56,337 bases of DNA from an uncultured Lachnospiraceae bacterium (GTDB lineage Bacteria > Bacillota > Clostridia > Lachnospirales > Lachnospiraceae), in the NCBI GenBank assembly GCA_902778165.1, contig CACYWQ010000020.1:1-56337 (forward strand). The letters run 5' to 3'. Position 1 is the stretch's first letter. Every line of letters begins with the position of its first letter. Below are positions 1 through 56,337 of this stretch, one piece after another. The notes beneath the pieces were generated by a model that was given only the letters and a program-made list of their open reading frames with translations, was not told the DNA's origin and made no database searches. The translations under genes were made by a program, and so were the position numbers.

Positions 1-629
1 GATTTGCACATAATGAGCAGAGTCTGAGGCTTGTAGATGTGCTTGAGAAGGACGGCCAGGGATTTAATCTTACCATGGAAGTCAGAGACGGTATACTTAA
101 CCATCAGACCAGCGGTAATCCATTTACCCTTGAGGGCAGAATAGTCAGAATATCAGATAAGATTGCATATATACATCATGATATGGATGATGCGATTAGA
201 GGAGGCATACTTAAGGAAGAGGATGTGCCTTTTGAGATCAGAGAAGTGGCCGGATATACAACGGGTCAGAGACTTGACACGTTTATTCATGATGTGGTAG
301 TAAACAGTATGAACAAACCGGACATAACAATGTCTGAGCCTGTTGAGAAGGCGATGAAGAACTTAAGACAGTTTATGTTCGACAATGTGTATAAGAATCC
401 CAAGGTCAAGAGCGAAGAGACTAAGGCTGTAGAACTTGTTAGCACATTATATACACATTATCTGAATCACATCGATGATATTCCTGATGATATGCATATG
501 ATGCTTGAAAAGGGTGAAGAGAAAGAAAGGGTTGTATGTGATTACATATCATCTATGACCGACAGATATGCCATAGCTTTGTATGAGGATTTGTTTATAC
601 CCAAATCGTGGCCGGTGACGAAGTTCTAA
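1..629 (+). CDS. dgt: dGTP triphosphohydrolase (HD superfamily), C-terminal part
   Basis: This is the 3' part of a gene that begins upstream of the window; the frame is open from base 3. Enzymes of this family hydrolyse dGTP (or other dNTPs) to the nucleoside and triphosphate. The visible residues HNEQSLRLVDVLE, LTMEVRDGILNH, and RIVRISDKIAYIHHDMDDA match the middle and C-terminal helices of the dGTPase family, including the HD-domain metal-site region around DKIAYIHHD. About 209 residues are present; the N-terminal HD motif is outside the window. It lies 13 bp before dnaG on the same strand, the usual dgt-dnaG-rpoD arrangement of clostridia, so it is probably cotranscribed with dnaG. Substrate preference cannot be read from this fragment. 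Confidence 0.9.
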   Translation, partial: FAHNEQSLRLVDVLEKDGQGFNLTMEVRDGILNHQTSGNPFTLEGRIVRISDKIAYIHHDMDDAIRGGILKEEDVPFEIREVAGYTTGQRLDTFIHDVVVNSMNKPDITMSEPVEKAMKNLRQFMFDNVYKNPKVKSEETKAVELVSTLYTHYLNHIDDIPDDMHMMLEKGEEKERVVCDYISSMTDRYAIALYEDLFIPKSWPVTKF

Positions 630-642
630 GGATGAGGTTAGG

Positions 643-2439
643 ATGTACTATCCCGAAGAAATAGTAGAAGAGGTAAGAGCAAGAAACAATATTGTTGATG
701 TAATATCCGAACACGTCAGACTGCAGAAGAAAGGTTCGACGTATTTCGGACTATGCCCCTTCCACAATGAGAAGACTCCTTCTTTCTCCGTATCACCGAG
801 TAAGCAGATGTTCTATTGCTTCGGTTGCGGAGCCGGAGGAAATGTATATTCCTTCCTGATGCAATATGAGAACGCTACTTTTGCAGAAGCGATCAAGATG
901 CTTGCAGACAGAGCGGGTATTAAGCTTCCCGAAGTAGAATTAACGCCTGAGATGAAGAAGGCGGCCGGTGAGAAGGCAACACTTCTTGAGATCAATAAGG
1001 AAGCGGCCAAATACTTCTACTATGCATTAAGAAATCCGGCAGGTAAGATCGGATATGAGTATTTCAAGGGCAGAGAACTGTCTGATGAAACGATGAAGGC
1101 CTGGGGCCTCGGATATTCTAATATGTATGCGGATGACCTGGTTAAGTTCTTACGGACCAAAGGTTATTCCGATGAGATGATAGTTAAATCGGGCCTTGCA
1201 TCTCATGATGAGAAGCGCGGCACACACGACAAATTCTGGAACAGAGTGATGTTTCCGATTCAGGATGTGGGCCACAGGGTAATAGGCTTCGGCGGTCGTG
1301 TGATGGGTGAAGGAGAACCTAAGTATCTTAACAGTCCCGAAACACCGATTTTTGATAAAAGCCGTAATCTGTATGGACTTAATTATGCAAGATCTTCCAA
1401 GAAGAATCATATGATTCTTTGTGAAGGATATATGGATGTCATAGCAATGCATCAGGCCGGATTCAATGAGGCTGTTGCATCGCTCGGAACCGCATTTACA
1501 TCGGGACAGGCGTCTATCCTTAAGAGATTTACGGATAATGTGATCTTATCATATGACAGCGACGGAGCAGGAACCAAGGCGGCACTAAGAGCTATAGGAA
1601 TACTTCGTGAGAACGGTATGAGCGGCAAGGTGCTTGACCTTAAGCCCTACAAAGATCCGGATGAATTCATTAAGAATATGGGCGCCGAAGCTTTTAATGA
1701 GCGAATAGGAAACGCCCGTAACAGTTTCTATTTCGAAGTTGACGTTGCGTCAAGGGAATTTGATCTAAGCGATCCGGATTCCAAGACCAAATTCCACAGA
1801 GAGATAGCGACCAAACTGTGTCAGTTTGCGGATGACGTAGAGAGAAATAATTATTTAGAGGGTATTTGCAGGGAGTATTCGATTAATCCCGAGAGTATGC
1901 GCAAGCTTGTGGGTACGGTGGTTAATCAGACAGGCCTTGCAACTCCCATAAGGCCCAAGCCTAAGTCAGGAGAGGCTAAGCTTATTAAGCCCGAAGAGGG
2001 TATAATAAGGGCACAGAGACTGTTGATCACATGGTTATCCGAAGAGCCCGGAATATATGATCGGATCAAAGAGTATATAAGTGAAGCGGATTTTACCGAA
2101 GAACTTATGAACAAGGTGGCAAGCAGGGTCATTGCGGGGATTAAGGAAGGCAATCTTACGCCGGCTTCCATAGTATCAGATTTCATGGATGATGAAGATC
2201 AGAAGCAGGTAGCGGCGATGTTTAACGCCAAGATCACCGGACTTGACGGAATACCGCTTGAGGCGGGCTCCAAGATGGATAGGGAGCATGCACTTAAAGA
2301 GATAGTTCTCAAAGTTAAGGAGAACAGTTATAATTACTATTCAAAAAACCTGTCGAATGATGTGGCGGCATTAGATGAAGTAATAAAAGGCAAGAAGCAA
2401 CTTGAGAAGCTAAGAAACACCACATTCACAGTAGACTAA
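643..2439 (+). CDS. dnaG: DNA primase DnaG
   Basis: Replicative primase that makes RNA primers at the fork with DnaB helicase. The 598-residue length is normal. The N-terminal CHC2 zinc ribbon has C38, H41, C59 and C62 (CPFH and CFGC). The TOPRIM catalytic core shows the metal-binding Glu261 in CEGYMD and the acidic pair D305/D307 in YDSDGAG. The C-terminal 150 residues form the helicase-interaction region and are poorly conserved, as is usual. The start follows a purine-rich GGATGAGG site. It sits between dgt and rpoD, the classic macromolecular synthesis operon. Nothing looks damaged. Confidence 0.97.
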   Translation: MYYPEEIVEEVRARNNIVDVISEHVRLQKKGSTYFGLCPFHNEKTPSFSVSPSKQMFYCFGCGAGGNVYSFLMQYENATFAEAIKMLADRAGIKLPEVELTPEMKKAAGEKATLLEINKEAAKYFYYALRNPAGKIGYEYFKGRELSDETMKAWGLGYSNMYADDLVKFLRTKGYSDEMIVKSGLASHDEKRGTHDKFWNRVMFPIQDVGHRVIGFGGRVMGEGEPKYLNSPETPIFDKSRNLYGLNYARSSKKNHMILCEGYMDVIAMHQAGFNEAVASLGTAFTSGQASILKRFTDNVILSYDSDGAGTKAALRAIGILRENGMSGKVLDLKPYKDPDEFIKNMGAEAFNERIGNARNSFYFEVDVASREFDLSDPDSKTKFHREIATKLCQFADDVERNNYLEGICREYSINPESMRKLVGTVVNQTGLATPIRPKPKSGEAKLIKPEEGIIRAQRLLITWLSEEPGIYDRIKEYISEADFTEELMNKVASRVIAGIKEGNLTPASIVSDFMDDEDQKQVAAMFNAKITGLDGIPLEAGSKMDREHALKEIVLKVKENSYNYYSKNLSNDVAALDEVIKGKKQLEKLRNTTFTVD

Positions 2440-2480
2440 TTATACCGGGAATCAGATTGTTATTCTGAGAGGAGAAGAGA

Positions 2481-3761
2481 ATGCCAAGAAAGAAAAAAGA
2501 GGTAGAAGAAATCATTGAGGAGACAAGCATCGAAGAAGTCGAGGAAGATTTCGAAGATGAAGAGGAATTCGATGACCTTGAGCCCACGGACGAGGATATC
2601 GAAGATGAAGAAGAACTCGATGATGATGACTATGACGACGATGATCTGGACATCAGCAAGTATGATGACAAGATCAGATTGTTGGTCAAAGCTGCCAAGA
2701 AGAAGAAAAGTGAACTTGAGTACCAGGAAGTTAAGGCGCAGTTTGACGATCAGCAGTTAAGCGACGAGGAGTTTGATAAGATATTGGAAGCTCTGGATGT
2801 CAACGGAATTGATGTTCTTAAGAAAGAGACCGAAGATATCGATGACGAACTCATGGATGACGATGATGTTGTTCTTACGGATGAGGATGAAGTTGATGTT
2901 GAGAACATCGATTTGTCGGTTCCTGAGGGCGTCAGCATCGAAGATCCGGTCAGAATGTATCTTAAGGAAATCGGTAAGGTTCCGCTTCTTAGCGCTGAGG
3001 AAGAGATCGAGCTTGCCAAGCGTATGGAGAAGGGCGATGAAGAAGCCAAGAAGAAGCTTGCCGAGGCTAACTTACGACTTGTTGTAAGTATTGCCAAGAG
3101 ATATGTGGGACGCGGAATGTTATTCCTTGATCTTATTCAGGAAGGAAACCTGGGTCTTATTAAGGCTGTAGAGAAGTTTGATTATCGTAAGGGCTATAAG
3201 TTCTCTACATATGCGACATGGTGGATCAGACAGGCCATTACAAGAGCCATAGCCGATCAGGCGCGTACGATTCGTATCCCCGTGCATATGGTGGAGACCA
3301 TTAATAAGCTTATTCGCGTTTCAAGACAGTTGCTTCAGGAATTAGGTCGTGAACCTACCCCTGAAGAGATTGCTGCAGAGATGAATATGCCCGTTGAGAG
3401 AGTTCGTGAGATCCTTAAGATATCTCAGGAGCCCGTATCCCTTGAGACACCTATCGGTGAAGAGGAAGATTCACATCTGGGAGATTTCATCCAGGATGAC
3501 AATGTTCCCGTACCCGTTGATGCGGCGGCATATACATTGCTTCGCGAGCAGCTTGAAGAGGTGCTTAATACTCTGACCGATCGTGAGAAGAAGGTGTTAA
3601 GCTTAAGATTCGGCTTAGAGGACGGAAGAGGAAGAACGCTTGAAGAAGTAGGCAAGGAGTTCAATGTCACAAGAGAGCGTATCAGACAGATAGAAGCCAA
3701 GGCGCTTCGTAAGCTTCGTCATCCTACCAGAAGCCGCAAGTTAAGAGATTATCTGGATTAG
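2481..3761 (+). CDS. rpoD: Primary sigma factor RpoD (SigA)
   Basis: Housekeeping sigma-70 that directs RNA polymerase to -35/-10 promoters. Region 2 is canonical: [17 protein letters not shown], the core-binding DLIQEGN, and the promoter-melting/-10 segment [19 protein letters not shown]. Region 3 ([20 protein letters not shown]) and the region 4 helix-turn-helix ([20 protein letters not shown]) are complete. At 426 residues it is longer than many clostridial SigA proteins because roughly the first 60 residues are an unusually acidic stretch rich in Asp and Glu. The RBS is GAGAGGAGAAGAG. The next gene starts 3 bp after its stop. Confidence 0.97.
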
Positions 3762-3764
3762 AAT

Positions 3765-4556
3765 ATGACTGCCCATTTAAGTGCCAGAATGTTGATGAAT
3801 GCGCGTCTAGTGCCCGTGTGTGATACTGCAGCCGATATAGGTTGTGACCATGGTAAGTTATCGGTATATCTTATTGAAAATAAGATCGCAACTAAGGTTA
3901 TCGCGATGGACGTTGCCAAAGGACCGCTTGAGCGGGCCGTTAAGACGATTAATGATGCCGGGCTTGCAGACAGGGTCATAACAAGGCTGTCTGACGGAGC
4001 AAAGGAGCTTAAGCTTGATGATAATGGCCGCTCTGAGGCGAATGTTATCATAATGGCTGGTATCGGCGGAATGTTGGCACTTAAGATGGTGGAAGATTCA
4101 CCGGCAGTATATAAGACATGTGATTGCTTTATAATACAGGCTCAGTCCAATATAGACACCGTACGTGAGCGTATGAACGATATGGGATATTCCATTATCG
4201 ATGAAGACATGGTATATGAGGACGGCAAGTATTATACCGCTATCAAATACAGATACAATACGGATGATATGACAGGTGTGTCATATATTACCGTGTCGGA
4301 TGATGGAAGTATAATACCTCACAGAGGGCTAAGTACAGAAGAACTGATCTACGGGCCTGTGCTTATTGATAAGTGTGATCCGGTATTGCATGAATACCTG
4401 ATCAAAGAAAGCAGAAATTATAAGGATATATATAATAATCTGGCATCTATGGAGGGTATGTCCGCAAGGACGGATGCCAGAAAGGAAGATATTCTTAAGA
4501 AATCGGAGATAACAGACGGTTTACTTCACAGGGTATACGGACAGATTATACCGTAA
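3765..4556 (+). CDS. trmK: tRNA (adenine22-N1)-methyltransferase TrmK
   Basis: SAM-dependent Rossmann methyltransferase that makes m1A22 in tRNA. The SAM-binding motif DIGCDHGKLSVYL lies near residue 25, followed by an acidic residue in AMDVAKGPL, and the family motif IIMAGIGGMLA lies near residue 95. The length of 263 residues is a little longer than Bacillus TrmK. It follows rpoD after 3 bp with no ribosome binding site of its own, so it is probably translationally coupled; rpoD-trmK adjacency is widespread in Firmicutes. The usual Nif3-like partner gene is absent here and a nucleoside kinase follows instead. Confidence 0.92.
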   Translation: MTAHLSARMLMNARLVPVCDTAADIGCDHGKLSVYLIENKIATKVIAMDVAKGPLERAVKTINDAGLADRVITRLSDGAKELKLDDNGRSEANVIIMAGIGGMLALKMVEDSPAVYKTCDCFIIQAQSNIDTVRERMNDMGYSIIDEDMVYEDGKYYTAIKYRYNTDDMTGVSYITVSDDGSIIPHRGLSTEELIYGPVLIDKCDPVLHEYLIKESRNYKDIYNNLASMEGMSARTDARKEDILKKSEITDGLLHRVYGQIIP

Positions 4557-4565
4557 GGAGGGTTT

Positions 4566-6221
4566 ATGGCGAGATTAACTATTGAAGGCAAAACAATTGA
4601 CGTTGCTAACGGAACCACTTATGAGGAAGTGGTTAATCCTTATCAGCAGGAATATAGCGGAAGAATATCTTTAGTAACCGAGAACGGCAAGATAATGGAA
4701 CTTGGCAAGACAGTAAGTACGGATGCAGAGATTAAGTTTATTCTTCTTACCGATACGATCGGACATAAGACGTATGAGAGAACTGCAACCATGATATTCA
4801 TGAAGGCTCTGGCGGATGTTATAGGTGATCCCGTTAAGGCAGATGCCAAGGTTGAATTCGTGATTGGCGACGGAGCATATATATCGGTCAAGGGTGATTA
4901 CAAGGCTGATGATGCAACGATAGCAGCCGTATCCAAGAGAATGAAAGAGATAACGGATTCCAATCTTCCCATAAGTAAGAAGAGTTATCCCATTGATAAG
5001 GCAATAGAGTTATTTGCTTCTCAGGGTATGGAGGATAAGGTAAGACTGTTTAAATACAGACAGAGTTCTTCAATTAATGTATATACCTTAGACGGTTATC
5101 ATGATTATTATTACGGATATATGTTCCCCAGCACGGGATATGTGAAGTATTATGAGGTTCTGCCTTATGAGGAAGGTTTCTTATTACTTCTTCCTGACAG
5201 GAAGACACCTGAGCAGTTAAGAACATTTGAACCCAGACAGAAGCTTTTCAATGCGCTTAAGCGCACAACCGACTGGAGTATTCAGATGAATGTGGATACA
5301 GTCGGAGATCTTAACGATCAGATATGCGCAGGCAATATGGAAGACATCATCCTTGTTCAGGAATCATTACAGGAGAGACGTATCGGTGAGATAGCAACAG
5401 AGATTGCGGCTAAGGGCGGAGTTAAATTCGTTATGATAGCCGGACCTTCATCATCAGGTAAGACATCATTCTCACACAGATTATCGGTACAGCTTAAGAC
5501 ACACGGACTTAAACCTCATCCGATCGCACTTGATAATTACTTTGTAGACAGAAGCATCACGCCGAGAGATGCCAAGGGAGATTATGATTTCGAATGTCTT
5601 GAGGCAATAGACGTAGAGCAGTTTAACAAGGATATGTTAAGACTCTTAGGCGGTGAAGAAGTAGAGATGCCTACTTATAATTTCAAGACGGGTGTCAGAG
5701 AGTATAAGGGCAATACATTACAGCTTGAGCCTGATGATATTCTTGTAATAGAGGGTATTCACGGTCTTAATCCCAAGATGAGTTATGCACTGCCTGAAGA
5801 GAGTAAATACAAGATCTTCATAAGTGCACTTACAACGATCAATATTGACGCTCATAACAGAATACCCACAACAGACGGAAGATTACTTCGTCGTATGGTC
5901 AGAGATTATCGTACAAGAGGAGCTTCGGCTAAGCGTACGATACAGATGTGGCCCAATGTCCGCAAGGGTGAGGAAGAGAATATCTTCCCGTTCCAGGAAG
6001 AGGCGGATGTAATGTTTAATTCGGTTCTTATATATGAACTTGCGGCTCTTAAGCAGTATGCGGAGCCCATATTGTACAGTATACAGAAGGATGAGCCGGA
6101 ATATTATGAAGCTAAGAGACTGCTTAAGTTCTTAGGTTACTTCTTAAGCATTCCGACAGACAGTCTGCCTAATAATTCGATAGCAAGAGAATTTGTCGGC
6201 GGCTCATGCTTCCCGGTTTAA
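4566..6221 (+). CDS. Nucleoside (uridine-type) kinase with N-terminal TGS domain
   Basis: P-loop kinase of the uridine kinase/phosphoribulokinase fold joined to an N-terminal TGS/threonyl-tRNA-synthetase-like region. Residues 1-60 look like TGS, and residues 60-230 resemble the ThrRS second additional domain. The kinase starts near residue 285 with Walker A GPSSSGKTSF (G293 to K299). It then has LDNYFVDR, DFECLEAIDV and IEGIHGLNP, which match the uridine kinase substrate region. The 551-residue length fits the widespread Firmicute nucleoside kinase family of this architecture. The true substrate is not known; uridine or cytidine salvage is the simplest inference. RBS AAGGAGG is next to the ATG. 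Confidence 0.88.
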   Translation: MARLTIEGKTIDVANGTTYEEVVNPYQQEYSGRISLVTENGKIMELGKTVSTDAEIKFILLTDTIGHKTYERTATMIFMKALADVIGDPVKADAKVEFVIGDGAYISVKGDYKADDATIAAVSKRMKEITDSNLPISKKSYPIDKAIELFASQGMEDKVRLFKYRQSSSINVYTLDGYHDYYYGYMFPSTGYVKYYEVLPYEEGFLLLLPDRKTPEQLRTFEPRQKLFNALKRTTDWSIQMNVDTVGDLNDQICAGNMEDIILVQESLQERRIGEIATEIAAKGGVKFVMIAGPSSSGKTSFSHRLSVQLKTHGLKPHPIALDNYFVDRSITPRDAKGDYDFECLEAIDVEQFNKDMLRLLGGEEVEMPTYNFKTGVREYKGNTLQLEPDDILVIEGIHGLNPKMSYALPEESKYKIFISALTTINIDAHNRIPTTDGRLLRRMVRDYRTRGASAKRTIQMWPNVRKGEEENIFPFQEEADVMFNSVLIYELAALKQYAEPILYSIQKDEPEYYEAKRLLKFLGYFLSIPTDSLPNNSIAREFVGGSCFPV

Positions 6222-6270
6222 GCCATGATGCCGATACATCATGGTTTGGCATGAAGAAGGAGATGAAGAA

Positions 6271-7365
6271 ATGACTAAGATTGATATCGTATCGGGATTC
6301 CTTGGTGCCGGTAAGACAACTCTTATCAAGAAGTTATTGTCAGAAGCGCTTAAGGGAGAACAGGTTGTTCTTATTGAGAATGAGTTTGGTGAGATAGGAG
6401 TAGACGGCGGATTCCTTAAAGAAGCAGGTATAGAGATAACTGAGATGAATTCGGGTTGCATATGCTGCTCGCTTGTAGGTGATTTCGCAACAGCTCTTAA
6501 GGAAGTATTGGAGAAGTATCATCCCCAGAGGATTCTCATTGAACCTTCCGGTGTGGGTAAGTTATCGGATGTTATGGCTGCAGTACAGAATGCAGACTTA
6601 CATGATGCGGCACTTAATTCTGCGGTTGCCGTTGTGGATGCTTCCAAGGCCAAGATGTATATCAAGAACTTCGGTGAATTCTTTATCAATCAGATAGAGC
6701 ATGCCGGAACGATAATATTAAGCCGTACAGGCAGTATCTCTGAAGATAAGCTTAATAAGACTATTGAACTTATTAGAGAACATAATGCCAAGGCTACAAT
6801 CGTTACAACGCCCTGGGAACAGGTAGAAGGCAGCGCAATTCTTGAGACTATAGAAGGCGCCAAGGATCTTGAGAAGGAACTGCTTGAAGAAGTGATGAAG
6901 CATCATCATGAGCATGAGCATGAACATCACCACCATGACCACGATGAGCATGAACATCATCATCACGATCACGATCATGACGAGCATGAACATCATCATC
7001 ACGATCATGATCATGACGAGCATGAACACGGCGAAAGCTGCAGTTGCGGATGCGGACATGATCACGGACATGAAGGCCATCATCATGCGGATGAAGTGTT
7101 TGACAGCATAGGATTTGAGACTGCCAAGGCATACAGCAAGGCTGATATAGAGAGATTCTTAGAAGGCCTTGAGGATGACGATAAGTACGGAATGGTACTC
7201 AGAAGCAAGGGTATAGTTGCCTCTGTCGATTCGGATGAATGGATTCACTTTGATTACACTCCGGGTGAAGTCAATGTCAGATACGGCAAGGCAGATGTGA
7301 CGGGTAAGATTGTTGTTATCGGTGCGGATATCAACGAAGATGCAATTAAGGAGTTGTTTGCATGA
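6271..7365 (+). CDS. CobW/COG0523-family GTPase with histidine-rich metal-binding insert
   Basis: G3E P-loop GTPase of the metallochaperone group (CobW, ZNG1/YeiR-type), which delivers metals such as zinc to client proteins. Walker A is GFLGAGKTT (G9-T17), and the family metal motif CxCC is present (C63, C65, C66 in GCICCSL). The guanine-specificity position reads LSRTG rather than the usual NKxD, so base recognition may differ. Residues 211-272 are a His/Asp/Glu-rich stretch ending in CSCGCG, a probable metal reservoir. I chose the ATG at 6271 because AAGAAGGAGA lies 8 bases before it; an upstream ATG at 6241 has no RBS. Its stop overlaps the start of the next gene by 4 bp. Confidence 0.9.
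   Translation: MTKIDIVSGFLGAGKTTLIKKLLSEALKGEQVVLIENEFGEIGVDGGFLKEAGIEITEMNSGCICCSLVGDFATALKEVLEKYHPQRILIEPSGVGKLSDVMAAVQNADLHDAALNSAVAVVDASKAKMYIKNFGEFFINQIEHAGTIILSRTGSISEDKLNKTIELIREHNAKATIVTTPWEQVEGSAILETIEGAKDLEKELLEEVMKHHHEHEHEHHHHDHDEHEHHHHDHDHDEHEHHHHDHDHDEHEHGESCSCGCGHDHGHEGHHHADEVFDSIGFETAKAYSKADIERFLEGLEDDDKYGMVLRSKGIVASVDSDEWIHFDYTPGEVNVRYGKADVTGKIVVIGADINEDAIKELFA
6916..7029 (+). repeat. In-frame tandem repeat encoding the His-rich segment
   Basis: The 12-base word GAGCATGAACAT (last copy ending in C) begins at 6916, 6946, 6982 and 7018, giving one 30-bp unit and two 36-bp units. The units encode Glu-His-Glu-His-His-His-His-Asp followed by His-Asp pairs. All unit lengths are multiples of three, so copy number can change without breaking the frame. 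Confidence 0.85.
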
Positions 7366-8297
7366 TTCCTGTATATATGATCAACGGTTTTCTTGAAAGC
7401 GGAAAGACCGAATTCATCAGTTATACATTGGCCCAGCCATATTTCCAGTCCATGGGACGTACTCTGCTCATATTATGTGAGGAGGGGGAGAATGAGTATG
7501 ACGAGAAGCTTCTTAAGAAGACAAGGACGGTTCTTGAGCTTATAGAAGATGAGGAAGATTTCACCGTTGAGGCACTTAAGTATCTTGAGAAGAAGGTTAA
7601 TCCCGACAGGATAATAATCGAATTTAACGGGATGTGGAATCCCAAGAATATACAGTTGCCTGCGGACTGGAAATTAGAACAGCAGATCACAACCATAAAT
7701 GCCTCAACTTTTCCCGTATATTACACCAATATGCGCTCGCTTGTCGCAGAGCATGTGCGTAACAGTGAGATGATCATATTCAACAGGTGTGACGGAATTG
7801 ATGATCTGGCAAATTATAAGCGTAATGTTAAGGCTGTTAATGCGGCTGCAGAGATAATATTTGAGGATAAAGACGGTGAGATCAACGTATCCCTTGCCGA
7901 GGAACTTCCCTTTGATATTGACGCAGACGTGATAGAGCTTGATGATACGGGATATGCAATATGGTATATTGATATCATGGACAATATGGAGCGATATGAC
8001 GGTAAGACGATAGAGTATATCGGTAATGTCATAAAGCCACCGAATCTGCCTAAGGATGTGTTTGTTCCCGGGCGAATGGCCATGACTTGTTGTGCGGATG
8101 ATATGGCTTTTCTGGGATTCATATGCAAGTGGAAGGGCGCAGAGCACATACCCGAGAGGGAGTGGGTAAAGGTGACTGCCACGGTTCATTTGGAACCACA
8201 GGAAGCTTATCAGGGATTGGGTCCGGTTCTTTATGCATCGGAGGTAAGGACAGTGAAAGAACCTAAGGAGCCGATTATAGATTTCAGTAAAATATAA
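7362..8297 (+). CDS. CobW-like P-loop protein with C-terminal DUF1980-like domain
   Basis: The N-terminal half is a G3E/CobW-type P-loop domain with a divergent Walker A, GFLESGKTEF, and ends in strand-loop features such as IIEFNGMW and MIIFNRCD. The CxCC metal motif seen in the upstream gene is missing. The last 80 residues, including VFVPGRMAMTCCADDMAFLGF, resemble the DUF1980/YcgQ (TIGR03943) domain, where a Cys-Cys-x-Asp-Asp motif is conserved. DUF1980 proteins usually pair with a YcgR permease, and related pairs are linked to zinc. The start overlaps the upstream CobW gene by ATGA, so the two are translationally coupled and probably work together. The metal role is inferred. Confidence 0.78.
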   Translation: MIPVYMINGFLESGKTEFISYTLAQPYFQSMGRTLLILCEEGENEYDEKLLKKTRTVLELIEDEEDFTVEALKYLEKKVNPDRIIIEFNGMWNPKNIQLPADWKLEQQITTINASTFPVYYTNMRSLVAEHVRNSEMIIFNRCDGIDDLANYKRNVKAVNAAAEIIFEDKDGEINVSLAEELPFDIDADVIELDDTGYAIWYIDIMDNMERYDGKTIEYIGNVIKPPNLPKDVFVPGRMAMTCCADDMAFLGFICKWKGAEHIPEREWVKVTATVHLEPQEAYQGLGPVLYASEVRTVKEPKEPIIDFSKI

Positions 8298-8329
8298 TAA
8301 TTAAATATTATAAAAATTATCTGCTTGAA

Positions 8330-8360
8330 GTCACATCTTAAGACATAAATCGAATGTGAC
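8330..8360. promoter_or_regulatory. Inverted repeat upstream of the chemoreceptor gene
   Basis: GTCACAT (8330-8336) is repeated in inverted orientation as ATGTGAC (8354-8360), 17 bases apart, in the 130-bp gap before the chemoreceptor gene. It could be an operator or a leader hairpin. No clear -35/-10 pair goes with it. Confidence 0.25.
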
Positions 8361-8427
8361 AAATGACATTTAAGAGACTGACATATGGGGAATCGTAGTT
8401 TTGTACAGAGGGTAAAGGAGAGTAGCT

Positions 8428-10137
8428 ATGAAAGTCAGAAGAATCAGTGTCACAAACAAGATAATTATAGGTGTGGTCTTACTTTTTCTGGTATCAGATG
8501 CAGTGTTGGGACTTGTTACATATAACAAATCCTATTCGGCGCTTTTGGATCAGATTAAGTTTACCGTCGAAAGCATCGCATCCGGCGTATCATGTGAAAT
8601 TGACGGAAGCAAGATTGTTACGGTACAACCCGGTGAGGAGAATACAGAAGACTATCTTGCCGTAAGTAATTATCTGACGGATTATCTTAATCGGTTGGAT
8701 GTGGAATACATATACACGGTTCGTCCTGCGGCAGGAGGAGGCCTTGAATATGCCATAGACTCGCAGGTAGAGGATTATTCACCAATCGGTGATGTATTTG
8801 AGGATGATGAAGCTTTACCTGCCTTGTCGGGACAGGTGGTATCAAGCAGTGAACCCTATACGGATGACTGGGGAACACATATCTCAGGATACAGTCCGAT
8901 ATACAATAACGGTGAAATAGTCGGTGCTGTAGGAGTAGATGTCAGCATGGATTGGGTCAAGGAGCAGACATCGTCTCTGTTGCGCTCTATCATGATGCTT
9001 TGCCTGATCATATTAGTTGTGGGATGCATCCTGCTTGTCATCATACTTAAGGCTTTAAGCAGAAAGTTTAGATTGCTTAATGACAAGATCGTAGAACTTA
9101 CAAACGGAGACGGGGATCTTACAAGGCAGATAGTTATTAATTCGGGTGATGAATTCGAAATCATAGGCGGAAACATCAATAAACTCATTGAATATATCCG
9201 CTTGATCCTTTTATCGATACATAAGGAATCCAATGATCTTAACAGATCATCTCTGGGGATCGCGGACAATGTGCGCGGTGCACGTGACGATGCAGAGGCT
9301 ATATCAGAGACTATGACTGATATGAGTGCGACCATGGAAGAGACAGCGGCATCGATCAACGAGATTAACGGCCTTATGTCGGATATAACGACATCATTTA
9401 ACGGAATCGCGGAAGAAATAGACAGTGGACGTGACTTCGCGCGTGAAGTAAGAGGATCAGCATCCGCTATAGGAGATAATGCGAAGAACGAGCGTGATTC
9501 GGCGGAAATCAGAGTAGCCTCAATGGCCGAATCGGTTAATGATAAGATAGAGAGATCAAAGGCAGTTAAGCATATAGAAGATCTGACCGATAACATAATC
9601 GCTATTGCGGATCAGACCAATCTGCTTTCTCTTAATGCTTCAATAGAAGCGGCCCGTGCCGGAGAAGCCGGAAGAGGTTTCGCAGTTGTTGCTACGGAGA
9701 TTGGAGAACTTGCCAAGGATTCCCAGGCTGCAGCAACCGAGATACAGACTGTTTCATCAGAGGTGATATCTGCAGTAAATGAGCTTTCTTCCGAAGCTCA
9801 GAATATGATCGCATTCGTCAATGAGACAACGATCGGCGGATTCACCAATCTTGTGACTATAAGTGAGGAATATATACAGTCGGCTGAACGAATCAGTGAA
9901 ATGATGGAGCGTTTTGCCGAAGCTTCGAGTCAGATAAGAGGCAATATTGACATGATAAAGAAATCTACGGATTCGGTAAATGATGCCGTAGAGTCAGCTG
10001 CCAACGGCGTGACAAAGACGGCAGAGAGGTCTGTTGAAATGTCAAATAACATGTCTTTGATCGATGAAGAGGCAATGACCGGAAGTGAGATATCCGGCAA
10101 ACTTGAGACAGAGGTCGGTAAGTTTAAGCTTGAATAG
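8428..10137 (+). CDS. Methyl-accepting chemotaxis protein with extracellular Cache-type sensor
   Basis: Transmembrane chemoreceptor that controls CheA activity. There is an N-terminal membrane segment (residues about 10-30, [18 protein letters not shown]), then an extracellular Cache-like sensor to about residue 185 ([22 protein letters not shown] is its typical last strand). A second membrane segment ([19 protein letters not shown]), a HAMP region and the cytoplasmic signalling hairpin follow. The hairpin tip has the conserved run [20 protein letters not shown] and then GRGFAVVA. The C terminus lacks a tethering pentapeptide. The ligand is unknown. RBS AAAGGAGAG precedes the ATG. It stands alone between the CobW genes and a PF06541 gene. 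Confidence 0.93.
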
Positions 10138-10173
10138 TTGTAAAATACAGAATAACAGCGACGGTGAAGTAAC

Positions 10174-11064
10174 ATGGGATATACGATTGTTCAGTGGATG
10201 TTTTTTTTCTTCATATATTGCTTTGTCGGATGGGTATGGGAGTGTACCTATTGCTCAATAATTGAGAGACATCTCACCAACAGAGGATTTATGAGAGGTC
10301 CGGTTATTCCCATATACGGATGCGGAACAACGGTCATGTTACTTGTATCGGCCCCCTTTAAGGACAATATCGCTCTGATATTCTTAGCGGGAATGTTAGG
10401 CGCAACATTGCTTGAATTCGTTACGGGTGCACTGATGGAAGCACTGTTTAAAGTCAGATATTGGGACTATTCCCATATACCCCTTAACATTCACGGCTAT
10501 GTATGCCTCGGAGCCTCTTTGGGCTGGGGCTTGGCTGCGGTGTTGCTTAATAAGTTTATTCACATTCCCGTGGAGAGATTAGAGGCGGCAATACCGTATA
10601 AATACGAGCAACTTATCGTATTGATTGTGACGATGTTATTTGTGGGAGATTTCTCGATATCATTTAAGGCAGCACTTGATCTAAGAGATATTCTTATCCG
10701 TATGGAGAGTATCAAGGCAGAAGCCGAACGTATGCAGAAACGAGTCGATGTACTGCTTGCAGTTGCTACGGATGAGAAGGATAAATGGGTTGACAAACGT
10801 TATGCCCAGATTACGGATATGCTTACATCCATGGAGAATGCCTTATCCGCTGCCAAAGATAAGATAGCCATACATGAGAGCGCAAGAGAAGAGCTTATCG
10901 AGCTCCGTACCAAGGCAGTCATGTTGAAAGACAGAGTGACTGCAATGTTCTCATTCAGAGGCAGACTTAACAGCCTTATAATCAAGGGTAACCCCAGAAT
11001 GGTATCCAAGAGATTCCAGGCAAGTCTTGACGAACTTAAGGCATATTACAATAACAGGAAATAG
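10174..11064 (+). CDS. PF06541 membrane protein (putative ABC-transporter type IV / former DUF1113)
   Basis: Small polytopic membrane protein of unknown function, common in Lachnospiraceae. The N-terminal half carries the family signature CFVGWVWECTYCS and RGFMRGPVIPIYGCG, then about five membrane segments (MLLVSAPF, IALIFLAGMLGATLLEF, YVCLGASLGWGLAAVLL and LIVLIVTMLFVGDFS). The C-terminal third, after residue 160, is cytoplasmic and predicted to be a long charged coiled coil (LIRMESIKAEAERMQKRVD). Despite the family name, nothing here shows transport activity. The stop codon ends exactly one base before the first base of the rnpB helix. Confidence 0.82.
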   Translation: MGYTIVQWMFFFFIYCFVGWVWECTYCSIIERHLTNRGFMRGPVIPIYGCGTTVMLLVSAPFKDNIALIFLAGMLGATLLEFVTGALMEALFKVRYWDYSHIPLNIHGYVCLGASLGWGLAAVLLNKFIHIPVERLEAAIPYKYEQLIVLIVTMLFVGDFSISFKAALDLRDILIRMESIKAEAERMQKRVDVLLAVATDEKDKWVDKRYAQITDMLTSMENALSAAKDKIAIHESAREELIELRTKAVMLKDRVTAMFSFRGRLNSLIIKGNPRMVSKRFQASLDELKAYYNNRK

Positions 11065-11405
11065 ATTATTGTGAGGCGGATGATCGCGGGTCCTTAGGGA
11101 CACGAGGAAAGTCCGGGCTTCGAAGGGCAGGATGCCGGATAACGTCCGGCGGAGGTGACTCCCGGGACAGTGCAACAGAGAATAACCGCGTCTTTGACGT
11201 AAGGGTGAAAAGGCGGTGTAAGAGACCACCGTGCACCTGGTAACAGGTGTAGCCGTGTAAACCCCATCCGAAGCAAGACCAAATATGGAGACCATGAGGC
11301 TGCCCGTCTCGTCTCCGGGTAGGTTGCTTGAGGCGGTCGGTAACGGCCGTCCTAGATAGATGATCATCTTAAATGACAGAACCCGGCTTACAGCCTCACA
11401 ATAAT
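11065..11405 (+). ncRNA. rnpB: RNase P RNA, bacterial class A
   Basis: Catalytic RNA of RNase P, which matures tRNA 5' ends. The ends form a perfect 13-bp P1 helix (11065-11077 with 11393-11405). The conserved class A core elements appear in order: GAGGAAAGTCCGGGCT, ACAGTGCAACAGAGAA, AAGGGTGAAAAGG, GTAAACCCCATCCGAAGCAA and, near the 3' end, GACAGAACCCGGCTTACAG. The P4 strands are therefore both present. The 341-nt length is normal for this class. The RNA begins immediately after the stop codon of the preceding CDS, so its promoter must overlap that gene or it is processed from the mRNA. Confidence 0.95.
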
Positions 11406-11407
11406 AG

Positions 11408-11436
11408 TTGACATAATGCATTGCTGCCGATATAAT
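11408..11436 (+). promoter_or_regulatory. Consensus sigma-A promoter for nrdR
   Basis: A perfect TTGACA (11408-11413) and a perfect TATAAT (11431-11436) are separated by 17 bp. The start of transcription is expected near 11443, giving a leader of about 105 nt before nrdR. It starts three bases after rnpB ends, so it separates rnpB from the nrdR unit. Confidence 0.85.
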
Positions 11437-11460
11437 ACTAGATGATGTGGTAGTGTGTGA

Positions 11461-11510
11461 ACGTGAAATCTATATCATGTTCACGTAACCGATTCAAAAG
11501 AGAGAATCGG
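11461..11510 (+). promoter_or_regulatory. Two consecutive leader hairpins upstream of nrdR
   Basis: The leader contains a 7-bp hairpin ACGTGAA/TTCACGT (11461-11467 with 11480-11486) and a second 7-bp hairpin CCGATTC/GAATCGG (11489-11495 with 11504-11510). Neither has a following T-run, so they are not ordinary terminators. They may stabilise the mRNA or be a control element. Confidence 0.4.
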
Positions 11511-11548
11511 TGATAATCAGAAAATACATTATTCAGAGGGGTAGCACA

Positions 11549-12004
11549 ATGAAGTGTCCGTTTTGCAGTCATGAGAACACAAGAGTAATAGATTCAAGAC
11601 CGGCTGATGAGAATAATTCCATCAGACGACGCAGAGTCTGTGATGAGTGTGGTAAGAGATTCACAACCTATGAGAAGGTTGAGACGATTCCGCTTATTAT
11701 CATCAAGAAGGATAATAACCGTGAAGCATATGACAGATCCAAGATCGAGAGCGGTGTATTAAGGGCTTGTCATAAGAGACCGGTAAGTGCGGCTGATATT
11801 ACCAAGCTTGTGGATGAAGTTGAACTTGAGATTTTCAATCTTGAGGAGAAAGAGATACCGAGTGATAAGATCGGTGAAGTGCTCATGACCAAGCTTAAGG
11901 CACTTGATGAAGTAGCATACGTAAGATTTGCTTCGGTATACAGAGAATTTAAGGACCTCAATACTTTCATGGACGAACTTAAGAAGGTAATGTCAGGTAA
12001 TTAA
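11549..12004 (+). CDS. nrdR: Transcriptional repressor NrdR
   Basis: Zinc-ribbon plus ATP-cone repressor of ribonucleotide reductase genes. The N terminus MKCPFCSHENTRVIDSRP and CDECGKRFTTYE supplies the four zinc Cys residues. The ATP-cone follows from about residue 50 (IIKKDNNREAYDRSKI to AYVRFASVYREF). The length of 151 residues is typical. I chose the ATG at 11549 because AGAGGGG precedes it and the protein then starts exactly at the zinc ribbon; an upstream in-frame ATG would add 13 unconserved residues. No ribonucleotide reductase gene is in the window, and I did not find a convincing NrdR box at its own promoter. Confidence 0.95.
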   Translation: MKCPFCSHENTRVIDSRPADENNSIRRRRVCDECGKRFTTYEKVETIPLIIIKKDNNREAYDRSKIESGVLRACHKRPVSAADITKLVDEVELEIFNLEEKEIPSDKIGEVLMTKLKALDEVAYVRFASVYREFKDLNTFMDELKKVMSGN

Positions 12005-12038
12005 TCTCTTATACATAGATACAATTTAATAGTTCGGA

Positions 12039-12053
12039 ACCTATACAATAGGT
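12039..12053. promoter_or_regulatory. Short inverted repeat upstream of the peptide transporter operon
   Basis: ACCTAT-ACA-ATAGGT (6-bp arms, 3-base centre) lies 45 bp before the binding-protein gene and overlaps a possible -10 (TACAAT, 12044-12049). It could be an operator, but no good -35 is visible and the operon may also be read from the nrdR promoter. Confidence 0.25.
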
Positions 12054-12097
12054 ATCGTATCTCAAGTGATGACCCGAATGGGAGAGAGGAGAAATTT

Positions 12098-13606
12098 ATG
12101 AAGAAGTTCAGAACGCTCTTCGTATCGGCACTTGTACTCACAATGACTGTTGCACTGTGCGGATGCGGAGGTGACAAGGCAGGAGAGGGCGACGCGATTA
12201 CTGTTGGAATTCCCCAAGACATTGAAGACAGTCTTGACCCCCACACAGCTGTGGCGGCAGGAACCAGAGAAGTATTGTTCAATGTATTTGAGGGCTTATT
12301 AAAACCCGATAGCAACGGCGACCTTAAACCCGCAGTGGCCAGTGAATACAGCATTGAGGACGAGGGCAAGACCTATACGTTCAAGCTAAGAGACGGCATA
12401 ACATTTCACAATGGAGCAGCTGTAACCGCGGATGATGTGATCGCTTCAATTGAAAGATGTGCCGATACCAGTAACGGAGAACCGTTGGTAGCGGCCTTTT
12501 CTAATATTGCGGACATTGTTAAGACAGATGATAAGACCGTCACAATTCATTTGACAGAGGCTGACACGGATTTCCTGTGTAACCTTACAACGGCTATTAT
12601 TCCTGCTGACAATATCGACAATGCGGCATCCAATCCGATTGGAACAGGTCCGTATATGTATGTATCAAGAAGTCCGCAGGAGAATATAATTCTTAAGAGA
12701 TATGACGGATACTGGGGTGAGAAGGCGTATATTGAGAATGTAACATTTAAGGTTATTTCTAACCCCGATACGATCGTTATGAATCTTGAGGGCGGATCGG
12801 TTGATCTGTTCCCCAGAGTAACAACTGCTCAGGCAGCACAGTTATCGGATAATTTCGAGATCAAAGAAGGAACGATGAACCTTGTTCAGGCGCTTTATCT
12901 TAACAACGCCGTTAAGCCTTTTGATGATGAGAGAGTTCGTCAGGCCCTTTGCTATGCCGTAGATCCCAAAGAGATAATGGACTATGCATTTGAAGGCAGA
13001 GGCAGTGAAATCGGTTCAAGCATGTTCCCTTCATTCGGCAAGTATTTCATGCCGGAGCTTAATGATACTTATAACCAGGATATAGAGAAGGCCAAGGCAC
13101 TTCTTACAGAGGCCGGATATCCGGATGGATTTGAGTTCTCCATTAAGGTACCGTCCAATTACACACAGCATGTGGATACGGCACAGATCCTTAAGGAAGA
13201 ATTCAAGAAGATAGGCGTAACCGCTAACATTGAATTGATCGAGTGGAGTTCATGGTTATCTGATGTATATTCAGGACGTGAGTATGAGGGAACTGTAATA
13301 GGTGTTGATGCTTCTACATTAAGTCCCAGGGCTTTGCTTGGAAGATTCGTATCGGATGCGGGCAACAATTTCGTTAATTTCTCGGATCCCGAGTATGATG
13401 CGGCATTCAAGGCAGCTGTATCAAGTACAGATGATGCGGTTCAGACCGAGAATTATAAGAAGTGTGAGAAGATACTCGCAGATAAGGCAGCCAATGTCTA
13501 TATTCAGGACCCTGCCGAATTGGTAGCAATCAACAAGAAATTCACAGGCTATGAGTTCTATCCTGTTTATGCTCAGGATATAAGCAAGATCAGACTCGCC
13601 AAGTAG
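12098..13606 (+). CDS. Peptide/nickel-type ABC transporter substrate-binding lipoprotein (SBP family 5)
   Basis: Extracytoplasmic receptor of an oligopeptide, dipeptide or nickel importer. It has a lipoprotein signal peptide with lipobox LCGC, the lipidated residue being Cys23. The SBP_bac_5 body runs from about residue 35 (DSLDPHTAVAAGTREVLFNVFEGL) with the family landmarks TYTFKLRDGITFHNGAAVTADDV, IGTGPYMY and ALCYAVDPKEIMDYAF. The 502-residue length is normal. It opens a five-gene set with two permeases and two ATPases. The ligand is not determined; peptides are the default inference. A GGGAGAGAGGAG site precedes the ATG. Confidence 0.93.
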   Translation: MKKFRTLFVSALVLTMTVALCGCGGDKAGEGDAITVGIPQDIEDSLDPHTAVAAGTREVLFNVFEGLLKPDSNGDLKPAVASEYSIEDEGKTYTFKLRDGITFHNGAAVTADDVIASIERCADTSNGEPLVAAFSNIADIVKTDDKTVTIHLTEADTDFLCNLTTAIIPADNIDNAASNPIGTGPYMYVSRSPQENIILKRYDGYWGEKAYIENVTFKVISNPDTIVMNLEGGSVDLFPRVTTAQAAQLSDNFEIKEGTMNLVQALYLNNAVKPFDDERVRQALCYAVDPKEIMDYAFEGRGSEIGSSMFPSFGKYFMPELNDTYNQDIEKAKALLTEAGYPDGFEFSIKVPSNYTQHVDTAQILKEEFKKIGVTANIELIEWSSWLSDVYSGREYEGTVIGVDASTLSPRALLGRFVSDAGNNFVNFSDPEYDAAFKAAVSSTDDAVQTENYKKCEKILADKAANVYIQDPAELVAINKKFTGYEFYPVYAQDISKIRLAK

Positions 13607-13607
13607 A

Positions 13608-14552
13608 ATGACCAATATACTTAAGAAAATTCTAAGTTCATTATTAACAATACTGGTGGTAGCCTGCCTCGTATTCTTAGCGTTTGCCGTGATACCGGGT
13701 GATCCGGCCGTGGCGAAGCTCGGAACGCAGGCTACTCCCGATAAGCTTAATGCATTACGTCATGAGATGGGACTTGATATCCCTCTCATGAAACGTTTTG
13801 CAACATGGATAGCCGGAGTTATACATGGTGACTTCGGCAATTCTTACAGTTACAGCATGCCTGTAAGCAAGCTTATTGCGGATAAACTGCCGGTAACCAT
13901 TATTCTGACACTGTACTCATTTGTAATAATGATCGTACTGTCGGTTTCTGTTGCCATTTTCGCGGCAAGAAAAGAAAACTCCGGATTAGACAGATTCATA
14001 CAGATCCTTACGCAGGTGATAATGTCCATACCGCCATTCTTCGGCGGAATAATCATTACGCTTATTTTTGGATTGGGTCTTCGGTTATTTGCCCCTGGGG
14101 GATATGTATCCTACGGAATCAATATGTTTAAATTTTTAGGTTATATGTTCTGGCCGGCATTAGCCATAGCGCTTCCCAAGGGAGCCATGGCTTTCTCGCT
14201 GTTATATTCCGGACTTGTCACGGAGAGAAAGAAGGATTATGCAAGAACCGCCTACAGCAGAGGAAACAGCACCAAAGACGTCTTCTATAAGCATCTGTTG
14301 CGTAATGCATGCATTCCCGTAGTTACGTTCTTCGGAATGGCCCTGGCTGATATGATAGCAGGTTCAATTGTAATAGAGCAGGTATTCGGTATCCCGGGAC
14401 TTGGAAGAATATTGTTAACATCAATTCAGAACAGGGATTATCCCGTGGTGGAAGCGATCATTGTGTGTATAGCGATACTTGTGACGGTATCCAATCTGCT
14501 TGTAGATGTACTGTACAGGGTTATTGATCCCAGAACGGTTATTTCGGAATGA
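13608..14552 (+). CDS. Peptide-type ABC transporter permease (DppB-like)
   Basis: Inner-membrane permease subunit. The N terminus (ILVVACLVFLAFAVIPGDPA) and the extracellular segment HEMGLDIPLMKRFATWI, followed by HGDFGNSYSYSMPVSKLI, are typical of DppB/OppB proteins. The ABC_membrane domain has the EAA-type coupling motif near residue 200 (YARTAYSRGNSTKDVFYKH) and the end motif IEQVFGIPGLGRILLTSIQNRDYPVV. About six membrane segments are predicted. It begins 1 bp after the binding-protein stop without a clear RBS and overlaps the next gene by 4 bp, so translation is coupled along the operon. Confidence 0.94.
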   Translation: MTNILKKILSSLLTILVVACLVFLAFAVIPGDPAVAKLGTQATPDKLNALRHEMGLDIPLMKRFATWIAGVIHGDFGNSYSYSMPVSKLIADKLPVTIILTLYSFVIMIVLSVSVAIFAARKENSGLDRFIQILTQVIMSIPPFFGGIIITLIFGLGLRLFAPGGYVSYGINMFKFLGYMFWPALAIALPKGAMAFSLLYSGLVTERKKDYARTAYSRGNSTKDVFYKHLLRNACIPVVTFFGMALADMIAGSIVIEQVFGIPGLGRILLTSIQNRDYPVVEAIIVCIAILVTVSNLLVDVLYRVIDPRTVISE

Positions 14553-15358
14553 AGAATAAGTTTAAGAACAAAGACTTTAACTTAATAGTGGGATTGATTC
14601 TTGCGGCTGTTGTTATCATACCTGCCGTTGTAGGCATATTCTGGACTCCGTATGATACGGAAGCAATGAGCAGTTCGCTTAAATTATCCGGAAGCAGTCT
14701 GGCGCATCCTATGGGTTGTGATAACTTCGGAAGAGATATATTAAGCCGCGTGATGTCAGGAAGCAGCACTACATTACTGATCGGGCTCGGAACCGTTCTT
14801 ATAGGTGCCGTGGCAGGAACGCTTATCGGGGCGTTAACCGGTTATTACGGCGGACTGGTTGATGATATATTCATGAGATTTAATGATGTGATGTTCTCAT
14901 TCCCCAGTCTGTTGCTTGCACTTGTATTCGTTGCCGTTATGGGCTCGGGCAGGATGCAGTTATTATTTGCTCTGGGAATAGCGTTTATTCCAAGCTATGT
15001 TCGTATCGTAAGAGCGGAGTATGTCAGAGCAAGGAATCTTGATTATGTCAAAAGCGCCAAACTTGCGGGAGCATCGGATATAAGAGTGATGTTTGTCCAT
15101 ATTCTGCCCAATACTGTCAAAGTGTTGATAAACTCAGTCTTAATAGGATTTAATAATGCAGTACTGGCCGAGGCGGGCCTTAGTTTCTTAGGAATCGGAG
15201 TGCAGCCTCCGGATGCTTCTTTGGGAAGAATGCTTGCGGATTCACAGACTTATCTGTTTAACAGGCCGGGAATGGCTGTTGCCCCCGGTATTACCCTTAT
15301 AGTTATGGTGTTAGGTATATCGTTGCTTGGAAAGAGCAAGCTGGTTACGGAAAGATAG
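14549..15358 (+). CDS. Peptide-type ABC transporter permease (DppC-like)
   Basis: Second permease of the importer. HPMGCDNFGRDILSRVMSGSSTTL is the characteristic DppC/OppC N-terminal motif (split across the first periplasmic loop). The coupling helix near residue 165 reads YVKSAKLAGASDIRVMFVH and is followed by AVLAEAGLSFLGIGVQPP. The length of 269 residues is slightly short for the family. The start codon overlaps the upstream permease stop (ATGA). Confidence 0.94.
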   Translation: MKNKFKNKDFNLIVGLILAAVVIIPAVVGIFWTPYDTEAMSSSLKLSGSSLAHPMGCDNFGRDILSRVMSGSSTTLLIGLGTVLIGAVAGTLIGALTGYYGGLVDDIFMRFNDVMFSFPSLLLALVFVAVMGSGRMQLLFALGIAFIPSYVRIVRAEYVRARNLDYVKSAKLAGASDIRVMFVHILPNTVKVLINSVLIGFNNAVLAEAGLSFLGIGVQPPDASLGRMLADSQTYLFNRPGMAVAPGITLIVMVLGISLLGKSKLVTER

Positions 15359-15393
15359 TTATATGACATGGATGTCATATGAGGGATGCATAT

Positions 15394-16182
15394 ATGTTGC
15401 TTCATGTAGAAGATCTGAATATTGAATTTCATGATCATATTGTTCCCGAGACGGTTGTATATGATTTCGACCTTGATATGAACGAGGGAGAGATCGTCGG
15501 ACTTGTGGGTGAATCGGGTTCGGGCAAATCAATGTCCGCACTTGCCATAGCGGGATTACTAAGTCGTCATGATGCTAAGAAAAGAGGACACATAGTATTT
15601 GAGGGTGTCGATATACTTGAATGCCCCAGAGAGACACTTCGCGGACTTCAGGGTGATGAGATCAGTATGATATTCCAAGAGCCCATGACAAGCCTTAATC
15701 CTGTTAAGAAGATAGGCTGGCAGGTGGAGGAAGCAATGCGCATCCATAAGAAATCCACACCTGAAGAGAGGAAGATAAGAGCAATAGAAGTTCTTAAGCA
15801 TGTGGATCTGGATGACCCCGAAAGAGTCTATAATTCATATCCCCACCAATTATCCGGCGGAATGAGACAACGAGTAATGATCGCTGCGGCAATGATCAAT
15901 ACACCCAAGCTGCTTATTGCAGATGAACCCACGACTGCACTTGATGTGACTGTCCAGGCAGAGATAGTCAAGTTGCTTAAGGACATCAATAAGAAGCACA
16001 ATACCGCGATCCTTTTTATATCTCATGATTTAAGCCTTGTAAGACAGTTGTGCAAAAGAGTACTTGTCATGAAGGGCGGATATGTGGTAGAGAGCGGATT
16101 GACGGAGGAGATATTTAACTCTCCGCGTGAAGAATATACCAAACATCTTATAGATTCCATTCCAAAGGTTGTACTTAATTAG
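15394..16182 (+). CDS. Peptide-type ABC transporter ATPase (DppD-like)
   Basis: Nucleotide-binding subunit. Walker [10 protein letters not shown]-loop [13 protein letters not shown], signature [15 protein letters not shown] and Walker [13 protein letters not shown] are all intact, followed by the H-loop in [10 protein letters not shown] start at 15394 because GAGGG lies 8 bases upstream; an upstream ATG at 15379 lacks an RBS. At 262 residues it is shorter than typical DppD/OppD proteins of about 320, because the oligopeptide C-terminal extension (oligo_HPY, often with a Cys cluster) is missing after [13 protein letters not shown]. Confidence 0.93.
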
Positions 16183-16196
16183 CATAAGGTTAATAT

Positions 16197-16937
16197 ATGG
16201 ACAATATACTTACAGTTAAGGATGTGCACGTTTCTTTTCTTGAAGAAAGGCGTACAATCTTCGATAAGCGCAACAGAATAGAAGTGTTAAAAGGCGTAGA
16301 TCTAAACATCGGTAAAGGTGAGATCGTAGGCCTTGTGGGTGAGTCAGGCTGCGGCAAATCAACTCTTGCCAAGGTTATTTTGGGACTTATTCGTCCCGAT
16401 TCCGGAGAAGTGATACATGAGTCGGAGAGACCGCAGATGATATTCCAGGATCCTTACAGCAGTCTTAATCCGGCCAAGACAGTCAGATTCATATTAGAGG
16501 AGCCTCTTAAGAATCAGACGAACTTAACAGCCGAAGAAAGACTTATTAGGGCCAAAGAACGTCTTATACAGGCCGGTCTTGATGAGAAATATCTTGATCG
16601 TAAGCCTTCTGAGTTATCCGGCGGTCAGAGACAGAGGGTATGTATTGCTCAGAGTCTTATGATGGATCCCAAGCTTCTTATTGCGGATGAGCCGGTTTCG
16701 GCACTTGATGTGACCATACAGGCACAGATTCTTAAACTGCTTGATGATCTGCAGGAGAATCTGGGGCTTTCGATCCTGTTTATATCTCATGATCTAAGAG
16801 TCGTATATCAATTATGTGACAGAGTGATGGTCTTAAGAGACGGAGTGATCGTGGAAGAAGGAGAAGTGGATGAGGTATACAGAAATCCTAAACATGAGTA
16901 TACCAAGAGACTGCTTCAGGCATCGGGCATTGAATAA
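16197..16937 (+). CDS. Peptide-type ABC transporter ATPase (DppF-like)
   Basis: Partner ATPase of the importer. Walker A is GESGCGKS, the Q-loop is MIFQDPYSSLNP, the signature is LSGGQRQRVCIAQSL, Walker B is LLIADEPVSALDVT and the switch His is in ISHDLRVV. The protein is 246 residues, about 70 shorter than classical OppF, again because it stops right after EYTKRLLQASGIE without the long C-terminal domain. It closes the operon, with 14 bp separating it from the DppD-like gene. No terminator is obvious directly after it. Confidence 0.93.
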   Translation: MDNILTVKDVHVSFLEERRTIFDKRNRIEVLKGVDLNIGKGEIVGLVGESGCGKSTLAKVILGLIRPDSGEVIHESERPQMIFQDPYSSLNPAKTVRFILEEPLKNQTNLTAEERLIRAKERLIQAGLDEKYLDRKPSELSGGQRQRVCIAQSLMMDPKLLIADEPVSALDVTIQAQILKLLDDLQENLGLSILFISHDLRVVYQLCDRVMVLRDGVIVEEGEVDEVYRNPKHEYTKRLLQASGIE

Positions 16938-17018
16938 CCAATGCAATAATATAAATATATAGTCAAAATTGTATAAATTTAGGCCTAAAGTAATGGTACC
17001 CATATTCCGATATATTAG

Positions 17019-17048
17019 GTGTAAGCAGTTAGGAACACAAACTTACAC
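17019..17048 (+). promoter_or_regulatory. Inverted repeat directly before an RBS
   Basis: GTGTAAG (17019-17025) pairs with CTTACAC (17042-17048). The 3' arm ends one base before the AGGAG ribosome binding site of the next gene. In RNA this would be a 7-bp hairpin with a 16-nt loop that could limit ribosome access. Confidence 0.35.
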
Positions 17049-17059
17049 AGGAGACGGAT

Positions 17060-17437
17060 ATGGGTATTTATGATTTAGGATACGGTGGCTTCGGCGCCTT
17101 CCAGAATAATTACAGAATAAGCGATATCCCCAGAGTGGATGTCAATAAGCCTGTCACACCTGTAGAAGAGGTTAAGGAAGCTGTACAATCTCCCAAGATT
17201 GAGATAGAAGAGATCAATAAGGCTCCCAGATCTACTGATCCTAACAGTGTATCGCTTGAATTCAATAAGGGTAATGACTACTCTTATATCGGAAGCACCA
17301 AGGATATTGAGAAGCTTGATGTAGCCAAGGCTATATCAGATATGCAGCAGGACAGCATCCTTCAGGAATATAACTACTTTGTAGGTTCGGGTGCAAACGT
17401 ATTCAGTTCAGAAGACGGTACGGTAATTGCGAAATAA
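17060..17437 (+). CDS. Small conserved hypothetical protein
   Basis: I do not recognise a named family for this 125-residue protein. It has no signal peptide or membrane segment. The N terminus is Gly/Tyr-rich (IYDLGYGGFGAF), the middle is Pro/Glu/Lys-rich and probably disordered, and residues 75-105 contain a more ordered segment (IEKLDVAKAISDMQQDSI) that looks helical. The closing stretch YNYFVGSGANVFSSEDG resembles short Lachnospiraceae proteins I recall seeing near motility or cell-surface genes, but that is weak. It has a good RBS (AGGAG) preceded by a hairpin and is followed by a strong terminator, so it is a single-gene unit. Confidence 0.7.
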   Translation: MGIYDLGYGGFGAFQNNYRISDIPRVDVNKPVTPVEEVKEAVQSPKIEIEEINKAPRSTDPNSVSLEFNKGNDYSYIGSTKDIEKLDVAKAISDMQQDSILQEYNYFVGSGANVFSSEDGTVIAK

Positions 17438-17486
17438 TAATAATAAAATATACTACACTTTTCATTTTTCTCCCTCCCCTTTATTT

Positions 17487-17514
17487 AAATATCCGCCCAA
17501 ACGGGCGGATATTT
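17487..17514 (+). terminator. Intrinsic terminator
   Basis: A perfect 12-bp stem (AAATATCCGCCC with GGGCGGATATTT) has a 4-base AAAC loop. It is followed by a T-rich tract and sits about 50 bp after the stop of the small hypothetical gene. The symmetric stem flanked by A and T runs may work in both directions. Confidence 0.85.
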
Positions 17515-17578
17515 TGATTTTAGGGAGATTATCTGATAGTATATACATCGGACACTGATTAAGACCAAGAAGGTGTAT

Positions 17579-18079
17579 ATGTTTGAAAGATTCTATCCGG
17601 ATAAGTATTTTGAATCCGCATATGTTATCCCGTATGAACAACTCTATAAAGAAGGATATCGAGGCATAATATACGATATCGACAATACCTTAGTAACACA
17701 CGGAGCTCCCGCCGATAAGCGCAGTATTGAGCTGTTTAAGAGGCTTAAGGATATCGGGTTTAAGTGCACTTTATTATCCAATAACAAGCAGGGAAGAGTT
17801 GACATGTTTAATAAGGATGTCAACGTATTCTCTATATATAAGGCAGGTAAGCCATCGCCTAAGGGATATATGGAAGCATGTAAAATGATGGGGACTGACG
17901 TTAATAATACCTTATCAATCGGCGATCAGATTTTTACCGATGTATGGGGTGCCAAGAGAGCGGGAATCAAGTCATATATGGTCAAATATATTGACCCCCG
18001 TGAGGAGATACAGATAATACTTAAGAGGCGTTTGGAGTACTTCATAATGCGGGAGTATTTAAAGCGCAGAACAGAGTAA
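17579..18079 (+). CDS. yqeG: YqeG-family HAD phosphatase
   Basis: HAD-superfamily subclass IIIA phosphatase related to YqeG and phosphatidylglycerophosphatase GEP4. The catalytic DxD motif is in IIYDIDNTLVTHG (residues about 36-48), motif II includes LLSNN, the conserved Lys is in KAGKPSPKGY, and motif III is SIGDQIFTDVWGAKRAG. The 166-residue length is typical. I use the ATG at 17579, preceded by AAGAAGG; a GTG two codons earlier is possible but too close to that RBS. The physiological substrate in bacteria is uncertain. It is followed by efp after about 110 bp. Confidence 0.9.
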   Translation: MFERFYPDKYFESAYVIPYEQLYKEGYRGIIYDIDNTLVTHGAPADKRSIELFKRLKDIGFKCTLLSNNKQGRVDMFNKDVNVFSIYKAGKPSPKGYMEACKMMGTDVNNTLSIGDQIFTDVWGAKRAGIKSYMVKYIDPREEIQIILKRRLEYFIMREYLKRRTE

Positions 18080-18122
18080 GTTATAAAAGTTAGTAACTAA
18101 GCGATATTATTGAAATATGTTG

Positions 18123-18149
18123 TTGAAAAATATCGGGACTTAGTATAAA
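18123..18149 (+). promoter_or_regulatory. Probable promoter of efp
   Basis: TTGAAA (18123-18128) and TATAAA (18144-18149) lie 15 bp apart; TTGTTG three bases earlier would give 18 bp. The expected start is about 35 bp before the AGGAGG of efp. The spacing is not ideal, so this is a moderate call. Confidence 0.45.
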
Positions 18150-18190
18150 CTAGTAAAGAATTATTTGTCGAGTAATTAGGAGGATAGTGT

Positions 18191-18748
18191 ATGATTTCAG
18201 CAGGTGATTTCAGAAATGGAGTTACTATTGAGCTTGAGGGCAATGTATACCAGATCATCGAATTCCAGCATGTTAAGCCCGGTAAGGGTGCAGCTTTCGT
18301 CAGGACTAAGCTTAAGAACATTAAGTCCGGCGGTGTGGTAGAGAAGACTTTCAGACCTACCGAGAAGTGCCCCAAGGCGCATGTCGATAGAAAGGATATG
18401 CAGTATCTGTATAATGACGGAGATCTCTATTACTTCATGGATCAGGAGAATTACGAGCAGGTTGCGCTTAATTCAGAAGCCGTAGGCGATGCGCTTAAGT
18501 TCGTTAAGGAGAATGAGGTATGTAAGGTCTGCTCACATAAGGGAGAAGTTTTCTCTGTTGAGCCTCCGTTATTTGTAGAACTTGTTATTACCGAGACTGA
18601 GCCCGGATTCAAGGGTGACACCGCAACAGGTGCAACCAAGCCGGCAACAGTTGAGACAGGTGCTACAGTCCAGGTTCCGCTTTTCGTGGATCAGGGCGAG
18701 ACAATCAAGATCGATACACGTACAGGAGAGTATCTCTCAAGAGTATAA
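18191..18748 (+). CDS. efp: Elongation factor P
   Basis: Translation factor that binds between the P and E sites and relieves ribosome stalling at polyproline. All three beta-barrel domains are recognisable in 185 residues. The N-terminal KOW-like domain has the tip loop [14 protein letters not shown], whose Lys is the position modified in many bacteria. The OB domains follow, and the C-terminal signature reads [21 protein letters not shown]. The RBS is TAGGAGGA. A strong terminator follows 32 bp after the stop, so it is probably monocistronic. Confidence 0.97.
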
Positions 18749-18780
18749 TAAGTCGATTCAATATGGTAAGACATCTAAAG

Positions 18781-18808
18781 GCAACGAGTGTTTACTCGTT
18801 GCTTTTTT
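18781..18808 (+). terminator. Intrinsic terminator after efp
   Basis: GCAACGAGT (18781-18789) pairs with ACTCGTTGC (18794-18802) across a 4-base loop and is followed directly by TTTTTT. This is a textbook rho-independent terminator. Confidence 0.93.
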
Positions 18809-18843
18809 GTTACACAAATGTATTGAACCGGAAGGAGAGTAAA

Positions 18844-19836
18844 ATGAATAATGAAGAATATTTAAGCATTGATGAATTTGCGGAAGCGGTTAAGGATAAG
18901 CTTATGGCTTATTATGCGGATGAATGCAGTGTAAGCATTAATTCCGTAACCAAGAACAATGACCAGATCAAGCACGGAATAACGATTCGAAGAAAGGGAA
19001 ATACTTCGGCTCCCAATATTTATCTGGATGATGCTTATGAGGAGTATGTGAAGGGTAAGAGCCTCGAGCGTATAACATCCGAACTTATATGCATAAGAAA
19101 TAAATGCAAAGATGAAGTGGAATTCGATGCGGACTTATTCACAGATTACAATTGGGTCAGATCAAGACTCGGTATCAGAATCGTTAACAGAATGAAAAAT
19201 GCCAGATTATTAACGGATGTGCCCCACAGAGATTTCTCGGATCTGGCGATCTTATTCTATGTCACCATAGATGATGATTCCATAGGTAAGGGCACAATTC
19301 TTATCCATAATGAGCATATGGCGGTGTGGGATATATCATCGGACAGGCTGTATGATGATGCATTGGCATCTTCTCTTAGGAATAATCCTCCTTATATGGC
19401 GGATATAGTAGAAGCATTGATCGATATATTAAGAAATGATAAGGAATTATGCAAGCTTGATCTTCCGCTAAGTGATGAAGAATTAAGAGAGAAGTTGGAG
19501 AGTACGCTGCCGGAGAGAGGATATATGTATGTACTTACCAATCAGTCTAAGATAAACGGTGCTTCGGTCATGGCATATCCCGGTATGCTAAATGATATTG
19601 CAGAGAAACTTAACAGTGACTATTATATATTGCCAAGCTCCGTTCATGAAGTTATCATCCTTCCCATGAGTGATGAAGATGAAAGAGGAGAAGAATTAAC
19701 GTTACTTGTCAAAGATGTAAACGGAAGCAGATTAAGTCCCGATGAAGTCTTATCCGATCATGCATACAGATATCATCGATCAAGTAATTGGCTTGAACCC
19801 ATATACGAATTTAGGTTAAACGAGTCAGTTTCTTAA
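18844..19836 (+). CDS. DUF5688-family protein
   Basis: A 330-residue soluble protein of unknown function from a family that is abundant and often duplicated in Lachnospiraceae. The recognisable family features are LSIDEFAEAVKDKLMAYYA at the N terminus, then IYLDDAYEEYVKG, then RDFSDLAILFYVTIDD. Near the C terminus are YVLTNQSKINGASVMAYP and YYILPSSVHEVIILP. No signal peptide or membrane segment is present. I start at the ATG at 18844, which has GGAAGGAGAG before it; an upstream extension would read through the efp terminator. Its last 26 bases overlap the 3' end of the converging glycosyltransferase gene. Confidence 0.85.
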   Translation: MNNEEYLSIDEFAEAVKDKLMAYYADECSVSINSVTKNNDQIKHGITIRRKGNTSAPNIYLDDAYEEYVKGKSLERITSELICIRNKCKDEVEFDADLFTDYNWVRSRLGIRIVNRMKNARLLTDVPHRDFSDLAILFYVTIDDDSIGKGTILIHNEHMAVWDISSDRLYDDALASSLRNNPPYMADIVEALIDILRNDKELCKLDLPLSDEELREKLESTLPERGYMYVLTNQSKINGASVMAYPGMLNDIAEKLNSDYYILPSSVHEVIILPMSDEDERGEELTLLVKDVNGSRLSPDEVLSDHAYRYHRSSNWLEPIYEFRLNESVS

Positions 19837-21070
19837 CGGGGATTAGAGATATTGCCGCATACAGAAGTGCGGTAGGAACATACCTGAAGTCACAACTGCA
19901 GGTATAAGGATATTTAATAACGAATAAGATGTAGGTGACAATGACCGAGGTATATCCTATAAGGAGGAACAGACCTAAGTCGATGTCACCTCTTCTTATA
20001 AGCTTAACGGGTCTTATAATTGATAATACGAAACATATTGCGGCAAGCAGTATTGCAGCTATGAACAGGATCCTGCAGAAATTAAGCAGGGAAGGGGATA
20101 TATCTTCAGGAAAGATCTCTGCAAAAAGCGAGGTCTTAAACAGAATTGACCAGGCGTTATGGCAGTAGATCGCATTCTCTGAATGAAAAGGAAAGTCTAT
20201 GGATGATTTCACGGGAATGCCTATTATCTCATTAAGGGGATATGCTCCCAAATATTGATTGGATTCGGGAGAAGCTGATGAGATGCCGGGCTTAGAGTGA
20301 AATCTTATTATATTGCGAATGCTCCATGACAGACCAATAGGAGCGGCAATTAAAGCAAATGTAATATAACGTTTGATTACGGTTAATACATTACCTGATC
20401 TGATTGCTTTAATTAATACCGCAAGCATAACCGCGCCCATAGGGAATACAAGCACAGCCACGTTTAACTTGGATATTAGGCCTATGCCTATAGACAGGGC
20501 CATATATATCAGATTCTTATATTTGTATCCACTCTTTATCCATAATAACGTAGTATATACACAAACAAAGCTCATAAGTGCCGCCAACATATCGTTATTG
20601 ACGGTTCCTGCCATGTATATAAGTCCCGGATGCAATGCAACAAGTGCAAGAGGAAACAGGATACTGCTTTCGTTGTCACATATAAGCCTTAAGATCCTGT
20701 AGGTTATATATACGGTAAGACATCCGTATATACAAGTGGGAAGTTGTATAAATTCATAGGCCTGAGGAGTGGGCACACCTAATCTGTGTGCAATATCCAC
20801 GCAAATTCCTGCGATTATGTGATGTAACGGCGGATGATAGTATGAGAATATCGAGAAAGGGTCAAAGTCCGGGAGATGCTTAAATTTGGCGATGTATTCC
20901 ACATAACCTAAATGTCCCGGATTGATGATGCCGTCTTCTAAGGATGTGGCATAACCCAAATCATGCTGACGTTGTCCGACAGATGTTGCCAATACATAGA
21001 TTATTCTGATAATCCATGATATCAAAATGATTATATATGAACGTATATATCGCGTATTATTTGTCTTCAT
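19811..21070 (-). CDS. Membrane glycosyltransferase, GT39/ArnT-like (GT-C fold)
   Basis: Polytopic membrane protein of 419 residues that resembles dolichol/polyprenyl-phosphate-sugar-using GT-C enzymes. The N-terminal membrane segment (IIILISWIIRIIYVLA) is followed by an extracytoplasmic loop with acidic residues and the HPP motif FSYYHPPLHHIIAGI. About ten further hydrophobic segments follow, such as ILFPLALVALHPGLIYMAG and AVLVFPMGAVMLAVLI. The canonical Asp-Glu pair of the first loop is not obvious. It runs opposite to two related enzymes and is transcribed from the mirror-image promoter at 21081-21119, its ATG being only about 4 bases from the predicted start of transcription. Sugar and acceptor are unknown. 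Confidence 0.8.
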   Translation of the reverse strand: MKTNNTRYIRSYIIILISWIIRIIYVLATSVGQRQHDLGYATSLEDGIINPGHLGYVEYIAKFKHLPDFDPFSIFSYYHPPLHHIIAGICVDIAHRLGVPTPQAYEFIQLPTCIYGCLTVYITYRILRLICDNESSILFPLALVALHPGLIYMAGTVNNDMLAALMSFVCVYTTLLWIKSGYKYKNLIYMALSIGIGLISKLNVAVLVFPMGAVMLAVLIKAIRSGNVLTVIKRYITFALIAAPIGLSWSIRNIIRFHSKPGISSASPESNQYLGAYPLNEIIGIPVKSSIDFPFHSENAIYCHNAWSILFKTSLFAEIFPEDISPSLLNFCRILFIAAILLAAICFVLSIIRPVKLIRRGDIDLGLFLLIGYTSVIVTYILFVIKYPYTCSCDFRYVPTALLYAAISLIPVKKLTRLT

Positions 21071-21080
21071 ATCACATGTC

Positions 21081-21119
21081 AGTATAGCATTTTACATACA
21101 AGTGGGCAAATGCTATACT
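21081..21119. promoter_or_regulatory. Mirror-symmetric divergent promoter between glycosyltransferase genes
   Basis: A perfect 12-bp inverted repeat (AGTATAGCATTT at 21081-21092 and AAATGCTATACT at 21108-21119, 15-bp spacer) places an extended -10 box TGCTATACT on each strand. On plus, TTTACA (21091-21096) is 17 bp from TATACT (21114-21119). On minus, TTGCCC (complement of 21104-21109) is 17 bp from TATACT (complement of 21081-21086). The predicted starts fall at or within a few bases of the ATG of each gene, and neither gene has a Shine-Dalgarno sequence. Confidence 0.75.
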
Positions 21120-21125
21120 ATCCCT

Positions 21126-22682
21126 ATGCGTGATGAGAACAAGCCAGGCAATTCCGATAATTACGTTGCTTCCAAGTCAATTAAGAATATAATCGGTATG
21201 ATATGTGTGATCGCTTCGGCGGTTATCACTATTTGTCTTATCTGTCGTTATGCCGTAAGTGATGATATATGGTATGACGAAGTCTTCTCCATGGGATTTA
21301 TAAGGCAGAATATAAGTAATCTTATTAAATATACATCCATGGATGTTCACCCACCGGCATATTATATATATCTTAAGATGATAACGGGTGCAGCTGTAAG
21401 TCTGTTTGGAACAGGTGCGCTTATACCTGCAGCCAAGTTCGCTTCGATTATTCCGTGGTTTATTTTGCTTATCATTTCCCTGGTATATATAAGAAAAGCC
21501 TACGGTATGTTTACGGCAGGATTATTTGTACTGTTTATCACGGTTATGCCGCAGATGGGTACGTATTATACGGAAATAAGGATGTATTCACTTGCTCTGC
21601 TTATGATAACGGCAGAGATACTTACTGCAATTAAGATTGCCGATGATTCTGAAGGGACGAAGATACATACATGGGCCGTATTCTGCCTTATGGGAATACT
21701 GACGGCTTACACGCAGTATTATGCATGCATTGCCATAGCTGCCGTGTATCTGGAACTGTTAATACTTCTTATGATGCGCGGAATTAAGAATAACAATAAA
21801 GCAATAAAAGCGCTGATAATATGCATGATAATCTCGGTTGTTGCATACATTCCGTGGTTGCCAAAGTTATTTGGACAGATGAACCATATAAGCGGAGATT
21901 ATTGGATACAGCCCCTCACACTAAGAAGCATTCCCGGATGTGTGAAGTTTATAATCTTACCGGTTGCCGATTACGGCAAACTCACATATGTATCCGCAGG
22001 ATTAATGGCGCTTACAATACTTGTATCGCTTATATTATTCTTAAAAAATCACACCAAAAGTGATATTATAAGTGTGATATTCTGCGTTTTGCCCCTTGTG
22101 CTTGTTATTATCGCGGGATTTATATTATCGATTGCCGGAACACCGATATTCGTGTATCGATATATGATACCGACACTCGGCGGTATGTGGTTGGCGGTAG
22201 CATTAATACTTGATAAGGTTACTGTAAATAAGGCTGTTTACATACTGTTAATTCCGTTTATATTTGTTGCCGTATTATCAATGCTTGGGTATAAGGCCGA
22301 AGAGAGCAAGAAATGTATTCAGATGAAGCATGCAACAGAGGCACTTGCCAAGATTCCCGAAGGCTCATCCGTTATCACGAATTTTGATCATGTAACGGCG
22401 GTATACAGTTATTACAGACCAAATGACAATGTATATCTGTATGAGGGTGAGACGGACAGATTGATACCCATATTAAACGGCAACGTAGACAGTTCGCTTG
22501 ATGATGAAGGTATACTTAAGTTAACAGAGAGTCAGTCTCCCGTGTTTTTCCTCGGAAGCTTTAATTCAAGAGAAGAGATCGTGGATTCGTGGAAGGCAAT
22601 CGGGATAGACAGCGAACTTGATGACAGCATTCTGATAGAGAGATATTGGATAAATATATATAAACTGACGAAGAAGGATTGA
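21126..22682 (+). CDS. Membrane glycosyltransferase, GT39/ArnT-like (GT-C fold)
   Basis: A 518-residue integral membrane enzyme. After the first membrane segment (IIGMICVIASAVITICLIC), the extracytoplasmic loop carries the GT39-type acidic motif DDIWYDEVFSMGF and then SMDVHPPAYYIYLK, the usual catalytic and HPP elements. About ten more membrane helices follow, and a soluble C-terminal domain (from about residue 420) ends the protein. I choose the ATG at 21126, which fits the promoter and the start of similarity; further upstream starts would overlap the divergent gene. There is no RBS, so leaderless translation is likely. The next gene begins 1 bp after its stop. Confidence 0.82.
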   Translation: MRDENKPGNSDNYVASKSIKNIIGMICVIASAVITICLICRYAVSDDIWYDEVFSMGFIRQNISNLIKYTSMDVHPPAYYIYLKMITGAAVSLFGTGALIPAAKFASIIPWFILLIISLVYIRKAYGMFTAGLFVLFITVMPQMGTYYTEIRMYSLALLMITAEILTAIKIADDSEGTKIHTWAVFCLMGILTAYTQYYACIAIAAVYLELLILLMMRGIKNNNKAIKALIICMIISVVAYIPWLPKLFGQMNHISGDYWIQPLTLRSIPGCVKFIILPVADYGKLTYVSAGLMALTILVSLILFLKNHTKSDIISVIFCVLPLVLVIIAGFILSIAGTPIFVYRYMIPTLGGMWLAVALILDKVTVNKAVYILLIPFIFVAVLSMLGYKAEESKKCIQMKHATEALAKIPEGSSVITNFDHVTAVYSYYRPNDNVYLYEGETDRLIPILNGNVDSSLDDEGILKLTESQSPVFFLGSFNSREEIVDSWKAIGIDSELDDSILIERYWINIYKLTKKD

Positions 22683-22683
22683 T

Positions 22684-24249
22684 ATGAAGGTTTGGCCACG
22701 GATAAAGTGGGGCATTAGGGAACATCTGATAGTCACCGTGTTTATATGCGCGATGGCGATTGTGTATGTTGAAACGATGTTTAACAACAAGCCCTGGTAT
22801 GACGAACTGTATACATATTATTATTTCATAAGCAGGGGACCTGTCTATGCGGCGATTCACTGGCCTGTTCCGAATAATCATGTGGGTTATTCGGTGTTGT
22901 CGGCTGTCCTTAATCTGTTCGGCAATCCCTATATAGGACTCAGGGGAGTATCATGCATAGCGGCCATAGCCAATCTGATTCTTCTTTATAATTTCGCATG
23001 TAAATTCGTAAATAAGTATTTCGCTACAGCAATTACGGTTCTGTATGCCGGAGTGTATCTGGTACACAGGCTTTCCGTTCAGGGCAGAGGATATACCCTT
23101 GCAACGACCTGCTATCTTACGGCTTTGATCATGGTTGCAAATATCTGCTTCTCGGATACGAAGCGGCGAAATTATATAATATTTGCGGCAGCGATAACCA
23201 TGGGACTGTATATTGTTCCAAGTTCCGTGTATTGGGTCATTCCCACATGCTTAACGGGCGGAGTATTCCTGTTATATAAGAAGCAATACAAGACGCTTGC
23301 AAGGCTTATTGAGGCATCTTTGGTTGCTGCGGTGATCACTCTTGCACTGTATTCGTTAATATGGCTGGCTATCGGAGCCAATCTTATGAGTAAGGATCCG
23401 GGCGGTTCGGTATACGGTGTGCATCAGGTGACCGTTGTGCTTAAAAAGCCTTTTGAGGCGCTTAAGACCGGTAAGGATTATATGCTTGCAACTCCTTATA
23501 TTCAGAGTATGAGGCGGAGAGAGTGCGTAAGGACTATGCCTGAGTACTTCAAGAACCTGTTTGATAATTACTACAGTTACAGCGGAATAACCACATTTAT
23601 GGTGGCTGTATGCGTGATAATCTGTGCCCTTGTCAATGCCGTTAAGCAGTTATATTACAGAAGGACCAGGGTCTTGGCCAGTATGTATATTCTGGTTACG
23701 CTTGTGTCTGTACCGGTGATGTTACTTATTCAGAGTGTGCAGCCGTATTTAAGAGTTCTTGGCTTCTATTCGATTCCGATAATCTTTGGTTTTATTTATA
23801 TAATCAACGTATTCTGTGAGTCTTTCGCCGGAGGTAAACTGGCAAGAAAGATCACGATGATAACGTTGGGCGTGGCAATTCTGCTGTCTGTGGGAAGCCT
23901 TATGAGGCCCTATTACAGAGAGCCTTATGCCGGCAGAGAGAATGATATACAGAAGTTGTTTGTCGGTGTTGATACGGCGGCCATAGATAATGTCTATTAT
24001 ACGGATGATTTCCAGAAATATGTGCTTAAGTTCTACTGCGATGTTACACCTAATGAGGTAGAGAATATCGAAGATGCGGATTATGCAATCCTGTGTCCGG
24101 AGATGAAAGACAGTAAATATTTGCAGTCTGAGTGGCCGGTATTATACAGCTATCATGTTGCTAGACTTAAATATGCTGAGAAGAATATGAGACTTCTTCG
24201 TGATACAAATGACGGTTATGAGATATACGTAGCCAACGATATACAGTAA
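22684..24249 (+). CDS. Membrane glycosyltransferase, GT39-like (GT-C fold)
   Basis: A 521-residue relative of the preceding enzyme. The first extracytoplasmic loop has NKPWYDELYTYYYF (the Asp-Glu motif) and PVPNNHVGYSVL in place of HPP. Membrane helices follow to about residue 410 (IIFGFIYIINVFC, ITLGVAILLSVGSLM), then a soluble tail. Translation is probably coupled to the upstream gene, since its ATG is 1 bp after that stop. The pair likely modifies a cell-surface glycan or protein with polyprenyl-linked sugar; the specific substrate cannot be inferred. Confidence 0.8.
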   Translation: MKVWPRIKWGIREHLIVTVFICAMAIVYVETMFNNKPWYDELYTYYYFISRGPVYAAIHWPVPNNHVGYSVLSAVLNLFGNPYIGLRGVSCIAAIANLILLYNFACKFVNKYFATAITVLYAGVYLVHRLSVQGRGYTLATTCYLTALIMVANICFSDTKRRNYIIFAAAITMGLYIVPSSVYWVIPTCLTGGVFLLYKKQYKTLARLIEASLVAAVITLALYSLIWLAIGANLMSKDPGGSVYGVHQVTVVLKKPFEALKTGKDYMLATPYIQSMRRRECVRTMPEYFKNLFDNYYSYSGITTFMVAVCVIICALVNAVKQLYYRRTRVLASMYILVTLVSVPVMLLIQSVQPYLRVLGFYSIPIIFGFIYIINVFCESFAGGKLARKITMITLGVAILLSVGSLMRPYYREPYAGRENDIQKLFVGVDTAAIDNVYYTDDFQKYVLKFYCDVTPNEVENIEDADYAILCPEMKDSKYLQSEWPVLYSYHVARLKYAEKNMRLLRDTNDGYEIYVANDIQ

Positions 24250-24285
24250 TAACGGCGTTTGTCGGGGGTTGACCACCGAGGTTTT

Positions 24286-24314
24286 TTGACATTGAATGTG
24301 TTATATGATAATAT
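24286..24314 (+). promoter_or_regulatory. Promoter of the tRNA-Arg gene
   Basis: TTGACA (24286-24291) is followed after 17 bp by TAATAT (24309-24314) within an AT-rich TATGATAATAT stretch. Transcription would start near 24320, about 50 bp before the tRNA. Just upstream, CGG(G)GG/CCACCG with a TTGA loop followed by six T may end the glycosyltransferase transcript. Confidence 0.6.
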
Positions 24315-24372
24315 AGACAGGCTGTAACATTTTCGTAACAATTATGCATTGTAATCCGTTAGATGTTACTGA

Positions 24373-24444
24373 GTGCCCGTAGTCTAATGGATAGAACAAA
24401 GGCCTCCGACGCCTTAAGTGCAGGTTCGATTCCTGTCGGGCATA
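24373..24444 (+). tRNA. tRNA-Arg (anticodon CCG)
   Basis: A 72-nt cloverleaf. The acceptor stem is GTGCCCG with CGGGCAT (one G-U at the end) and the discriminator is A at 24444. The anticodon stem is AAGGC/GCCTT with loop CTCCGAC, giving anticodon CCG (codon CGG). The T arm is GCAGG-TTCGATT-CCTGT. The D stem has one internal mismatch (C12-A23). CCA is not encoded. This tRNA reads a rare Arg codon in a genome that mostly uses AGA. Confidence 0.93.
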
Positions 24445-24468
24445 TTACGCGTTAAGGAGAAGATTTAA

Positions 24469-25770
24469 GTGAGCGATAATAACGATAATAAGAAGATAAA
24501 CGGCTTCGGTGAATGGATCCGGGATGTCGTAGAACTTATTAAAGACAATAAGAGAATAGTAATAACCGTAGGCGCATTTATTGTGCTTCTGGTTGCTGCA
24601 GTCTTAATCTCAGGCAGATTTGCCAAGAGTTCCAAGGAAGCAACAGCAGTTCTTGAAGAAGAGGCAACTTCGGCAACGGAGGCATATGCCATCCCCGAGG
24701 AACCCCTTAAGCAGGATGCTTATCCTGAAGTCAACAACCTTATGAAGAAGTACTATGCTTCTGTTGCGGACGGAGATATCAATGCGGTTAATGATTTAAG
24801 AACCGGACTTGATGACAAAGAGAAGATAGTGATCCAGAAGAAATCTGAGTATGTAGATAACTATCCGAATATTACGTGTTATACCAAGCCGGGACCGCTT
24901 GATAAGTCATATCTTGTATATGTAAGTTATGAGGTTAAGCTTAAGGAATTCGAGGAACTCATTCCCGGAATGAATGTCTGGTATGTATGTGTTGATGATA
25001 CCGGAAGATACTACATTAACGAAGATCCTCAGGATGATAAGATAATTGAGTATTGCAAGATCGTGTCTGTTCAGGATGATGTACAGGATCTCAGTAATAC
25101 GATCAATGTTAAGTATAATGAGATAATGGAGAACAATACGGACCTTGCGAAGTTCATGGATGAACTTGGTGTACAGATGAAGGTTGATGTGGGTGAGGAA
25201 CTGGCTAAGGCTGAGGCACCCGTTGAGGAACCTACACCTACACCTACTCCTGAACCTGAATCAGAGACAGAAGCGGAGACCGTTGTTAAGAAGGTTAAGG
25301 CCGTTACCGTTGTTAATGTCAGAGCATCGGATTCAGAGAAGGCAGATAAGGTCGGTAAGGCTTCAGAAGGTCAGGAATTTACTCTTCTTGAAGAGAAGGC
25401 CAATGGTTGGTCTAAGATAGATTTCGAGGGTAAGGAAGCATTTATTAAGTCTGAGTATCTTGAGCAGACAGGTACGGAGACAGTTGCAAATGCAGATGAT
25501 ACAGATTCTACGACATCGGCCTCTACTGACAATAAGTCGACATCTACAACGACAGAGAACAGTGATGCGGCTAAGAATTCACCTTCTTCGGGTACTGCAA
25601 CAGCAACGGATACCGTTAATGTCAGAGAGAAGCCTTCTACGGATGCAGCTAAGCTTGGCACCGTATACGGCGGTGAGAAACTTGAAATAGTCGAGAAGCA
25701 GTCTGACGGATGGACCAAGGTTAAGTATAAGAAATCCGTGGGCTATGTTAAGAGTGAATACTTAAGATAA
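24469..25770 (+). CDS. Membrane-anchored protein with two SH3b domains
   Basis: A 433-residue surface protein. A short cytoplasmic N terminus precedes one membrane segment (residues about 24-46, IVITVGAFIVLLVAAVLISG). The extracytoplasmic part contains an NTF2-like/cystatin-like region (about 75-180) and an acidic Thr-Pro linker (PTPTPTPEPESETEAET). Then come a bacterial SH3 domain (about 275-335, VVNVRASDSEKADKVG to EAFIKSEYL), a Ser/Thr-rich linker and a second SH3 domain (about 375-433, TVNVREKPSTDAAKLG). SH3b domains usually bind peptidoglycan, so a cell-wall-associated role is inferred. Translation starts at GTG, with AAGGAGA seven bases before it. Confidence 0.85.
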   Translation: MSDNNDNKKINGFGEWIRDVVELIKDNKRIVITVGAFIVLLVAAVLISGRFAKSSKEATAVLEEEATSATEAYAIPEEPLKQDAYPEVNNLMKKYYASVADGDINAVNDLRTGLDDKEKIVIQKKSEYVDNYPNITCYTKPGPLDKSYLVYVSYEVKLKEFEELIPGMNVWYVCVDDTGRYYINEDPQDDKIIEYCKIVSVQDDVQDLSNTINVKYNEIMENNTDLAKFMDELGVQMKVDVGEELAKAEAPVEEPTPTPTPEPESETEAETVVKKVKAVTVVNVRASDSEKADKVGKASEGQEFTLLEEKANGWSKIDFEGKEAFIKSEYLEQTGTETVANADDTDSTTSASTDNKSTSTTTENSDAAKNSPSSGTATATDTVNVREKPSTDAAKLGTVYGGEKLEIVEKQSDGWTKVKYKKSVGYVKSEYLR

Positions 25771-25809
25771 CAGCGGCTTAAAACAGTGTAAAATTTCTTA
25801 AAAACATTA

Positions 25810-25838
25810 TTGCATTATTGTATACAATATGCTATTAT
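25810..25838 (+). promoter_or_regulatory. Probable promoter of gdhA
   Basis: TTGCAT (25810-25815) and TATTAT (25833-25838) lie 17 bp apart, with a TG dinucleotide making an extended -10 (TGCTATTAT). The palindrome TTGTATACAA sits in the spacer. The predicted start, near 25845, lies just before a terminator-like hairpin. Confidence 0.55.
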
Positions 25839-25849
25839 CGTTAAGACAA

Positions 25850-25883
25850 GGGCGTCAAACAAGGGTTTTTGACGTCCTTTTTT
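25850..25883 (+). terminator. Terminator-like hairpin between the SH3 gene and gdhA
   Basis: GGGCGTCAAA (25850-25859) pairs with TTTGACGTCC (25868-25877), with one G-U pair and an 8-base loop, followed by six T. It can end the SH3-protein transcript. Because a good promoter lies just upstream of it, it may also sit at the 5' end of the gdhA mRNA as an attenuator. Confidence 0.75.
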
Positions 25884-25925
25884 ATGTTTTAAATCAAGTA
25901 AGTTATTATGACATCACTATAATAG

Positions 25926-27284
<1,359 letters not shown>

Positions 27285-27335
27285 TCGGACTGATTAAGCG
27301 GCCGCTCGGCTAATAATATTTAATTTTGAAATCAG

Positions 27336-27380
27336 ATTACGGAACTTTCGGGTATTACGCCTTGAAGTTCCGTAATTTTG
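27336..27380 (+). terminator. Intrinsic terminator after gdhA
   Basis: A perfect 12-bp stem, ATTACGGAACTT (27336-27347) with AAGTTCCGTAAT (27365-27376), has a 17-base loop and is followed by a short T tract. Confidence 0.85.
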
Positions 27381-27404
27381 TTCCCCCAATAACGGGGCAT
27401 TTTA

Positions 27405-27413
27405 TGGTATACT
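27405..27413 (+). promoter_or_regulatory. Extended -10 promoter just upstream of the MscS gene
   Basis: TGGTATACT (TG at 27405-27406, TATACT at 27408-27413) ends 8 bases before the ATG at 27422. No convincing -35 is visible at 17 bp. Initiation about 7 bases after the -10 would leave almost no leader. Confidence 0.55.
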
Positions 27414-27421
27414 AGGTAAGT

Positions 27422-28876
27422 ATGAAAAAGAAGGCATATATAAGCGGATTTTTAATATTGTTGATAGCGGCTTTAGTCACTGTGGGGCTGTATTTTGGCG
27501 TGGCTGCATGTAAGACTATGGGATACAGGATGTATGGACTGGATATGTTCCATATCCTGATCATTGTTGCGATATTCTATCTTATCTCATGTATAATGAT
27601 CGAATATCTGTATCAGGTATGTGTGTTAGGCACATATGACAGCGAAGTCATAGTGCGTAAGAAGATGCGAACTTTTATAGTGATTGCCGTGCTCATGAAT
27701 ATGATGCTGACATATTATATCCTGACGTTGGCTTCAGAAGTCGCGGCACCGGGAAATACAGAGGATGGGATAGGCAGACTTATCGTAACGCTGCTAATGG
27801 GGTGTATCAGCATACTGTCGCTGTTCTTTGCATATCTGATAATCCTTAAGGATGTGAAGATACCTGTTCTTAACAGGATGTCTGACAGCGGCGTAGGTCC
27901 CGGAAGGATATTTGATGATATAGGCAGGAAGATAACCGTTCAGAATAAGAAGCCTGCGACACCTGAGCAGGTAGTGTCCGTATATTTAAGGCACGTGATT
28001 AATGCGATATCCGTGTTATTAATCTTATGGGCATGTGTGGGTAAGAGCATTGCTTATAAGGGCTCGGTAATGAGCTATTTAAGCAGCGGACAGTGGGAGA
28101 GAGGCGTTAATGTGTTTGCGCTTACAGCATGCATATTTGCCATGTGCATAGCATTCACGATTTCGTCGATATTAAGATATATCTCAGAGGCGGTCATCAT
28201 CACCTTTGATTCAAGAGGTGAGACCATAGGGCGAATGATCACGAGCCTGCTTAAATATATTATTTTGATAATGGCTCTTTTTGTCTGCCTTTCGCTGCTT
28301 GGATTTAATGCAGGTACGCTCGTTGCTTCGGCCGGAGTCGTATCGGTTGTTGTAGGTTTAGGTGCCAAGGAACTCATCGGCGACATTCTGGCCGGCCTGT
28401 TCATAATAATAGAAGGGGAGTTCAGAGTAGGAGACATCATAACAGTCGGGGACTTCAGAGGAACCGTATCGGAGATCGGTGTTCGTACTACCAAGATGGT
28501 CGACGGAGTCGGCAATGTCAAGATAATCAACAACAGCCAAATAACAGACGTTATCAATATGACTAAGAACCACTCCTTTGCTAACTGCAATGTCGGGATA
28601 GGTTATGATGAAGACCTTGAGCATGTGGAAGAAGTGCTCGCGAAGGAACTGCCGCTTATCAGGGACAGGAACAGACTGATCAAGGGAGGGCCGTTCTATC
28701 GCGGTGTTGCATCTCTTGCGGACAGCAGCGTGATCCTGCGCATCATGGCCGAGTGCGATGAGGAAGACAGGATACAGCTTGAACGTGACCTCAACAGAGA
28801 GATCAAGCTGATCTTTGATAAGAACGGCATTAACATCCCTTATCCGCAGATAGTAGTGAATGAGGGACCTAAATGA
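27422..28876 (+). CDS. MscS-family mechanosensitive ion channel
   Basis: Osmotic-release channel of the MscS superfamily, 484 residues. The N-terminal half has about five membrane segments (FLILLIAALVTVGLYFG, LIIVAIFYLISCIMIEYL, and others). The pore helix (TM3) and beta domain are recognisable in GTLVASAGVVSVVVGLGAKE, then LIGDILAGLFIIIEGEFRVGDII and GTVSEIGVRTTKMVDGVGN, followed by the alpha/beta C terminus. It is larger than E. coli MscS because of the extra N-terminal helices. Its stop overlaps the start of rluF by 4 bp. There is no RBS that could be transcribed from the visible promoter, so leaderless translation is possible. Confidence 0.92.
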   Translation: MKKKAYISGFLILLIAALVTVGLYFGVAACKTMGYRMYGLDMFHILIIVAIFYLISCIMIEYLYQVCVLGTYDSEVIVRKKMRTFIVIAVLMNMMLTYYILTLASEVAAPGNTEDGIGRLIVTLLMGCISILSLFFAYLIILKDVKIPVLNRMSDSGVGPGRIFDDIGRKITVQNKKPATPEQVVSVYLRHVINAISVLLILWACVGKSIAYKGSVMSYLSSGQWERGVNVFALTACIFAMCIAFTISSILRYISEAVIITFDSRGETIGRMITSLLKYIILIMALFVCLSLLGFNAGTLVASAGVVSVVVGLGAKELIGDILAGLFIIIEGEFRVGDIITVGDFRGTVSEIGVRTTKMVDGVGNVKIINNSQITDVINMTKNHSFANCNVGIGYDEDLEHVEEVLAKELPLIRDRNRLIKGGPFYRGVASLADSSVILRIMAECDEEDRIQLERDLNREIKLIFDKNGINIPYPQIVVNEGPK

Positions 28877-29625
28877 GTACCGGGAATGCAGTTCAGTTAA
28901 ACACCGATGAGCGTGTAAGGCTTAATAAATATATAGCCGAGTGCGGTATTTGCTCAAGACGCGATGCAGATAAGCTTATTGAGGCCGGAGAAATAGAAGT
29001 TAACGGTACTGTGGCTGTGGCAGGTATGAAGATCGGACCAAGTGATGAGGTGAGATATAAGGATAAGATCATCCGTCCGGTTAATAAGAAGGTCGTTCTG
29101 GCATACAATAAGCCCATAGGTGTGACGTGTACCGAAAGAGATGAGCATGCGGAACTGACCCTTGGTGATGTGATAGATTATCCGGTAAGGCTTAATTATG
29201 CCGGAAGACTTGATAAGGATTCCAACGGGCTTCTGCTTCTTACCAATGACGGCGACCTCATAGAAGCACTTATGAGAGGAAGCAATGACCATGAGAAGGA
29301 ATATGTGGTCAAGACTGATAAGAAGATTGATGATAGTATTAAAAACAGGCTTGAGAAGGGTATATTCCTTAAGGATCTGAACGTCACGACTAAGCCTTGC
29401 AAGGTTAGGATAATAAGTGACCATAAATTCTCGATAGTAATCACCCAGGGTCTTAACAGACAGATAAGACGGATGTGTGAGGCAGTGGGCCTTAAGGTGG
29501 TTAAGCTTACAAGGATAAGAGTCGCGAGCATAGAACTGGGTAATCTTACATCGGGAGCATACAGAGAACTGACGTATAAAGAGATGTTACGGCTGTATAA
29601 AGAAGCCGGAATGAAGGCTGAATAA
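28873..29625 (+). CDS. rluF: 23S rRNA pseudouridine synthase RluF-type (RsuA/RluB family)
   Basis: Pseudouridine synthase with an N-terminal S4 RNA-binding domain (RLNKYIAECGICSRRDADKL) and a catalytic domain. The active-site Asp is in YAGRLDKDSNGLLLLTNDGD. The segment GSNDHEKEYVVKTDK and the later GLNRQIRRMCEAVG are closest to E. coli RluF, which modifies U2604 of 23S rRNA, rather than RluB/RluE. The 250-residue length is close to RluF. It overlaps the MscS gene (ATGA) and is followed 95 bp later by the broken ligA. Confidence 0.85.
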   Translation: MSTGNAVQLNTDERVRLNKYIAECGICSRRDADKLIEAGEIEVNGTVAVAGMKIGPSDEVRYKDKIIRPVNKKVVLAYNKPIGVTCTERDEHAELTLGDVIDYPVRLNYAGRLDKDSNGLLLLTNDGDLIEALMRGSNDHEKEYVVKTDKKIDDSIKNRLEKGIFLKDLNVTTKPCKVRIISDHKFSIVITQGLNRQIRRMCEAVGLKVVKLTRIRVASIELGNLTSGAYRELTYKEMLRLYKEAGMKAE

Positions 29626-29720
29626 GCCAAGAACCGGCACGGATGACGGTTATGCGGCCAAAAAGCCGACATACAATAATTAAATCGAAAATCAATTTAT
29701 ATAATTAATGGCGTGATCAT

Positions 29721-31007
29721 ATGAACAGAATGAGGGAACTCATAGATAAACTGAATGAAGCCTCCAGAGCCTACTATGCCGAGGACAGGGAGATCATGAG
29801 CAACTACGAATATGATGCTCTGTATGATGAACTGGTACGCCTCGAGGCCGAGACCGGGATAACCATGTCGGATTCGCCGACGGTCAATGTGGGTTATGAG
29901 TCTGTGGATGAGCTTCCCAAGGAAAGGCATGAATCGCCGATGCTGTCCCTTGGTAAGACCAAGGACAGGGATGAACTTAAGTCATGGCTATCAGACAAGG
30001 AAGGCTTACTTAGCTGGAAACTTGACGGGCTTACGATAGTACTCACTTATGAAGGGGGTAAACTTAATAAGGCCGTTACCCGAGGTAACGGTGAGATAGG
30101 CGAGGTTATCACGGCAAATGCCAGAGTGTTTAAGAACATACCTCATCAGATTGCCTTTGACGGAAGGCTCATACTCAGGGGTGAGGCTGTAATAAAGTAT
30201 TCGGATTTTGAGAAAATCAATTCCGAGATAGAAGATGTGGATTCCAAGTACAAGAATCCCAGAAATCTCTGCTCGGGTTCAGTCAGACAGCTTAACAATG
30301 AGATAACGGCCAAGAGAAATGTATATTTCTTTGCGTTTGCCCTGGTGCAGGCAGAAGGTCGCGAATTTGCATTAAGGGAAGAACAGTATGTTTTTCTTAA
30401 ACAGCTTGGATTTGATGTAGTAGACTATGTTAAGGTCAACAGCAGCAATATACTGACAGAGATTGAAGGATATGCGCACAGGATCACGGACTATGATGTG
30501 CCTTCTGACGGCCTTGTGTTAATATATGACGATATCGCATACGGAAGGAGCCTCGGACGAACAGCCAAGTTCCCCAGAGATGCGATCGCCTTTAAATGGC
30601 AGGATGAGATTAAGGAGACGGTGCTTCGAGATATTGAGTGGAGCCCCAGCAGAACGGGACTTATCAACCCTGTGGCGATATTTGACCCGGTTGAACTTGA
30701 AGGGACGACTGTAAGTCGTGCCAGTGTTCACAATATCAGTATAGTCAGATCGCTTAAATTAGGAATCGGAGACCATATTACGGTATATAAGGCCAATATG
30801 ATCATCCCTCAGATAGCGGAGAATCTGACTTGCAGTGACAGCCTTATTATTCCCGATGCCTGTCCGTGTTGCGGCGGTAAGACAGAAGTTAGGAGCATAG
30901 CAGAGGCTGAATCCCTTTATTGTACGAATGGGGAATGTCCGGCCAAGAAGCTTAAGTCTTTTGCATTATTTGTAAGTCGTGATGCCATGAACATAGACGG
31001 ATCATAA
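29721..31007 (+). pseudogene. ligA: NAD-dependent DNA ligase LigA, N-terminal fragment (disrupted)
   Basis: The first 428 residues of an NAD+-dependent DNA ligase. Domain Ia is present (YYAEDREIMSNYEYDALYDEL). So are the adenylated Lys in SWKLDGLTIVL, the adenylation domain motif KNPRNLCSGSVRQL, the OB fold and the Cys4 zinc finger (CPCC and CTNGECPAKK). The frame ends at a TAA (31005-31007) right after SRDAMNIDG, where intact LigA continues into the first helix-hairpin-helix. The continuation is found in another frame from 31004. Comparison with the family suggests that about 14 codons, close to 40 nt, are missing at this point. ATATAATT lies 16 bp before the start and no good RBS is visible. 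Confidence 0.85.
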
Positions 31008-31636
31008 GAACGCTTACGGATCTGTACCATCTGGACAGATTTGAATCTAAGATAGTTGAGATGGACGGCTTCGGACAGAAGTCTTATGATAATCTGATAA
31101 GTTCGGTTGAGACTTCGAGGAATACCAATCTGGCGAGACTCATATACGGACTGGGAATTCCCGGAATAGGCGTAGCTAATGCCAGAATGCTAAGCCGTTT
31201 CTATGACCACGATATGGACAGGATAATGAATGCAAACGAAGAGGAACTTGCACTCATTGATGGTATCGGGGATGTAATGGCCGGTGCAATAGTCAGGTTT
31301 ATGTTGGATGAGGACAACAGGGCGCTCATTAATGATTTGCGGGCTGAACTTAACTTTAATGAAGTGGCCGTGGATAACAGCAATGAGAGCATATCCGGCA
31401 AGACCTTTGTAATAACTGGATCGCTTGAACACTATTCGAATCGCGATGAACTTAAGACTAAGATCGAGAATCTGGGCGGTAAGGTGGCCGGCAGTGTAAG
31501 CAAGAATACGACAGCGCTTATCAACAATGATGTAACATCCAATTCATCGAAGAATAAGAAGGCCAAAGAACTCGGAGTGCCGATTATTTCGGAAGATGAT
31601 TTTATAAGAGATTATCTGGGAGAGGAGACAGGCTGA
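31004..31636 (+). pseudogene. ligA: NAD-dependent DNA ligase LigA, C-terminal fragment (disrupted)
   Basis: In the frame shifted relative to the N-terminal part, the sequence resumes with IRTLTDLYHLDRF and MDGFGQKSYDNLI. The helix-hairpin-helix motifs (LGIPGIGVANARML and IDGIGDVMAGAI) and a BRCT domain (GKTFVITGSLEHYSNRDELK to PIISEDDFIRDYL) follow. An internal ATG at 31061 exists but separate translation would not restore a ligase. metA begins 1 bp after its stop. This is either a true recent deletion or a sequencing/assembly error. A second ligA elsewhere in the genome would be needed for viability if the lesion is real. Confidence 0.85.
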
Positions 31637-31637
31637 T

Positions 31638-32606
31638 ATGCCTATTAGAATTAAGGATTCATTACCTGCACAGGCAATACTTGAGCAGGAGAATATATTT
31701 GTGATGACGGAGTTTCGTGCGATGCACCAGGATATCCGTCCTCTTGAGGTACTCATACTTAACCTCATGCCCAATAAAGAGGTGACGGAGACGCAGATAT
31801 TGCGTAAGCTCTCCAACAGCCCGCTGCAGTGTAATGTTGAACTGCTGCAAACGGCCAGCTATACGCCGACGCATGTGGATTCGAACCATTTGGAGTCTTT
31901 CTATACGACATTCGATCAGATTAAGAATCGGAAGTTTGACGGAATGATAATAACCGGTGCACCCCTTGCTTATATTGAGTATGAGGATGTTACGTACTGG
32001 AAGGAACTATGCACCATTATGGACTGGGCTAAGATTCACGTCCATTGCACATTCTTCTTATGCTGGGGTGCCTTTGCGGGACTGTATCACCATTTCGGAA
32101 TACATCATAAGTTCTATGACAAGAAGTTATCGGGTGTATATGCGCACAGGGTACTTAAGCCTACATCGCCTTTATTCAGAGGCTTTGACGATGTTTTCTA
32201 TGCACCTCATTCACGCGAGATATATGTGGATAGTTCCGATGTAGAGAAGATTTCGGAGTTAGAAATCATGGCTGAGTCGGATGAAGCAGGAATAACCATA
32301 TTAAAAACAGAAGATTCTAAGATGTTCTTCGTATTCTGTCATCTGGAGTACGATGCGACCACCTTATCCGATGAGTATCACAGAGACCTGGGCAAGGGCA
32401 TGAATCCGGATATCCCGGTCAATTACTTCCCGGGAGATGATCCGAAGAACGATCCTGTCGTCAACTGGAGATCAGCAGGTCAGTTATTCTACACGAACTG
32501 GCTGAATTACTACGTGTACCAATCAACCCCATATGATGTGGCTAAGATCGGTGAAGATGTAGATATAACGCTGGCAGAGGATGTCAGTTACGGAATGTAC
32601 ATATAA
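31638..32606 (+). CDS. metA: Homoserine O-acyltransferase MetA
   Basis: Acylates homoserine in the first committed step of methionine synthesis; a class I glutamine-amidotransferase-like fold of 322 residues. The catalytic nucleophile is Cys142 (FLCWGAFAGLY), with His235 and Glu237 in FCHLEYD. The specificity position 111 reads Ala (ITGAPLA), whereas acetyl-CoA enzymes have Glu (GAPVE) and succinyl-CoA enzymes have Gly (GAPLG). The small residue favours succinyl-CoA, but this is not certain. It begins 1 bp after the broken ligA. It converges with the diguanylate cyclase gene, leaving only 6 bp between the two stops. Confidence 0.95.
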   Translation: MPIRIKDSLPAQAILEQENIFVMTEFRAMHQDIRPLEVLILNLMPNKEVTETQILRKLSNSPLQCNVELLQTASYTPTHVDSNHLESFYTTFDQIKNRKFDGMIITGAPLAYIEYEDVTYWKELCTIMDWAKIHVHCTFFLCWGAFAGLYHHFGIHHKFYDKKLSGVYAHRVLKPTSPLFRGFDDVFYAPHSREIYVDSSDVEKISELEIMAESDEAGITILKTEDSKMFFVFCHLEYDATTLSDEYHRDLGKGMNPDIPVNYFPGDDPKNDPVVNWRSAGQLFYTNWLNYYVYQSTPYDVAKIGEDVDITLAEDVSYGMYI

Positions 32607-32612
32607 TTGCAC

Positions 32613-34049
32613 TTAATGACTGTAATTCAGTGCGCTTCCCTGTATCTTTTTGCTTTCATATACACCGCTGTCGGCCATTTTATATAGTTCTTCGAAGGAT
32701 AACTTATTGCCCTGTTTGAAGAATGCAGCACCGGCGCTGACATGGATTTCTCTGCCTTCAAGCTCAGGAATATCCATATGGGCCACTTCTTTAAAGATGC
32801 GGTCCATTACCAATTTGCCGGCTTCTTCATTATCTATATTCATAACATATGCGGCATACTCATCACCACCCAATCGGAAAATTATATCTTCGTCACGGAA
32901 GGTGAGTTTTAATGCATCTGCTATTCCGCGGATTACCTTGTCTCCGACATTATGTCCGTATTCATCATTGATTTCCTTGAATTTGTCAACATCCAGGATG
33001 CAGAGCATTCCTGCTTTGTCATTTGCCATGGCATCAATTACTTTGCGTTCGCCGCTGCCGCGGTTTAAAATGCCTGTCATGATATCGGTGCTGGCAAGAA
33101 TCTCAAGATTCTGACGCTCCTTGGCTGATTCCACAATGTCATCTACGTTCTTGAATCCGGCTAACATATCGCTGTCCGGAATATTGGCATTGATGGAAAC
33201 GTATGTAAACTGATAATAATGTACCTCGCCGTTATCCATGACACGGTAACTTGACACATATTCCGAATTATTCGCAAGTTTTCTCTTGACCGTATCCAGA
33301 GATATGGCATCATACATCCACTCCTGATCCTCGGAATACACACGATCCTTAACGTACTGCTTATAGAGTACATCATAGGGATATATCTTATCACCGGCAC
33401 CCTCCATACCCTTGGTAACATATCCGTCAAGCTTAAGGATTACCACGTCGCCCGTCTTGGGATTGATCTTAAATATGTTGTAGTAATCGCGGCTTAAGGT
33501 CTCCACGATATCTAACTGTTCTCTTAAATAGCGCTTATCGGCAATATGCTTACGAATGGATTTGTCGATATCACGGTAGGCAAGAATGAAATTATCCGTT
33601 TCTCCCGGTTGTCCGGCAAGCGCAAAGGCCATCTGATGATAGGACATATTTCCGTCATCAGACAGACGCATATAATCAAGTGTAAACATTTCGCCGTCTT
33701 GGATACGTGAGAACACAACATCCAACTTAACATCTCTCTGGATGCTTTCAATGCTGTTTACCACGCATCTGTCTACGTATTCCTCTATAAAACGGTCATA
33801 GTTGTCAAATCTGAATCCGAGTTCAACTGCGTAACGATTTGTGTTTGCTCCGGTTGAACGATACAGATACATCTTCTTTGTCTTGGCATTGATTACCCAT
33901 ATTGTATGATATTCCTTGCCGATTCCGGTAATAATACCGGTTAATCGTCGTATGCGCGAATTAAAATCTTCCACCAGATTGCGCTGATCTTCAGGATAAA
34001 TTGAGGGATCTATCAATTCATTCTCTTTGATTACTAAATCTGATTGCAT
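32613..34049 (-). CDS. Diguanylate cyclase with N-terminal sensor domains
   Basis: GGDEF enzyme that makes cyclic-di-GMP. The catalytic domain occupies about the last 170 residues: STDIMTGILNRGSGER, DKFKEINDEYGHNVGD, and the active-site GGDEY in IIFRLGGDEYAAYV. The inhibitory-site motif RxxD is present (RDED, five residues before GGDEY), so product feedback inhibition is likely. No EAL or HD-GYP domain is fused. The 300 N-terminal residues look like two tandem PAS-like sensor domains and have no membrane segment. I choose the ATG at 34049 because AGGAGG lies directly upstream; an upstream in-frame start would extend into the promoter region. Confidence 0.9.
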   Translation of the reverse strand: MQSDLVIKENELIDPSIYPEDQRNLVEDFNSRIRRLTGIITGIGKEYHTIWVINAKTKKMYLYRSTGANTNRYAVELGFRFDNYDRFIEEYVDRCVVNSIESIQRDVKLDVVFSRIQDGEMFTLDYMRLSDDGNMSYHQMAFALAGQPGETDNFILAYRDIDKSIRKHIADKRYLREQLDIVETLSRDYYNIFKINPKTGDVVILKLDGYVTKGMEGAGDKIYPYDVLYKQYVKDRVYSEDQEWMYDAISLDTVKRKLANNSEYVSSYRVMDNGEVHYYQFTYVSINANIPDSDMLAGFKNVDDIVESAKERQNLEILASTDIMTGILNRGSGERKVIDAMANDKAGMLCILDVDKFKEINDEYGHNVGDKVIRGIADALKLTFRDEDIIFRLGGDEYAAYVMNIDNEEAGKLVMDRIFKEVAHMDIPELEGREIHVSAGAAFFKQGNKLSFEELYKMADSGVYESKKIQGSALNYSH

Positions 34050-34071
34050 ATTTCCTCCTGCAAGTTCTGTC

Positions 34072-34121
34072 ATGTGCAAAGTTGTTTGTATAGATAAAAT
34101 CATACAATAATATGTGCAAAG
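34072..34121 (-). promoter_or_regulatory. Direct repeats in the diguanylate cyclase promoter region
   Basis: CTTTGCACAT, read on the minus strand, occurs twice, at 34072-34081 and 34112-34121, exactly 40 bp apart. The AT-rich segment between them (TGTATGATTTTATCTATACA) probably holds the -10. Repeats four helical turns apart on either side of a promoter suggest a regulator-binding arrangement. Confidence 0.4.
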
Positions 34122-34194
34122 CGACAATATTTAAAGCAAAAAATCAGATAAAATCTTTTAAAACAATGAACTATGATATGCGGACAATTTAGGG

Positions 34195-34200
34195 TATAAT
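34195..34200 (+). promoter_or_regulatory. Probable -10 element for the TraX-like operon
   Basis: TATAAT at 34195-34200 lies 41 bp upstream of the TraX-like ATG. The -35 (TATGAT at 17 bp) is poor. It would drive the TraX-like, small hypothetical and GH5 genes. Confidence 0.45.
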
Positions 34201-34241
34201 AAGTACTGCGCGAGAATCATCGGAAGACAGGTAAATAAACA

Positions 34242-34946
34242 ATGGATAAGATAAGAGTCCTTAACAGAAATCAGATTAAATATATCGCCATAATTGCTAT
34301 GGTGATCGATCATATAGCATGGGCATTTGTTCCGCTTAATTCCGTTCAGGGAGCGGCGATGCACTTTGTAGGACGCTTAACGGGACCTATAATGGGATTC
34401 TTTCTTGCGGAGGCTTATCTTCACACAAGAAGTGTACCCAAACTTGCGCTCAGACTCGGCATATTTGCTCTTATATCTTGGTATCCTTTCAGTTTATTTG
34501 AGAACGGAACCTGGCCGACTACGGATTTCGGAGTTATATATACGCTGTTTCTCGGTCTTATAGCCGTGTGGATGTGGGATAAGGCCAAGATCGAAGAATG
34601 GATGAAACTGCTGATATTTATCGGAATCCTACTGCTGTCGCAATTCGGAGATTGGGTAATAAGCGATGTGCTGTGGCCGTTTTTTATGGTTATATATAAA
34701 GACGATAAGATTAGAAAATGGTATTGGTTTGCAGGCGTTTGCGTTTATTCTATCATCAATTCATTTGTATCCATGGGCGTATATAAGGGTATAGCACAAT
34801 TCGGAATATTTGTTGCAATGTTTATCCTTATGTTTATGTATAATGGGCAGCGTGGAAGCGGACATCCCTTCCATAAGTGGTTTTTCTATATATTCTATCC
34901 GTTACATTTGTTCGTGCTTGCATTGATAAGATATGATATGATATAG
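34242..34946 (+). CDS. TraX-family membrane protein
   Basis: A 234-residue integral membrane protein of PF05857. The family starts with LNRNQIKYIAIIAMVIDHIA, followed by MHFVGRLTGPIMGFFLAEAY, and ends FYIFYPLHLFVLALI. About seven membrane helices are predicted. The plasmid F TraX acetylates pilin, but chromosomal relatives in Firmicutes have no proven function and may be acyltransferases acting on surface polymers. No conjugation genes are nearby, so a role in conjugation should not be assumed. It is followed 3 bp later by a small gene and then by a secreted cellulase, probably one operon. Confidence 0.88.
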   Translation: MDKIRVLNRNQIKYIAIIAMVIDHIAWAFVPLNSVQGAAMHFVGRLTGPIMGFFLAEAYLHTRSVPKLALRLGIFALISWYPFSLFENGTWPTTDFGVIYTLFLGLIAVWMWDKAKIEEWMKLLIFIGILLLSQFGDWVISDVLWPFFMVIYKDDKIRKWYWFAGVCVYSIINSFVSMGVYKGIAQFGIFVAMFILMFMYNGQRGSGHPFHKWFFYIFYPLHLFVLALIRYDMI

Positions 34947-34949
34947 ATT

Positions 34950-35210
34950 ATGAACAGTGAGATTAAGATGAATGTGTCCTCACTTATTCGTAAGGACGGA
35001 GACAAAGCCATATATGTAATGTTCACTGACGGAGACAAGGAAGCGGAATTCATTGTCCCTGAATGCAGGCTGCTTAACAATAGGGGTTTCACTGATGAAG
35101 AAATAGGCAATCTTATTGAATATATTAAGAATGAGCAGGACTATATATACAACATAGCTAAGAAAGTCAATCCTATAAAAGGCTTTATGGGAAGACAGCA
35201 GGGAGTATAG
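34950..35210 (+). CDS. Small conserved hypothetical protein (86 residues)
   Basis: A soluble protein of 86 residues with no recognised family. It shows a predicted beta-rich N-terminal part (KAIYVMFTDGDKEAEFIVPE) and a helical C-terminal part (TDEEIGNLIEYIKNEQDYIY). There is no signal peptide. It lies 3 bp after the TraX-like gene and 1 bp before the GH5 gene, so coding is well supported by its tight operon position. Its function is unknown. Confidence 0.72.
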   Translation: MNSEIKMNVSSLIRKDGDKAIYVMFTDGDKEAEFIVPECRLLNNRGFTDEEIGNLIEYIKNEQDYIYNIAKKVNPIKGFMGRQQGV

Positions 35211-35211
35211 G

Positions 35212-36417
35212 ATGTTTTTCTTGTATAGAGTTAAATCCATAACGGTAACATGCGTTATTATAAGCGTGTTGGCTTGCTTGTTGGTTTCCTGCGGTAAGAC
35301 TGATCAGACACAGGAAGCGGATGCGGAGGGTAAGGCAGATACACAATATGCAATAGATATAATGACGGAATCCGAGACACAGGCACAAGAGTCAGACAGT
35401 GGGGGGAGTTCTGACGAAGACATGATTATATCGGATAATCCGAATGATAATACCGAAAAGGGAGAGCAAGAAGGAGAAATGAAGACTAAATACGACAAGC
35501 ACGGGGCTTTACATGTTAACAACAACGGTAAGCTTGTAGATCATAACGGAGAAGTTGTTGTTTTGCACGGTTATTCCACGCATGGCATCAATCTCTATCC
35601 CGGATATATTAACAGAGAGTTCCTTGAGTATTTGAGGGATGATTGGCATATAGACATAATCAGATTGGCTATGTACACGGCTGAGCAGAACGGATACTGC
35701 ATAAGCGGAGACGAGAATAAAGCCGAGCTAATGGACGTGATTGACAGAGGTGTTAAGGCCGCAACGGAGTTGGGATTATATGTAATAATCGACTGGCATA
35801 TACTCTCTGATTCCAATCCCAATATACATGCCGATCAGGCCATAGACTTCTTTGATAAGGTATCGTCTAAATACTCATCATACGGCAATGTGTTCTATGA
35901 GATATGTAATGAACCCAATTCCGGATGTTCATGGGATGATATTCGATCATATGCCGACAGAGTGATACCCGTAATCAGAAAGAATGATCCGTACAGCGTT
36001 ATTCTTGTAGGTACACCCAACTGGAGTCAGCGTGTCGATGAGGCTGTTTCCAATCCCATAACATCGGATGATAATCTTATGTATGTACTTCATTTCTATG
36101 CAGATACACACAGGGATGATCTCAGAAATATATGTAAAGATGCACTTAATGCCAAACTTCCGATATTTGTCACCGAATTCGGCACCTGTGCCGCAGACGG
36201 CAACGGAGGACACAATAAGGAAGAATCCGATAAGTGGATCAAGTTACTTGATGAGAACCAGATAAGTTACGTGATGTGGAATATCTCAAATAAAAACGAG
36301 ACAAGCGCAATGCTTGTCCCGGAATGTGATAATGTTAAGGGTCATTATTCGGATGACGACCTTCGTGAGCCTGCGAAGTGGTTCAGAGAAGTGCTTGCAA
36401 AAGATGGCAATAATTAA
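35212..36417 (+). CDS. Secreted GH5 cellulase (endo-beta-1,4-glucanase) lipoprotein
   Basis: A glycoside hydrolase family 5 enzyme, most like subfamily 2 endoglucanases. It is made as a lipoprotein: the signal segment (TVTCVIISVLACLLVSC) ends with lipobox Cys27. An acidic, Ser/Glu-rich linker of about 60 residues precedes the catalytic domain (from about residue 105). The acid/base is Glu234 in YEICNEPN and the nucleophile is Glu322 in VTEFGT. Other barrel landmarks are HGYSTHGINLYPGY, IIRLAMY, VIIDWHILSD and YVLHFYADTHRDDL. No carbohydrate-binding module is present. It would act at the cell surface on cellulose or mixed-linkage glucans. Its stop codon lies inside a palindrome shared with the converging gene. 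Confidence 0.93.
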   Translation: MFFLYRVKSITVTCVIISVLACLLVSCGKTDQTQEADAEGKADTQYAIDIMTESETQAQESDSGGSSDEDMIISDNPNDNTEKGEQEGEMKTKYDKHGALHVNNNGKLVDHNGEVVVLHGYSTHGINLYPGYINREFLEYLRDDWHIDIIRLAMYTAEQNGYCISGDENKAELMDVIDRGVKAATELGLYVIIDWHILSDSNPNIHADQAIDFFDKVSSKYSSYGNVFYEICNEPNSGCSWDDIRSYADRVIPVIRKNDPYSVILVGTPNWSQRVDEAVSNPITSDDNLMYVLHFYADTHRDDLRNICKDALNAKLPIFVTEFGTCAADGNGGHNKEESDKWIKLLDENQISYVMWNISNKNETSAMLVPECDNVKGHYSDDDLREPAKWFREVLAKDGNN

Positions 36418-36433
36418 TTCGTGAATTAATTAT
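36410..36433. terminator. AT-rich palindrome holding both convergent stop codons
   Basis: ATAATTAATTC-GT-GAATTAATTAT is an 11-bp perfect inverted repeat with a 2-base centre. The GH5 stop (36415-36417) and the stop of the minus-strand gene (36430-36432) both lie inside it. It could stop transcription from both sides, although an AT-only stem is weak. The same core occurs at 42527-42558. Confidence 0.5.
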
Positions 36434-39400
36434 ACCGCTTTATTTAATCTTTTAAATGCACTGCTTAACATCAATTTAATACGGTTTAACTGATTGACTT
36501 CACTTGCGCCGGGATCATAATCGATAGCCACTATATTGGCTTCGGGATGTGTCCGGCGTATTTCTTTGATCACACCTTTGCCGACGATATGATTGGGCAG
36601 ACAACCAAAAGGCTGTGTACATACTATATTAGTAGCACCGCTATGTATAAGTTCTATCATTTCGCCTACTAAGAACCATCCCTCACCGGTCTGATTGCCG
36701 ATGGATACATAGTCCTTGGCATAATCCACAAGTTCCGTAATCTTACAATAGGGATCAAAATGTTTACTCTTAATAAATGCCTTGTTGGCCGGCTTCTGAA
36801 GATATTCCAAAGCTTTGATTCCAAGAGCTGATGCCTTAGCGGAACGAGTACTTGTTCCGAAATGTTCAGCCTTATATATCTGATTATAGAAGCAATAGTG
36901 CATGAATCCGAATAACTCGGGCACAACAACTTCGGCTCCTTCTGATTCAAGCAACTCAACAAGATGATTATTGCCGGTAGGAGAGTATTTAACCAGAATC
37001 TCACCAACAATTCCGACTTTGGGCTTAACCATATCTTCGTGTATGGGAATAGCATCAAATTCCTTAACCATCTGCCTGCACATCTTCTTAAAGGTCAATA
37101 TGTTAGGATATTTCTTGCTGCAGAATCTGACACATTTATCTATCCACTTCTTATGAAGTTCCTCAACAGAACCCGGTGTAATCTCATAAGGACGCATTCT
37201 GTATACGGTTTTCTGCAATATATCGCCGAATGCAGCGCCGAATGCGGCATGCATAAGGAAGCTTAAGTCGATATGGAATCCCGGATTGGATTCAATGCCG
37301 CCTAAGTTAAGAGAGATTACCGGTATATGTTCAAGGCCGGCCTTGCGAAGGGCACGACGTATAAATCCTATATAGTTGGTTGCACGGCATCCTCCGCCGG
37401 TCTGAGTGATTATAACTGCAACCTTATCGGTATCATATTCGCCCGATTCCAGCGCAGCCATAAGCTGACCGACTACTATAAGCGAAGGATAACACGCGTC
37501 ATTATTCACATATTTAAGACCTGAATCTATTGCAGATCTGTTGTCATTATCTAAAACAACAAGGTTATATCCGCAAGCTGACATAGCCGGTCCCAAGATA
37601 TCGAAGTGGATGGGAGACATCTGGGGACAGAGGATTGTGTACTCCTTACGCATTTTCTCTGTGAAAGGAACCTTGGTAATCGCACTTGAACGAATGGTAC
37701 GTTCTCCGCCGTTACGCTGCTTAACCTTAAGTGCAGCTATGAGCGAACGCACTCGTATTCTTGCGGCGCCCAGGTTATTGATCTCGTCTATCTTAAGACA
37801 TGTATATATCTTGTCGGAACCGGAGAGTATATCCGCAACCTGATCGGTTGTAACGGCATCAAGTCCGCATCCGAATGAATTAAGCTGTATAAGGTCAAGA
37901 TATTCAACGGTCTTAACAAAGCTTGCCGCAGCATAGAGCCTTGAGTGATACATCCACTGATCCATAACTATAAGGGGGCGCTCAGGCTCAGCCAGATGAG
38001 ATATGGAATCTTCGGTAAGTACTGCAAATCCGTATGATGTAATAAGCTCAGGGATTCCGTGATTGATCTCGGGATCTAGATGATAAGGCCTTCCGGCTAA
38101 CACAATACCTTTCTTGCCTGTTTCTTTGAGGTATCGCAAGGTCGCTTCGCCCTTAAGACGCATATCTTCACGGGCTTTCTCCATCTCTTCCCAGGCTTTG
38201 TGAACGGCACCCGTGATCTCCCATTCGGGAATCTCGGCAAACTCCTTCTTAAGAGCATCCAAAGCGGTAGCTTCTGATGTGAATGCCATGAAAGGATTCC
38301 GCATCTTTACTTCGCCGCGGCCTATCTCTTCGACATTGTTCTTGATATTCTCGGAATAAGAAGTAACAATGGGACAGTTATAGTGGTTGCCCGCATTCTT
38401 AAATTCCTCTCGCTCATAGAACAGGGAAGGATAGAAGATGAAATCAACACCTTCGTGTATAAGCCACATAATGTGACCGTGTGCTAGTTTGGCGGGATAA
38501 CATTCCGATTCGCTGGGGATGGACTCAATACCCAATTCATATAGCTTATGCGTAGAAGAGGGTGAGAGAACCACCTGGTATTTAAGTTGTGTGAAGAATG
38601 TGTACCAGAAGGGATAGTTCTCATACATATTAAGGACTCTGGGTATACCCACACGTCCTCTGACAGCCTTGGATGTCTCCAGAGGCTCATAAGAGAATAA
38701 TCTCTTAAGTTTATATTCAAATAAGTTAGGGATTCCGTTATCTGTTTTGGCCTTACCTAAGCCACGTTCACAACGATTGCCGGAGATATACTGTCTTCCG
38801 CCGGAGAATCTGTTGATAGTAAGGCGACAGTTATTGGTACATCCCTTACACTTGGCCATGCTTGTTTCATATTTAAGTTCGGTGATCTCTTTAAGGGATA
38901 ACATAGTGGTCTGATAACCGTCTTCATATTGTTCGCGCGCAATAAGTGCTGCACCGAAAGCACCCATGATACCGGCTATATCGGGCCTTATTGCCTCGCA
39001 GTCAGCAATTTTCTCAAATGCACGAAGTACGGCATCATTATAGAAAGTTCCGCCCTGGACGACGATATTACGGCCGAGTTCGGCGGCGCTTGATACCTTA
39101 ATAACCTTAAATAAAGCATTCTTTATAACTGAATATGCAAGACCGGCGGAAATATCGGCAACGGTTGCGCCTTCTTTCTGCGCCTGCTTAACCTTACTGT
39201 TCATAAATACGGTACATCTGGTACCGAGATCAATGGGATAGGGCGCAAATAAAGCTTCCTTGGCAAATTCCTTAACACTTAGATCCAAAGATGAAGCAAA
39301 AGTCTCTATAAAACTTCCGCAACCGGAAGAGCAGGCTTCATTAAGCTGAACCGAATCCACACACTTATTGCGGATCTTGATACACTTCATATCCTGTCCG

Positions 39401-40668
39401 CCAATATCCAATATACAATCAACCTCGGGATTAAAGAATGCGGCGGCATAGTAATGAGCAACCGTCTCTACTTCGCCGTCATCAAGCATAAATGCCGCTT
39501 TCATAAGCGCTTCACCGTATCCGGTAGAGCATGAACGTACTATATGTACATCTTCAGGCAAGAGATTATATATGTCTTTAATCGCATCTATTGCAGTCTG
39601 CAGAGGGCTTCCGTTGTTATTACTGTAGAAAGAGTGCAGTAATTCGCCTTCCTCACTTATAAGAGCAATCTTGGTGGTTGTTGAGCCTGCATCTATACCA
39701 AGGAAACAGTTGCCCTTATAGTCAGCCAAAGAAGCCGTCTTAACATGAGCCTTGGCGTGTCTTTCTCTAAAGGCTTCATAACTGTCCTTATCCGGGAAAA
39801 GAGGCTCCATTCGCTCTACTTCAAATTCAAGCTTTATTCCGTCTTTGAGACGACCTGTCATCTCGCTTAAAGAGGTAACCACGTCATCTTTGGAATTAAG
39901 AGCCGAACCCATTGCAGCGAATAAGTGGGAATTATCAAGCTCTATCGTATGTTCTTCATCAAGATTAAGTGTGCGGATAAATGCGACTTTAAGTTCGGAT
40001 AAGAAGTGAAGAGGGCCGCCTAAGAAGGCAACATGTCCTCTGATGGGCTTACCGCATGCAAGTCCGGAAATAGTCTGATTGACAACAGCCTGGAATATAG
40101 ATGCAGCCAGATCTTCTCTGGTAGCACCGTCATTAATAAGGGGCTGAATGTCAGTCTTAGCGAAAACTCCGCATCTTGCAGCTATTGTATATAAAGAATT
40201 GTAGTTCTTGGCATATTCATTAAGACCTGTGGCATCAGTCTGTAATAAAGCAGCCATCTGATCGATAAATGAACCTGTACCTCCGGCACAGATGCCGTTC
40301 ATACGCTGTTCTACATTGCCGTTCTCGAAATATATGATCTTGGCATCTTCACCACCAAGTTCGATTGCAACATCGGTCTTGGGTGCAAATGTTTCAAGAG
40401 ATGTAGCAACAGCGATAACTTCCTGGGTAAAGGGACAATTGAGGTGATTGGCAAGTGTAAGACCGCCGCTTCCCGTGATCATCGGGTGAACATTGATATC
40501 TCCCAAAGTATCGCATGCATCGGATAACAAAGAACCCAACGTACCCTGAATGTCAGCAAAATGACGTTTATAATCCGAAAAAAGAAGATTGTTGTTATCG
40601 TCAAGTATAGCCACCTTAACAGTGGTAGATCCAATATCTATTCCAAGGGAGTATCTAGTCTTAGCCAT
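36430..40668 (-). CDS. Giant acyl-CoA dehydratase activase-like protein (two BadF/BcrA ATPase domains plus DUF2229/HgdB-like region)
   Basis: A 1412-residue iron-sulfur protein from a family widespread in clostridia. Two ASKHA ATPase domains of the 2-hydroxyacyl-CoA dehydratase activase type stand in tandem. The first starts at YSLGIDIGSTTVKVAI (residue 7), with cluster Cys127 (GICAGGTGSFID) and Cys166 (ARCGVFAKTD). The second starts near residue 320 (FLGIDAGSTTTKIAL), with ACSSGCGSFIE and TRCTVFMNSK. Next comes a Cys-rich segment (CKGCTNNCRLTINRF). The C-terminal half contains DUF2229 (LNMYENYPFWYTFF, SECYPAKLAHGHI) and a region related to the dehydratase double-cubane subunits. The likely role is ATP-driven low-potential electron transfer, but the substrate is unknown. 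RBS TGAGGAC precedes the ATG. Confidence 0.88.
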   Translation of the reverse strand: MAKTRYSLGIDIGSTTVKVAILDDNNNLLFSDYKRHFADIQGTLGSLLSDACDTLGDINVHPMITGSGGLTLANHLNCPFTQEVIAVATSLETFAPKTDVAIELGGEDAKIIYFENGNVEQRMNGICAGGTGSFIDQMAALLQTDATGLNEYAKNYNSLYTIAARCGVFAKTDIQPLINDGATREDLAASIFQAVVNQTISGLACGKPIRGHVAFLGGPLHFLSELKVAFIRTLNLDEEHTIELDNSHLFAAMGSALNSKDDVVTSLSEMTGRLKDGIKLEFEVERMEPLFPDKDSYEAFRERHAKAHVKTASLADYKGNCFLGIDAGSTTTKIALISEEGELLHSFYSNNNGSPLQTAIDAIKDIYNLLPEDVHIVRSCSTGYGEALMKAAFMLDDGEVETVAHYYAAAFFNPEVDCILDIGGQDMKCIKIRNKCVDSVQLNEACSSGCGSFIETFASSLDLSVKEFAKEALFAPYPIDLGTRCTVFMNSKVKQAQKEGATVADISAGLAYSVIKNALFKVIKVSSAAELGRNIVVQGGTFYNDAVLRAFEKIADCEAIRPDIAGIMGAFGAALIAREQYEDGYQTTMLSLKEITELKYETSMAKCKGCTNNCRLTINRFSGGRQYISGNRCERGLGKAKTDNGIPNLFEYKLKRLFSYEPLETSKAVRGRVGIPRVLNMYENYPFWYTFFTQLKYQVVLSPSSTHKLYELGIESIPSESECYPAKLAHGHIMWLIHEGVDFIFYPSLFYEREEFKNAGNHYNCPIVTSYSENIKNNVEEIGRGEVKMRNPFMAFTSEATALDALKKEFAEIPEWEITGAVHKAWEEMEKAREDMRLKGEATLRYLKETGKKGIVLAGRPYHLDPEINHGIPELITSYGFAVLTEDSISHLAEPERPLIVMDQWMYHSRLYAAASFVKTVEYLDLIQLNSFGCGLDAVTTDQVADILSGSDKIYTCLKIDEINNLGAARIRVRSLIAALKVKQRNGGERTIRSSAITKVPFTEKMRKEYTILCPQMSPIHFDILGPAMSACGYNLVVLDNDNRSAIDSGLKYVNNDACYPSLIVVGQLMAALESGEYDTDKVAVIITQTGGGCRATNYIGFIRRALRKAGLEHIPVISLNLGGIESNPGFHIDLSFLMHAAFGAAFGDILQKTVYRMRPYEITPGSVEELHKKWIDKCVRFCSKKYPNILTFKKMCRQMVKEFDAIPIHEDMVKPKVGIVGEILVKYSPTGNNHLVELLESEGAEVVVPELFGFMHYCFYNQIYKAEHFGTSTRSAKASALGIKALEYLQKPANKAFIKSKHFDPYCKITELVDYAKDYVSIGNQTGEGWFLVGEMIELIHSGATNIVCTQPFGCLPNHIVGKGVIKEIRRTHPEANIVAIDYDPGASEVNQLNRIKLMLSSAFKRLNKAV

Positions 40669-40690
40669 TTATGTCCTCAAATGTATATAG

Positions 40691-40706
40691 TATGCGAAAC
40701 CGCATA
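40691..40706 (-). promoter_or_regulatory. Small hairpin upstream of the activase-like gene
   Basis: TATGCG-AAAC-CGCATA forms a 6-bp stem 23 bp before the start codon of the minus-strand gene, inside an AT-rich promoter-like region (TATTATATGC and TACTATATAC on the minus strand). It may be an operator or a leader hairpin. Confidence 0.3.
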
Positions 40707-40889
40707 TAATAGGTAAAATTACAATATATTCAACTTAAGCCATTTTACTAGTGCGGGATGAAAAAATCAAGTGAACTGCCTTTATTTATGAAACTTTAAT
40801 ATAACCGTTATAAGTAGATTATTAGGAGAAAAAGAATAAATGTGGTAATATATATGAAGTGTCCGATACGGACAGAATGGAGAACAATT

Positions 40890-41777
40890 ATGAAAGAGAA
40901 TTTTATATCCAGAATGGAGAGAAAACTTGGCAAGTATGCCATTAGAAATATCACATTATACCTAATTATATGCTATGCATTCGGATATATCATAGAACTG
41001 GTCAATCCTGACTTTATAAGTTTTATGACACTTGAACCCGCATATATATTAAGAGGACAGATTTGGAGGCTCTTTACCTGGCTTGTTATTCCGCCTTCTG
41101 AGAGTAATCTGTTCTTTGTGCTTATTATGCTGTATTTCTATTACAGTATCGGAAAAAGCTTAGAGTCAGTATGGGGAACTTACAGACTCAATGTCTATCT
41201 TATTTCGGGAATGATATATACGATACTGGGAAGTTTCCTATTATACGGGGTGATGAGAGGCCTTGGAGCGCCGGAGTTGACAACGTTCGGAATGGCTTTT
41301 TCAACGACCTATATCAATCTGTCGATATTCTTAGCTTATGCGGCTACATTCCCGGATATGCATGTGCTGTTGTTTTTCTTGATTCCTGTCAAGGTTAAGG
41401 TACTGGGAATCATATATGTGGTCGTTCTGGTATATGAATGCATAAGTATTGCCATGAATTACGGAATGCTCATAGGAATGGTATATTGGGTCGTTATCGG
41501 TGCATCCCTTCTTAATTTCATTATATTCTTCTTTACATCAAGAGGTAGAATAAGGCTTAATCCCAAGCAGGTTAAGCAGAGAATGGAGTACAGACAGCAG
41601 GTTAAGCAGGCTGAGGCCGTTAAGATTGCCAAGCATAAGTGTGCAGTGTGTGGCAGAACATCCGAGACCAATCCCGAACTTGAATTCAGATTCTGCAGCA
41701 AATGCCAGGGTAATTTCGAATACTGCAATGACCATATATTTACACATGAACATATAAGATACGATGAGAATAAATAA
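40890..41777 (+). CDS. Rhomboid-like membrane protein with C-terminal zinc ribbon, protease residues absent
   Basis: A 295-residue protein with about six membrane helices in the rhomboid/derlin pattern: SLESVWGTYRLNVYLISG is the typical rhomboid motif before the active-site helix. The catalytic GxSG serine motif is not present and I find no suitable His in the late helices, so it is probably not a protease. The C terminus has a positively charged stretch and then a treble-clef or zinc-ribbon motif (CAVCGRTSET and FCSKCQGNFEYCNDH). I start at 40890, with TGGAG eight bases upstream; longer starts at 40842 or 40854 lack an RBS. The sigma-like gene follows after 17 bp. Confidence 0.75.
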   Translation: MKENFISRMERKLGKYAIRNITLYLIICYAFGYIIELVNPDFISFMTLEPAYILRGQIWRLFTWLVIPPSESNLFFVLIMLYFYYSIGKSLESVWGTYRLNVYLISGMIYTILGSFLLYGVMRGLGAPELTTFGMAFSTTYINLSIFLAYAATFPDMHVLLFFLIPVKVKVLGIIYVVVLVYECISIAMNYGMLIGMVYWVVIGASLLNFIIFFFTSRGRIRLNPKQVKQRMEYRQQVKQAEAVKIAKHKCAVCGRTSETNPELEFRFCSKCQGNFEYCNDHIFTHEHIRYDENK

Positions 41778-41794
41778 GGGGATGAAGTAACAAG

Positions 41795-42538
41795 ATGAAG
41801 GATGAACAGGCATTTGTAAGAAGAATTGAGGAATTGGTGGCCTTGGGAAGAGAGCAGGGTGGAATGGTGACCACTGATCAGGTTGAAGAGGCTGCCATGG
41901 AGCTGTCACTTCCGGTAAGCGGACTTAATGCCGTATACGACTATCTTAAGGGCAAGAAGATAGGTATCGGTGAGGCTATGGACATAGAAGAGGCTCTTTC
42001 CAAAGAGGACAGAGACTACTTAAAGATATATTTCGAAGAGCTTGCTGAACTTGCCGAATACTCCGAAGGAGAGAAGGAGGCTCACTATATCTCTGCAATG
42101 GCGGGAGATCTTACCGCGCAGACTAAGGTGATAGAGATAATGCTCCCTCAGGTTGTGGATATAGCAAGGCTCTATGCCGATCAGGGTGTCCCTGTTGAAG
42201 ACCTTATCGGAGAAGGTAATGTAGCTCTCTCTGCAGGAGTTACAATGCTTGGAGCATTGGATTCGGGCAAGGAAGTACCGGGTGCACTTGCAGGTATGAT
42301 AATGAATGCAATGGAGCAACTTATAGGTGAAGAGAATGATATCAGAGGCCGTGACGAGAAGATAGTTTCTAAGGTTAACAAGGTGGCGGATGCAGCTGCC
42401 GAACTTGCCGAAGAACTGGGACGTAAGGTTACGATTGATGAACTGGTATCCGAGACTAAGCTAAGCCGTAAGACCATTGAAGATGCAATAAGGTTCTCGG
42501 GCGAGAAGATTGAAGATATAGAAACAGCCAATAATTAA
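41795..42538 (+). CDS. Sigma-70-like protein lacking -10 and -35 recognition regions
   Basis: A 247-residue protein with partial similarity to primary sigma factors. VVDIARLYADQGVPVEDLIGEGNVALSAGV aligns with the region 2.1-2.2 core-binding helix of RpoD ([21 protein letters not shown]; the two motifs are split here for length). KVNKVADAAAELAEELGRKV followed by TIDELVSETKLSRKTIEDAI aligns with region 3. The aromatic/Trp-rich region 2.3-2.4 is replaced by an unrelated Ala/Met-rich helix, and region 4 is absent. It may bind core RNA polymerase without recognising DNA. The true function is unknown. The C-terminal Asn-Asn-stop is encoded by a palindrome. Confidence 0.7.
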   Translation: MKDEQAFVRRIEELVALGREQGGMVTTDQVEEAAMELSLPVSGLNAVYDYLKGKKIGIGEAMDIEEALSKEDRDYLKIYFEELAELAEYSEGEKEAHYISAMAGDLTAQTKVIEIMLPQVVDIARLYADQGVPVEDLIGEGNVALSAGVTMLGALDSGKEVPGALAGMIMNAMEQLIGEENDIRGRDEKIVSKVNKVADAAAELAEELGRKVTIDELVSETKLSRKTIEDAIRFSGEKIEDIETANN

Positions 42539-42558
42539 TTCGTAAATTAATTATTGGC
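42527..42558. terminator. AT-rich palindrome at the end of the sigma-like gene
   Basis: GCCAATAATTAATT (42527-42540) and AATTAATTATTGGC (42545-42558) form a perfect 14-bp inverted repeat with a CGTA centre. The stop codon is inside the 5' arm. The central 24 bases match the palindrome at 36410-36433 except for one base. No T-run follows, so termination is uncertain. Confidence 0.5.
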
Positions 42559-42582
42559 ATAGAATTATACAAAAAGGTAATT

Positions 42583-42993
42583 ATGGAGAACAAAGATTAT
42601 AAGCACGTCATACAGGATATAACCAACATATATGTAGGCGGCAAATTAAGTTACAAAGAGATGATGGATATGGATGACATACCATTTAAGCTTAAGGCAG
42701 TGTTCGCTCATTACATGCTTAAAGAAGTAAGTGAAGATACCACCTTGGAGAACCATGTCTTCTATATGTCCAAGGATTCCATGTCTTACATGATATATAA
42801 GAAACTTAAGGCAAGATTCCTGCTTAATGTATTCTACGATGACGGGCACGGTAAGAACGAGCCGGGATATCATATCGACGAATTCTTAATAGATGACATT
42901 CTTAATAATGAGGACATAATGGCCAATAAGGATGTCACGTTCTTAACAGAGATAAGGATTTCCAAGTTAAAACTGGCAGGTATTCCTGTATAG
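42583..42993 (+). CDS. Hypothetical protein (136 residues)
   Basis: A soluble acidic protein with no recognised domain, signal or membrane segment. It appears mostly alpha-helical in the first half (YKHVIQDITNIYVGG, FKLKAVFAHYMLKEV), followed by a mixed segment (MSYMIYKKLKARFLLNVFYD). It sits between the sigma-like gene and the hydrogenase-kinase gene on the same strand, with short gaps (44 and 29 bp), so it may be cotranscribed with one or both. Function unknown. Confidence 0.7.
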   Translation: MENKDYKHVIQDITNIYVGGKLSYKEMMDMDDIPFKLKAVFAHYMLKEVSEDTTLENHVFYMSKDSMSYMIYKKLKARFLLNVFYDDGHGKNEPGYHIDEFLIDDILNNEDIMANKDVTFLTEIRISKLKLAGIPV

Positions 42994-43022
42994 GGCAGGT
43001 ATTCTCATGTAGGGTAGGGATT

Positions 43023-46000
43023 ATGAGTAACAGCAGTATTGTTTATACAAATGATAACTGCATAGGTTGTAATAAATGTATCAAGGTCTGCAGCGCTATC
43101 GGAGCATGTATTTCCAAGGAAGTAAACGGCAGAGATCGTATCGAAGTCGACGGAAGCAAATGTGTGGCATGCGGAAGTTGTATAGATGTGTGTGTTCACG
43201 GAGCCAGAGAATTTGTGGACGATACCGAGAGATTCTTTGAGGATCTAAGAAACGGTGAGAATATTTCGTTGCTCATTGCGCCTGCATTTAAGGCTAATTA
43301 TCCCGATGAATACGAGAGCGTACTCGGCGGGCTTAAGTCCATGGGCGTTAACAGGATAATCAATGTGTCTTTCGGTGCGGATATTACTACCTGGGGGTAT
43401 TTAAACTATATTAAACAGTATAATTTCCTGGGTGGCATATCTCAGCCCTGCCCGGCCGTTGTTTCGTACATTGAGAGATATATGCCGCAGTTACTGCCTA
43501 AGTTATTTCCGGTTCAGAGTCCGCTTATGTGCGCCGCAATCTACGCGCGTAAGAAGATGGGAGTTACGGATAAATTTGCGTTTATAAGCCCTTGTATTGC
43601 CAAGAAACTGGAGATAGAAGATGAGCATAATAAGGGTCTTGTGCAATATAATGTTACATTCGAGCATCTGATGAAGTATGTGAATGAGCATGGTATTAAG
43701 GGTGATTCAATTCACAGTGAGATTGAGTATGGAATGGGTTCATTCTACCCGACTCCCGGTGGCTTGGCAGAGAACGTCAAGTGGTTCCTTGGCGATGATG
43801 TATATATAAGACAGATAGAAGGTGAACGCCATCTTTATGACTGGATGCATATCAATGCTGACAGGATCAAAGACGGTAGTACACCTTTTGTATTTATTGA
43901 TGCACTTAATTGTGAGAAGGGTTGTATCTGCGGTACGGCGGTCAATCCGGACAAATCCAAGACTGATGATGCGCTGTATGCGCTACTTGATATAAGAGAG
44001 AATTCCAAGAAGTCCTCAAGCGGTGATGCCTGGTCAAGAAATGATACACCTGAGAAACGTTTGGAGAATTTTAATAAGCAATTTAAGGATCTTGATCTTA
44101 ATGACTATATCAGAGGCTACACCGACAGATCGGAAAGCTGTAAATACGTTATTCCCACTGAGGAAGAACTGGAAGTTATATATGATGAACTGAATAAGCT
44201 TACCGAAGAATCAAGGCATATAGATTGTACATGTTGTGGCTATGATAATTGTAGACAGATGGCAATAGCAATCTATAACGGATTTAACCACAAAGAGAAC
44301 TGTATCTATTACGAGAAGACTATGGTGCAGGTTCTTGAGATTGAGAAAGAGATTGCGGAGGAAGCAACGCAGGCTAAGAGTTCTTTCCTTGCCAATATGT
44401 CTCATGAGATCCGTACGCCCATTAATGCGGTTCTTGGCATGAATGAAATGATCCTAAGGGAGTGCGAAGACCCTAATATAACCGCTTATTCTGAGAGTAT
44501 CAGAAGTGCAGGCAACACTTTGCTTGGGCTTGTTAATAATATTCTTGATTTTTCTAAGATAGAAGCCGGCAAGATGGAGATTGAAGAGGTTGAATATGAC
44601 CTTTCATCCGTTATAAACGATCTTGTCAATATGATCCAGTCAAGAGCGGATAATAAAGGCCTGTTGCTTGAACTTGATCTCGATCCCGGTATTCCCAAGG
44701 TTCTGCTCGGTGATGAGATTCGAATTAAGCAGATAATCACCAATCTGCTGACCAATGCAGTTAAGTATACAGAGCAGGGCAGCGTGACATTCAGAATGGG
44801 ATACGAACTGATCGCGGACGATCCTGACTGTGTTTATATAACCGTCTCTGTTAAGGATACGGGTATCGGTATCAAGAAAGAAGATATACACAGACTTTTT
44901 GAGCAGTTTGATCGAATTGAAGAGAAACGTAACCGCAATATCGAAGGCACGGGCCTTGGTATGAATATCACTCAGAGACTTCTTGAAATGATGGAATCCA
45001 CATTAGAGGTTCACAGTGAATACGGTAGCGGTTCGACCTTCGGATTCAGACTTAAGCAGAAGGTAATTAAGTGGGAAGAACTGGGCGATTATGAGGAATC
45101 ATACAAGAGGCTTTTGGGCGAACGTAAGTCGTATCATGAATCGTTTACGGCCCCAGAGGCAGATGTGCTTGTGATCGATGATAATCCCATGAATCTTATG
45201 GTATTTAAGAGCCTGCTTAAGAGAACCCGTGTTAAGATCGACACGGCAAACGACGGTGATGAAGGCCTGATGTTGGCCTATGATAAGAAGTATGACATCA
45301 TATTCTTCGATCATATGATGCCGGGCAAAGACGGAATCGAGACCCTTCATGAGATGAGAAGTCAGGAGAAGAATCCCAACTTATCAACACCCTCAATCTG
45401 CCTTACTGCCAACGCGATCTCCGGCGCAAGAACACAATATATCGAGGCCGGATTTGATGATTATTTAACCAAGCCGATTGATTCGGTCAAGTTAGAAGAG
45501 ATGTTGTGTACATATCTTCCTAAGGAAAAAATCAATGTCATTGAGTCTTCCGCCGTCGAAGGGGTTCAGCCGCCCCATGGCGAACAATCGGATTCCTTAT
45601 TAGAAACGCTTAAATCATATGACGGTATAGATGTTAATCTTGGCATAACAAACAGCGGATCGATTGATGCATATATTCCGTTGCTTAGGATATTCTATGA
45701 TTCTTTAGATGATAAAGCCGCTGAGATCAAGCATTATTATGATGAGGGTGATATTAAGAATTATACCGTCAAAGTACATGCACTTAAGAGTTCGGCTAAG
45801 ATCATCGGTGCTGCAGATTTCGGCGAATTTGCACAAGCTTTGGAGGATGCCGGTAAAGCGGATGACATCGAATACATAAGAGCCAATAATGATGATTTCT
45901 TAAGTCGTCTGTCGGAATTTAAGCAACCTTTATCAGAGATGTTTGGTATTGAAGATGATGATGGGGATGATGGCAGACCTGAAGCCGATTCCATACTTAT

Positions 46001-46181
46001 GGCAGGCGTATATGAAGAGATCAGAATGGCTGCGGATGATATGGATTGTGACAGGCTTGAGAAGATATTTGAGGAAATGAAGAATTACAGGATTCCCTTA
46101 AGTGAGAGAGAATTCTATAACAGTCTTAAAGATGCATCCGATGCATATGATTATGACAGAATAACCCAATTGTTAGTCTGA
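43023..46181 (+). CDS. [FeFe]-hydrogenase-like sensor fused to a hybrid histidine kinase (ferredoxin-H cluster-FeS-HK-REC-HPt)
   Basis: A 1052-residue cytoplasmic protein. Residues 10-60 are a 2[4Fe-4S] ferredoxin (C13, C16, C19, C23; C47, C50, C53, C57). Residues 80-320 are an [FeFe]-hydrogenase H-domain in which all four H-cluster ligands remain: C143 (QPCPAV), C191 (SPCIAKK), C297 and C301 (NCEKGC). The proton-transfer Cys before C143 is replaced by Pro. A PF04060 [4Fe-4S] motif follows (C402, C405, C410, C427). A short coiled coil leads directly into HisKA (His461) and an ATPase domain. Next are a receiver (phospho-acceptor D763), an HPt (His919) and a C-terminal tail. It resembles sensory group C hydrogenases (HydS/HsfB), but with a kinase instead of a PAS domain. 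H2 or redox sensing is inferred. Confidence 0.88.
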   Translation: MSNSSIVYTNDNCIGCNKCIKVCSAIGACISKEVNGRDRIEVDGSKCVACGSCIDVCVHGAREFVDDTERFFEDLRNGENISLLIAPAFKANYPDEYESVLGGLKSMGVNRIINVSFGADITTWGYLNYIKQYNFLGGISQPCPAVVSYIERYMPQLLPKLFPVQSPLMCAAIYARKKMGVTDKFAFISPCIAKKLEIEDEHNKGLVQYNVTFEHLMKYVNEHGIKGDSIHSEIEYGMGSFYPTPGGLAENVKWFLGDDVYIRQIEGERHLYDWMHINADRIKDGSTPFVFIDALNCEKGCICGTAVNPDKSKTDDALYALLDIRENSKKSSSGDAWSRNDTPEKRLENFNKQFKDLDLNDYIRGYTDRSESCKYVIPTEEELEVIYDELNKLTEESRHIDCTCCGYDNCRQMAIAIYNGFNHKENCIYYEKTMVQVLEIEKEIAEEATQAKSSFLANMSHEIRTPINAVLGMNEMILRECEDPNITAYSESIRSAGNTLLGLVNNILDFSKIEAGKMEIEEVEYDLSSVINDLVNMIQSRADNKGLLLELDLDPGIPKVLLGDEIRIKQIITNLLTNAVKYTEQGSVTFRMGYELIADDPDCVYITVSVKDTGIGIKKEDIHRLFEQFDRIEEKRNRNIEGTGLGMNITQRLLEMMESTLEVHSEYGSGSTFGFRLKQKVIKWEELGDYEESYKRLLGERKSYHESFTAPEADVLVIDDNPMNLMVFKSLLKRTRVKIDTANDGDEGLMLAYDKKYDIIFFDHMMPGKDGIETLHEMRSQEKNPNLSTPSICLTANAISGARTQYIEAGFDDYLTKPIDSVKLEEMLCTYLPKEKINVIESSAVEGVQPPHGEQSDSLLETLKSYDGIDVNLGITNSGSIDAYIPLLRIFYDSLDDKAAEIKHYYDEGDIKNYTVKVHALKSSAKIIGAADFGEFAQALEDAGKADDIEYIRANNDDFLSRLSEFKQPLSEMFGIEDDDGDDGRPEADSILMAGVYEEIRMAADDMDCDRLEKIFEEMKNYRIPLSEREFYNSLKDASDAYDYDRITQLLV

Positions 46182-46214
46182 TAACTTGTTTGTATATTTT
46201 TATGAGGGAATTGT

Positions 46215-48263
46215 ATGAACCAAGCTAAAACAGAGAGATTTATATTATTGTTAATATCCTTGGCCTGTATTGGTTTAACGGGCGAGAGCATACTTATGAA
46301 ATGGGAGTTCTGGGTTCCGCCGATAATCATTATCGGAACCTTGTTCTTGTGGGGAATATCTTTGTCAGAGAAATTCGAATACTCTGTTCGTAAGGTTTTC
46401 TATCTTTTGTTTGCTTTGTTTGCAATGCTTTTCCACGGTGTACATATAACCAGTTTGTTTGATATCGCCCTTGTGACGGTTCTGGTTATGGTCGCTTTCT
46501 CGTATTTTAACGATACATACATGATGAATCTTGCTTTGCTTGAGTACTTTGTTCTGCTCATTATTCAATTTACATTGGCTCACAGAGGCAGAGGTTCAAT
46601 ATTTGATTCACTTAATATTTCAAGGATTATATTGCATATCATCATTGTTCTGCTCATTTATTTCAGTTGCGTTAAGTTGATCAATGACCGACTTGATGCA
46701 GAAATCTCGGATAATGAGAAAAGCGAAAGAATAGAAGCAAACGATGCAGATATGGAAGATTTCTTATCCAATATTTCACATGAACTTCGTACTCCTGTTA
46801 ACGTTGTTAACGGAATGTCTGATCTGCTTATTAAGAGGCAGGTGGGATATGAAGCGGAGGCAATTAAGAATGCCGGAATAAGACTGGCTTATCAGATCGA
46901 GGATATTCAGGATTATACCGAGTGTAAGCGTAATAAGGTTATTCTGGAAGAAGAGGATTATATCAGTACCTCTTTGATAAATGATGTGGTTACGAGCTTC
47001 AGAATGATTGAGAACCAGAAGAGACTTGAACTTGTAGTGGATTTAAGTCCGGCTGTTCCGCTTATGATGCGAGGCGATATCAAGAAATTGCATAAGATAT
47101 TCAGACATCTGCTTGAGAATGCCGTTAAATTCACCAAGAAAGGCGGCATTTATATCAGGATGTTTTCGGAGAAGACCGATTACGGCGTCAATCTGTGCAT
47201 AGAGATGACCGATACCGGAATCGGTATGGACAGAAGGGCAAGACAGTCAATAACCGACGGTATGTTCCAGGTTAATAAGAAACGTAACAGGAGTTCCGGA
47301 GGCATTGGACTCGGATTGTATATAGTATATGGTTTTGCTCACAGGATGGGCGGATTCGTTAAGATTGAAAGTGAGAAAAACAACGGAACCACAATAAGAG
47401 TGACGATTCCTCAGAAAGTTTTAGACGAAACGCCGTGTCTTGCTCTGCATAAGGCATATGACGGTGATGTCATATTCTATGTGAAATCGGATAAATACAG
47501 TACCCCGAGGGTGCGAGATTTCTATAGATATATGGCTTCCAATCTTGCAGCGGGTATTCGTGTTCCGTTATATTCTGCCGAGAGTGTTAAAGAGATTGAA
47601 CGACTCATAAATAAATTGAACGTAAAGGCGGTATTCACCGGACAGGAAGAATATGAGGCTAATCCGGAATATTTTGATGAATTAAGTAAGGGAGAGATTA
47701 CCGTAGGAGTATCATCTTCATCAGGATTTAAACCTAACCCCGGAAGCAATGTGATCGTTATGCCCAAGCCGTTGTACGGATATCCTGCAGTTAAGATAAT
47801 CAATGAAGGACATAATGCCGGAAATATCGAATTTGCCGACAATATTACCAAGCCTGTATTTGACAATATCAGGGCCCTGATCGTCGATGATGAGCCGATG
47901 AACCTTGTTGTTGCCAAAGGCTTATTTAAAGACTATGAGATGGATATAGATACTGCAGACAGCGGCAAGGAGGCTGTTAAGAAATTCCGTAACGGTGACT
48001 ATGATGTTGTATTCATGGATCACATGATGCCTGAGATGGATGGCGTTGAGGCGATGAAGCAGATCAAGAAAAATGCTCAGGAATTAAACAAGAACATAGC
48101 TGTAGTTGCACTTACGGCCAATACGGTATCGGGTGCAAGAGAGATGTTTGCAAGAGAGGGATTTGACGGATTTATCGGCAAACCCATCAATTTAGCCGAA
48201 TTTGAGAGGACAATGATTAAACTGTTTCCTTTAGTTAAATCAGAGAAAGGGGGTGGCAGATAA
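46215..48263 (+). CDS. Membrane hybrid histidine kinase with receiver-like insert
   Basis: A 682-residue kinase. About five membrane helices fill residues 5-155 (FILLLISLACIGLTGES, IIIIGTLFLWGISL, VFYLLFALFAMLFHGV and others) with little extracytoplasmic sequence. HisKA has His189 in SNISHELRTPVN; the ATPase domain has MTDTGIGMD and GIGLGLYIV. Between it and the C-terminal receiver lies a second Rossmann-like segment (about 400-545) that looks like a receiver without the phosphorylation Asp. The true receiver has the DDE pair in LIVDDEPMN and the acceptor D602 (FMDHMMPEMDG). Unlike its two neighbours it has no HPt. Its stop codon shares one base with the start of the next gene (TAATG). Confidence 0.88.
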   Translation: MNQAKTERFILLLISLACIGLTGESILMKWEFWVPPIIIIGTLFLWGISLSEKFEYSVRKVFYLLFALFAMLFHGVHITSLFDIALVTVLVMVAFSYFNDTYMMNLALLEYFVLLIIQFTLAHRGRGSIFDSLNISRIILHIIIVLLIYFSCVKLINDRLDAEISDNEKSERIEANDADMEDFLSNISHELRTPVNVVNGMSDLLIKRQVGYEAEAIKNAGIRLAYQIEDIQDYTECKRNKVILEEEDYISTSLINDVVTSFRMIENQKRLELVVDLSPAVPLMMRGDIKKLHKIFRHLLENAVKFTKKGGIYIRMFSEKTDYGVNLCIEMTDTGIGMDRRARQSITDGMFQVNKKRNRSSGGIGLGLYIVYGFAHRMGGFVKIESEKNNGTTIRVTIPQKVLDETPCLALHKAYDGDVIFYVKSDKYSTPRVRDFYRYMASNLAAGIRVPLYSAESVKEIERLINKLNVKAVFTGQEEYEANPEYFDELSKGEITVGVSSSSGFKPNPGSNVIVMPKPLYGYPAVKIINEGHNAGNIEFADNITKPVFDNIRALIVDDEPMNLVVAKGLFKDYEMDIDTADSGKEAVKKFRNGDYDVVFMDHMMPEMDGVEAMKQIKKNAQELNKNIAVVALTANTVSGAREMFAREGFDGFIGKPINLAEFERTMIKLFPLVKSEKGGGR

Positions 48264-51200
48264 TGAAGAATATTAAGAGGTTTATCAAGGATATTTATGA
48301 TGCTGTCACCGATTATAACAGAGAACTTAATGAGAGAGTTTTCATAATTATGACAATAGTGTCAGTTGTTGCGGCAGTTATTGCGTTGTTCTTTGATATT
48401 ATTACGAATGAGGATTACAGGGAAATAATAATATTGATCGCTACGGTATTTGTTGTTCCGATCATGACATTTACCTGTATGTATAAGAATTTGATTCCGC
48501 TTGCATCCAAGATCATAGTTTTAGTTCTTGTTTTTGTAATACTTCCGAGCCTGTTCTATTTCGGTGGCGGAGTTGAAGGCGGCGGCGTATATTGGATTAT
48601 ATTTGCATATATATATTGCGGCATGGTCTTAACCGGTTTGTGGCGTTCCGTGATCATTGTGTGTATAACGTTGCTTACCGTAGCCATATATTTATTCCAG
48701 TATTATTACCCCGAACGAATTATTGAGCATTCGTACCGAATGAATCTTATTGATTCACTTGTTTCAATAATTGTAGTCGGAGTTGTTTGCTTTGTAATGA
48801 CATGGTTTCAGAACAAGGTGTTTAAGGATGAGAATGAACGTGCCAAGAAAGAAGCCGAGAGAGCAGAGGAATTAACCAGAGCGCAGAATCGATTCTTCTC
48901 AAGTATGAGCCATGAGATTCGTACGCCCATCAACTCTATTTTAGGACTTAATGAACTGATATTAAGAGATCAGAGTACATCGGATGAGATAGTCAAAGAT
49001 GCGGCGGGAATACAGGGCGCAGGTAAGATGTTGCTTTCGCTTATTAATGATATTCTGGATTTCTCCAAAATCGAAGCGGGAAGTATGGATATAGTGCCGG
49101 TTGATTATAAGATGGCAGATCTAATATCCGAGATCGTCAATATGATATGGTTAAGAGCTCATGATAAGGGCCTTAGATTTGATGTTAATATCGATCCTAA
49201 CGTTCCGGCAACATTATACGGTGATGAAGTTCGAATTAAACAGATAATGATCAATCTGCTTAACAATGCGATCAAGTATACCGATGAAGGCGTAATCGAA
49301 CTTAATGTTGAATGTGATGAAATAGATGATGATAATGTGATGCTTAATATCTCCGTAAGTGATACTGGAATGGGTATTAAGAAAGAAGTGATCCCGTATT
49401 TGTTTGATGCCTTCAAACGTGTGGATCAGGAGAAGAATCGTCGCATAGAAGGAACGGGCCTTGGTTTAAGTATAGTTAAGCAGCTTACCGAGCTGATGGG
49501 CGGTACAATAAATGTCAATAGTGTATACGGTGAGGGCTCTTTATTTACGGCTATGATCAAACAGGGCGTAACCGACCGTACTGCCATAGGAGAACTTAAT
49601 ATCCACAATCAGACATCTGCCGAAAGAAATGTATATAAGGCAAGTTTCAAAGCGCCGGATGCAAGAGTGCTTATAGTGGATGACAATGAGATGAATCTCG
49701 AGGTCGAGTACAGATTATTGATTGATACGGATCTTACCATCGATAAGGCACTAAGCGGTAAGGAAGCACTTGATATGACTGTTAAGCATCGATATGATGC
49801 AATTCTTATGGATCATCTTATGCCTGAAATGGACGGTATTGAATGTCTCAGAGCAATCAGAACGCAGTCGGGCGGACTTAACAGAGCAACTCCGGTGATC
49901 GTTCTTACAGCCAATGCAGGAAGCGCAAACAGAGAATTATATAACAGGTCCGGATTTGATGATTATCTGGTGAAACCTGTTGCCGGAGATGCGCTTGAGG
50001 CAGTCCTTGTTAAACATATATCATCGGATAAGCTTATATTAAGTGATAAATTGCTTAATATGCGTGAGGATATTAATGCATCGGCGGGATATTCAAGCAA
50101 AGTGCCGGTTATGGTAACAACAAGCAGTGTCAGCGATATCCCGAATTCAACGATCAGGAAATTGAGATTACGTATCATTCCTGCGGTTATCCGTACAGAA
50201 GAAGGTGTGTTCAAGGACGGCGTTCAAATGGATGCATATGAGCTTATCAAGTATATTGAGACAGGCAGGGATGCCATATCTTCATGTGCCGATGAAGCAG
50301 CATATACAGAGTTCTTTGCAGATTCCATTAAAAGGGCGCATCATCTGATACATATTGCTCTGACCTCAAGTATGAGTGATGACTACAAGATGGCATCCGA
50401 GGCTTCGAAATCATTTGACAATGTTACCGTAATCAATTCGGGATGCCTATCATCGGCTGCAGGAATTCTTACATTAATTGCATATAAATTGGCTCAACAG
50501 AATCTGCCGGTACAGGATATTGTTGCAGAACTTGAGAGGATCAAACCCAGATTAAGATGCAGTTTCGTTGTTGATACCACGGAATACATGGCTAAGAAGG
50601 GGTTTGTCAGCCCGTTTATCAATGGGGCAGCCAAGAGTATCGGACTTCATCCCTGCATCAGCTTCAGAGATGATAGGTCAATTGTAGGTCCAGTATGGAT
50701 AGGCAGGACTAAGAGAGCATATAAGAAGTATATCAATCAGGCTTTTCCCGTGGACATTATACCTGATCCTGATGTTGTGTTTGTTACATATGTTGATGTT
50801 CCGATGGATACACTTCTTTGGATCAAGGAAGAGATCAGCAAGCATGCTTATTTTGAACATGTTGTGTTCAAACAGGCGTCAGCGGCCATATCATCCAACT
50901 GCGGTCCCGGAACTTTCGGCATTTTGTATTTTGTTAAGTCCAATAAGTCTTACAATATAGGATCCTATATTGTAAACGATTATGAGGACTCCGACAAAGA
51001 TGATGATGAGGATTCGTGGAATGACTTTATATCACCTACGGATATTGAAGAGATTGAAGAACCTTCGGATAAAACCGATGACTTAAGGGCCATTGAGGGA
51101 TATGAGAGTGATGATGCAGCTTATGAGAATATTAGAGGTATAGATTATAATACGGCCTTAACAAACAGCGGATCTTTGAAGATATTTAAGGGTGTGCTTA

Positions 51201-51709
51201 TGATATTTAATGATTCGATTCCGGAGAAATCAAATGAATTAGCCGAATTATATAATAAGCAGGACTGGGAGAACTATACGATTAAAGTTCATGCGCTTAA
51301 GAGTTCGGCTAAGATTATCGGGGCCGTCAAACTTGCGGAAGATGCTCAATTGCTTGAAAATGCAGGTAAATCGGGTGATGTTGAATATATCAGAACACAT
51401 CACGATAATCTTATGAGTGAATATCTTAAATATAGAGACTATTTATCCGATGTGATTAAATCTGAGGATTCTTTGACAGACAAACAATCGGATAACAGAC
51501 CCGTTGCTGATGAATACTTATTAAACAGTATGTATGACGGCCTTAAGGAAGCTGCCGATAATATGGATTGCGATACAATCGAGGATATAATCGGTGAACT
51601 TAAGGATTACAGGATTACAGGTGATGATAAGAACCTATTTGATGAAATTCGTGTTAAAGCCGATAACTTGGATTATGACGGCATTCTGGAATTATTAAAC
51701 AATCGATGA
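48263..51709 (+). CDS. Membrane hybrid histidine kinase fused to a DegV (fatty-acid-binding) domain and HPt
   Basis: A 1148-residue kinase. Residues 25-185 hold about six membrane helices. HisKA has His217 (SSMSHEIRTPIN), the ATPase domain follows, and a receiver has D517 (LMDHLMPEMDG). Residues about 614-902 are a DegV/FakB-type domain: VPVMVTTSSVSDIPNS, LRIIPAVI, GVFKDGVQMDAYELI, VINSGCLSS, SFVVDTTEYMAKKGFVSP and NCGPGTFGILYF follow the family order. The ligand-pocket motifs diverge (SGT becomes SDD, His before GPG becomes Asn). An HPt (His1010 in VHALKSSAKIIGA) and a tail close the protein. DegV proteins bind fatty acids for the Fak kinase system, so lipid-responsive signalling is inferred. 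Confidence 0.87.
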   Translation: MKNIKRFIKDIYDAVTDYNRELNERVFIIMTIVSVVAAVIALFFDIITNEDYREIIILIATVFVVPIMTFTCMYKNLIPLASKIIVLVLVFVILPSLFYFGGGVEGGGVYWIIFAYIYCGMVLTGLWRSVIIVCITLLTVAIYLFQYYYPERIIEHSYRMNLIDSLVSIIVVGVVCFVMTWFQNKVFKDENERAKKEAERAEELTRAQNRFFSSMSHEIRTPINSILGLNELILRDQSTSDEIVKDAAGIQGAGKMLLSLINDILDFSKIEAGSMDIVPVDYKMADLISEIVNMIWLRAHDKGLRFDVNIDPNVPATLYGDEVRIKQIMINLLNNAIKYTDEGVIELNVECDEIDDDNVMLNISVSDTGMGIKKEVIPYLFDAFKRVDQEKNRRIEGTGLGLSIVKQLTELMGGTINVNSVYGEGSLFTAMIKQGVTDRTAIGELNIHNQTSAERNVYKASFKAPDARVLIVDDNEMNLEVEYRLLIDTDLTIDKALSGKEALDMTVKHRYDAILMDHLMPEMDGIECLRAIRTQSGGLNRATPVIVLTANAGSANRELYNRSGFDDYLVKPVAGDALEAVLVKHISSDKLILSDKLLNMREDINASAGYSSKVPVMVTTSSVSDIPNSTIRKLRLRIIPAVIRTEEGVFKDGVQMDAYELIKYIETGRDAISSCADEAAYTEFFADSIKRAHHLIHIALTSSMSDDYKMASEASKSFDNVTVINSGCLSSAAGILTLIAYKLAQQNLPVQDIVAELERIKPRLRCSFVVDTTEYMAKKGFVSPFINGAAKSIGLHPCISFRDDRSIVGPVWIGRTKRAYKKYINQAFPVDIIPDPDVVFVTYVDVPMDTLLWIKEEISKHAYFEHVVFKQASAAISSNCGPGTFGILYFVKSNKSYNIGSYIVNDYEDSDKDDDEDSWNDFISPTDIEEIEEPSDKTDDLRAIEGYESDDAAYENIRGIDYNTALTNSGSLKIFKGVLMIFNDSIPEKSNELAELYNKQDWENYTIKVHALKSSAKIIGAVKLAEDAQLLENAGKSGDVEYIRTHHDNLMSEYLKYRDYLSDVIKSEDSLTDKQSDNRPVADEYLLNSMYDGLKEAADNMDCDTIEDIIGELKDYRITGDDKNLFDEIRVKADNLDYDGILELLNNR

Positions 51710-51727
51710 TGAAGGGTTGTATGCTCT

Positions 51728-53251
51728 ATGGATCTGATCATTCAAATTAATGATAAAGTCAATGATTTTGCATGGGGAACATTCGGACTCGTACTTATGT
51801 TGGGAACGGGGCTTATATGTACCGCTTCCACCGGATTCTTCCAGATTACGCATATCAGGCATTGGTTTAGCAAGACTTTCGGAACAATCAATAAAGAAGG
51901 ACGAATCATCAATGATGCCGGTTCGCTGTCGCAATTCAGAGCATTCTGCACCGCTCTGTGCGCAACAATCGGAACAGGAAATATCGCAGGTGTTGCAACG
52001 GCTATATGTGTTGGTGGTCCGGGAGCCGTATTCTGGATGTGGATTGCGGCATTCTTCGGAATGATGGTCAAGTATTCGGAGAATGTCCTGGGCATGTATT
52101 ACAGACGAAGAAACTCAGAAGGTGCATGGTCCGGCGGACCGATGTATTATTTGCAGGACGGATTGGGATCGATCAGAAACTGTAAGAAGTTGGGAAGAGT
52201 TCTGGGTATTATATTCTGCATATTTACCGTACTTGCTTCATTCGGCATCGGTAATATGGGACAGATCAATAAGATAACAATCAATGTTGAATCAACGTTT
52301 GTATCCAATCCCGGGAATGCATATGTTTTCGGTTCAACCGAGGCCAATTTAACGATTGGATTTATTCTGATGGCTGCCGTTGCATTTATAATATTGGGAG
52401 GATTCAGACGACTGGCGGCTGTATCTGAGAAACTCATTCCGTTTATGTCATTTGCATACGTGATCGGATGTTTGTTGGTTATTATCATTCATTTTAATAC
52501 CTTTCCACAGGCAATATCATCGATATTTAAGTTTGCCTTCGGACCGATCGCGGTCAAAGGCGGAATTGCGGGATCTGCAGTACAAATGGCTATTAATACC
52601 GTCAAAAGCGGATGTAAGAGAGGTGTATTCTCCAATGAGGCCGGACTGGGTTCTTCTGTTATGGTTCACAGCAACAGCTGCGCAAGAGAGCCTGTAAGAC
52701 AGGGATTATGGGGAATTGCCGAAGTATTTGTGGATACGATAGTTATATGTACTATGACGGCAATCGTTGTTCTGCAATCCGGTGCAATAGATTTAACTAC
52801 GGGACAGGTAATAGAGGGAACCAACGACTCGACGTTGGTTGCCAAGGCCTTCGGAGCAACACTTGGTAAGCCCGGTGAATATTTCGTGGTTTTGGCTATT
52901 ATTTTATTTGCGTTTACAACAGTAATGGGATGGTCATATTACGGATCCAAGGTGGTTGAATATCTGCTTGGAGTAACCGTAGCCAAGATTTACCGAGTGG
53001 TTTTCATATTATTGATCATATTCGGCGCAATTATGGAATCCAACCTTGCATGGGATATATCCGATACGTTTAACGGACTTATGATGATACCCAATCTGAT
53101 TGGTTTGCTCGTACAGATACCGCTTATTATCAGGCTCACGCGTAATTATATTGACAGAAGAATACGGGGCAAGAGTGTTGCGCCCATGCTTTCGTACGAT
53201 CCGGATATACAGAAGGATGCGATCAGAGCCATAGCTAACGGAGCAAGTTAA
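51728..53251 (+). CDS. Sodium:alanine/glycine symporter (AGCS family)
   Basis: A 507-residue transporter of the AlsT/DagA type that imports alanine or glycine with Na+. The family signature is intact: FCTALCATIGTGNIAGVATA, GGPGAVFWMWIAAFFGMMVKY, the motif GPMYYLQDGLG, and NEAGLGSSVMVHS in the second half. About ten membrane helices are predicted. It lies 18 bp after the DegV kinase gene, so it is probably part of the same transcript. Its presence hints that amino-acid supply is linked to the signalling genes, but it might also be an unrelated passenger. Confidence 0.92.
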   Translation: MDLIIQINDKVNDFAWGTFGLVLMLGTGLICTASTGFFQITHIRHWFSKTFGTINKEGRIINDAGSLSQFRAFCTALCATIGTGNIAGVATAICVGGPGAVFWMWIAAFFGMMVKYSENVLGMYYRRRNSEGAWSGGPMYYLQDGLGSIRNCKKLGRVLGIIFCIFTVLASFGIGNMGQINKITINVESTFVSNPGNAYVFGSTEANLTIGFILMAAVAFIILGGFRRLAAVSEKLIPFMSFAYVIGCLLVIIIHFNTFPQAISSIFKFAFGPIAVKGGIAGSAVQMAINTVKSGCKRGVFSNEAGLGSSVMVHSNSCAREPVRQGLWGIAEVFVDTIVICTMTAIVVLQSGAIDLTTGQVIEGTNDSTLVAKAFGATLGKPGEYFVVLAIILFAFTTVMGWSYYGSKVVEYLLGVTVAKIYRVVFILLIIFGAIMESNLAWDISDTFNGLMMIPNLIGLLVQIPLIIRLTRNYIDRRIRGKSVAPMLSYDPDIQKDAIRAIANGAS

Positions 53252-53308
53252 GCTGCGTGTAGAATTTTGAAGATAAATCGTGTATAACATATATAGGAGG
53301 AGACAGCA

Positions 53309-54091
53309 ATGTTAGAGAAACGAGTTGGAGTGGGTCTTGTATCACTTCAGTACAGCGTGGTGGTTAAGGGTTTAGAGAAGAAACTCCAGGATATAGGTTA
53401 TAAAATTTTTTCCATAGAGAATAACTTAGAAGAGATCCAGCGTTATGCGGAAGGCGTCGAATTATATATGCTGTATATTCCGGATAACGTTGTTGAAGAT
53501 GAATTGAAGATGAAGAATCTTTCGTTCATTGCCAGAGTCCTTGATAAGAATGCCAAGAAGGTATTGGCTATAGGTGAGAAGAGTTCTCATCAGGACCTTG
53601 TTGACGAAATACCTGAAATCGGTAATTTCAGTTGGCTTGAAAAACCTATAGATATGGACAACCTTGCCGTTATCATGGACAGAGCGTTGTATGCGGAAGA
53701 AGTGGAGGATACCGACAGACTTAAGAGAGTTCTTATAGTGGATGATGACCCTTCTTATGCCAAGATGGTCAGAGAATGGATCAAATATAAATATCGTGTG
53801 GATATAGTCACTGCCGGAATGCAGGCAATCAGCTTCTTGTTAAAGGTTAAGGAAAATGACGGAATAGACCTTATTCTTCTTGATTATGAGATGCCTGTTG
53901 TAGACGGTCCTCAGGTATTGCAGATGTTAAGACAGGAGCCGGCAACAGCCAATATCCCGGTAATTTTCTTAACCGGTAACGGTTCTAAGGAGGCTGTTTC
54001 CCGTGTGATGGAATTAAAGCCAAACGGATATATACTTAAATCGACAACAAGGCTTGATCTGATCAAATATTTGGATAATAAACTTCATTGA
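53309..54091 (+). CDS. Receiver-only protein with N-terminal pseudo-receiver
   Basis: A 260-residue cytoplasmic protein. The C-terminal half is a canonical receiver (VLIVDDDPSYAKMV, phospho-acceptor D192 in LLDYEMPVVDG, FLTGNG, and Lys in YILKSTT). The N-terminal 125 residues look like a receiver fold (alternating strands and helices, FSWLEKPIDMDNL as the last strand-loop) but the phosphorylation Asp is not recognisable. There is no DNA-binding or enzymatic output domain. It has its own excellent RBS (ATAGGAGGAG). It follows the three hybrid kinases and the symporter, so it may receive phosphate from their HPt domains, acting like a Spo0F- or CheY-type protein. Confidence 0.88.
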   Translation: MLEKRVGVGLVSLQYSVVVKGLEKKLQDIGYKIFSIENNLEEIQRYAEGVELYMLYIPDNVVEDELKMKNLSFIARVLDKNAKKVLAIGEKSSHQDLVDEIPEIGNFSWLEKPIDMDNLAVIMDRALYAEEVEDTDRLKRVLIVDDDPSYAKMVREWIKYKYRVDIVTAGMQAISFLLKVKENDGIDLILLDYEMPVVDGPQVLQMLRQEPATANIPVIFLTGNGSKEAVSRVMELKPNGYILKSTTRLDLIKYLDNKLH

Positions 54092-54130
54092 TCGATTAAT
54101 AAATTTACCCTGAGAGGAGAAATATAATTA

Positions 54131-56337
54131 ATGGATTTATCATCAGTGTCACAGTATGAGTTACTTACCAGACATCCTATCAAGGAGCTTGGTACTGTGG
54201 GATATATACTTAAGCACAAAAAGACCGGAGCCAGAGTCGTTTTAATGGAGAATGATGATGACAATAAGGTCTTTTATATAGGTTTTCGTACACCTCCGTC
54301 AGATTCTACGGGGGTGATGCATATTTTGGAGCATTCCGTTCTGTGCGGATCCAAGAATTTCCCGGTGAAGGATCCTTTTCTTGAACTGGCCAAGGGAAGC
54401 CTCAATACATTTCTAAATGCCATGACTTATCCGGATAAGACCGTATATCCCGTTGCAAGCTGCAATGATAAGGACTTCCAGAATCTTATGCATGTTTATC
54501 TGGATGCTGTATTCTATCCGCGCATTCTTGACAGTGATATGACATTTAAGCAGGAAGGATGGCACTATGATCTTCCGGATAAAGACAGTGAGCTTACGAT
54601 AAACGGTGTTGTATACAGTGAGATGAAGGGCGCGTTTTCTAACCCCGATGATGTGCTTGAAAGAGAACTGTTTAATTCGCTGTTCCCTGATACACCATAC
54701 GGTAAGGAATCCGGCGGAGATCCGAAGGATATTCCGTCGCTTACATATGAGCATTATCTGGAAACATACAGAAGTTTCTACCATCCCAGTAATTCTTACA
54801 TATATCTCTACGGCGATATGGATATGGCGCAGAAGCTTGATTTTATAGACAAAGAGTATCTGTCGCATTTTGATGCCATAGATATTGATTCTTCCATTCC
54901 GCTACAGCAGCCCTTTGAGAGAAGAGTTGACGTGGTTAAGGAGTTCTCGGTCACTGAGGATGAACCTGTCAAAGAGAATACATATTTAAGCCTTAATTTT
55001 GCTATGAAGGATAACTTTGACAGAGAAGAATACATTGCATGGCAGGTAATCGATTATGCCCTTTGCTCTGCACAGGGAGCAATCCTTAAGCAGGCACTTC
55101 TTGATAAGGGAATAGGTAAAGATGTCTATTCAATATATGACGGCGGAGTAAGACAGCCCTATTTCTCTATCGTATCCAAGTATAGTGATGCGGATAAGAA
55201 AGATGATTTCTTGACTGTAATCAATGACGTTCTCGGGGAGATTGTTAATTCAGGATTTAATAAAGATACATTAAGAGCCGGATTAAACGCTCTTGAATTC
55301 CGTTACAGAGAAGCTGATTTCGGTAATTATCCGCCGGGACTTATGTATGGATTACAGGTGCTTGACAGCTGGTTATATGACGATGAGAAGCCTTTCATAC
55401 ACATAGAGGCAGATGCAACCTTTGCATCTTTGCGTAAGAAGATCGATACGGATTATTATGAGAAACTTATCCTTAAGGGACTTATTAATAATACCCACAG
55501 TTCTTTTGTGATGGTATGCCCCAAGGTGGGACTTAACGATATCGAAGAAGAGAGACTTAAGAATAAGTTGGCTGAATACAAGGCTTCTCTTAGTGATGAA
55601 GAGATTGATAAGTTGGTTAATGATTCGGCTGCATTGCTTGCATATCAGGAAAAAGAAGATTCCGAAGAGGCTCTTGCAACAATCCCCGTGCTTAAGACCT
55701 CAGATATTCGTAAGGAGACAGCGCCTTTATACAATACAATAAGAGAAGTAGACGGAATCAGAGTTCTGTATCATCCGGTTGATACCAAGGGCATAGATTA
55801 TGTCAGGGTGATGTTTGGTGCCGATAATTTAAGCGAAGAATCTTACAGATATCTTGCTCTGCTTAAGAGTGTTATAGGCGTTATGGATACAGATAATTAT
55901 TCATATGCCGAGCTGTTTAACAAGATATATATCGATACCGGCGGAATAACCACATCTGTTGTGGCGTATGAGAACAGCAACAACAGTAATGACAGACATA
56001 CATCTTTTGATTTCAAGGGTAAATGTCTTGAGGGAGATATCGACAAGGTATTTAACATATTTGAAGAGATTATCAATCATACTAAGTATGACGATACGGA
56101 CAGACTCTTAGAGATAATCAATGAGATCAAATCCCATAATCAGAGCATGATGATAGGCTCGGGACATATTGTTGCAATGCAGAGGGCATTAAGCTATGTA
56201 TCTAAGCTTGCCAAGACCATGGATGTATTGCAGGGTTTGGATGCCTACAGATTGATCGAGAGAATAAGCAATGAATACGATAAGACTAAGGCAGAAACAG
56301 TCGCAGGTTTAGAGAAACTGTGTAAGGAACTGTTTGT
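54131..56337 (+). CDS. M16C metallopeptidase (presequence-protease/insulinase family), N-terminal part
   Basis: The open frame runs off the end of the window after about 735 residues; complete members have about 970. The inverted zinc-binding motif HxxEH is present as HILEH (H64, E67, H68), followed by the downstream zinc ligand region NGVVYSEMKGAFS. Further family landmarks are HSVLCGSKNFPVKDPFLEL, SLNTFLNAMTYPDKTVYPVAS and GQNFYHP-like YRSFYHPSNSYIYLYGD. It is a cytoplasmic peptidase family that degrades short peptides. AGGAG lies about 12 bases before the ATG. It begins 39 bp after the receiver gene and may be a separate or distal operon gene. Confidence 0.93.
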   Translation, partial: MDLSSVSQYELLTRHPIKELGTVGYILKHKKTGARVVLMENDDDNKVFYIGFRTPPSDSTGVMHILEHSVLCGSKNFPVKDPFLELAKGSLNTFLNAMTYPDKTVYPVASCNDKDFQNLMHVYLDAVFYPRILDSDMTFKQEGWHYDLPDKDSELTINGVVYSEMKGAFSNPDDVLERELFNSLFPDTPYGKESGGDPKDIPSLTYEHYLETYRSFYHPSNSYIYLYGDMDMAQKLDFIDKEYLSHFDAIDIDSSIPLQQPFERRVDVVKEFSVTEDEPVKENTYLSLNFAMKDNFDREEYIAWQVIDYALCSAQGAILKQALLDKGIGKDVYSIYDGGVRQPYFSIVSKYSDADKKDDFLTVINDVLGEIVNSGFNKDTLRAGLNALEFRYREADFGNYPPGLMYGLQVLDSWLYDDEKPFIHIEADATFASLRKKIDTDYYEKLILKGLINNTHSSFVMVCPKVGLNDIEEERLKNKLAEYKASLSDEEIDKLVNDSAALLAYQEKEDSEEALATIPVLKTSDIRKETAPLYNTIREVDGIRVLYHPVDTKGIDYVRVMFGADNLSEESYRYLALLKSVIGVMDTDNYSYAELFNKIYIDTGGITTSVVAYENSNNSNDRHTSFDFKGKCLEGDIDKVFNIFEEIINHTKYDDTDRLLEIINEIKSHNQSMMIGSGHIVAMQRALSYVSKLAKTMDVLQGLDAYRLIERISNEYDKTKAETVAGLEKLCKELF

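Follow-up and report, generated by a model that had tools for sequence, protein, structure and literature searches.

What does a histidine kinase respond to when its sensory head is built like an [FeFe]-hydrogenase, and by what route does the signal leave that head? Published work on sensory [FeFe]-hydrogenases has yet to answer either question. The locus considered here, on a contig of an uncultured Lachnospiraceae bacterium (56,337 nucleotides, the whole of which we call the window), joins such a head to a kinase, and the first-pass annotation held that an H-cluster in this protein reads H2 or redox state and passes it straight into a phosphorelay.

Domain architecture and predicted fold of the kinase

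The architecture of the open reading frame is certain: ferredoxin, Fe_hyd_lg_C, FeS, HisKA, HATPase, receiver and HPt domains follow one another (Table 1), with Fe_hyd_lg_C scoring 102.3 bits on the 1052-residue protein against a cut-off of 22.1 and the PF04060 FeS match sitting exactly on its cut-off (23 of 23). Pfam thus confirms the domain order proposed in the first-pass annotation, and every residue named there was read back correctly by script, namely the four H-cluster ligands C143, C191, C297 and C301, the C-terminal cysteines C402, C405, C410 and C427, and H461, D763 and H919. The ligands lie in the motifs QPC143PA (L1), SPC191IAK194K (L2) and DALNC297EKGC301 (L3), where P142, S189 and L295 occupy the positions of C299, M353 and M497; the proton-relay Cys299 is absent from this H-domain, with Pro142 in its place, and the replacements claimed earlier for the proton-transfer cysteine and for the L2 and L3 methionines are all seen. 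Since the 16 cluster cysteines (C13, C16, C19, C23, C47, C50, C53, C57, C143, C191, C297, C301, C402, C405, C410 and C427), like K194, do not vary across 48 aligned sequences, the window protein among them, the layout of the head is not a product of chance. Behind the head, the HisKA, HATPase, receiver and HPt domains are all present with the phosphorylatable residues, which makes the protein a hybrid phosphorelay kinase, and no PAS family matched it in Pfam at E ≤ 0.01.

Table 1. Features of the kinase and of its neighbors in the window
Feature	Coordinates	Strand	Evidence and remarks
Hybrid histidine kinase headed by an [FeFe]-hydrogenase-like sensor	43023..46181	+	ATG start, 1052 aa; ORF list, Pfam, residue read-back
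N-terminal 2[4Fe-4S] ferredoxin, C13/16/19/23 and C47/50/53/57	43023..43217	+	Fer4, Fer4_7 above cut-off
H-domain, residues 83-304	43269..43934	+	PF02906, fold match, conservation
C-terminal cluster motif Cx2Cx4Cx16C, C402/405/410/427	44220..44309	+	PF04060, residues 400-429
Predicted single continuous helix 428-480, FeS domain to HisKA helix	44304..44462	+	AlphaFold
HisKA, phospho-acceptor His461	44373..44570	+	PF00512, residues 451-516
HATPase_c, residues 563-679	44709..45059	+	PF02518; N, G1 and G2 boxes NLLTNAVKYT, DTGIGI, GTGLGM by eye
Receiver domain, Asp763	45165..45506	+	PF00072 Response_reg, residues 715-828
HPt domain, His919	45681..45872	+	PF01627, residues 887-950
Neighboring hybrid kinase, HisKA-HATPase-REC	46215..48263	+	Pfam; starts 34 bases past kinase stop
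Second neighboring hybrid kinase, HisKA-HATPase-REC-DegV-HPt	48263..51709	+	Pfam
Receiver protein, 260 aa	53309..54091	+	PF00072

Structure prediction, which had been proposed as a check alongside the first-pass annotation, returned a hydrogenase fold: all 50 PDB matches listed for an AlphaFold model of residues 1-530 are [FeFe]-hydrogenases (best E 8.8e-19). The model was built from the 48 aligned sequences and replaces an earlier one from 18 sequences with weak confidence at L3; its mean pLDDT is 90.1 over residues 1-530, with ten-residue blocks at 89-97 across L1, L2 and L3, and fold and confidence agree with a predicted placement of the four cysteines in one pocket. The modeled helix 428-480 is unbroken from just past the last FeS cysteine through His461. 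Together, Pfam, the spacing described below and the model support the earlier proposal that a hydrogenase-derived module feeds a full phosphorelay kinase through a short helix and without a PAS domain.

Relatives, gene neighborhood and published counterparts

The module occurs widely, with at least 575 relatives in genomes of named species, and the best 80 of these loci were kept. Among these 80, the chemotaxis hairpin is found in 41 and the HisKA motif in 25, so the kinase layout is not unique; the rest comprise forms of chemotaxis length without a motif call (8), GGDEF forms (2), possible EAL forms (2), one locus interrupted by a stop (L176) and one cut by a contig end (L127). The module occurs at E ≤ 1e-70 in 84 of 397 genomes of the family, as read from the search table, with chemotaxis, GGDEF-EAL or kinase outputs assigned by motifs and Pfam. 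Three copies are present in the host genome, i.e., the window kinase, a GGDEF-EAL form (L049) and a chemotaxis form that ends on two contigs, one bearing the H-domain (L048) and the other FeS and MCPsignal (L047), which we infer to be the two ends of one gene. In a single FastTree run (245 columns, 117 sequences, outputs labeled by motif), the module groups in a clade of its own, separate from PAS-type proteins some 580 aa long (Pfam found PAS in all four of the comparison proteins, L103-L106), and kinase outputs are scattered over several places within it.

In the window kinase, 34 residues separate the last FeS cysteine from His461, and this distance to the phospho-His is likewise 34 in 28 of 31 kinase forms, the remainder having 27, 31 and 38 (counted on forms with HisKA within 90 residues, longer linkers being left out and three duplicate sequences removed). 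In the chemotaxis forms, where the count runs to a set position in the hairpin, 83 of 86 have 107, 111 or 114 residues, and three, at 113, break the coiled-coil pattern. Steps of 4, 7 and 11 fit a coiled coil, and because the sequences are related this is a consistency check and not a test.

The kinase gene and its three neighbors in Table 1 belong to a tightly packed series of genes on one strand. Taking the four best pieces per locus at the 25 kinase loci, the 46215..48263 kinase has a match of at least 50% identity in seven, the 48263..51709 kinase one of at least 45% in eight and the receiver protein one in nine, and 17 of the loci match at least one of the three in flanking sequence of up to 4 kb; the kinase matches can be paralogs. 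The receiver protein is likely a phosphorelay partner. In the second neighboring kinase, the DegV domain is lodged between receiver and HPt. Upstream, a 14-pair AT-rich hairpin (42527-42558) lies between a sigma-like gene and ORF 42583-42993, for which no Pfam match was found, and a promoter scan did no better than shuffles (39 versus 38.8).

Kinase-linked sensory hydrogenases are a known kind, since HydDB and a study of Hydrogenedentota already list them. HydDB carries group C1 histidine kinase-linked and group C2 chemotactic [FeFe]-hydrogenases, both as putative (PMC5037454). The proteins considered here likewise combine a sensory-type [FeFe] H-domain with a kinase or chemotaxis output, and the window kinase has the domain content of C1, a sensory H-domain linked to a histidine kinase; however, one H-domain clade bears kinase, chemotaxis and GGDEF-EAL outputs here, so names based on output would split it. 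The Hydrogenedentota proteins, of groups C1 and C3, similarly fuse a sensory-type hydrogenase to HATPase or histidine kinase domains, but their authors hardly found H-cluster motifs in the C1 forms, which are kept here, and the available portions of the study do not mention a receiver and HPt (PMC11406978).

Two characterized proteins offer a closer comparison. TmHydS of Thermotoga maritima (group C) shares the ferredoxin, the H-domain, the C-terminal four-Cys cluster and the replacement of C299, M353 and M497, but it carries PAS and has Gly and Ser at M353 and M497, unlike the PAS-free window kinase with Ser and Leu (PMC10055695, PMC8163306); Pro at the C299 position is reported for roughly 10% of the sensory sequences in HydDB (PMC10055695). 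TamHydS of Thermoanaerobacter mathranii (group D) shares Ser at M353, Leu at M497, the Cx2Cx4Cx16C motif and the lack of PAS, although it is described without a fused kinase in the available portions of PMC8163306, PMC10407848, PMC11803613 and PMC13104023. Group D is defined by Ser or Thr at M353 (PMC8163306), and Ser189 is found there in the window kinase. Membership in group D, at first favored on the Ser/Leu pair, was dropped on Leu248: the Glu252 relay is reported as exclusive to group D, and in an alignment set against the primer text of PMC10407848 neither Glu252 nor Glu289 is present in the kinase, which has Leu248 and Asp293. The open-licence literature, in its available portions, yielded no characterized protein arranged exactly like this kinase, nor any account of sensory hydrogenases from genomes lacking HydEFG; what is new here is a full phosphorelay with no PAS domain and a maturase-less host.

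Maturases and hydrogenases in the host and its relatives

The absence of HydEFG had been named beforehand as an outcome that would speak against the first-pass annotation, and the host genome (95% complete) gave no HydG at E ≤ 0.001, no HydF over cut-off and no HydE at E ≤ 1e-30 in searches that matched all three in T. maritima. Neither HydG nor HydE was found in a sister genome of the same genus (G213, 99% complete). The claim that H2 is read by an H-cluster is therefore not supported as stated.

Across the family, 80 of the 84 sensor-bearing genomes were tested for all three maturases: 36 have all, eight have some and 36 have none over cut-off, the last including 26 genomes that are at least 95% complete, with HydE found in 42 of the 80. 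Sorted by their best Fe_hyd_lg_C score, the maturase-less genomes comprise 15 with a CpI-like protein, 15 with only group-B-like and six with only weak-scoring, sensor-type proteins (four of the six at least 98% complete), versus 20, 16 and none among the genomes with all three. Of 62 genome pairs within a genus, 56 are alike in having or lacking HydG, where about 31 discordant pairs would be expected at random, so its absence is inherited and not an assembly gap. HydE is over cut-off in 19 of the 41 genomes behind the named loci; it was not over cut-off in Lachnospiraceae bacterium AB2028 or in Roseburia hominis An869, the latter not counted as maturase-less, with HydF present in G122.

The sensors themselves look functional where maturases are missing, as ligands and lysine are kept despite divergence: the sensors examined come from 32 of the 36 genomes without maturases, and the 30 main-clade ones, from 27 genomes, retain the four H-domain cysteines, the four C-terminal cysteines and K194 at a mean pairwise identity of 0.62. 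K194 is the equivalent of Lys358, which contacts the di-iron site, and is kept in 75 of 78 alignment rows. Among divergent maturase-less members, L061 has Arg at this position and L062 has Met there together with the loss of C297; the lysine is also lost in L063, from a genome with all three maturases. In L062 (2852-5470, G249), C297 is replaced by Ser, and its genome has only sensor-type Fe_hyd proteins, with no maturases found.

Catalytic-type hydrogenases share the pattern. Of the 397 family genomes searched, 367 have an Fe_hyd_lg_C match, and a HydG hit exceeds the cut-off in 130 of 253 whose best score is CpI-like, 41 of 103 with only group-B-like and 2 of 11 with only weaker sensor-type proteins; carrying a sensor is statistically independent of having HydG (odds ratio 0.85, p 0.54), scored per genome on up to three HydG and four sensor candidates in searches that both under-call. 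Among 57 CpI-like, HydG-negative genomes at least 97% complete, HydE is over cut-off in 21 and not in 36. CpI-like genes in maturase-less genomes (all three absent, or HydE and HydG absent, with HydF covered in half) have the full ligand motif in 13 of 30 typed and Ser at one ligand in 17, with two further genes divided between the two forms, versus 19 and 6 of 25 where all three maturases occur together. The host's own HydA (L001 814-2316, G000:C22) belongs to group B1 (TIGR04105, 611 bits against a cut-off of 450) with full motifs. The motif TSCSPGW, with Ser at the cluster ligand, is common among the CpI-like genes L237-L296; an Stn-type transhydrogenase, considered as the source of these variants, is not borne out in the available portions of PMC10482914. 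Because catalytic-type hydrogenases also occur in maturase-less relatives, the absence of maturases is not decisive, and we rejected it as proof of a missing H-cluster. Either HydEFG is dispensable for more than the sensors or another route exists.

Candidate signals and their path to the kinase

We slightly favor an iron-sulfur redox input over H2 sensing: at a little under an even chance, the window protein is a cytosolic hybrid kinase whose hydrogenase-derived iron-sulfur module reads redox poise, not H2. Electrons from a low-potential cell pool would reach the N-terminal ferredoxin domain, the state of a cubane in the former H-cluster pocket would shift the C-terminal, presumably [4Fe-4S], domain, and this domain would rotate or tighten the continuous helix into HisKA and so set autophosphorylation at His461. 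Phosphate would then pass from His461 to Asp763, to His919 and on to the neighboring receivers and kinases, in what we take to be that direction. In the host, a di-iron site made by HydEFG is most likely lacking from the pocket, in which case the signal would be redox poise rather than H2 binding.

The main competitor, a true H2 sensor in which H2 or its redox effect drives the kinase through a complete H-cluster, made through an unrecognized maturation route or by hydEFG genes missed in the assembly, is a doubtful but sizable possibility. For redox poise and against H2 count the failure to find HydE, HydF or HydG in the host and in 36 of the 80 sensor genomes, an absence consistent within genera, and the six genomes left with sensor-type proteins only, versus none where all three maturases occur. 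The pocket points the same way in that neither published proton relay is present, the group A entry C299 aligning with Pro142 and the group D Glu252 with Leu248. Main-clade ligands kept without maturases, the spacing steps and the predicted unbroken helix would likewise suit a redox relay. On the other side, all four ligands are conserved together with K194, a residue of no obvious use to a bare cubane. Ser189 and Leu295 equal the pocket residues reported for TamHydS, a protein that accepts the di-iron site and is reactive toward H2 (PMC8163306). The C-terminal cluster of TamHydS is reported not to be reduced under H2 (PMC13104023). Further, 36 of the 80 sensor genomes have all of HydEFG, HydE reaches 42, and sensor and HydG are distributed independently. 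Full-ligand catalytic-type hydrogenases in maturase-less relatives, including the host's group B1 enzyme, possibly hint at another maturation route. The spacing counts, coming from related sequences with three of 86 chemotaxis forms out of step, would also weigh against the redox reading.

It is improbable that the open iron site of the pocket cubane instead binds CO, NO, O2 or a metabolite and makes the kinase a gas or stress sensor: the pocket is conserved without a known proton relay and most members have an extra cysteine, Cys170, but all four cubane ligands are Cys and Cys170 is not invariant in the maturase-less sensors.

Kinase partners probably work together, given that the kinase forms L050, L107, L113 and L126 keep HisKA, receiver and HPt without HATPase_c by Pfam, and that in L109 and L122 the hydrogenase head is fused C-terminal to a complete kinase that matches dCache_1 (below cut-off in L122), as it is, by reading only, to a Cache-type hybrid kinase in L121, these three fused proteins spanning 1500-1932 aa. 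The same forms could suggest that the head is mainly a dimerizing scaffold in a multi-kinase complex whose adjoining membrane kinases do the sensing, which is quite unlikely in view of the 16 invariant cluster cysteines in the 48 aligned sequences and of the same module alone driving chemotaxis and GGDEF-EAL outputs.

The persistence of these sensors where HydEFG is not found raises the question of their being H2 sensors in the first place, or else of a second route to the H-cluster. Natural fusions set a measurable kinase directly after the C-terminal cluster, and the sensing question is therefore assayable by phosphorylation. We tentatively posit, with slightly less than even confidence, that the "sensory hydrogenases" of gut Lachnospiraceae may be maturase-free modular redox receivers, which use helix register to reach outputs in chemotaxis, cyclic-di-GMP and phosphorelay signaling and have been kept over genus-level time, or else that they carry an H-cluster from an undiscovered pathway.
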